DNA of 37,490 nt from Chloroflexota bacterium (lineage in GTDB: Bacteria > Chloroflexota > Dehalococcoidia > SZUA-161): contig JAJYLC010000013.1 of assembly GCA_021787935.1 (NCBI GenBank), forward strand, positions 1-37,490, read 5' to 3'. Numbering within the stretch: position 1 is the first letter of the stretch; the number at the start of each line of letters is the position of its first letter. Shown here piece after piece: positions 1-37,490 of this stretch. Under the pieces are notes generated by a model that searched no databases, was not told where the DNA came from, and was given only the letters and a program-made list of their open reading frames with translations. A program made the position numbers and the translations under genes.

Positions 1-164
1 GGGTCGCCCCTACAATGTTATCTATCGTGAAACGCCCGGTTTATTTTAGGCTTTGCCAAAGATGATGTTGTAGGGGCGCGGTTGCCGCGCCCAAGACGAG
101 GTTACCTGAACAGGCTGGGGAGCCAGTTCCACCGGACGGTAGCACAGGCGCCCTCGCCTGTGCT
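1..164. repeat. Intergenic palindromic repeats at the window start
   Basis: The sequence CGCCCCTACAA at 5-15 is the reverse complement of TTGTAGGGGCG at 69-79. A second hairpin pairs 74-81 with 85-92 around a TTG loop. A third, a perfect 10-bp stem, pairs 141-150 with 155-164 around a CCCT loop, only two bases beyond the stop codon of the acetyltransferase gene. The third could act as a transcript end or 3' stabiliser for that gene, but no T-run follows it in the minus direction. The GTAGGGGCG core recurs at about 16.1, 18.2 and 35.6 kb, so this belongs to a dispersed family. Confidence 0.6.
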
Positions 165-166
165 CC

Positions 167-622
167 TTAGAACCAGATGCGAAATCCATAGGCTGAGGGC
201 TTGAAGCCCAGGGAATTGTATAACCTGTGTGCTTCTTTGCGCCTTTTGTCGCTGCACAGTTCGATCCTGTGGCATCTCTCCTGTTTAGCCCGGGCGATAG
301 TGTATTCCATGAGCTTCTTTCCGATGCCCCGGCGCCGGTATTTGTGATTTACTATCAGATTCTCCACCAGGGTATAGGGGGCAGCGCCGTGAGAGAGGCC
401 GGTAATAATGAAAAGGGCCACTGTGCCCACAACCTCACCATCACATACTGCGACCAGAAGCTCACGCCTGGGGTCGGAGAGAATGTCGGCAAATACCTTT
501 CGGTAGTTTTCGGAAGAGGTATTCAAATGCTGCTCAACCGCAGTAGTTGTAATGCTTAATTCGTGGTAAAGCTCGAGTATGCGGGGTAAATCGCTTTCCT
601 TGGCTAACCTGATCTCGGTCAT
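167..622 (-). CDS. GNAT-family N-acetyltransferase
   Basis: This is a single-domain Gcn5-related acetyltransferase of about 151 residues, a normal length for the family. The N-terminal MTEIRLAKESDLPRILELY is typical of the first GNAT strand and helix. The acetyl-CoA pyrophosphate-binding loop is visible as YRRRGIGKKLM, followed by the usual helix and the RLYNSLGFKP segment near the C-terminus. The start at 622 is chosen because a strong AGAGGAGG ribosome-binding site lies just upstream; the longer reading from the GTG at 652 would place that site inside the gene. It is divergent from rpoB. The substrate cannot be told: small-molecule and protein acetylation are both possible. The family is secure, the specific function unknown. 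Confidence 0.85.
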   Translation of the reverse strand: MTEIRLAKESDLPRILELYHELSITTTAVEQHLNTSSENYRKVFADILSDPRRELLVAVCDGEVVGTVALFIITGLSHGAAPYTLVENLIVNHKYRRRGIGKKLMEYTIARAKQERCHRIELCSDKRRKEAHRLYNSLGFKPSAYGFRIWF

Positions 623-682
623 ATTATCGAATGCCTCCTCTTTGCGATACACCGGAGTCGGGAAATGTAATAAATATGTAAT

Positions 683-712
683 ATTTTACCTCTTCTTTTT
701 ATGATTTGTTAA
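683..712 (-). promoter_or_regulatory. Candidate sigma-70 promoter for the acetyltransferase
   Basis: Read on the minus strand, TTAACA (707-712) is separated by 18 bases from TAAAAT (683-688). Both hexamers match five of six consensus positions. It lies about 60 bases upstream of the chosen start at 622 in an AT-rich stretch. Assigned by eye only. Confidence 0.5.
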
Positions 713-803
713 GCACTTATTGGTTAAAATACGTCAAGGTGAAAATCTGCTTAAAATGGCATCGAATATCGTTATGTCTAAAATGCGTATGCGTGAAGAA
801 CTA

Positions 804-832
804 TTGACATAGAATAGATAATATGTTAAACT
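804..832 (+). promoter_or_regulatory. Candidate sigma-70 promoter for rpoB-rpoC
   Basis: A perfect TTGACA at 804-809 is followed after 17 bases by TAAACT at 827-832, four of six matches to the -10 consensus. The surrounding DNA is AT-rich. This would start the rpoBC message about 120 bases upstream of rpoB. Confidence 0.55.
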
Positions 833-961
833 TTGATTTTGCTGGTAAAAACCTGCTTAAATTTGCAACTATATCTCCTATGTTATTAACTCCAAGATTA
901 GCTCCGTCATTCCCTTATTTCGTGGTGAGTTTCTAAGTCCTTATCTGAAAGGCGGTTGACC

Positions 962-3900
962 ATGACTTTAGCCGTGTCCCAAAATTTGAGTTTGGGTAAA
1001 AGGAAGTCCTACGCCAGGATCCCCCATCTTCTGGAGACGCCAAACCTTATCCAGATCCAACAGCAGTCCTATAGATGGGTCTGCGATCCGGCCCTGGACG
1101 GCGGGCTCAAAGAGCTTTTTGCTGAGATCTCGCCGATTAAGGACTTCGCCGGTACCCGGTACGAGCTTCATTTCCCCAGCTATGGATTCGGCACCAGCGC
1201 CGAGATGCCAGCCTTTGAGGATGAAAGTTCCTTCTGGGAGTACATGTGGGCTGCTGCCAAGTACACAGAGCAGGAGTGCTACGAGCGCGATGCCACTTAT
1301 GCAGTGCCGCTAAAGGCCAAAGTGCGTCTGATGGTCAAGGAGACCGGGGAGATCAAAGAGCAGGACGTTTTCATGGGCGATTTCCCTCTCATGACTGCCA
1401 AGGGCACTTTCATTGTCAATGGTGCCGAGCGTGTGGTAGTGAGCCAGCTTGTCCGCTCCCCGGGCGTCTATTTCACTATAGATGAAGACCTGGCAACGGG
1501 GCAGAGGCTGTGTGCCGGCAAATTGATTCCCAGTCGTGGAGCCTGGCTGGAGTTCGATACCAGCAGCCATGGCCTCATCTCGGTAAAAGTCGACCGTAAA
1601 CGAAAGATACCGGTTACCACATTGATCCGCGCCATCAGCGACTCCGAGCATCCGTATGGCTCGAACGAGGCTTTACTCAAGCTGTTCAAAGGTGTAGATA
1701 ATAACCCCGACCGCAGCTATATCCAGGCAACTCTCGAACGTGAGCCGGCGATTAAGACCGAGGAAGAGGCGTTAATAGATTTCTACAAGAGATTAAGGCC
1801 GGGGGACCCTCCCACACTCGACAACGCTCGCGGACTGGTGAACTCGCTATTCTTCAACTCACGCCGCTATGACCTGGGCAAGGTGGGCCGCTATAAGCTC
1901 AACAAGAGGCTCGGCCTCAACCTCCCGCCTACTCAAAGGGTCCTGGCCAAAGAAGACCTGGTAGAGATTGTAAAGCACATAATAAGGGTCAACAACGGCG
2001 AGGATACTCCTGACGATATAGACCATCTGGGCAACCGCCGTGTGCGAGCAGTGGGGGAGCTTTTACAGAACCAGATTCGTATCGGCCTGCTGCGCATGGA
2101 GCGGGTAGTTCGGGAGCGGATGAGCCTGCTTCCTCCGGAGTCGGCGACTCCCAGCACTCTGGTCAACAGCCGCCCTGTGGTGGCTGCCATCAGGGAGTTC
2201 TTCGGCAGCTCGCAGCTGTCTCAATTCATGGACCAAACCAACCCTCTGGCCGAGCTTACCCATAAGCGTCGTCTGTCGGCGTTAGGCCCTGGAGGCCTGT
2301 CTCGCGAGAGGGCTGGATTCGATGTCCGCGACGTCCATCATTCCCATTATGGCAGGATATGTCCTATTGAAACCCCTGAAGGACCCAACATCGGTCTAAT
2401 CGGCTCTCTGGCCACCTATGCCCGCGTCAATGAATACGGTTTCATTGAGACCCCTTACCGGAAAGTTATTAAAGAGCTGAATAATAAATCGCCTGAGCTT
2501 CCGGGCAAGACCGTTGCTGACGATGTCATCACTTCCAAGAAAGAAGTGGTAGCTAAGGCAGGGGCAGCGATTACCCAGGAGTTAGCCCGCAAGCTTGCCA
2601 GCCTGTCTTCGCGCAATATTAAGATCAAACCTTTCGTCTCTGAGGAGGTCAAGTACCTTTCCGCCGACGAAGAAGAGAACTATATAATAGCTCAGGCCAA
2701 CACCCGCCTCGATGCGAAGAATCAGTTCGCCGTGGAGAAAATCGAGGTCAGGTACGGAGAGAAGTTCCTGATGGAAGTGCCTGATAAGGTCGACTACATG
2801 GATGTATCGCCGAGGCAAATCGTCAGTGTAACCACCTCGCTGATACCCTTCCTGGAGCACGACGACGCTAACCGTGCTCTCATGGGCTCCAATATGCAGC
2901 GCCAGGCTGTGCCGCTGATTCAGCCCCAGGCTCCGTTGATCGCTACAGGCATGGAGAGAGAGGCAGCTCGTGACAGCGGCCAGGTGCTCTTCTCCCCCAG
3001 CGATGGCGAGGTAATATCGGTCTCGGCCAACGGGATCGCGATTAAGGATGATGAAGGGAAAGAGCATCCGTTCTCCCTGATCAAGTTTGCCCGCTCCAAC
3101 CAGGGGACTTGTATAAACCAGAGGCCTCTGGTGAGCAAGGGCGATCGGGTCAAGCGCGGCCAGGTCCTGGCGGATGGCTCGTCTACGGAAGGCGGAGAGT
3201 TGGCGCTGGGGCAAAATGTTCTTTGTGTCTTCTTAAGCTGGGAAGGGTACAACTTTGAGGATGCCATTGTAATCTCTGAGAGCTTGATTAAGGCAGACAG
3301 GTTCAGCTCGATTCACATCGAAAGATACGAAGTAGAGGCCAGGGATACCAAGTTGGGCCCCGAGGAGATAACCAGAGATATACCCAATATCGGTGAAGAA
3401 AGCCTGCGCAACCTGGATGAGCACGGCATTATTCGCGTGGGCGCCGAGGTTGGTTCAGGTGACATTCTGGTGGGTAAGATAACCCCTAAAGGAGAAAGAG
3501 GGCTCACCGCTGAAGAGAAGCTCCTGCGGGCCATATTCGGTGAAAAAGCCCGCGAGGTCAAGGACACATCTCTAAGGGTGCCCCACGGAGAATACGGCAA
3601 GGTTATAGACGTGAGAGAACTTAACCGCGACGATAACCACGACCTGCCGCCCGGGGTCAATAAGATGGTGCGGGTTTTCGTAGCTCAAATGCGAAAGATC
3701 TGCGAAGGGGATAAGATGGCGGGGCGTCACGGCAACAAAGGAGTGGTAGCCCGCATCCTGCCGGAAGAAGATATGCCTTTCCTGCCCGATGGCCGCCCGG
3801 TTGAGATTATCCTAAGCCCGCTGGGTGTCCCCTCCCGAATGAACATCGGCCAGCTCATGGAAACGCACCTGGGATGGGCTGCAAGCACTCTGGGCTTTAA

Positions 3901-4723
3901 GGCACTATCACCGGTCTTCGATGGCGCTGATGATGATTCCCTTGAAGATGCGCTGGCAAGGGCCTGGTTAGCGCGCAAGGCGGGGGCAGTCGACTGGGAG
4001 GGCGATGGGGGCAGCATTAAGATAGGGGAGGTCAAATCTTGGCTTAATGAACATGGCTATGATGGCGATAAGATATTCAGTGATAAATTTAAGGGAGAGG
4101 CCAGGCAGGCCTGTCTCCGGCTGTGGCTGGAGGAAGTAGGTGAGGATACATCCTCGCTGAGCGGCGAGAAGCTCGACAAGATGGTGGAGAAGGTCAGCGA
4201 GGAGAAAGGTCTGTCCCCGCCTATCTTCGGCAAGACAGTTCTCTATGATGGCCGCACCGGCGAGCCGTTAGACCAGCCGGTGACGGTAGGCAACATATAT
4301 ATGATGAAATTGATTCACTTGGTCGAGGATAAGATACACGCCAGGTCTACAGGACCTTATTCTTTGATAACGCAGCAGCCTCTGGGTGGTAAGGCACAGT
4401 TCGGTGGGCAGCGCTTCGGTGAGATGGAGGTGTGGGCGCTGGAAGCTTATGGAGCAGCCCACAATCTTCAGGAAGTGCTCACAGTTAAGTCCGACGATGT
4501 GGTGGGAAGGGTAAAAACCTATGAGGCCATCGTCAATGGTGAGGATATACTGGAAGCAGGGGTACCGGAATCGTTCAAGGTACTGGTTAAAGAGCTGCAA
4601 AGCCTGGGTCTGGCCATAGAGGTGCTCAATGAGGACGAGGAGAGGGTAACATACCTGATGGAATCTGCAGCAGAAGCGCCCAGACTGGGAATAAATCTGG
4701 CTGGTTTTGAGGAGAGTGAGTAA
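962..4723 (+). CDS. rpoB: DNA-directed RNA polymerase subunit beta
   Basis: This is the beta subunit of the core RNA polymerase, about 1,253 residues and full length. The rifampicin-pocket segment is intact ([16 protein letters not shown], then SALGPGG), with the aspartate, histidine and serine most often changed in resistant mutants in their sensitive state. The invariant [13 protein letters not shown] follows. The C-terminal [20 protein letters not shown], which contacts beta-prime, is also present. ATG at 962 is preferred because AAAGGCGG lies at a suitable distance upstream; a TTG at 956 in the same frame is too close to that site. The stop codon overlaps the rpoC start by one base (TAATG), so the two genes are translationally coupled. 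No anomaly was seen. Confidence 0.98.
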
Positions 4724-7700
4724 TGCTCGAGGTTAATGACTTCACTACCGTTCGAATCTCTCTGGCGTCTCCGGAGCAGATCAAGGGCTGGTCTTACGGA
4801 GAGGTTACCAAACCTGAGACTCTCAACTATCGTACTTTGAAGCCCGAGAAGGACGGCCTTTTCTGCGAGAAGATATTCGGGCCGACCAAGGACTTCGAGT
4901 GCTATTGCGGCAAGTACAAGAAGATACGTTACAAAGGCATTGTTTGCGATAAATGCGGCGTCGAGGTGGCCCGCTCGAAGGTGCGCAGGGAGCGCATGGG
5001 GCATATCAATCTGGCTGCCCCCGTTAGCCATATCTGGTTTGTGAAAGGCACGCCCAGCCACATGGGATTGCTTCTCGATATCTCGCCTCGCAACTTGGAG
5101 CAGGTGATCTACTTTGCCAAATTCATCGTCACCGGTGTTGACGAAGAGAAGAGAAGTAAGGCCTTGCAGCAGCTTCACGATGATATGGCTCAGCGGTTCT
5201 CGGATAAAGAGAAGGCACTGACAGATAAGATCGAAAACCTGAAACCGCAGGGGGAAGCAGAGGCCAGTGAAAAAGCTCAGCAGGAGATAAAAGAGCTGCA
5301 GCAGCAAAATGTCGAAGAAAAAAGGAAGCTCGACAGCGAGCTCAGGGAAAAAATTGAGGAGCTAGAGAGTCTTGTGCCGTTAACGCTGCTCAGCGCAACC
5401 AGGCATCGCGAGCTGAAGCAAAGATGGGGCGATATATTCAATGCGAGCATGGGGGCGGAGGCTATACTAGACATACTGGGCACTCTCGACTTGGAGCAGA
5501 TGCGGCAGGAACTGTATCGTGAAGCGGCCTCTACATCGGGACAGCGCAGCAAAAAAGCCATTAAAAGGTTGAGGGTTGTTGAGGCTTTCCGCAAGAGCGG
5601 CAACAAGCCGGAATGGATGATTCTTACCGTGCTCCCTGTTTTGCCCCCGGAGCTGCGTCCTATGGTGCAGCTCGATGGCGGCAGATTTGCCACCAGCGAT
5701 TTGAATGACCTCTATCGCAGGGTTATCAACCGCAATAACCGCCTGCGCCGTCTGCTGGAGATAGGCGCTCCGGAGATCATCACCCGCAATGAGAAGCGCA
5801 TGCTTCAGGAAGCAGTCGACTCTTTAATCGACAACGGTCGGCGGGGCAGGGCGGTAGTAACCGGAAACAACCATAAGCTGAAGTCCCTTTCGGACATGCT
5901 CCGCGGCAAGCAGGGCAGGTTCAGGCAGAACCTTCTGGGTAAACGTGTGGACTACAGCGGCAGGTCTGTGATTGTAGCCGGCCCTGAGCTGAAGCTGCAT
6001 CAATGCGGCCTGCCCAGGAGAATGGCCCTCGAGCTGTTCAAGCCGTTTATCATGCGGCGTCTGGTTGGCAGGGGGCTGGCCCTTAACATCAGGAGCGCCA
6101 AACGGATCGTGGAACGCGGCAAGCCCGAGGTCTGGGACATCCTCGAAGAAGTGGTGGGAGAACGACCTGTCCTTCTAAACCGTGCACCAACGCTTCACAG
6201 GCTAGGCATCCAGGCCTTCCAGCCTGTTCTTATCGGCGGCAGCGCCATCCAGGTGCATCCGTTAGTCTGCGTGGCTTTTAATGCCGACTTCGATGGCGAT
6301 CAGATGGCCGTCCATGTGCCTCTATCGAAGGCAGCGGTCGAAGAGGCGAACAAAGTGATGCTCAGCATCTACAATATGCTGCTGCCCAGCTCCGGAGATC
6401 CGGTGGTAGCGCCAACCCTTGATATCGTTCTGGGCTGCTACTATCTGACTATGCTGAAGCCCGGTATGAAGGGTGAGGGGATGGTATTCAGCAGCTTCGA
6501 TGAGGCCAAGCTTGCCTATGAAATGGGCGTCGTTGATACCAATGCGGAGATTGAGGTCAGGGATCCCGAAGACGCCACGAAAAGAATCAAAACAAGCGTC
6601 GGCCGCATTATTTTCAACGAGGTCTTACCCAAGGAGCTTGGTTTTCGAAATCAGCTCATGGATAAGAAGGTGCTGAAAAATATTGTTGCTGAGTGCCACC
6701 GTCATTTGGGCAATGAGGGCACTGCTAACATGGTGGATAAAATCAAGGGCCTCGGCTTCCACTATGCTACCAAATCGGGCATGACCATCGCCATTAACGA
6801 TGTCAAAGTCCCCAAGGATAAAGCGAAGATTTTGGAGCAGGCTGAGGGTAGAATAGCTGAGATAGACGGGCAGTTTCAGCGAGGCTTGATTACAGAAGAT
6901 GAGCGCTATAACAGCGCAGTGAACATCTGGACACAGGCGACCGAGGAAATCCAGGCTGCTTTGGAGCGCTCTATGGATAAATATGGAGCTATCTATCTGA
7001 TGGCTTCTTCCGGCGCCAAAGGCAATATCTCTCAGATAAGACAGATGGCTGGCATGAGAGGCTTGATGACAGACCCCTCGGGGAGGATTATTGACCTGCC
7101 CATTAAGTCGAGCTTCCGTGAGGGGCTTGCTGTTCTGGAGTACTTCATATCCACGCACGGTGCCCGCAAAGGTCTGGCTGACACTGCACTGAGGACATCC
7201 GATAGCGGCTACCTCACCAGAAGACTCATTGACGTATCACAGGAAGTAATTGTCAGCGAGGAGGATTGCGGAGCGATCGCTGGTATATGGGTCTCCGAGC
7301 CGACTGACAAGGGGCTTCTGGTGCCGCTTACTGAGCGCATCGTAGGCCGCATGGCTGCCACCCCAGTGGCTCATCCCAAGACGGGCGAGATTATCGTCAA
7401 CCGCAACGAGGAGATCAACGAAGATAAAGCGAAACTGATTATCGAAGCCGGGATAAAGAGGGTTCAGGTCAGGTCTCCGCTGAGCTGCCAGTCAAGGCGG
7501 GGTATCTGCCAGATGTGCTATGGCAGAAGTCTGGCGCGAGGTCGCCTAGTTTCCATGGGAGAGGCAGTCGGCATTATCGCTGCCCAGAGCATCGGAGAGC
7601 CGGGAACCCAGCTAACTATGCGTACCTTCCACACCGGCGGTGTGGCCGGACTGGACATCACCAGCGGCTTGCCTCGCGTTGAGGAGCTGTTCGAGGCCAG

Positions 7701-8700
7701 GTCGCCCAAGAGCCAGGCCATTATCTCGGAGATCGAGGGTATAGTTGAGATAAACCGCAGCGAAGAGGGCAGGAAGATTAGGGTCACCAGTTCCGAGGTC
7801 TACCGCGATGACTACAATATACCTAAAGGCTATGAGGTGATGGTAGAGAACGAGCAGTGGGTAGACGCTGCCACTGTACTGGCACGGCCAGTCGCTGCTG
7901 AAGAAGGAAAAACGAAAAAAGAAGCAAAGGAAGCTGCTGTTGCGCCGCCGCTTATCGCCCGGGTAGGGGGCAAGGTTGAGGTAAGCAAGAAGCAGATATC
8001 CGTTCTATATGAGGAAAAGGAGAGCCGTGAATACCTGGTGTCCCCCTTGACCCCGATTCTGGTGGAGAATGGGGCAAGAGTGAAGGCGGGGGATAAGCTT
8101 ACCGAAGGCTTGATTCATCCCCAGGACATCCTGCACATAAGAGGCCGTGAGGCCGTGCAGCAGTACCTGGTGGACGAGGTGCAGAAAGTCTATCGTTCCC
8201 AGGGAGTAAATATTAACGATAAGCATATTGAGATCATAGTGCGCCAGATGCTGCGCAAGGTCAGGGTCGACTCCCCCGGTGATACGGAGTTCTTGCCCAG
8301 CGACCTGGTCGATAGCCTGTTGTATGAGGATATCAATGCCAAGGTGCTGGCTGAGGGCGGCGAGCCCGCTACTGCCAAGCCTGTGCTCTTGGGAATCACC
8401 AGAGCGGCTTTGAACACGGACAGTTTCCTGGCCAAAGCTTCCTTCCAGGAGACGACCAGGGTGCTGACCGAAGCTGCGATTATGGGAAGCACCGACAGGT
8501 TGACAGGGCTCAAGGAGAATGTCATTATCGGCAAGCTCATACCTGCCCGCAGCGAATTTTCGCTGGCCGCGAAAAAACGCCCGGCATTGCCTGCTGCAGA
8601 GGGTGGGGAAGAAGTTGAGGCTGGGAAGGAATCTAATGCAGAAGCGGAAGTGGAAGGCGAGAATGAATCCGCAGATTCAAAGGCGGATACCCCGGGGTAA
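4723..8700 (+). CDS. rpoC: DNA-directed RNA polymerase subunit beta-prime
   Basis: This is the beta-prime subunit, 1,325 residues. The N-terminal zinc site is Cys60, Cys62, Cys75 and Cys78. The catalytic magnesium loop [12 protein letters not shown] places the three aspartates at 522, 524 and 526. The bridge helix and trigger-loop region is recognisable by [21 protein letters not shown] second zinc site is visible in DCGAIAG and [11 protein letters not shown]. Between about residues 139 and 225 there is a charged Gln/Glu/Lys-rich stretch that looks like a long coiled coil, inserted before the conserved [10 protein letters not shown] segment. The last 30 or so residues are acidic and low in complexity. 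It is co-transcribed with rpoB and followed by a strong terminator. Confidence 0.98.
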
Positions 8701-8781
8701 TGATCGGGGGTCCGGTTTAAGCAGGGTGCCGATAACCCGGTTGGGCAAGGATCGGCATGTCTAGCGAGCGAAGGTATCGGT

Positions 8782-8824
8782 AAAGCCAGCCCTTCCCTGA
8801 GGAAGGACTGGCTTTGTTTTATTA
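8782..8824 (+). terminator. Intrinsic terminator after rpoBC
   Basis: A near-perfect 15-bp stem pairs 8782-8796 with 8801-8815 around a CTGA loop, with one mismatch in the stem, and is followed by GTTTTATTAT. It ends the rpoB-rpoC transcript and separates it from the kinase operon. Confidence 0.92.
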
Positions 8825-8886
8825 TCTGTTGCAATTGTCGGCCTGCTTCTTTATCATTCTGGCTTGCTGGCGGAGATGCATTCACA

Positions 8887-11800
8887 TTGGAGCCGGAAAA
8901 GATTGAGCGAAGCGTGAAAGCTATGGAATCAGCACTCGTGAAAACAGGTATCGATGTTATAGGCGATGTCCCCTGGGGCACTCACTTCTCCCAGTTCTAC
9001 CAGACCAAGCAGGACTTGCTTGATATTCTGATCCCTTATTTCAGGGCAGGTCTGGAGAATAACGAGTTCTGCATGTGGGTTATAGCCGAGCCTCTCGATG
9101 AAGAGGAAGCTCGGGCAGCGATAACGAAGGCGATGCCCGATTTTGCCGGGTATTTGGCCAGGGGACATATTGAGATACTGCCCCACACAGAATGGCATCT
9201 TAAGGATGGCATTTTCGATGGTCAAAGAGTACTTAATGGCTGGGTTGACAAGCTCAACCAAGCGCTTACCAGGGGCTATGCCGGCATGAGAGTGGCAGGA
9301 AATACATTCTGGCTGGAGAAGAAAGGCTGGAAGGATTTCACTGACTACGAAGCCGAGGTAAACAGCGTTATCGGCAAGTATAAAATGCTGGCGCTCTGCG
9401 CCTACTCTCTGGACAAGTGCAGTGCCTCCGAGGTCATAGATGTAATCAATAACCATCAATTCGTTCTCCTCAAGAAACAGGGCAAGTGGGAGGCCGTTGA
9501 AAACCCTGAGCGCAAGCGGGCCCGGGAGGCTCTGGAGGTTGAGCGGCAGCAATTCAACGATGTCCTAGACATGCTACCAGCATACCTCGTGCTCTTGACG
9601 CCGGATTACCATGTGCCCTTTGCCAACCGTTTCTTCCGAGAGCGCTTCGGCGAGTCTCACGGCCGGCGCTGCTTTGAGTATCTGTTTGGGCGCACTGAGC
9701 CCTGTGAAGCTTGCGAAACCTACAAAGTTCTTAAGACTATGTCGCCTCTTGAGTGGGAGTGGACCGGCCCCGACGGTCGAAATTATTTTATCTATGACTA
9801 CCCGTTCACTGACGCTAACGGCTCCACGCTTATCATGGAGGTCGGCATCGACATCACCAAGCAAAAGGAAACCCAATCGGAAATGCAGGTACGTACTGCG
9901 CAGCAGGCGGTGATAGCCCGGCTCGGACAGATGGCGCTGGCCGGCGCCGACCTCGACGAATTATTTCATGAAGCGGTGAAGCAGATCGCCCAAACCCTCA
10001 AAGTGGAATACTGCAAGGTGCTGAAACTGCTTCTCGGCGAAAAAGAGCTGCTGCTGCTCGCGGGCGTTGGTTGGAAAGAAGGACTTGTCGGCCGTGCCAC
10101 GGTAGGAGCAGGCATTGACTCGCAGGCAGGCTACACTTTGTTATCCGACAAGCCGGTAATCGTGGAAGACCTCAGGACGGAGAAAAGATTTAACGGGCCG
10201 CCTCTGCTGCATGAACACGGCGTAGTGAGCGGCATGAGCGTCATAATCCCGGGTCAGAATAAGCCTTTTGGTGTCCTGGGCGCTCACACCGCGGGATCGC
10301 GCAGGTTCACTGAGGACGACGTTCACTTTCTCCAGGCGGCCGCAAATGTGCTGGCTGGCACAATCGAGCGAAAACGAGCGGAGGAGGCGCTGCTTAAAGC
10401 GCATAATGAATTGGAGGCACGTGTTGAGGAGCGCACCAGGGAGTTGGGAGAAGCCAACAGGATACTGCAGGCCGAGATTGCGGAGCGCAAACTGGCGGGG
10501 GAGGCCTTGCTGCGAGAGAAGGACTTCAGCAATGCTGTCATAGACAACCTGCCGGGCTTCTTCTATATAGTTGACAGGAGCGGCTATTTCGTACGCTGCA
10601 ACAAGGACGCTGAGAAGGCTACAGGGTATTTGGCAGCAGAGGAATTACCGGGGATGTATTGTCTCAACATTATTGCAGAAAAGGATAGAGATTTCATTAC
10701 AGGTAAAATCGAAGAAGTTTTTACCCGGGGATATGCCACTGCTGAAGCCAATCTATTGACAAAGGGCGGGATAGAAATCCCTTACTATTTCACAGGGACG
10801 TCTGTAGCTATCGGAAATAATGCTTATCTCCTGGGTATGGGCATAAACGTTGCCGAGCGCAAGCAGGCCGAAGAAAAATTGCAGGAAACCCAGAACTATC
10901 TGAATAATCTGCTCAACTACGCCAACGCCCCTATCATAGTCTGGGACCCCTCGTTCCGCATCACGCGGTTCAATCACGCCTTCGAAAGGCTTACCGGGCT
11001 GAGCGCTGATGAGGTGATAGGCAGGCAGTTGGACATTTTATTTCCTGAGAACGAGCGGGAAGAATCGATGGGCTACATTCGCCGTGCCTTAGCCGGCGAG
11101 CGCTGGGAAGTTGTGGAGATACCGATATTGCGGAAAGACGGGACAGTGCGGACAGTACTGTGGAACTCTGCCACATTGTATGGTGAAGACGGCAAAACAG
11201 CAATAGCCACCATAGCCCAGGGCCAGGACATCACGGAGCGCAAGCAGGCCGAGGAAGAATTGCAGGAAACCCAGAACTATCTTAATAATCTGCTTAACTA
11301 CGCCAACGCCCCTATCATAGTCTGGGACCCCTCGTTCTGCATCACGCGGTTCAATCATGCCTTCGAGAGGCTTACCGAGCTAAGCGCTGATCAAGTCATA
11401 GGCAGGCAGTTGGACAGTTTATTTCCTGAGAGTGAGCGGGAAGAATCGATGGGCTACATTCGCCGTGCCTTAGCCGGCGAGCGCTGGGAGGCCGTGGAGA
11501 TACCAATCCTGAGGAAAGACGGGACAGTGCGCACTGTGCTGTGGAACTCTGCCACATTGTATGGGGCTGATGGCAAGACAGTTGCTACTATTGCCCAGGG
11601 CCAGGACATCACGGAGCGCAAACAGGCAGAGGAGGAAGTCATGAGGTTGAACCGGGCCCTGGTAGAGAGAGCTGCTGAGCTCGAAGCCGCCAACAAGGAG
11701 CTGGAGGCATTCAGCTACTCTGTTTCCCATGACCTGCGTGAGCCCCTGCGGACAATTGACGGTTTCTCGCGTATCCTGCAGAAAGATTACGCCGATAAGT

Positions 11801-12378
11801 TCGATGCCGAGGGCCAGCGGTTCATAAATATTATCCGGGGCGGCACTAACAAAATGGCCCAGCTCATCTCCGACCTCCTGGCTTTTTCGCGAATCGGCCG
11901 CAAAGAAATGCAGCTATTGGAAATCGATATGGGTGGGTTGGCGGAGGCGGTATCGGCGGAGCTTAGAAGCGCAGTCCCTGAGCGCAAGCTGAGGTTCAAT
12001 TTTAAGAGTCTGCCATCGGCACAGGGCGATCCGGCAATGATACGGCAGGTCTGGGCCAACCTGCTGTCCAATGCCATCAAGTTCACCAGGAAGAAACGGC
12101 TGGCCGTTATCGAAGTTGGCGGTCTTGCCCAGGATGGTGATAATATATACTATGTTAAAGACAACGGAGTGGGCTTCGAACCGCAGTACAAGGACAAGCT
12201 CTTCCGTATTTTCCAACGTTTACACACCGAGGAGGAATTCGAGGGCACAGGGGTTGGGCTTGCCATCATCCAGCGCATAATCCATAGGCACGGCGGGCGT
12301 GTCTGGGCTGAGAGCAGGGTCGGCCGCGGTGCTACTTTCTATTTCACTTTACCAGGAAAGGAAGGCGAAAGTTTATGA
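8887..12378 (+). CDS. MEDS-PAS-GAF multisensor histidine kinase
   Basis: A soluble-looking sensor histidine kinase of 1,163 residues with no membrane segment. Order: a MEDS domain (about 25-175; begins [13 protein letters not shown], the DcmR-type sensory fold known from methylotrophs and methanogens); a PAS-like domain (about 221-325) with Cys262, Cys273 and Cys276; a GAF domain (about 338-498); a short coiled coil; a PAS (about 548-655); two almost identical PAS units (657-783 and 784-909); a HisKA dimerisation domain with phospho-accepting His948 ([10 protein letters not shown]); and a HATPase with N-box Asn1062, the DNGVGF box near 1092 and GTGVGLAI. The start is a TTG with GGAG 11 bases upstream, so the N-terminus is less certain than the rest. 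The stop overlaps the next gene by four bases, pairing the kinase with that regulator. The ligand is unknown. Confidence 0.93.
10855..11613 (+). repeat. Tandem duplication of a PAS-domain unit
   Basis: Copy 1 spans 10855-11235 (381 bp) and copy 2 spans 11236-11613 (378 bp). They are very similar in bases as well as residues, sharing long identical runs; copy 2 lacks one codon near its end. Differences include Gly to Glu, Glu to Gln and Ile to Ser changes. The close nucleotide match indicates a recent in-frame duplication or continuing gene conversion. It keeps the downstream kinase in frame. Confidence 0.95.
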
Positions 12379-12821
12379 ATGTAGATGAGGTCGAGATTCT
12401 GCTGGTAGAGGACAGTCCCCGGGATGCCGAGCTGACCATCAGGGCGCTCAAGGAACGCAAGCTGGCTAACAAGCTGTTTCATGCCAAGGATGGAGCCGAA
12501 GCCCTGGACTTCATCTTCGGCGCCGGTAAGTTCTCCAAACGGGGAGCCGATAAACAACCGAAAGTGATCTTGCTGGATTTGAAACTGCCCAAGGTGGACG
12601 GCCTCGAAGTGCTTCGCAGGATCAAAGACGATGAAATGACCAAGATGATCCCCGTCATCGTTCTTACATCCTCTACGGAAGAGAAGGACGTAGTGACAAG
12701 CTACAAGCTCGGCGTGAACAGTTATATCACCAAGCCGGTTGATTTTGACAAGTTCGCGGACGCCGTAGCGCAATTGGGTCTGTACTGGCTGCTGCTGAAC
12801 AGGCCGCCCAGCAATCACTAA
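12375..12821 (+). CDS. Single-domain response regulator (Rcp1-like)
   Basis: A 148-residue receiver domain with no output domain. The acidic pair Glu12-Asp13 lies in [13 protein letters not shown] and the phospho-acceptor is Asp68 in [12 protein letters not shown]. The conserved Thr/Ser (VLTSS) and Lys (ITKPVD) switch residues are present. The insertion before the phosphorylation site and the DSPRDAELT start resemble the Rcp1 family of regulators that pair with phytochrome-like and multi-PAS kinases. It overlaps the kinase gene by four bases (ATGA), so translation is coupled and the two are very likely cognate. With no DNA-binding domain it probably acts as a phosphate shuttle or through protein contacts. 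Confidence 0.94.
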
Positions 12822-12873
12822 ACTCAGCTATTCAGCTATACTAAGCTATCGGTGGTGTTGCCAGGGAGGGGAA

Positions 12874-14475
12874 ATGCCATTCAGTGCCTCTGAAGACAGT
12901 GGGCTTCGCATTCTGATATTGGAAGATGTTGCTACCGATGCCGAGCTGATGGAGCGCGAGCTTCGCGACAGCGGGCTAACCTTTTCCTCTAAGCGTGTGA
13001 AGACACGAGAGGCCTTTCTCAAGCAGCTCGAGGAATTTGCGCCCTCTGTTGTCCTGGCGGATTATACCCTTCCGGGCTTCGATGGTATGTCGGCCCTCGC
13101 CATCGTACGTCAGTGGAACCCTGATATACCCTTCATCTTTGTCTCGGGCACTATCGGTGAGGAGCGTGCTGTTGAGGCCCTTAAGAAGGGTGCTACAGAT
13201 TACGTCATCAAGGATAGTCTGTCTCGGCTGGGGCCCACTGTGCATCGCGCCTTGCAGGAGGTTGAGGAGAAGATTGCACTCAAGAAGGCAGAAGTGGAGC
13301 TGACGAAGTACCGGGAGCACCTGGAGCATATTGTCGAGCTGCGGACTTCTGAATTGGAGAGGGTCAATAGAGAGCTCCAAGATGATATCGGTGAGCGCAA
13401 GAGAGCTGAGGAGGCTCTACTACGAGAAAGAAATATGTTAATGACCATGCTGGAAACGATGAAAGACGGCGTTTTCATCGTTAGCCCGCAATATGATGTT
13501 GAATATATTAATCCGGCTCTGGTGGAAGAGCTCGGCCCTCTCAAGAAAAAGAGGTGCTACGAGTACTTTCACGACAGGCAAGCCCCCTGCCCCTGGTGCA
13601 GGAATGAAGAGATTTTTGCCGGAACGACAGTTCGTTATGAGTGGACCTCCTATAAGACTAAAAAGACTTATGACCTTGTCAGCACAGTAATGCATAACCC
13701 CGACGGCACAATGTCCAAGCTGGAGATATTTCGTGATATCACCGAGCGCAAGGACCTGGAGAAACTGAAAGATGAATTCGTTGGCCTGGTCTCCCATGAG
13801 CTGCGCAGTCCCTTAACGGTAATCACCGGTGGGATATATACAGTGCTAAGCGAGTGGAAAAGGTTAACTGAACGAGACAGGCGCCAGCTTCTGCAAGATG
13901 CTGCAGTGGAAGCTGACTCGCTATCGCGCATACTGGACAACCTCCTCGACCTTTCTCGTGCTCAGGCAGGCAAATTATCGCTTTACCCGGAACCTCTGGA
14001 TATGAATAAACTGGTGCGCAATACTGCCAAAAAGATAAAGGTGATAGCGCCGGAGCATTACATTCGTGTGCATTTTCCCAAGAATCTTTCACCGGTGACA
14101 GCCGACCGGGTAAAGGTGGAGCGCATCCTGTACAATCTCATGCATAATGCGGTTAAATACTCACCAGCCAAGAGCAACGTAGAGATCTTCGCCGTGCAAG
14201 GGGAACAGTTTCTCACGGTCTGTGTTAAGGACCACGGCGCAGGGATTTCTGATGACGATCAAGCAAAGCTGTTTCAACCTTTCCAGAGGCTTGATAAGGA
14301 CGGGTCTACCAGCACTAGGGGAACGGGACTGGGTCTTCTGGTATGCCGCAGGCTGGTGGAAGTACATGGCGGCCATATCTGGGTGGAGTCAAAACTTGGT
14401 GAAGGGTCTACTTTCTTCTTTACCCTGCCTTTACAGGGTAAAGAAGAAAGTACCACGAACGATTTTCTGCGTTGA
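12874..14475 (+). CDS. Hybrid receiver-PAS-histidine kinase
   Basis: A 533-residue signalling protein that begins with a receiver domain (about 10-130; phospho-acceptor Asp63 in VLADYTLPGFDG). A coiled-coil linker ending in [10 protein letters not shown] leads to a PAS-like domain (about 190-290) holding Cys228, Cys239 and Cys242 in the pattern RCYEYFHDRQAPCPWC. A HisKA domain follows with His308 (LVSHELRSPL), then a HATPase domain (LYNLMHNAVKYS, then DHGAGIS and GTGLGL). It starts 52 bases after the single-domain regulator behind a GGGAGGGG ribosome-binding site, so it is probably in the same operon. The N-terminal receiver suggests it takes phosphate from, or is gated by, the upstream pair. 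The last codons form a long hairpin in the DNA. Confidence 0.93.
   Translation: MPFSASEDSGLRILILEDVATDAELMERELRDSGLTFSSKRVKTREAFLKQLEEFAPSVVLADYTLPGFDGMSALAIVRQWNPDIPFIFVSGTIGEERAVEALKKGATDYVIKDSLSRLGPTVHRALQEVEEKIALKKAEVELTKYREHLEHIVELRTSELERVNRELQDDIGERKRAEEALLRERNMLMTMLETMKDGVFIVSPQYDVEYINPALVEELGPLKKKRCYEYFHDRQAPCPWCRNEEIFAGTTVRYEWTSYKTKKTYDLVSTVMHNPDGTMSKLEIFRDITERKDLEKLKDEFVGLVSHELRSPLTVITGGIYTVLSEWKRLTERDRRQLLQDAAVEADSLSRILDNLLDLSRAQAGKLSLYPEPLDMNKLVRNTAKKIKVIAPEHYIRVHFPKNLSPVTADRVKVERILYNLMHNAVKYSPAKSNVEIFAVQGEQFLTVCVKDHGAGISDDDQAKLFQPFQRLDKDGSTSTRGTGLGLLVCRRLVEVHGGHIWVESKLGEGSTFFFTLPLQGKEESTTNDFLR
14409..14452 (+). repeat. Perfect 19-bp hairpin inside the 3' end of the hybrid kinase gene
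   Basis: Bases 14409-14427 are the exact reverse complement of 14434-14452, with a six-base loop (14428-14433). The stem is part of the coding sequence for the last kinase strand and the following residues, and lies 23 bases before the end of the gene. No T-run follows, so it is not a textbook intrinsic terminator in either direction. It may end or stabilise the operon message, or be a short inverted duplication. Confidence 0.85.
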
Positions 14476-14580
14476 TGTAGCGGCCTGAATAATCAGCAAT
14501 TCGGCTCAACCCTCTTGTAATTATCTTCTAAATAGCTTACGTATGGTGTCGTTGTCATTACTGTGAAAATAAACCTTTTT

Positions 14581-14633
14581 CCGTTCGTCCTGAGCCTTGT
14601 CCTGAGCTTGACGAAGGGCTCACCACGAACGGG
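14581..14633. repeat. Dispersed intergenic palindromic repeat
   Basis: CCGTTCGT at 14581-14588 pairs with ACGAACGG at 14625-14632, and GAGCC inside the left arm pairs with GGCTC inside the right arm. The inner part reads TGAGCTTGACGAAGGGCTC. This type of sequence is familiar as a scattered REP-like element in many bacterial genomes. It lies between two convergent genes and could serve as a shared transcript end. Confidence 0.6.
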
Positions 14634-14647
14634 GACACCTCCTATTT

Positions 14648-16054
14648 TCATTCTCTGCGATGTCGCTGTAAAGCGGCTGGAAGATTCTTTATACTGCATC
14701 CAGGGTTCAATATGCCATTGGGGTCGAAGACCTGTTTGATGCCTCTCATCAGCTCCATAGTCTTCTTATCGAGAAAGATGTCGACATCGGCGATTCTAAT
14801 CTTACCCAGTCCGTGCTCACCGGTCATTACTCCGCCCAGCTTTAAAGCTTCTCTGTAAATCTCCCTTTTCGCCTTTTTAAGGTTGCCTTCTTTGTCTTCT
14901 GCCATGTCTTTCATCAATGTCGGATGCAGGTTGCCGTCCCCGGCGTGTCCCACCAGAGGAATGACCGTATTGAACTTGCTGGCAATCCTATCTATAGCAT
15001 CCATGAGTTTACCCAGGCTGGCCGGGGGCACGGCTATATCCAGCGCATCTGCTATTAAGTTGCGCTTCAAAGCGGAGTAGATATTGCTCCTAATCTTGAG
15101 TACCTTCTCCTGCTCTTTTCTGGTTATGCCGATCAGGGGCTCCAGCCCGTTGTACTTAGTGCATATCTCGGAGATGCTCATACATTGTGAGCGTACATCC
15201 TCCTCGCTCTGCCCCTCGACTATAACCATTAGATACGCCACCCCGACCTTGCAGGGCCATTCCAGTCCCAGGTTTTCAGCCGAGACCTCGACCGAGAGAC
15301 GGTCCATGTACTCTATGGTCAGGGGGATGAACCCGCTCTGCAGTATTTGCGGCACGGTGTTGATGGCGTCGTGGTGGTTATTGTAAGGTATGATCATGGT
15401 GGCGCTGTCAGCGACCCTGGGGAATAATCGCAGGATTACCCTGGTTACTACGGCCAGCGTACCCTCGCTGCCTATTATCAGGTGCATCAGGTCATAACCG
15501 GTGTTGTTCTTAAGCAGTTCACCGCCTAGCTTAAGCACCTCGCCCGTGGGCAAGACAGCCTCTATTCCCTTTACATAGTTCCTCATCACGCCATATTTCA
15601 AGGCGCGCGACCCGCCGGCGTTGCAGGCCACAAGACCGCCCACCTGTGCGCTCTCATCGCCGGGATGCGGCGGGAAGAACAAGCCTTGTTCCTCCACTTT
15701 CTCCACCAACTCCTTAAGCGTCACCCCGGCCTCGGCGATTGCCATCAGGTTATCCCTGTCTATTTCGATGCCTTTCAGTCTTTCCAGCGACAGGATAATG
15801 CCGTTCTGCGTAGGGATAGCGCCGCCGCACAGGCCTGTTCCGCCCCCTCTGGGGAAAACGGGAATTTTATCGCGGTTGGCCAGCTTTAGAATCTTGCTCA
15901 CCTCACGGGAGTTGGCTGGCTTCACCAAAACAAGTTCGGTCGCTGGTTTCGGTTTTACAGGCGTGGCAGTTTCATCCGTCAGATAGTCTATCATCCGCTC
16001 CTTATCTGTAATCACCCAGCGCTGTCCCACAATATTTTTTAATTTTTCAATCAT
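14648..16054 (-). CDS. FAD-linked oxidase, GlcD/D-lactate dehydrogenase type
   Basis: A 468-residue flavoprotein of the VAO/PCMH superfamily, resembling the glycolate oxidase GlcD subunit and D-2-hydroxyacid dehydrogenases. The FAD pyrophosphate loop is PRGGGTGLCGGA (about 68-80), followed by GGLVACNAGGSRALKYG and GSEGTLAVVT. The C-terminal cap carries GHAGDGNLHP and GVMTGEHGLGK, typical of the active site. It would oxidise a 2-hydroxyacid such as D-lactate or glycolate and pass electrons to a partner. No partner iron-sulfur subunit (GlcF) or permease is adjacent, so the electron acceptor is unknown. AGAGGAA precedes the ATG. A TATAAT-like -10 box lies on the minus strand at 16090-16095, without a clear -35. 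It is convergent with the kinase operon. Confidence 0.92.
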   Translation of the reverse strand: MIEKLKNIVGQRWVITDKERMIDYLTDETATPVKPKPATELVLVKPANSREVSKILKLANRDKIPVFPRGGGTGLCGGAIPTQNGIILSLERLKGIEIDRDNLMAIAEAGVTLKELVEKVEEQGLFFPPHPGDESAQVGGLVACNAGGSRALKYGVMRNYVKGIEAVLPTGEVLKLGGELLKNNTGYDLMHLIIGSEGTLAVVTRVILRLFPRVADSATMIIPYNNHHDAINTVPQILQSGFIPLTIEYMDRLSVEVSAENLGLEWPCKVGVAYLMVIVEGQSEEDVRSQCMSISEICTKYNGLEPLIGITRKEQEKVLKIRSNIYSALKRNLIADALDIAVPPASLGKLMDAIDRIASKFNTVIPLVGHAGDGNLHPTLMKDMAEDKEGNLKKAKREIYREALKLGGVMTGEHGLGKIRIADVDIFLDKKTMELMRGIKQVFDPNGILNPGCSIKNLPAALQRHRRE

Positions 16055-16117
16055 CTGACGAGTTCCTCTACCGTATACAATGGATACTGATTATATTCTA
16101 CCATCGCGGTCAAAAAA

Positions 16118-16145
16118 GTAGGGGCGCAAGGCCCTGCGCCCCTAC
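16118..16145. repeat. GTAGGGGCG-type palindromic repeat
   Basis: GTAGGGGCGCA at 16118-16128 pairs perfectly with TGCGCCCCTAC at 16135-16145 around a six-base loop. A related element with an 8-bp stem (16206-16213 with 16217-16224) lies 60 bases downstream. Both sit outside the left copy of the 47-bp inverted repeat. Confidence 0.75.
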
Positions 16146-16239
16146 GCCAGAGCCTGCCACCAGCACAATACGAAAAATCGACGAGGTAGATTCAAAAAAT
16201 GTAGGGGCGACCCGTCGGGTCGCCCTCGTGTCTCGGCCC

Positions 16240-16286
16240 ATTCCTCTCCCTTGACGGGAGAGGCTAGGTGAGGGTGAAACGCCACT
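16240..16286 (+). repeat. Left copy of a perfect 47-bp inverted repeat
   Basis: This sequence is identical, base for base, to the reverse complement of 18113-18159. It contains an internal hairpin (CCTCTCCC pairing with GGGAGAGG). The pair brackets about 1.8 kb carrying two accessory genes. The core resembles scattered REP-type sequences, so the symmetry may reflect two repeat insertions rather than the ends of a transposon. Confidence 0.9.
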
Positions 16287-16503
16287 TCTTCAATTTCGGC
16301 TATATTTAGAATATAGTTCTCATGCTGTCAAGGGGGAAGATGTCGCTGGGGGGACGGCTCCGCAAAGGGCGTAGAGAAGGGTTTCATAACAGGTTTGGGG
16401 AATTCGTTTATGACAGAGAACGCGGTGAAAGGATTTACAATGGTCTCCGAATCTGGAGGTAAATTGCTCAAGACTATTTCTTTCTGAAACTGGACGCATG
16501 TTG

Positions 16504-16509
16504 TATAAT
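16504..16509 (+). promoter_or_regulatory. Candidate -10 box for the EVE-nuclease gene
   Basis: A perfect TATAAT lies in AT-rich DNA about 75 bases upstream of the gene. The -35 region at the right spacing (TTTCTG) is poor, so this is a tentative promoter. Confidence 0.4.
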
Positions 16510-16582
16510 GTCTGCAACAAATTTTCTCACAGGAACATAAATAATCATTGAAATGCATTTGCTGAGAGGTGGTTGAATAATC

Positions 16583-17569
16583 ATGGGATATCATATTTTT
16601 CTTGCCGGAGAAAGCAGCTTCGATACTTGTATCGAAAGAGGAATTTATGGAGGTACCGAGTCTAAAGGTTCTCCTAAGTCAGAGCAATTGAATGCAGAGG
16701 TCGTTTCGAGCTTTTCGGGGATTAAAGAAGGAGACTTGGTGCTTTTTTACGTCAAGAATAAAGGCGTCTACGGCTTGTGGAAAGTGACCTCCAAACCATT
16801 CTATGATACTACTCCTATTTGGAAGGATCCAGACCAAACGTTTCCTTTCAGAGTATGCTTTGAACCCATAATAAGGAGGTTCCCTTCCCCTATCGCGATG
16901 GCTGATATTCATGATCTTAGAGATAGAGGAAAAATCTGGACTTTCGACCTCGGAGCTATGACAAGGAAAAACCATCATCCTATAACTACTGATGAAGGAA
17001 AAGAGTTTATACGTCTGCTTCTTAGAAATAATCCCATTTTTACGGAGACTGATGCAACACCTAAGCCTTATGTGCCATCTGAGAGGAAACCTTTGCCTTT
17101 TAGTCTTGAAAGCGATAAGCAAGGTCGTTTGAGGCTTGAGGGATACCTTAATGCTTGGTTCACGCGAGCTTTTGCAGCAGGGAAATTGAAGGAGCTGATT
17201 GGTGAGTACCGGGACTATTTAAATTACGTGCCTACTTCGTTCAACAAGGTGATGGATATATTTCTCACTCATGTAACAACGATAGATTCAGTTGATATAC
17301 TGCATAAATTCACTTGTATGGAGTTGAAAACGGGAAATGCCACCGAAGACGATCTTAACCAGATCATAAAATATGAAAATTGGCTGATTCGAAGGCTTGC
17401 TGACGGAGATTCGGAGATGGTTCAGAGTATATTGGTAGGATTTGACTTTGACGATAAGGTGCTTGAATATCAAAGGAAAAGGAAGATGATAGAGGAAAGA
17501 AGGGTTAGGCTCATCAAATATAGAATTAATCCCCAGAAGACTGATTTGCTTCTGGAAGAAATCGTATAG
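16583..17569 (+). CDS. EVE/PUA-like domain fused to a PD-(D/E)XK-like nuclease
   Basis: A 328-residue protein that I read as two domains. The N-terminal part (about 1-150: YHIFLAGESSFDTC, then IKEGDLVLFYVKNKGVYGLWKV, then PFRVCFEP) has the pattern of the EVE/PUA-like fold, which in known families binds modified bases. The C-terminal part (about 190-328) resembles the NucS/DUF91 group of PD-(D/E)XK nucleases: Asp235 or Asp238, then Glu247-x-Lys249 in CMELKTGNA, then Gln260, Tyr264 and Trp267 in the following helix. That combination suggests an enzyme that cuts DNA carrying modified bases, possibly an antiphage function, but this is inference. The codon use is AT-rich compared with neighbours, and the gene sits between 47-bp inverted repeats, which points to horizontal acquisition. 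A GAGAGGTGG ribosome-binding site precedes the ATG. Confidence 0.65.
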   Translation: MGYHIFLAGESSFDTCIERGIYGGTESKGSPKSEQLNAEVVSSFSGIKEGDLVLFYVKNKGVYGLWKVTSKPFYDTTPIWKDPDQTFPFRVCFEPIIRRFPSPIAMADIHDLRDRGKIWTFDLGAMTRKNHHPITTDEGKEFIRLLLRNNPIFTETDATPKPYVPSERKPLPFSLESDKQGRLRLEGYLNAWFTRAFAAGKLKELIGEYRDYLNYVPTSFNKVMDIFLTHVTTIDSVDILHKFTCMELKTGNATEDDLNQIIKYENWLIRRLADGDSEMVQSILVGFDFDDKVLEYQRKRKMIEERRVRLIKYRINPQKTDLLLEEIV

Positions 17570-17695
17570 TTAGGCTCCACATATTGAAATTATGCTTTTG
17601 TGTACAGACGTCACTTTGGTTACACGTGCACTGCCCAAGTCTTTGATTCCAGTGCGAGTTGGCTTCTAAATATCGAGTATAGGGGGCAATGACAG

Positions 17696-17935
17696 ATGCG
17701 AGTTTACGTAGTGTCGGAACATGCTTTGGAGGAAGCAAGGAAAGGTGAAAACGGTCACTTTTCACTTAGTGGTGAACCAAAGTGTGGTGAATGCAACTGG
17801 GAACAAAGTCGGCTATTCGTTTTGGCTTGCTCTCAAAAGGAAGCAGATGCGCTCTATCTGTCAGGCGATGCCGGTCTTTGTGGAGAGTGCTTTGCAGAGT
17901 TTCTGCAAGAAGAAAATTATAAGATAAGCCGTTAA
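17696..17935 (+). CDS. Small hypothetical protein with two CxxC motifs
   Basis: A 79-residue protein I do not recognise. It carries CGEC (residues 30-33) and CGEC again (about 62-65), separated by about 30 residues, as in small zinc ribbons. A GGGGG run precedes the ATG at a plausible distance. It lies 126 bases after the EVE-nuclease gene, on the same strand and inside the same inverted-repeat island, so it may be a partner protein or simply fellow cargo. Some alternative frames here are also open, so its reality is likely but not certain. Confidence 0.5.
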   Translation: MRVYVVSEHALEEARKGENGHFSLSGEPKCGECNWEQSRLFVLACSQKEADALYLSGDAGLCGECFAEFLQEENYKISR

Positions 17936-18330
17936 TCTATTATGCGTGAGGATTTCCAAAAAATTTAAAGACGAAGGGGCACTGGCCGCTCGCCCCTACA
18001 TTGGGACAGGCTAGGGAGCCTGTCCTACGGTCAACTACGCGCGGGCTAAATTCCCCTACCACCTCCCTGGTCTGAGCCAGGGACAAGTTTAAAAAGGTGG
18101 GGCTTGGTGGAGAGTGGCGTTTCACCCTCACCTAGCCTCTCCCGTCAAGGGAGAGGAATAGCCGGGGGTGCCTGGATTCCTGCTTTCGCAGGAATGGCAC
18201 GAAGGGCGCAAGGCCTTGCGCCCCTACATTGCGCATCCCGCATTTACATTTTGCAGTTCGCTGCTCCATTCTTTTTCTGCGTTCTCCGTGGCCTCTGTGG
18301 TGAACCGTTCACCGCGACATTTTCCCCTTG
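17936..18330. repeat. Dense cluster of palindromic repeats
   Basis: This stretch has no gene and at least five palindromes: an imperfect GGGGC/CGCCCC element (17976-17998); a perfect 9-bp stem 18004-18012 with 18017-18025 (AGGG loop); a 7-bp stem 18064-18070 with 18077-18083; the right 47-bp inverted repeat (18113-18159); an 8-bp stem 18176-18183 with 18188-18195 (TTTC loop); and a 20-base perfect palindrome at 18204-18223. The segment 18277-18312 resembles another scattered intergenic sequence (CTCCGTGGCCTCTGTGGTGA). Such clusters are usually accumulated REP- or MITE-like insertions. Confidence 0.75.
18113..18159 (-). repeat. Right copy of the perfect 47-bp inverted repeat
   Basis: Exact reverse complement of 16240-16286, with identity ending abruptly at both edges. 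Together the copies bound the EVE-nuclease island. No direct target-site duplication is evident next to them. Confidence 0.9.
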
Positions 18331-18357
18331 ACAGATTAAGAACTTATGTTCTATTAT
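18328..18357 (+). promoter_or_regulatory. Probable sigma-70 promoter for valS
   Basis: A perfect TTGACA at 18328-18333 is followed after 18 bases by TATTAT at 18352-18357 (five of six). Transcription would begin near 18364, giving a leader of about 400 bases before valS. Confidence 0.7.
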
Positions 18358-18363
18358 TGCCCC

Positions 18364-18766
18364 GTATTTATAAATATCCCTAGCGTAAACCGGGGGTTCT
18401 TGCCGGAACGCCCGGTTATGAGCCAGCTTGAGGCTGATGGCCGGCTGACTCGGTAAAGTTTTGACTTTACTGATAAAGTGAATAAGAGGGGTTGCGTCGC
18501 GGGAATCGTTTTGGGGAAATCGTTCCTCAACATAGGGATGTTTTTTACTCGGGCAGTCCCCAAGCATTCAGCCGAAGCTGAATGCAGCGTGCGTAGTCCG
18601 GCGAGCCGGGGCCCCGAAAATTTTGAAATGTCCAAATTCCAATATCGGGCCGTGCTATACCCAAAACCTGCTGTTTCAGTCTGCTGAAGGGTGTCCGCTT
18701 TGACGGCGAAGCGAAGCTAAGGTAAAATGAGGGACGGCATTTGTAAATCGAGAGGTCTTTTGTAAG
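18364..18766 (+). promoter_or_regulatory. Long structured leader of valS
   Basis: Downstream of the promoter are three strong hairpins: 18388-18394 with 18411-18417, extended by a nested 4-bp stem; 18453-18459 with 18464-18470; and 18564-18572 with 18577-18585, a perfect 9-bp stem capped by CGAA. Between them, 18502-18508 can pair with 18521-18526 (one bulged T), or 18511-18517 can pair with 18524-18530; these two exclude each other. A short AACAT/ATGTT stem then precedes a T6 run (18529-18546). This layout suggests attenuation-type control of a tRNA synthetase gene. I do not find an intact T-box sequence, so the class is unknown. Confidence 0.45.
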
Positions 18767-21424
18767 ATGGCACGAGAACGGAAAGAGATCCCCAAAAGCT
18801 ATGACCCGAAACAAATCGAGAGTAAGTGGTACCAGTTCTGGATGGAACGGGGCTACTTCACCCCCAGGATAGACCACCGGAAGAAGCCCTTCGTTATTAT
18901 CATGCCGCCGCCCAATGTTACCGGCGAGCTGCATCTGGGCACGGCGCTGGCCGCTATTATCGAGGACATCATGACTCGCTGGCACCGCATGAAAGGCGAA
19001 CCCACTCTGTGGCTGCCGGGAAGCGACCACGCCGGTATCGCGGGGCAGAATGTGGTGGAGCAGCTTCTGGCTAAAGAGGGTTTGACCCGTCACGACATCG
19101 GGCGCGAGAAGTTCCTGGAGCGGATGTGGCAGTGGATGGATAAGTACAAGGGCATTATCTCCGAGCAGCACAAGAAGCTCGGCGCCTCCTGCGATTGGAC
19201 ACGCGAGCGGTTCACTATGGACCCTGGCCCGGTCAAGGCGGTGCGCACCACCTTCGTCAACCTTTATAACAAGGGATTGATTTATCGCGGCGAGCGCATC
19301 ATCAACTGGTGTCCCCGCTGCGCTACCGCCCTGTCTGACCTCGAGGTAGACCATCAAGAGGTGCAGAGCCACCTTTACTATGTGCGGTATGAGCTGGAGA
19401 AGGACAAAGACCAGTACATCACGGTAGCTACCACCCGCCCTGAGACTATCCTCGGCGATACCGCCGTAGCGGTCAATCCCAAGGATAAACGTTATAAGGA
19501 CCTGGTAGGCAAGAATGCAGTACTCCCTGTCATAGGCAGAAAGATTCCCATTATCGCCGATGAGGCTGTTGATATTACTTTCGGGACAGGAGCGGTGAAG
19601 ATAACGCCGGGACATGACCCCGTGGACTTCGAGGTCGCCCAGCGGCAAAACCTGCCTTCGATTAATATACTGAACCTGGACGCCACCATGAACGAGAACG
19701 CAGGCCCTTACAAGGGGCAGGACCGCTTCGACTGCCGTAAGGCGCTGCTTGCCGACCTGGAGAAAGAGGGGCTGCTGGTTAAGATAGACCCCTATGTGCA
19801 CTCCATAGGGCACTGCCACCGCTGCCGCACTATCGTAGAGCCGCTCCTATCGAAGCAGTGGTTTGTCAAAATCGCACCCCTGGCGAAGCCGGCTATTGAC
19901 GTTGTCATAGATGGCAGGATAAAGATTATCCCCGAGCGCTTCACTAAGGTCTATCTCAACTGGATGGAGAATATTCGCGACTGGTGCATCAGCCGCCAGC
20001 TATGGTGGGGGCACCGGATACCTGTCTGGTACTGCGGCGACTGCGACGAAGTCATAGTAGCTATGGAAGACCCCAAGTCCTGCAACAAATGCAGCTCGAA
20101 GAATATAACTCAAGATAAAGATGTGCTCGATACCTGGTTCAGCTCGGGTCTCTGGCCTCATTCCACGCTGGGTTGGCCTGAGCAGACGGAAGACTTAAAA
20201 TATTTCTATCCCACCTCCGTGATGGAGACTGCCTACGACATCCTCTTTTTCTGGGTAGCCCGGATGATAATAATGGGGCTGGAGAACACCGGGGAGGTAC
20301 CCTTCCGCACGGTCTACCTGCACGGTTTGATACGGGACGAGAAGGGCGAGAAGATGAGCAAGTCCCGCGGCAATGTAGTCGACCCTGTGGGAATTATGGA
20401 GAAATATGGCACCGATGCCTTGCGTTTCGCTCTCTGCACGGGGAACTCGCCGGGGAACGATATGAAGGTCAGCCCGCAGAAGCTTGAGGGCAGCCGCAAC
20501 TTCGCTAATAAACTCTGGAATGCCGCCAGATTTGTGGTCAGCAACCTGGATAATGTCGAAATGAAAATTCAGCCAGCCGACCTTACAACAGAGGACCGCT
20601 GGATACTGAGCCGCCTGAACCACCTGGTGGCCGAGGTCACAGAGCTGAACGAGGACTTCCAGTTCGGCGAGGCGCTGCGCCGCATCTATGATTTCCTGTG
20701 GACGGAGTACTGTGACTGGTATATCGAGATCGCCAAGATACGGCTTCGTGACAAAGGGACTAAATCGCCGCTGCCAGTTCTGGTTCATGTCCTGGAGACC
20801 TCGCTTCGTTTACTCCATCCTTTCATGCCCTTCATCACTGAAGAGCTGTGGCAGAGTTTGAGAGAGCGCCAGCCAGAGGGCAAGCCGGACTCCATCATGA
20901 TTGCGCCTTATCCTGCTCCCGATACTGGCACCTTCAACGCTGATGCGGAGCGAGAGATGGAGTCGGTGTTCGAAATAGTGCGCTCCATTCGCAACGCACG
21001 CGTGGAGAGCGGCGTTGACCCCGCCCGGTTTATTAAGGCTGTTATAGCTTCCGCTGATTCTAAATCTGCGCTGGAAGCCCATGCGCAGGCCATCACCAAT
21101 CTAGCTAGAGTACGCCCCCTGGATATCGTGAGCAGTGCGGAAAAGATGAAGCTGAAACGGGACCAGGCCAAGATACTGGTGCTCAAGGGAGCAGAGGTTA
21201 TCCTGCCGCTGGAAAGTATGGTAGACACCGAGGCCGAGAAAGGCCGTTTGCTCAAAGAGATTGAGGCGAACCAGGCTGAGATAGCGCGCATAGAGCGCCT
21301 GCTGCAAGACGATGCCTTCACTGTAAAGGCACCGGCCGCTGTAGTGGATAAAGAGCGGCAGAAGCTCAGCGACCGCAAAGCCAAGCTGGCCAAGTTGAAC
21401 GAACGCCTCGCCCAGTTGGGATAA
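18767..21424 (+). CDS. valS: Valyl-tRNA synthetase
   Basis: An 885-residue class I aminoacyl-tRNA synthetase that charges tRNA-Val with valine. The N-terminal segment KSYDPKQIESKWYQFW is characteristic. The HIGH motif appears as PPPNVTGELHLGTAL (about 45-60), the tryptophan-containing editing insertion follows with TTRPETILGDTAV, and the KMSKS motif is intact as GEKMSKSRGN. The catalytic region includes WCISRQLWWGHRIPVWYC with the nearby zinc-binding cysteine pattern. The C-terminal 65 residues or so form the arginine- and lysine-rich coiled coil typical of ValRS. The ATG is preceded by GAGAGGT. It follows a long leader and is closed by an intrinsic terminator, so it looks monocistronic. Confidence 0.98.
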   Translation: MARERKEIPKSYDPKQIESKWYQFWMERGYFTPRIDHRKKPFVIIMPPPNVTGELHLGTALAAIIEDIMTRWHRMKGEPTLWLPGSDHAGIAGQNVVEQLLAKEGLTRHDIGREKFLERMWQWMDKYKGIISEQHKKLGASCDWTRERFTMDPGPVKAVRTTFVNLYNKGLIYRGERIINWCPRCATALSDLEVDHQEVQSHLYYVRYELEKDKDQYITVATTRPETILGDTAVAVNPKDKRYKDLVGKNAVLPVIGRKIPIIADEAVDITFGTGAVKITPGHDPVDFEVAQRQNLPSINILNLDATMNENAGPYKGQDRFDCRKALLADLEKEGLLVKIDPYVHSIGHCHRCRTIVEPLLSKQWFVKIAPLAKPAIDVVIDGRIKIIPERFTKVYLNWMENIRDWCISRQLWWGHRIPVWYCGDCDEVIVAMEDPKSCNKCSSKNITQDKDVLDTWFSSGLWPHSTLGWPEQTEDLKYFYPTSVMETAYDILFFWVARMIIMGLENTGEVPFRTVYLHGLIRDEKGEKMSKSRGNVVDPVGIMEKYGTDALRFALCTGNSPGNDMKVSPQKLEGSRNFANKLWNAARFVVSNLDNVEMKIQPADLTTEDRWILSRLNHLVAEVTELNEDFQFGEALRRIYDFLWTEYCDWYIEIAKIRLRDKGTKSPLPVLVHVLETSLRLLHPFMPFITEELWQSLRERQPEGKPDSIMIAPYPAPDTGTFNADAEREMESVFEIVRSIRNARVESGVDPARFIKAVIASADSKSALEAHAQAITNLARVRPLDIVSSAEKMKLKRDQAKILVLKGAEVILPLESMVDTEAEKGRLLKEIEANQAEIARIERLLQDDAFTVKAPAAVVDKERQKLSDRKAKLAKLNERLAQLG

Positions 21425-21452
21425 AAGAGAGGTCGTTGGTAGGGGAGATTGT

Positions 21453-21487
21453 AGCGTGGTGACCGGAGTCACAACGCTGTTTTATCT
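21453..21487 (+). terminator. Intrinsic terminator after valS
   Basis: AGCGT and GTGAC on the left pair with GTCAC and ACGCT on the right (21453-21463 with 21468-21478), with one internal mismatch and a CGGA loop. GTTTTATCTTT follows. Confidence 0.8.
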
Positions 21488-21507
21488 TTCAGCTTCAAAA
21501 GTACCTG

Positions 21508-21536
21508 TTGCATTCTTAAGCAGAATGTTGTATAGT
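21508..21536 (+). promoter_or_regulatory. Strong sigma-70 promoter for the zinc-ribbon gene
   Basis: TTGCAT at 21508-21513 and TATAGT at 21531-21536 are separated by exactly 17 bases. It starts just after the valS terminator. A transcript from about 21543 would carry a leader of about 185 bases. Confidence 0.75.
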
Positions 21537-21542
21537 CATGTC

Positions 21543-21728
21543 GGAGCATGACCTCGTGACACGGTGTTTACAAGTCGGTGCCTCAGGAACCCGGAGCCTT
21601 AGTTACTCGACAGGGAGAACTCCTTCTGCGCCGTCCCTCTTTGGAACTCCAGAGTGCCACATAGTTCTTGGGCTACAACCACATCGAAGACGAGGCCTGG
21701 CTAACCATTCAGGAAAGGAGGTCTAGCG
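21543..21728 (+). promoter_or_regulatory. Long 5' leader of the zinc-ribbon gene
   Basis: About 185 bases separate the likely transcription start from the coding region. No reading frame here resembles a known protein. The segment contains several short complementary runs (for example GGGAG with CTCCC-like partners, and TGGAACTCCA at 21651-21660) and ends in a near-perfect AAAGGAGG ribosome-binding site. Long leaders on small nucleic-acid-binding genes, as in cold-shock genes, are often regulatory. That comparison is by analogy only. Confidence 0.4.
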
Positions 21729-22034
21729 ATGGCGTTTGCGGACAAGACCTTGGTCTGCCGTGACTGCGGAGCAGAGTTCACATTCACCGCTGGCGAGCAG
21801 GAATTCTATCAATCGCGCGGTCTCGAGAACGAACCTGGCCGCTGTCCTGATTGCCGCGCAGCCCGGCGACAAGGGCGCTACGGAGCTTCCAAAGGGCCAC
21901 GCGAGAGGACAAAGGTAACCTGCGCTTCCTGTGGCAAAGAGACTGAAGTCCCGTTCCAGCCTCGGAGTGGACGTCCCGTGTACTGTGACGAGTGCTTCGC
22001 TAAGGTGCGAGGCCAGCGTCAACAGCAGCAATAA
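21729..22034 (+). CDS. Small zinc-ribbon protein with two or three CxxC pairs
   Basis: A 101-residue protein of the widespread zinc-ribbon family that starts with FADKTLVCRDCGAEFTFTAG. Visible metal-binding pairs are CRDC (about 11-14) and CPDC (about 38-41) in the first half, then CASC (about 64-67) and CDEC (about 84-87) in the second, so it probably binds two zinc ions. The intervening FYQSRGLENEPGRCPDCR segment is highly characteristic. The basic stretch between the halves and the Gln-rich tail fit a nucleic-acid-binding role, but no function is established. A perfect AAAGGAGG precedes the ATG. It has its own promoter and terminator. Confidence 0.88.
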   Translation: MAFADKTLVCRDCGAEFTFTAGEQEFYQSRGLENEPGRCPDCRAARRQGRYGASKGPRERTKVTCASCGKETEVPFQPRSGRPVYCDECFAKVRGQRQQQQ

Positions 22035-22051
22035 GCTGGACTAATAATCAA

Positions 22052-22098
22052 CTGGGGTGTAATTCACCAGCGGTGATTACGCCCCAGGTTTCTGTTTT
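22052..22098 (+). terminator. Terminator between convergent genes
   Basis: Bases 22052-22068 pair with 22072-22087 around a short AGC loop, with one G-T wobble and one bulged T. TTTCTGTTTTATT follows on the plus strand. In the minus direction TTGATTATT follows, so it may work weakly both ways, though the metallopeptidase coding region ends just inside the T-run. Confidence 0.82.
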
Positions 22099-23362
22099 AT
22101 TGGCCTATCGTTTTCAGCAACTGGTCGTAGCTGGAAATGCCTGACACAGTCTTGATGAAATCGCCTAGAGTAGGGCTTTCCTGCCTCAGTTCCTGGAGAT
22201 AACCTCCTATCGGGCTCACTGAGCCGGGTGTGTCGGAGTAGGTGCCGTAGAAGGCAAAGTAGGCCTGGTTTAACTTCCTGATATAGTAACCGTTCCGGGC
22301 CAGATACTCCCGCATCTGCTCCATATATTTCTCAGCCGCATCGACCTGCCCCTGCGCCAGTAACTGGTCTACAGTGACCCTGATCTGCCTCATTGTTTTG
22401 TTGAAATCAATTGCAGGCTGCGATGATGCAGCAGGCGGCGTAGCCTGGCTTGCCGTTTGAGCATAGTATCGCTGGTAGACAAGCTGTCCTATCTCGTCTC
22501 CGCCGATGTCTGCGGCGGTCTCGTTGATGGAGGTCATGTCGTAATTTGCCCAGTAATTGCGGCCTAAGGGATGAAAAAAGAAGTATTGATGCAGCCATTC
22601 GTGGGCTACAGTGGATAGGAGGTATTGCAGGGAAACGTCCTGAGGGATAATGCTGGGGTAGGTGGCAACACCGCCGACTCTGTCCACCAGGCCCGACATA
22701 TTGTTATCTTGAACTTTGTTCTCGATATCCTGGATCTGCTCCAGGCTGAGGTCAGGGCTGAGTAGAATGGTCTTGGTCAGCTCAATCTTGTCCCGGGGCG
22801 AGATAATGAGCACGTTCGGTTCCTGCTGAAACTGAAAGTCCACAGGAGGGAAAAGGATATTGACCCTGCCGAACAGGCTGATGGTTTTGGCCAGCCCTTC
22901 ATCGGTTAGTACACTGCTTATCTGCCCTTCGATGATAGACTCGACCTGGTCTTGAAGGCTGTGCATCTGGTTTGTAAGTTGGGCCTCCTGTGCTTCCAAA
23001 GATTCTATGTCGGCCTGTGAGCTGTTACCTTCTGTTTTGTCACGGTTGATGGTATCCTGAAGTGAGCTGGCATTCTGTGCCAGGGACAGATAAGTCTCCA
23101 CCTGCTTCACGTTCTCTTGCTCCGACAGCTTTTTGGGAATTAAGAGCTGCTCCAGGCTGTAGCCCCACTTATCGAAGAAATTGCCTAACTCCCATTCGGG
23201 GATACTGAAAGCGTAGGGCCCGGCGATTTTGTCCCAGACAGTCAGCTTTGGCGCCTGGTCCGAGGGAGGCAGGATGCAGAAGCACAGTACCAGTATCAAA
23301 TCAATTAGAAGACCGAGCGTGTACCTGTTCATATCGCAGTCATGATGAAGGAATGTCTGCAT
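22097..23362 (-). CDS. Membrane-anchored putative zinc metallopeptidase
   Basis: A 421-residue protein with one hydrophobic N-terminal segment (about 14-32, YTLGLLIDLILVLCFCI), so it is probably a membrane-anchored or secreted protein. The central region (about 85-150) is Gln/Glu-rich and probably coiled coil. The sequence AHEWLHQYFF places a HExxH zinc motif at 254-258, and the glutamate of NETAADIGG at 281, 23 residues on, would complete a gluzincin-type site. Family and substrate are unknown. The start is uncertain: an internal ATG at 23332 gives a neater signal anchor, while the ATG at 23362 has a GGGGC upstream. It is convergent with the zinc-ribbon gene and divergent from the reductase gene. 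Confidence 0.75.
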   Translation of the reverse strand: MQTFLHHDCDMNRYTLGLLIDLILVLCFCILPPSDQAPKLTVWDKIAGPYAFSIPEWELGNFFDKWGYSLEQLLIPKKLSEQENVKQVETYLSLAQNASSLQDTINRDKTEGNSSQADIESLEAQEAQLTNQMHSLQDQVESIIEGQISSVLTDEGLAKTISLFGRVNILFPPVDFQFQQEPNVLIISPRDKIELTKTILLSPDLSLEQIQDIENKVQDNNMSGLVDRVGGVATYPSIIPQDVSLQYLLSTVAHEWLHQYFFFHPLGRNYWANYDMTSINETAADIGGDEIGQLVYQRYYAQTASQATPPAASSQPAIDFNKTMRQIRVTVDQLLAQGQVDAAEKYMEQMREYLARNGYYIRKLNQAYFAFYGTYSDTPGSVSPIGGYLQELRQESPTLGDFIKTVSGISSYDQLLKTIGQ

Positions 23363-23491
23363 TCAGCATAGCACAGAGCCCCTATAAATGTCACAAATTT
23401 TCAACTTTCTGGCGCCTGATTTAATGACTTTTTTATTGCGGTGCGCTAGCATGGAGCCGTCAGTTGAACAACTCCTTACAGGAGGCAAGAA

Positions 23492-24862
23492 ATGACCAGG
23501 GAGCGTCTTATCGTTATCGGAGGTAATGGGGCGGGGATGAGCGCCGCCAGCAGGGCCCGAAAGCTTAAGCCCGACATGGAGATACTGGCCTTTGAAAAAA
23601 GCGGGTATATATCCTACGCGGGCTGAGGGATGCCTTACCTGAGTTCAGGTAAAGTGAAATCGGCGGAGAGCCTTGTGGTCTATGATGCAAAATTCTTTAA
23701 AGAAAAAAGGAATATAGACGTATTTCTGTATCACGAGGCCACGCGAATATTACTCCAGCGGAAAGCCGTGATGATAAGGAATACAGCGACAGGCGAGGGA
23801 AAAGAGTATTCATACGACAAGTTGTTGATTGCCAGCGGAGCCAGGGCGTTTGTTCCGCCCATAAAAGGTCTGGATAGAAAGGGGGTTTTCACACTGCGTC
23901 CTCTGGAGGATGGCATAGCCATAAAAGAGTACATCGGCAGCAACTCGCCGAAGAATGGCCTCCTCATCGGCGCGGGTTACATCGGCATGGAGATGGCGGA
24001 GTCCTTCACTGAAGCGGGCATGAAGGTGACGGTCGTGGAGAAGATGCCGAGTATTGTGGGGACGATGGACGACGAAATCACTGAAATTATTGAGAAAGAG
24101 CTGAACAGCAAGGGCGTAAAGCTGCTCAAGTCCAAAGCGGTGGCGGAGTTTGCCGGTGAAGACTCTCGCTTGAACAGGGCGATCCTGGACGGCGGAGAGA
24201 TGATTGATGCCGATATCGCAGTTGTGGGCGCAGGGCTGAGGCCCAACTCGGAGATCGCCAGGGAAGCAGGCATTGAGCTGGGAAAGACTGGCGCCATAAA
24301 AGTCAACCAGCGGATGGAGACCAATATCCCCGATATTTATGCTGCAGGCGACTGCGCTGAGTCATATCATCTTGTCCTGGGCCGAAACGTATATATCCCG
24401 CTGGCCACCACGGCGAACAAACAGGGCAGGGTTGCCGGAGAAAATATTGCAGGTGGGGAAGTCTCATTTCCCGGCATTGTGGGCACAGCCATTTTCAAGG
24501 TCTTCGACCTCGAGGTAGGCAGGACAGGCATCACCGAGAAGGAAGCCAAAGTCGAGGGCATCGACTATGTATCCAACGTTATTGAACATGGTTCGAGGGC
24601 GCCTTATTACCCCGGGGTTAGTCCGATAAGGATCAAGCTGCTTGCTGACAAGAAGACGGGCAGGCTTCTGGGAGCCCAGATGGTGGGCAGAGAAGGAGTC
24701 TCCAAACGCATAGATGTTTTTGCCACTGCGCTTACGGTCAAGATGACTGCTCACGATATGAGAAACCTTGACCTGGGATATGCCCCTCCCTTCTCGCCGC
24801 CTTACGACCCGATACTCATTGCGGCAGACGAACTCCACAAGAAGCTGCAGGGTAAAGGGTAG
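23492..24862 (+). CDS. CoA-disulfide reductase-like flavoprotein with in-frame TGA, probable selenoprotein
   Basis: Read through a TGA at 23624-23626 (codon 45), this is a 456-residue FAD/NAD(P)H-dependent disulfide reductase. The N-terminal FAD fold is IVIGGNGAGMSAASRARK. The segment then reads YISYAG, TGA, GMPYLSSG. In CoA-disulfide reductases and NADH peroxidase/oxidase relatives this block is SYAxCGxPY, so the TGA falls exactly on the catalytic Cys. The rest is intact: LLIASGARAFVPP, the NAD(P)H fold LLIGAGYIGMEMAESF, YAAGDCAE, and the C-terminal dimerisation domain ending FSPPYDPILIAADELHKKL. The ATG at 23492 has a perfect AGGAGG upstream. A hairpin begins nine bases after the TGA. The best reading is selenocysteine insertion; a sequencing error or pseudogene is less likely. 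A start at 23630 would lack the FAD-binding loop. Confidence 0.85.
23635..23652 (+). promoter_or_regulatory. SECIS-like hairpin just after the TGA codon
   Basis: TTACCTG (23635-23641) pairs perfectly with CAGGTAA (23646-23652) around the loop AGTT. The loop guanine at its second position lies about 16 bases after the TGA. Known bacterial SECIS elements are stem-loops inside the coding region directly downstream of the UGA, with a G in the first two loop positions and similar spacing, so this fits, at the short end of the range. Confidence 0.7.
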
Positions 24863-24963
24863 TATTCTTGAGAAGCTCAGTGCTACTCTTGTTTGACTAT
24901 GGCCAAGATTGAGGCTATACTTTCTTTCACTTTAGGTTAAAAGGTTAATAGGAAGTTGTTCGC

Positions 24964-25533
24964 TTGATAACGTCTTTTTTTTGTATTGCACTTGCCTATC
25001 TACTCGGATCTATTCCATCTGCCTGTATCATCGGATATCTGGCTGGACATCAAGATATGAGGAGCGAGCCAGACGGGCGAATAAGTGCGGCCGCTGTGTT
25101 TCGAAGAATCGGCCTGTTCCCCTTTTTATGTGTGGTACTTATGGATATTAGCCTAGTGATTTCAGCTGTTATCATTGCCAAAGTTCTAACCCAGACACCC
25201 GATATTATGATGCTGGCAGGCTTGGCAGCTGTAGCAGGGCATAATTGGTCTATTTTCCTGGGACTCAGGGGGGGTCTGGGGGCAACCGCAATGTTCGGTG
25301 CTCTGGTTGCGGTCATACCATTGGAGGTCAGTTACGGGTTATTAGGCGGCGGGATTATCTGGCTCTTGACCGGTAGACCAAGCGTAGGTACTGCTGTGGG
25401 GATTCTGATTACTTCCGGCATCGCACTTCTCCAAGTAGGCATGGGAGCGCTGGCTATTTACCCTTTGATTCTATTTTCATTAATGCTTCTGAAGCAGTTT
25501 CAAGTAGCGAGGGTGACCAGAACAATACACTAG
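24964..25533 (+). CDS. Divergent PlsY-like membrane acyltransferase
   Basis: A 189-residue, very hydrophobic protein with about five membrane segments, matching acyl-phosphate:glycerol-3-phosphate acyltransferase PlsY. The N-terminal YLLGSIPSACIIG and the middle AGHNWSIFLGLRGG are family signatures. However, the first catalytic loop, usually GSGNxGxTN, reads here as an unrelated charged segment (SEPDGRISAAAV), and the second reads GGLGATA instead of GGKGVAT. It may therefore be inactive or act on another substrate. PlsY normally makes lysophosphatidic acid for phospholipid synthesis. The start is a TTG with AGGAAG ten bases upstream. It lies 100 bases after the reductase gene, without an obvious terminator between them. 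Confidence 0.75.
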   Translation: MITSFFCIALAYLLGSIPSACIIGYLAGHQDMRSEPDGRISAAAVFRRIGLFPFLCVVLMDISLVISAVIIAKVLTQTPDIMMLAGLAAVAGHNWSIFLGLRGGLGATAMFGALVAVIPLEVSYGLLGGGIIWLLTGRPSVGTAVGILITSGIALLQVGMGALAIYPLILFSLMLLKQFQVARVTRTIH

Positions 25534-25547
25534 GCAAACCAAGTAGC

Positions 25548-25634
25548 GACCCGGGCTATGCACGGCCCTTCGCGCCCCCTTACGACCCGGTTCTTATCGC
25601 GGCAGACGAACTACACAAGAAGCTCAGTGGTAAG
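25548..25634 (+). pseudogene. Relic of a second CoA-disulfide reductase-like 3' end
   Basis: Translation here gives PGYARPFAPPYDPVLIAADE followed by LHKKLSGK, which lines up with the last 28 or so residues of the reductase gene (ending near 24862). The two stretches are alike in bases at roughly four out of five positions. No upstream part of the gene remains and no stop directly follows. This is the remnant of a diverged paralogue, probably lost by deletion when the PlsY-like gene arrived or moved. Confidence 0.8.
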
Positions 25635-25691
25635 GTGACACAGAGGGCACAGCCCACTGGCCCCCGCGGAAAACGTTCCTGGTATGGCATA

Positions 25692-25743
25692 GGGCAGACC
25701 CGTATGTCTGCCCGAGAATTTGGGGCACAAAATTTTGTGCCCC
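25692..25743. repeat. Two adjacent palindromes downstream of the methyl-transfer operon
   Basis: A perfect 8-bp stem (25692-25699 with 25706-25713) is followed by a perfect 22-base palindrome at 25722-25743 (GGGGCACAAAA and its complement). They lie about 50 bases beyond the stop of the last methyl-transfer gene and may end that transcript, although no T-run is present. Confidence 0.6.
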
Positions 25744-25796
25744 ACTATTTGAACCCAAGTGAACATCATTACTATTATGTCGCACTTCTGAGCCTT

Positions 25797-26669
25797 TCAA
25801 CCTGCGCCTTCGATTTGGCTCACCTTCAGGCTTCGCAAATGGCGCATGAAACGGCGGGTGCGCTTGTCCTGGCCCAGGAAAACGTCGGCGGCAAGCAGGG
25901 CGAAGCGCAACTCGGTGTAGGTGACATCAGTAATCGGTACGTTCATGCCCAGCACCGCTGCCACGGCTATGAAGCTGGCATTGAGCATGGCACGAGCCGG
26001 CATGCCGAAGCTGATGTTGCTGGCGCCGCCGGTGATGCTGTGACCAGGGAACTCTTGACGCAGCATCCGGATTGTCTCCAGGGTGACACGCGCTGCTTGG
26101 TCATCTGCGCCCACCGACATGACTATGGGGTCGAAGACTACATCCTCACTTTTCACCCTGGCCCGCACGGCTGCATCGAGTATTTGGTAAGCGACTTTCA
26201 CCCGCTCCCCGGCTGAGCCGGGAATACCTCCCGTACCTATACACAGCGCAATTACGGGCAGGCCGCGCTCCGCGACTATGGGGAGGATGCTCTCTAGCAC
26301 TGCCTTTTCCCCGCTGATGGAGTTGACCAGTGGTCGTCCAGGGGACACGGCTAACGCAGCTTCCAGTGCTGCGGGCAGACGCGTGTCGATGCAGAGGGGC
26401 ACTGGCACGGCCCCGGCAACGGCCTGCACCACCTCGGGCAGGACGGCTGCTTCGTCGATACCTGTGCCGCCAGCGTTAACGTCTATGATGTCGGCGCCCG
26501 CCTCGACCTGTCGCTGTGCTTCGGATGCGACATAGGCCCAGTCGCGGCTGTCCATCGCCTGCTGCAGCCTCTTCCTGCCGCTGGGGTTGATGCGCTCGCC
26601 TATGGTTCTTATCTGGCTCGCCGGGTCAAGGTTCAGCGGCTCGCCCTTGCCTTTAAGTAAGACGGTCAT
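25797..26669 (-). CDS. Pterin-dependent methyltransferase (methyl-corrinoid:tetrahydrofolate)
   Basis: A 290-residue dihydropteroate-synthase-like TIM barrel of the methyltetrahydrofolate methyltransferase family (AcsE/MtgA-like). Signatures are IGERINPSG near the N-terminus, GADIIDVNAGG for pterin binding, PLCIDT, NSISGE, and the late NISFGMPARAMLN. It would move a methyl group between the corrinoid protein and tetrahydrofolate. ATG at 26669 is chosen because AAAGGA lies eight bases upstream; a start at 26726 would add 19 residues that do not resemble the family. It is the last gene of the operon and lies 113 bases after the UroD-family gene. Confidence 0.88.
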   Translation of the reverse strand: MTVLLKGKGEPLNLDPASQIRTIGERINPSGRKRLQQAMDSRDWAYVASEAQRQVEAGADIIDVNAGGTGIDEAAVLPEVVQAVAGAVPVPLCIDTRLPAALEAALAVSPGRPLVNSISGEKAVLESILPIVAERGLPVIALCIGTGGIPGSAGERVKVAYQILDAAVRARVKSEDVVFDPIVMSVGADDQAARVTLETIRMLRQEFPGHSITGGASNISFGMPARAMLNASFIAVAAVLGMNVPITDVTYTELRFALLAADVFLGQDKRTRRFMRHLRSLKVSQIEGAG

Positions 26670-26782
26670 TCGGATATCCTTTCGGTTAATTAGAGAAGGT
26701 TGCGCCCTCTTCATTTCAGAACACACGCTTTCTTGCCAGAAAAAGCCTGTTCCCTGAACTTCCCATCAGTAGTAACCTGCTA

Positions 26783-28069
26783 TTATTTCTTTTCTCTGGC
26801 CTTGAATATGACGTCGGCTTCCGGTTGAGACTTCAGCCAATCGTCGAACGGCGTGAATTTGTGCGGCTCGACGGTTATCGCCGACAGGTCTTTGGCGATG
26901 GGGTAATGCCCCAGCTTATGCACTGCCTGAAGCGCCGTGTGGACGTTGACCGGAGGCGTGTCTGCCGGGACGTTGCCGATGAAGAACAGCAGCCCGCCAT
27001 CGCGTCCCATAATGTTTATCCACTCGCGTATCTTATCGACAATCTGCTGGGGCGAGCTATCGCGCACGAAGCGCCCGTTCAGCGAGGCATATATGGGCAG
27101 TTTCCGTCCCCGTTTTTTGTTCTTTACCGCAAATTCCTGCACCCACCTCATATCCCAGTCCTGTGTCCGGCCCATAACGGTCATGGTCAAATCCATAGGC
27201 ATCAGCTTGAGCGCCACAGTCAGGCACTTGAACATAATCTCTTTGTTGAACTTGGCGGGGTCTTCTTCGCAGTAATCCGCAGCGGCCGCGCCTGCCGAGA
27301 CTCTCATCTTTAGCTCTTTCTTCCCCCGCTCCTTCAATCGCAAGGCAGAAGGCACGACCCACTCATCGGTCATTTCGGGGGTCAGATTGGGGAAAGCAGC
27401 CCAGGCATCGGCGCCGATGGACTGTTTCACGCCTGCCTTGGCCTGTGCTTTGAGATAGGGGAAGATAGCCTTGTTCTCGGCGTAGTCGAACAGCTCTTTG
27501 GCAAATGCCGGGTCTTTGCGCAGCGCGCGCACCGCCTTGGGATAGCCTGTTGCCCCGCAAATGAAGCTGAAGGGAGAGCAGAAGAGGCCGTTGGCGAAAA
27601 CGCCCAGGCCCATTTCCGAGCTGAGGCGGGCAATCTCTACCCCTACGGGAATACGCCCTTTGTTAGGATCAAGCTCTCCCAGCCTGTCAAGGTCGGCACG
27701 TTCCTTGATGAGCGGCTGGTTAGTATCCACCGTGGGCATACCGTAGTCACTGTAGACCATCTTCGCTCCCAGGGCTTCGAGCTCGAAGTTATAGTTGTCT
27801 GCGGTAATCATCGGGGCATCGAAGTCGTACCAGCGTTCTACAGCTAGCTCGGTGCTTACCAGCAACGCTGCGTCGTAGTAATATTTACGCGCCGGCACCT
27901 TAGCCACAGTCATAGCGTGGTCATGGATTTGTGGTGCCAGAAAGGGGATGATATCGCCGCGTTTGCCCATCAAAGTGGCGAACACCCGCGCACCGGGGCT
28001 CAGCTTGCCCACGGGCAGGATGTTTCCGTAGATCAGTCCGCGAAGTATTTCAAACATGGGATTAGCCAT
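26783..28069 (-). CDS. UroD-family corrinoid methyltransferase
   Basis: A 428-residue protein of the uroporphyrinogen decarboxylase/MtaA-type methyltransferase superfamily. In this context it is more likely the substrate:corrinoid methyltransferase than a haem-pathway enzyme, because it lies 12 bases from the corrinoid protein gene. Visible features include YYYDAALLVSTELAVERW in the N-terminal half, FSFICGATGYPKAVRAL in the middle, and GLLFFIGNVPADTPP near the C-terminus. The zinc-binding HxC...C motif of MtaA is not obvious, so the methyl donor may not be a thiol-type substrate. The donor (methoxy-aromatic, methylamine or another compound) cannot be read from sequence. Confidence 0.82.
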   Translation of the reverse strand: MANPMFEILRGLIYGNILPVGKLSPGARVFATLMGKRGDIIPFLAPQIHDHAMTVAKVPARKYYYDAALLVSTELAVERWYDFDAPMITADNYNFELEALGAKMVYSDYGMPTVDTNQPLIKERADLDRLGELDPNKGRIPVGVEIARLSSEMGLGVFANGLFCSPFSFICGATGYPKAVRALRKDPAFAKELFDYAENKAIFPYLKAQAKAGVKQSIGADAWAAFPNLTPEMTDEWVVPSALRLKERGKKELKMRVSAGAAAADYCEEDPAKFNKEIMFKCLTVALKLMPMDLTMTVMGRTQDWDMRWVQEFAVKNKKRGRKLPIYASLNGRFVRDSSPQQIVDKIREWINIMGRDGGLLFFIGNVPADTPPVNVHTALQAVHKLGHYPIAKDLSAITVEPHKFTPFDDWLKSQPEADVIFKAREKK

Positions 28070-28081
28070 CGTTCACTCCTC

Positions 28082-28717
28082 CTACAACTTAAGCGCTTTC
28101 TGCACAGCATCCAGGGCATCTCTACCCCAGGCATCTGCACCGACCTGGTTGGCAAACTCCTGGCTGGTAGGCACGCCGCCCACCATGACCTTCAGGTTCT
28201 GGCGAAGTCCCAGTTTCTCCAGCTCGGCGATGATTCCTTTCATCTCCAACATGGTGGTGGTCATGTAGGCACCCAGGCCGATGATATCCGGCTTCTGCTG
28301 CCTCACAGTGTCGATGAACTTCTGCAACGGCACATCTATGCCCAGGTCGATGACTTCGAAACCGGCTGAAGTCAGCATGGCGATGACCAGGCTTTTGCCC
28401 AAGTCGTGAACGTCGCCCTGGACGACTCCCATCACTACTTTCTTGCCTTTTCGGGCGCCTTCCTTCCCTTCCAGGCGCGGCTTGAGGATAGCCATCGCTG
28501 CCTTGAAGGCGTCGGCTGCCATGATTACGTCAGGCAGGAAATATTCATTGGCCTTCCAGAGCTCGCCCGCTTTGCTGATGCCTGCCACTATTCCCTTCTG
28601 CATGACCTCTATTGGAGGCAGGCCATTTTTCAGCGCCTCCTCGACTCGCTTGATAGCTTCTTCCTCTTCTCCCTCCGTGACTGCTTTGCTGATAGCTTGA
28701 TAGAGTCCGTCTCCCAT
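28082..28717 (-). CDS. Corrinoid (B12-binding) methyl carrier protein
   Basis: A 211-residue corrinoid protein of the MtbC/MttC/MtaC type. The N-terminal helical cap (about 1-85) contains EYFLPDVIMAADAFKAAM. The Rossmann-like cobalamin domain starts at VVMGVVQGDVHDLGKSL with the cobalt ligand His104 in DxHxxG. The LGIDVP and MVGGVPTSQEFA segments, which line the nucleotide tail, are also present. It carries the methyl group between the two methyltransferases. It lies 39 bases after the activase gene and 12 bases before the UroD-family gene. Confidence 0.95.
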   Translation of the reverse strand: MGDGLYQAISKAVTEGEEEEAIKRVEEALKNGLPPIEVMQKGIVAGISKAGELWKANEYFLPDVIMAADAFKAAMAILKPRLEGKEGARKGKKVVMGVVQGDVHDLGKSLVIAMLTSAGFEVIDLGIDVPLQKFIDTVRQQKPDIIGLGAYMTTTMLEMKGIIAELEKLGLRQNLKVMVGGVPTSQEFANQVGADAWGRDALDAVQKALKL

Positions 28718-28756
28718 GTGATTCCCCCTTTCCCGGCATAATTATACACCTGTAGG

Positions 28757-30571
28757 TCAGCCCGCTGGCAGCCGCATACCGGCAGCAAGGTACTTTTGGA
28801 ATCCCGGATAAACAGTCACCTCTAGATATTCTACCTGCTCAGCCAGGGCAGTAGCACGTTGGCGTGCCTCCGTTGAAGCCAGCATCATACGCGCTCCCGC
28901 CCCGGCGGCGTTCCCGATGGCGCGAATACGGTTCAGGGGCACGCGCGGCAGTAAACCGATGCGGATAGCATTCCGCGGATCGAGATACGAGCCGAAGGCA
29001 CCGGCGATATTTATATCGTCGATGTCCTGCGCCTTAACGTTTAAGTGATTCATCAGTATATCTATGCCGGCGCGGATGGCCCCCTTTGCCAGCAGTATCT
29101 GGTCGATATCCTGCTGGGTAATGGTGACATCGCGCAGCCCCTCACTGCCTGCCGCCAGCAGGAATTCCGGCAATCCATCGTGCTGCAGGCGTACGCCGGG
29201 GCGTCCCTTAATTACCCGGCCGCGCTCGTTAATAATTTCGGCAGCCCGCATCTCCGCTATTGAGTCGAGAACTCCCGAACCGCAGATACCGCTGGCAGGG
29301 CCGCCCCCGATTATATCTAATTTTACCACGCCCTCGGCTGTGATAGTCACCCTTTGAATAGCCCCGGGCGCAGCCCGCATGCCGTGGGAGATATGGGCTC
29401 CTTCGAATGCCGGGCCGGACGCCGTGGAACAGGAGACGATTCTGCGTCCCACCTGGAGGGCGATCTCGGTGTTGGTCCCGATATCTATAGCAAGCCTTGT
29501 CCTATTGTCCTCGCCGAAACCAGCGGCCAGCAGGACAGCTACATGGTCTGAGCCCACAAACCCGGCAATGGGCGGAGGCAGATAAGCGTGAGCTCCTGGG
29601 GCTGCATTCAAGCCAAGCGTGGCAGCATCGACCTCCAACGGCGAGCTGGTCGCGGACACGAACGGTGATAGAGCTAAGGGACGCACCGGCAGGTTCAGCA
29701 GCAGGTGATGCATGGCTGTATTGCCTACCAGGCACAAGTCCAGCAAATGCCTTGTTTCGAGCTTGAGAGTGGCGCACAGCTCACGGGCGACGTCGTTGAC
29801 TGCCTTAACCACCACCTCCTGCATGCGGAGAGCGTTGGCCGGGTCGGCCATGGCTGCCGCCAGGCGGGCCATCACGTCCTCGCCGTAAGCTATTTGCGGG
29901 TTCATCGCACCCTGGGCAGCCAGCACTTTCCCTGTTGCCAGGTCTACGAGATAGCAGGCTAGTTTGGTGGTGCCCACGTCCACGGCCAGTCCGACAGGCG
30001 TAAGCACCGCTCCCGGATAGGCGTCGATGATTTCCTCGCCGCGCAGCCCCACACCGATGTTCCAGTCTCCTTCCCGGAGCGCTTCCCGCAGTGAGCTGAG
30101 CGCCGGCAAATCTGCCCGGGCGTTAGCGATGCCGTGCTGTTGCTGCAATGCTTCGGCGACCCGCTGCAGGTCGGCACGCTGGTCGGTGAGGGATGCTGGC
30201 GGGACGGACAGCGAGAATGTTCGTATTGAAGTTTTGGGTTTAATAGTTACAGCCAGGCTTTCGAGCTGCAGGACGGGAGCTTCAACCGTTGAAATGGCCG
30301 GGACATAGACGGAGACTTTGCCTGAGACAACCGTCCGGCAGGCCAGGCGCCAGCTTTCGGCAAGCTGGTCAGCGGAGAGGAGTTCATTTTCGGCTTCGCT
30401 GATTGAGGATACTTTGCCGCCCTGCACGCGCACCACACACTTGCCGCAGGTACCCTGGCCGCCGCACTCTGACCGTATGCTTACCCCGGCTCGCCGCGCT
30501 GCATCGAAAATAGTAATCGGCTCTTCGCAAACCAGCCGGATGCCGCTGGGCTCGAATTCAACGGTGAATAT
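28757..30571 (-). CDS. RACo-type reductive activator of corrinoid proteins, AUA start
   Basis: A 604-residue ATP-dependent activase. It has an N-terminal [2Fe-2S] ferredoxin-like domain with Cys36, Cys42, Cys45 and Cys78 (SECGGQGTCGKC), a linker domain, and an ASKHA ATPase-like domain (AVDVGTTKLACYLVD, later LAIDIGTNTEIAL and CGSGVLDSIAEM). RACo proteins reduce inactive Co(II) corrinoid to Co(I) using ATP. The reading frame runs upstream to a stop at 30611-30613 and contains no ATG, GTG or TTG before the first iron-sulfur cysteines. An AGAGGTG ribosome-binding site lies five bases before an in-frame ATA at 30569-30571, where family members have their initiator followed by a similar FTVEFEPSG segment. 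A GTG at 30434-30436 would cut off three of the four cluster ligands. Confidence 0.9.
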   Translation of the reverse strand: MFTVEFEPSGIRLVCEEPITIFDAARRAGVSIRSECGGQGTCGKCVVRVQGGKVSSISEAENELLSADQLAESWRLACRTVVSGKVSVYVPAISTVEAPVLQLESLAVTIKPKTSIRTFSLSVPPASLTDQRADLQRVAEALQQQHGIANARADLPALSSLREALREGDWNIGVGLRGEEIIDAYPGAVLTPVGLAVDVGTTKLACYLVDLATGKVLAAQGAMNPQIAYGEDVMARLAAAMADPANALRMQEVVVKAVNDVARELCATLKLETRHLLDLCLVGNTAMHHLLLNLPVRPLALSPFVSATSSPLEVDAATLGLNAAPGAHAYLPPPIAGFVGSDHVAVLLAAGFGEDNRTRLAIDIGTNTEIALQVGRRIVSCSTASGPAFEGAHISHGMRAAPGAIQRVTITAEGVVKLDIIGGGPASGICGSGVLDSIAEMRAAEIINERGRVIKGRPGVRLQHDGLPEFLLAAGSEGLRDVTITQQDIDQILLAKGAIRAGIDILMNHLNVKAQDIDDINIAGAFGSYLDPRNAIRIGLLPRVPLNRIRAIGNAAGAGARMMLASTEARQRATALAEQVEYLEVTVYPGFQKYLAAGMRLPAG

Positions 30572-30607
30572 AGCAGCACCTCTTTGGAGACAAGGACTAT
30601 TTGCGCT

Positions 30608-30636
30608 ATTCTACAGCGATACGTATACAATCACAA
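30608..30636 (-). promoter_or_regulatory. Promoter of the methyl-transfer operon
   Basis: On the minus strand TTGTGA (30631-30636) is separated by 17 bases from TAGAAT (30608-30613, five of six matches). Transcription would begin near 30601, about 30 bases before the AUA start, leaving room for the ribosome-binding site and little else. Confidence 0.65.
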
Positions 30637-30972
30637 GAAGACCAGCGCCAGCACGTTGTCTATTCGATCTGAGCCCATAGAAGGCCGTTTATGGTTCGAC
30701 AGGCTCACCAAGAGTAAGGGAGATCTAATTCCACCTACCTGTATAAGAAAGGGGGAATTTTGTAAGTAGATTTCCCAGTCTGATACTGGGCACGAAATCC
30801 ACCTGCCACCTGAGCCGTCGTGGGTCATGCGCTCTATTTCCCACTTTCTTACGACCAGATCCTCATCGTGGTTGATGAGATTTGGAAAAGGACGGTGGGG
30901 AGGAGGTGAGAAGTTGGAAATGGCCCAGTAGCTCCCCCTCGGAGTAACTGCAATATAACTCTCGAAAATTTT
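30614..30972. other. Gap between the methyl-transfer operon and the T5orf172 gene
   Basis: After the promoter there are several short hairpins: CCCAGT/ACTGGG at about 30775-30791 and CTCATC/GATGAG at 30862-30867 with 30874-30879. A fragment reading ATGGTTCGACAGGCTCACC (30690-30708) resembles a scattered intergenic repeat. No gene or RNA is recognisable. A GGGAGGAGGTGAG at about 30897-30910 looks like a ribosome-binding site but is followed only by a very short frame. Confidence 0.4.
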
Positions 30973-32787
30973 ATGCGACTTTCTGCAGAATCAATGAACT
31001 TATCGTGGCCATTTTCATCCTCACAATTTTCTCGTTATAATATGAACGTCGATGCAAAATATCGCGATTCCCTTGCTGGACAATGTGTGCAGCGACTAAG
31101 AAAAAGGATAAAATTCATGCCAACCCATGAAGAAAGAACTTGGTTGATGGGCCTCTTCTCGCCTCCGCCAGACGGGACGCCTGAACGAGAATCATTTAAC
31201 CAGTGGAAAGCTAAGATGGATAAGGATCCATCTTTCCAAGCGGAATTAAAAAGAATGTTCAGAACGGCGGTGGCAATTATATCTGCCCAAAATGATAATG
31301 GGGCTGGTTTACCACTCGACTCACAAATCCGAGAGTTCGCGCTTGAGTATAATGGAAGGAGTTTCCAATATGGGCGACAATCACTGCCCTCGTCTTTTAA
31401 TGTTGTTGAGGCTTTCCTTGAATACGACCATCGATATGCATTATTCAGAATAAGAGAGGAAAAGGATCATCTATGCTCATTTCCAGAATTTCTTGAATAC
31501 GTAACATCGGCGGATTGCGATAATAATGTTAAATCTATAGTCAATCATACACAAGACGGTGTGATTTATTCTTATAATTTTACAAATAGACTTGGGGAGT
31601 TCACTTTTAATGATAACGAAGGAAAAGAGTATGGGCTTAGTGGTTTCAGTATAATTCGGCATGAAAATGAGCTTAACATTATGGCCGTCGTTGGTGAATT
31701 GACGAATTTGGAGCAGGAAACTCAAAAGATTAAGGAAATGGCTTCGATGGGCGGCACGTTTTTTCGGGGCAGGGAACAGCTTCGTCCTGCCAAGGATAAG
31801 AAGCCTAGAGCAGAACCAGTTCCATGGAACGGAAATTTCTGGAGGCTTCTGGTTTTAGCTCGCTTAGACTTGGATCGAATTACCTATGACGCAAGGTATC
31901 TTCTTCAGGATTGTGGCGATAGATATATAGTGGAATCTGATGATTTATCACTTCTCGTTGATGAACGCGGTCAGATAATAGAGAACTTTGAAGAAGTCTT
32001 AAAGCAAAGCGCTTCGAAGATCGAGTCCCATAGGGCCATTTTTGAAGTCTGTAGCACTATGCTTTTGCTTCCTCAATACTTTTTCCATTATGCTGATCTA
32101 GTTGTTTGCGAACATCATCCAACAAAACTGCTGAGCAGGCGGGAAACTAAAACCTCTCGGAAGGCTAATAGATTGCTAAGTGCGAGGGAAAGAATTAAGT
32201 ACCGCGTAGTCTCTGTTTTAAACAGAAGTATCACAAGGACTCCTGAATATACAACATACAAAGCGCCTAACGTGAAATTAGAAGTATCTGGTTTCTGGCA
32301 ACCACTACCATCAGACCACATGGGTACTGATAAGCAAGGCAGACCCATACATGGAAAGACATGGGTAGAGAAGACTTTGACCTGGGTAGATTCTGGTGAA
32401 TACGAAAGTAGTATTCAGGTCGCTAATCACAATACTGGGAGAAACGTAAATTCAACAATTAAAAGGCCACAAGTAAACTCGCCTAACTTCGGCTACATAT
32501 ATGTGATGCGCTCGGCTGCCCATGAACGGGATATATTCAAAATCGGACGGACCGTTAGGGCTCCCGATACTCGTGCTGATGAACTTTCGAGGGAGACGGG
32601 TACTCCCGATAAATTCCTGGTGGTGGAGGATTTTGCGGTGTCGGACTGTGTAGTAGCTGAATCTATGATACATGAACGTCTCGCTCAATTCCGTATTAAC
32701 CCTGACAGGGAATTCTTCAAAGCTCCGTATAAGGTTATACGGCAAGTTGTTGACCAAGTAATACGAGAGGTTGACCAAGTGTATTAA
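30973..32787 (+). CDS. Unknown protein with C-terminal T5orf172 GIY-YIG domain
   Basis: A 604-residue protein. The C-terminal 100 residues match the T5orf172 group of the GIY-YIG nuclease-like superfamily: GYIYVMRSA (507-515), IFKIGRT with Arg526, then ELSRETGTP, AESMIHERL with a conserved Glu, and DREFF. The large N-terminal part (1-500) matches nothing I know; it is mixed alpha-beta and has no membrane segment. T5orf172 domains occur in phage and mobile-element proteins and may bind or cut nucleic acid. Codon use is AT-rich compared with neighbours, suggesting transfer. The start is uncertain: ATGs at 30973, 30994 and 31042 are all possible and none has a good ribosome-binding site. Confidence 0.65.
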   Translation: MRLSAESMNLSWPFSSSQFSRYNMNVDAKYRDSLAGQCVQRLRKRIKFMPTHEERTWLMGLFSPPPDGTPERESFNQWKAKMDKDPSFQAELKRMFRTAVAIISAQNDNGAGLPLDSQIREFALEYNGRSFQYGRQSLPSSFNVVEAFLEYDHRYALFRIREEKDHLCSFPEFLEYVTSADCDNNVKSIVNHTQDGVIYSYNFTNRLGEFTFNDNEGKEYGLSGFSIIRHENELNIMAVVGELTNLEQETQKIKEMASMGGTFFRGREQLRPAKDKKPRAEPVPWNGNFWRLLVLARLDLDRITYDARYLLQDCGDRYIVESDDLSLLVDERGQIIENFEEVLKQSASKIESHRAIFEVCSTMLLLPQYFFHYADLVVCEHHPTKLLSRRETKTSRKANRLLSARERIKYRVVSVLNRSITRTPEYTTYKAPNVKLEVSGFWQPLPSDHMGTDKQGRPIHGKTWVEKTLTWVDSGEYESSIQVANHNTGRNVNSTIKRPQVNSPNFGYIYVMRSAAHERDIFKIGRTVRAPDTRADELSRETGTPDKFLVVEDFAVSDCVVAESMIHERLAQFRINPDREFFKAPYKVIRQVVDQVIREVDQVY

Positions 32788-32893
32788 ATTCTTAAGGGGT
32801 AGCCCAATTTCGTCCAACTTCTTAGACAATGAACGATTGGCGATGGAGATCTCGAACCCCTGCTTAGCTACATGAAAGACGAGTTCACTCTGT

Positions 32894-32922
32894 TTGACAT
32901 CCGACCTGTTGTGTGGTTAACT
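32894..32922 (+). promoter_or_regulatory. Candidate promoter before DUF503-helicase
   Basis: A perfect TTGACA at 32894-32899 is followed after 17 bases by TTAACT (32917-32922), a poor -10. It lies about 55 bases before the DUF503 gene. Confidence 0.35.
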
Positions 32923-32977
32923 TGGATTGCGGAGAGTCGGACCTCTGAGGTCTTTGCGCTCTCTGCGGTTTTACACT

Positions 32978-33271
32978 ATGAACATAGGCGCGTTGAGGGT
33001 CAGGCTGCGCATCCCTGAGAACCATTCCCTGAAGGGCAAGAGGAGGGTGCTCAGGTCGGTCACTTCTCAGGTGAAAAATAAGTTCAATGTCTCAATAGCC
33101 GAGATCGAGGACCAGGACATGTGGCAGGTGGCTACCCTGGGCATTACCTGCGTCAGCAACGACAGCCGCCATGTGAACGAGACGCTGTCCCACGTCATGA
33201 ACTTCATTGAGACCATCAGGGGAGATGCCGAGGTACTGGACTACGAAATCGAGCTACTGCACGCTCTCTAG
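32978..33271 (+). CDS. DUF503 (YlxP-like) small protein
   Basis: A 97-residue protein of the DUF503 family. Typical features are the N-terminal LRVRLRIPENHSLKGKRRVL and the later VSIAEIEDQDMWQVATLGI. In other bacteria the family is usually found near translation genes such as infB and rbfA; here it sits 15 bases before a helicase gene instead. The ATG at 32978 is chosen because the protein then begins at the conserved first strand; a start at 32927 adds an unrelated Arg-rich stretch. The function is unknown. Confidence 0.88.
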   Translation: MNIGALRVRLRIPENHSLKGKRRVLRSVTSQVKNKFNVSIAEIEDQDMWQVATLGITCVSNDSRHVNETLSHVMNFIETIRGDAEVLDYEIELLHAL

Positions 33272-33286
33272 CAGCCCGGGGAAGCG

Positions 33287-35572
33287 ATGAAAATCTCAAC
33301 CTTTCTTCCCCGCCTTAAGAAGCTTCCCGCTTACAGAGACCAGATCGTACATATCGAGCATATCGCGCCCCGCGAGGCTTGTTTTGGCGAACTGGACAAT
33401 CCCCTGCACCCGGTGCTGCAAGCATCATTAGAAGCTAATCACCTGTTCCCGCTCTACAGCCACCAGGCTAAGGCGGTCAACCTCGTCCGTGCGGGCAAGA
33501 ACGTGGTGGTAGTCACGCCCACGGCCAGTGGCAAGACTCTCTGCTATAACATACCCGTCCTCGATACTATCCTGACCCAGAAGGGAAGCCGCGCCCTTTA
33601 CCTCTTTCCCACCAAGGCGCTGGCCCAGGACCAGTTGCGCAGTCTCAGGGAACTGACCATCGACCAGAAGATTAAGCTGACCTATGATACCTTCGACGGC
33701 GATACGCCTCAGCACGAGCGAGGCGCTATCAAGAGGTCGTCGGAGATCGTGCTTTCCAACCCCGACATGGTGCACGTCGGTATTCTACCCAACCACAGCT
33801 CCTGGAAAGAATTTCTCTCGCGCCTGAGATATGTCGTGATCGATGAGGCGCATGTCTACCGCGGCATTTTCGGCTCCCACGTAGCGGACGTGGTGCGCCG
33901 GCTCAAGCGGGTCTGCGCCTACTACGGCTCCAGCCCGCAGTTTATCCTCTGCACCGCTACCATCGCTAACCCGCAGGAGCATGTGGAGAGGCTGACCGGC
34001 CTGCCCTTTGAGGTGGTCGCCGGGGACGGCTCTCCGCACGGAGGCAAGGAGTTCGTCTTCTGGAATCCGCCGCTCATCGACGAGGCTAAGTCGGCGCGGC
34101 GCAGCGCTAACAGCGAGGCTACGCTGCTTATTACCGAGCTTATGCAAAAAAATATCCGCAGCCTCGCCTTTACTCGCAGCCGCCGCCTCACCGAGCTTAT
34201 CTATATGTATGTGCGAGACCAGCTTAAGAAGGATGCTCCAGCGCTCGCTGATAAGGTGAAGCCCTATCGAGCCGGCTACATGCCCGAGGACAGGCGACAG
34301 ATTGAGCGCGAGCTTTTCGATGGGGAGCTGCTGGCTGCGGTAGCGACCACGGCGCTGGAGTTGGGGGTGGACATCGGTGACCTCGATGCGACTGTGCTCA
34401 CAGGCTACCCCGGCAGCATCGCCAGCACCTGGCAGCAGGCGGGGAGGAGCGGGCGGGGCAAAGAGGACTCGCTGAGCATGCTCATCGGCCTGGACAATCC
34501 TCTCGACCAGTACCTCATGCGCCACCCGGAGTTCTTCTTCGGCAAGAGCCATGAGAATGCACTGATAAATCCCGATAACCCGCATATCCTCAAGCCGCAC
34601 GTGCTCTGCGCGGCCTGGGAGATGCCTCTTGCTGATGGTGAGTCTAAGCTGTTCGGGGACAACTTCAGCCAGGCTGTGAACGAGCTGGAAAGACAAGGAC
34701 TGCTGCGCAAGCGCAGGCAGCGCTGGTATCCTGCGCCGAGCGTGACCTATCCCGCCGAGGAGATAAATATCCGCTCCACATCCTCGCACAACTATAACCT
34801 GGTGGATGCCACCAGCGGTGTCCTCCTGGAGACCATCGAGGAGGCTAACGCCTTCTTCCAGGTGCATCCCGGGGCTATCTATCTGCATCAGGGCGAGTCT
34901 TATCTCGTCATCAAGCTGGACCTGGTGACACGCACCGCCTTCGCAGTGCCCACAAATGAGCCCTACTATACCCAGACCAAAGAATTAGAGGATATCACTA
35001 TAGTCAAGACCAAGCTCAGGAAGACTGTCGGCGGCCTGGGCGTTTATCTGGGAGACGTGGAGGTCACTAACACTGTGATCGGCTTCAAGAAGAAGCGCAT
35101 CTTCACCGAGGAGGTTCTGGGCGAGGAACCTCTCGACCTGCCGCCGCACACCTTTCCCACGGTATCGCTGTGGTTCGACATACCGCCGCAAGCCATAGAC
35201 AGAATAGCAAAAGGGGGATTGGACTTCGCCGGAGGTTTGCACGCCACAGAGCATGCCGCCATAGGGCTGCTGCCCCTGTTTGCGCTCTGCGATAGAAACG
35301 ACATCGGAGGTGTCTCCACACCCTGGCACCCGGACACAGGACAGCCGCAGATATTTATCCATGATGCTTACCCTGGAGGCATCGGCATCGCCGAGAAAGG
35401 GTTCGATATCATAATGGACCTATGGGAGGCGACCCTGAAGGCGATAATTGAGTGCCCCTGCGAGAGCGGCTGCCCTGCCTGCATCCAGTCGCCCAAGTGC
35501 GGCAACAACAACGAGCCCCTGGACAAGAAAGCAGCCAGGGTTATACTGGAAGAGCTATTGGGGAAATCGTAG
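33287..35572 (+). CDS. DEAH-box helicase with DUF1998 domain (MrfA/YprA-like)
   Basis: A 761-residue superfamily 2 helicase. Walker A is TPTASGKT (77-84), the DEAH box is Asp186-His189, and the second RecA domain has VATTALELGVDIGDLD and QQAGRSGRG. The C-terminal DUF1998 region carries Cys725, Cys729, Cys732 and Cys738, a four-cysteine zinc site. This architecture is that of Bacillus MrfA (YprA), a helicase in repair of mitomycin C crosslinks. The exonuclease partner MrfB is not next to it. It is probably co-transcribed with DUF503 (15-base gap). The match is by architecture and motifs, so exact equivalence to MrfA is an inference. Confidence 0.92.
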   Translation: MKISTFLPRLKKLPAYRDQIVHIEHIAPREACFGELDNPLHPVLQASLEANHLFPLYSHQAKAVNLVRAGKNVVVVTPTASGKTLCYNIPVLDTILTQKGSRALYLFPTKALAQDQLRSLRELTIDQKIKLTYDTFDGDTPQHERGAIKRSSEIVLSNPDMVHVGILPNHSSWKEFLSRLRYVVIDEAHVYRGIFGSHVADVVRRLKRVCAYYGSSPQFILCTATIANPQEHVERLTGLPFEVVAGDGSPHGGKEFVFWNPPLIDEAKSARRSANSEATLLITELMQKNIRSLAFTRSRRLTELIYMYVRDQLKKDAPALADKVKPYRAGYMPEDRRQIERELFDGELLAAVATTALELGVDIGDLDATVLTGYPGSIASTWQQAGRSGRGKEDSLSMLIGLDNPLDQYLMRHPEFFFGKSHENALINPDNPHILKPHVLCAAWEMPLADGESKLFGDNFSQAVNELERQGLLRKRRQRWYPAPSVTYPAEEINIRSTSSHNYNLVDATSGVLLETIEEANAFFQVHPGAIYLHQGESYLVIKLDLVTRTAFAVPTNEPYYTQTKELEDITIVKTKLRKTVGGLGVYLGDVEVTNTVIGFKKKRIFTEEVLGEEPLDLPPHTFPTVSLWFDIPPQAIDRIAKGGLDFAGGLHATEHAAIGLLPLFALCDRNDIGGVSTPWHPDTGQPQIFIHDAYPGGIGIAEKGFDIIMDLWEATLKAIIECPCESGCPACIQSPKCGNNNEPLDKKAARVILEELLGKS

Positions 35573-35589
35573 GCAATTCGTCGCCAAAT

Positions 35590-35636
35590 GTAGGGGCGCA
35601 TGGCATGCGCCCTGGGCGAGGGCACCTCGCCCCTAC
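35590..35636. repeat. Compound palindromic repeat
   Basis: GTAGGGGCG at 35590-35598 pairs with CGCCCCTAC at 35628-35636. Inside, 35594-35602 pairs with 35604-35612, and 35614-35621 pairs with 35625-35632. The outer and inner pairings partly compete, so it can fold as one long or two short hairpins. It lies between the helicase and DUF72 genes and belongs to the same family as the elements at 72-92, 16118-16145 and 18204-18227. Confidence 0.75.
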
Positions 35637-35686
35637 GGAATGTTCATTTGTGAAAGACCCCTCGCAATGACATAATTAGATTCAAT

Positions 35687-36418
35687 ATGTCCACCAAATA
35701 TTACATCGGCACCAGCGGCTGGCACTACGAACACTGGAAAGGGCGGTTCTATCCCACCGGCCTGCCCAAATCGAAGTGGCTGGAGTTCTATGCCCGCAGC
35801 TTCAGCACGGTTGAGCTTAACAACAGCTTCTATCACCTGCCTTCGGAAAAGGTGTTCGCTAACTGGCGCGACTCCTCGCCGCAGGGCTTCGTCTATGCGG
35901 TGAAGGTGAGCCGCTTTATCACGCATATCAAGAAGCTGAGGAACGTGGAGGAAGCGCTGGAGAAGTTTCTGGAGAGGGCGAAGCTGCTCGGCGAGAAGCT
36001 GGGGCCGCTGCTATATCAGCTTCCTCCCAATATGCACCGCAACGACTCTGTGCTGGAGGCATTTCTGAAGATGCTGCCTAGTGAGTTAAGCCACGTTTTC
36101 GAGTTCCGTCACGAGTCCTGGCTGGACAAAGGGGTGTTCGACCTGCTGCGGCGCTACAATGGGGGTTTCTGCATCTACGACATGCCTGACTTTACTACGC
36201 CTCTGGAGGCCACTGCTGATTTCGTCTACGTCCGCTTCCACGGCAGCGCCTGGCTTTACGGCGGCTCTTACTCAGATGAGGAACTGGACGAGTGGGCCAA
36301 GGATATCTCAAAGCTGGCGCGGGGCAAAAAAGCTGTCTATGTTTATTTCAACAATGATGCCGAGGCCTTCGCGGTGCAGAACGCTCTGACGCTAGGGCAA
36401 AAACTGAAGGTAACATGA
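35687..36418 (+). CDS. DUF72 (YecE-like) protein
   Basis: A 243-residue TIM-barrel-like protein of the DUF72 family. It begins YYIGTSGWHYEHWKGRFYP, the signature of the family, followed by FSTVELNNSFYHLPS and, later, FVYVRFHGS. The length is normal. No catalytic function has been shown for the family that I can name with confidence. It lies 114 bases after the helicase gene, with a repeat in the gap, on the same strand, and is convergent with the DUF5131 gene only 16 bases away. Confidence 0.93.
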   Translation: MSTKYYIGTSGWHYEHWKGRFYPTGLPKSKWLEFYARSFSTVELNNSFYHLPSEKVFANWRDSSPQGFVYAVKVSRFITHIKKLRNVEEALEKFLERAKLLGEKLGPLLYQLPPNMHRNDSVLEAFLKMLPSELSHVFEFRHESWLDKGVFDLLRRYNGGFCIYDMPDFTTPLEATADFVYVRFHGSAWLYGGSYSDEELDEWAKDISKLARGKKAVYVYFNNDAEAFAVQNALTLGQKLKVT

Positions 36419-36434
36419 GGTAGGGAAATCTATT

Positions 36435-37208
36435 TCAAACAGTCACCATTTGAACAGAGAACAAATCGCGTTTGCTTTCTTCGTTGGTTTTGTTATTGGT
36501 CATCGCGGGGATTTCATCCCAAGTCCGCCCTTCAAGTAATCGTCCAGCCTTCTTTTTGTTTACACCTCCCCACTGCTTAAAGAAGAAAGGCACTTTCGCT
36601 CTTTGACACTGATTGCGAATGTCGGTCACCCATGGTGCTTGCATTACTCTCGCTCTCGGACCGGATTCACCTCCTACGATTACCCAGTCTATTTCTTCTA
36701 AGGCGAGACCGGGTATTGGCCCAAGTAATGGCTCAAGCGAGAGGAACTTTATGCTTGCTCCAGTTTTTCGAAGGTGCTCGATTCTGTAACTATAGTTCTG
36801 ATTTTCAACGCTTACACCAACCCAGATGTGCGGCATCCATTGTAGATGGGGACTCAAGTCGAGCAACCTTTTAGATCTCTTGGTTAGGATCTGAAAGCGA
36901 TGCCAGTTGGCACGTTGCATAGTATCGAATACGCGAAAGATAAATTCATCTGGCACATCATCGTGGAACAAATCGCTCATTGAATCAACAAAAATGGTCA
37001 ATGGCTTTCTCCAGTAAAGCGGAAGTTCGATTAGATTTTCATGCAGTGCAAGTCGGAAACCGTTAACGTAATTGGGATGCCCTATTCCTTGTAGCCGTAA
37101 GGCCATGCGCTCAGCGTAGCAATTATTGCATCCTGGACTGATTTTGGTGCAGCCTGTTACCGCGTTCCAAGTTGCATCGGTCCACTCTATATTTGAAGCT
37201 AATGCCAT
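36435..37208 (-). CDS. DUF5131 three-Cys protein (phage Gp37/Gp68 family)
   Basis: A 257-residue protein with Cys20, Cys27 and Cys30 in CTKISPGCNNCYA, a radical-SAM-like three-cysteine motif. Other family signatures are IFVDSMSDLFHDDVPDEFI, IWVGVSVENQ, FLSLEPLLGPI and WVIVGGESGPRAR. The family is known from phages and bacteria as Gp37/Gp68, and it is regularly found beside TcmP, as here. It overlaps the upstream gene by 10 bases, so translation is coupled. If the cluster is a true [4Fe-4S] site, a radical reaction on an unknown substrate is likely. It is AT-rich relative to its neighbours. Confidence 0.9.
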   Translation of the reverse strand: MALASNIEWTDATWNAVTGCTKISPGCNNCYAERMALRLQGIGHPNYVNGFRLALHENLIELPLYWRKPLTIFVDSMSDLFHDDVPDEFIFRVFDTMQRANWHRFQILTKRSKRLLDLSPHLQWMPHIWVGVSVENQNYSYRIEHLRKTGASIKFLSLEPLLGPIPGLALEEIDWVIVGGESGPRARVMQAPWVTDIRNQCQRAKVPFFFKQWGGVNKKKAGRLLEGRTWDEIPAMTNNKTNEESKRDLFSVQMVTV

Positions 37209-37490
37209 TTATGTGCCTCTAGTTTGCGATATTTGTCAAAAATGTCCATTACTATATTATGAGCTAATTCTTGCTGGGAAGCAAAGAAAAGATAGTATAC
37301 GATAGCGCCTTTTGAATTCCTCATGGGCAATGGTTTTGAAACATGCTTGAATTTCGCCACCTCTTGAAGACGTTCCTTAAAGGCTAAAGCTATAGTCTCG
37401 TTAGACTCTTTTATTTCCCAGCCAAAGAAATTGCCCTGAGTATTGTAAGCGATTTGTCTCCAAGATTCGTCACCCCAGTACGCATTCATT
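37199..37490 (-). CDS. tcmP: Three-Cys-motif partner protein TcmP, C-terminal part
   Basis: The last 97 or so residues of a longer protein; the start lies beyond the window end. The segment KPLPMRNSKGAIVYYLFFAS followed by a C-terminal DIFDKYR is the characteristic end of TcmP, a family named for its constant pairing with DUF5131. Its stop overlaps the DUF5131 start by 10 bases. The function of the pair is not established. Confidence 0.82.
   Translation of the reverse strand, partial: MNAYWGDESWRQIAYNTQGNFFGWEIKESNETIALAFKERLQEVAKFKHVSKPLPMRNSKGAIVYYLFFASQQELAHNIVMDIFDKYRKLEAHKWH

Follow-up and report, generated by a model that had tools for sequence, protein, structure and literature searches.

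The window, the whole 37,490-nucleotide stretch of DNA analyzed here, belongs, as contig C43, to a 2.68 Mb draft genome in 169 contigs (completeness 100, contamination 4.95%); in a draft this fragmented and with this contamination, single contigs could be foreign. The frame at 23492–24862 on the forward strand contains a single internal stop, the TGA at 23624–23626 (codon 45), and ends at a terminal TAG (24860–24862), so that it runs unbroken across the TGA, as the initial annotation had described. In the read-through product, codon 45 lies in the context SYAGUGMPY, with UGMP at residues 45–48. The perfect Shine-Dalgarno site claimed for the ATG at 23492 is indeed present, as is a stem-loop beginning nine bases past the TGA, with its two strands at 23635–23641 and 23646–23652. 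The gene and its local elements are as follows.

23480–23485, forward strand: Shine-Dalgarno sequence AGGAGG, 6 bases upstream of the ATG at 23492, read directly
23492–24862, forward strand: gene for a highly probable 456-residue FAD/NAD(P)-dependent CoA-disulfide reductase-like selenoprotein with Sec45 (read-through translation, TIGR03385, PDB matches, and model)
23624–23626, forward strand: TGA, the proposed Sec codon, aligned with the catalytic Cys (codon alignment of 110 relatives: 107 Cys, 3 TGA)
23635–23652, forward strand: putative bacterial SECIS hairpin with a 7-bp stem and the loop AGUU (23642–23645), 15 bases from TGA to loop
23642–23644, forward strand: codon 51, which forms part of the apical loop and reads AGT (Ser) here but ATC (Ile) in the sister gene; 110 of 110 relatives have I/V/L/A
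25545–25634, forward strand: 3'-end relic of a second reductase copy, about 30 codons (80% amino acid match to residues 426–455)

The relic lies directly after a plsY-like gene. Its DNA matches the 3' end of the gene of a same-genus sister at 82 of 90 positions, versus 73 of 87 for the intact copy in the window, and it is perhaps what remains of a Cys copy, judging by this similarity. The presence of such a relic indicates that the locus has been rearranged. Further along, on the reverse strand (25797–30436), genes for pterin-binding, URO-D, corrinoid-binding, and RACo proteins stand in a row, an arrangement suggestive of a methyltransferase system together with its reductive activator. Elsewhere in the window, a 1163-residue MEDS/GAF/PAS histidine kinase, a response regulator, and a second hybrid kinase directly follow rpoB-rpoC (8887–14475, forward strand), and a protein of 604 residues (30973–32787, forward strand), whose C-terminal part is a T5orf172 domain and whose N-terminal part matches no assigned domain, has a weak PADLOC candidate match to PDC-S57.

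The read-through product is a CoA-disulfide reductase-like flavoenzyme

The best NCBIfam match of the read-through product is TIGR03385 (E = 2.8e-141, residues 5–445). With Cys substituted for Sec, the score of 471.3 bits does not reach the strict equivalog cut-off of 578.8 bits, and we therefore use the name “CoA-disulfide reductase-like.” The Pyr_redox_2 and Pyr_redox_dim domains are complete and the predicted structure is confident over its full length (pLDDT 92.2), which agrees with the earlier claim that both Rossmann folds are intact; residue 45 starts a helix spanning residues 44–50. The nearest solved structures are the CoA disulfide reductases PDB 3kd9 and 4fx9, which we take to be from Pyrococcus horikoshii and which match over the full length (E ~ 1e-106). 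The alternative of a water-forming NADH oxidase fits less well than a CoA-disulfide reductase, with 266.6 bits for NF046103 versus 471.3 bits for TIGR03385. By similarity, CoA disulfide is the best-supported candidate substrate, at a score below the strict family cut-off. A literature search for the active-site residues of CoA-disulfide reductases returned nothing.

Two homologous flavoenzymes encoded in the same genome (L024 and L025) are about 38% identical to the window protein. They have an active-site Cys, and their C-terminal ends are extended by about 100 residues that look rhodanese-like by eye, whereas the window protein has no such extension. A plasmid search gave only distant homologues, with less than 60% identity.

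Codon 45 corresponds to the catalytic cysteine

Aligned relatives from many phyla carry TGC or TGT at codon 45 in 107 of 110 cases and TGA in the remaining three. The alignment to Cys-containing homologues that the initial annotation had proposed, including PDB 3kd9 and 4fx9, places codon 45 at the catalytic position and confirms that the TGA stands where homologues have the redox-active Cys. Other internal stops across the alignments are confined to one TAA at position 35 of L118 and to the C-terminal end. The argument that a random stop would be unlikely to fall on this codon also holds up in numbers: the sister gene allows 131 single-base nonsense changes, and only one of these yields TGA at codon 45.

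The three TGA-bearing relatives are L074, from a Desulfatitalea MAG, L103, from the Chloroflexi MAG KW1-S08_30, and L149, from the window's own class. The genes at L103:604 (forward strand) and L149:1889 (reverse strand) belong to Chloroflexota and to the same family, are 61% identical to each other, and have TGA at the same codon. Both have a perfect 8-bp hairpin with a 3-base loop beginning with G, 18 bases past the TGA, and we regard them as a separate Sec lineage. The gene at L074:4121 (forward strand) likewise carries TGA at codon 45; its hairpin is bulged and has the loop GGC. Its nearest relative, L114, has Cys at this codon. We also considered recoding of TAG in three relatives from the class and, as far as the alignments show, rejected it: the one TAG that lay within an alignment, that of L130, is a terminal codon, and the other two genes showed no internal stop there.

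A SECIS-like hairpin follows the TGA

The hairpin UUACCUG-AGUU-CAGGUAA (23635–23652) has G at the second loop position, followed by U. The published bSECIS model (PMC13188914) describes a loop of 3–9 nt, a stem of 4–16 bp, a G at loop position 1 or 2, a distance of 16–37 nt from the UGA, and an MFE ≤ −7.5. With a loop of 4, a stem of 7, G in second place, and an MFE of −10.7 (over 45 nt), the hairpin is within the model on these points; its spacing is borderline, since 15 bases separate the UGA from the loop, which begins at the 16th, one short of 16–37 by that count. Within the same genome, the spacing is 16 for SelD and 18 for formate dehydrogenase (Fdh), and the perfect-helix energies are −7.3 kcal/mol for the window hairpin, −5.6 for SelD, and −5.8 and −11.7 for Fdh.

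Only 0.5% of synonymous recodings are as stable as the window hairpin. By the perfect-helix rule, hairpins of equal stability occur in 8 of the 107 Cys relatives, and shuffled versions of the 63-base segment fold as well as the segment itself (z −0.82). We therefore rejected the hairpin alone as proof of Sec. The check for a bacterial SECIS suggested in the initial annotation has thus turned up a SECIS-like hairpin near the model spacing, which is not decisive by itself; it is compatible with a SECIS role, and should be taken as fitting, not as proof. A search with the eukaryotic SECIS model RF00031 gave no match anywhere, and it is uninformative, as the controls were likewise unmatched.

The genome encodes the selenocysteine machinery

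The initial annotation had called for a search for selA, selB, selC, and selD in the same genome, and all four are present, including selB and selC, whose joint absence it had named as refuting. selA adjoins selB on contig C5, tRNA-Sec (anticodon tca (UCA), 72.3 bits) is on contig C152, and selD (392 bits) is on contig C91. SelD itself has an in-frame TGA, in HGAGUACKIGPGDL, and a single TGA follows DHCARL in each of two formate dehydrogenase alpha subunits, which shows that Sec is in use elsewhere in the window's genome. The same-genus genome G001 has a selB match above the cut-off and, judged by selB, the sister species would be a Sec decoder itself.

Comparison with the Cys-containing sister gene

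The sister gene from the same genus has TGC at codon 45 and aligns to the window gene without gaps, with 83% identity in both DNA and protein. The nearest named relative is the Dehalococcoidia MAG B_CHL_03 (L040); L040 and L120 of G001 seem to be one and the same contig. Between window and sister, dN/dS is 0.20 before the TGA and 0.15 after it, and there is no frameshift; the value of about 0.15 downstream implies that the gene is not visibly decaying.

From codon 45 to the end of the hairpin (base 30), the two genes differ at five bases: one makes TGA of TGC, one lies in codon 47, two lie in codon 51 (AGT in the window, ATC in the sister), and one lies in codon 53 (GGT and GAT, respectively). 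The three differences in codons 51 and 53 fall in the hairpin, where codon 51 contributes the GU of the loop and codon 53 the G needed for a complete stem. The folding energy is −7.4 for the window hairpin versus −1.6 for the sister, whose loop, AUCU, has no SECIS-type G. Residue 51 is Ser in the window only. With Ile or Val at this position in the nearest outgroups, the Ser is derived; Gly53 is common among the relatives, so the Asp of the sister may be the derived residue and the stem may be older. One reading, formed after seeing the data, is that a conserved aliphatic residue at position 51 was given up for an RNA loop.

A quick tree of 106 proteins, built under a simple model and not including WP_011365774.1, pairs the window protein with its Cys sister, followed by L121 (Cys) and then by Kryptonia and Methanoperedens (Cys). 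On this tree, at least three separate changes to Sec are required to account for the four TGA genes. Grouping of the four Sec sequences in a single clade was rejected (p-AU 2e-62, for the quick tree and simple model). The simplest and most likely reading of the tree is that the window gene would have gained Sec in place of Cys recently, after the split from its sister.

Discussion

The locus combines an in-frame TGA where homologues have Cys, conservation on both flanks, and selA, selB, selC, and selD in the genome, all marks of a bacterial selenoprotein. The catalytic-Cys alignment, the machinery, and the SECIS-like hairpin uphold the earlier proposal of a likely selenoprotein. We consider it highly probable that 23492–24862 encodes a single flavin disulfide-reductase selenoprotein, in which UGA 45 is read as Sec; the change most likely came after the split from the sister. 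The frame, the codon position, the machinery, the hairpin, the constraint, and the tree are observed; what we infer is that Sec is inserted and that the hairpin acts as a SECIS, along with the substrate and the redox mechanism. In the mechanism we propose, SelB and tRNA-Sec would decode UGA codon 45 as selenocysteine, aided by the hairpin at 23635–23652, and the product would be an FAD- and NAD(P)H-binding enzyme. Beside the flavin, the selenolate of Sec45 would replace the single redox Cys of CoA-disulfide reductases and pair with a small thiol such as CoA in a mixed selenosulfide. NAD(P)H would reduce FAD, which would then reduce the selenosulfide. The replacement of Cys by Sec would have occurred in this lineage, later than its split from the same-genus sister.

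A sequencing or assembly error, or a nonsense mutation recent enough to have left a young pseudogene, could also have produced a TGA in a Cys gene: the sister's TGC is one base away from TGA, and a very young mutation leaves no decay, so that dN/dS is blind to it. Such an accident would, however, have had to strike the one change in 131 that yields TGA at codon 45, and it would coincide with an ATC-to-AGT change at codon 51 that puts GU into the loop and a Ser found in none of the 110 relatives into the protein. Given also that the genome decodes Sec and has other TGA genes, and that three other genes of the family have TGA at the same codon, we regard an error or young pseudogene as very unlikely. 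Harder still to credit is a true stop at the TGA with a restart at the ATG at 23630, which would make a 44-residue peptide and a 410-residue protein. That ATG does lie 3 bases past the TGA, and ORF finders report 23630–24862 (410 residues), but the site has no well-spaced Shine-Dalgarno sequence, a protein begun there would have neither the FAD-binding beta-alpha-beta nor the catalytic residue, constraint extends over both flanks of the TGA, and the relatives have a single uninterrupted protein.

The direction of the change is a separate matter, as the gene could be a selenoprotein whose Sec is ancestral in the genus, with the TGC of the sister being a reversion to Cys. Two species of the genus are known here, which makes the direction depend on the outgroups, and the stem region of the sister is similar but mismatched. 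Against this stand the next relatives, L121, Kryptonia, and Methanoperedens, which are all Cys, and the sister loop AUCU, presumably the ancestral Ile codon, with no SECIS-type G; moreover, published Sec-to-Cys changes are few and mostly concern FdhA and SelD (PMC1794560). An ancestral Sec is, in our view, unlikely, though less so than the two explanations above. On the preferred reading, a gain of Sec after the split, the switch probably took place within one genus and needed the change from TGC to TGA, the two-base change in codon 51, and at most one further stem base.

Standard annotation would yield the fragment that starts at 23630, without the FAD end or the probable Sec; residues 1–46 would be lost, and with them the FAD-binding beta-alpha-beta, the end that the initial annotation had warned would be missed. 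The pair is also an unusually clean case, as two congeners, both with selB, have on the one side Cys without a hairpin and on the other TGA with a hairpin. With these two natural sequences, the needs and the protein cost of a new selenoprotein become directly testable.

Compared with the Pyrococcus horikoshii-type enzymes PDB 3kd9 and 4fx9, the window protein keeps the YYPG and YAPPF motifs, and its SYAGUGMPY aligns to SHAPCGIPY; the solved enzymes have Cys where the window protein would have Sec. A Sec-containing “FAD-dependent oxidoreductase (CoA-disulfide reductase)” with the motif UGxP has already been listed, an example being the CoA-disulfide reductase/NADH oxidase WP_011365774.1 (PMC13188914, PMC9312934), and a member from Geobacter metallireducens was counted as “NADH oxidase” in PMC1794560. 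Such proteins are rare: PMC1794560 has 1 among 285 selenoproteins, and the GOS survey (PMC2398784) has 1 among 3,506. The window product, a TIGR03385-type flavoenzyme with its predicted Sec in UGxP, matches this published type, which has Sec at the same position. The published examples that we found are deltaproteobacterial or come from marine reads, whereas the window protein is from Dehalococcoidia, sits on its own branch of the tree, and has a Cys congener. The Sec form of the family is thus a rare one that has been described before; the distinctive feature here is the Cys counterpart within the same genus.
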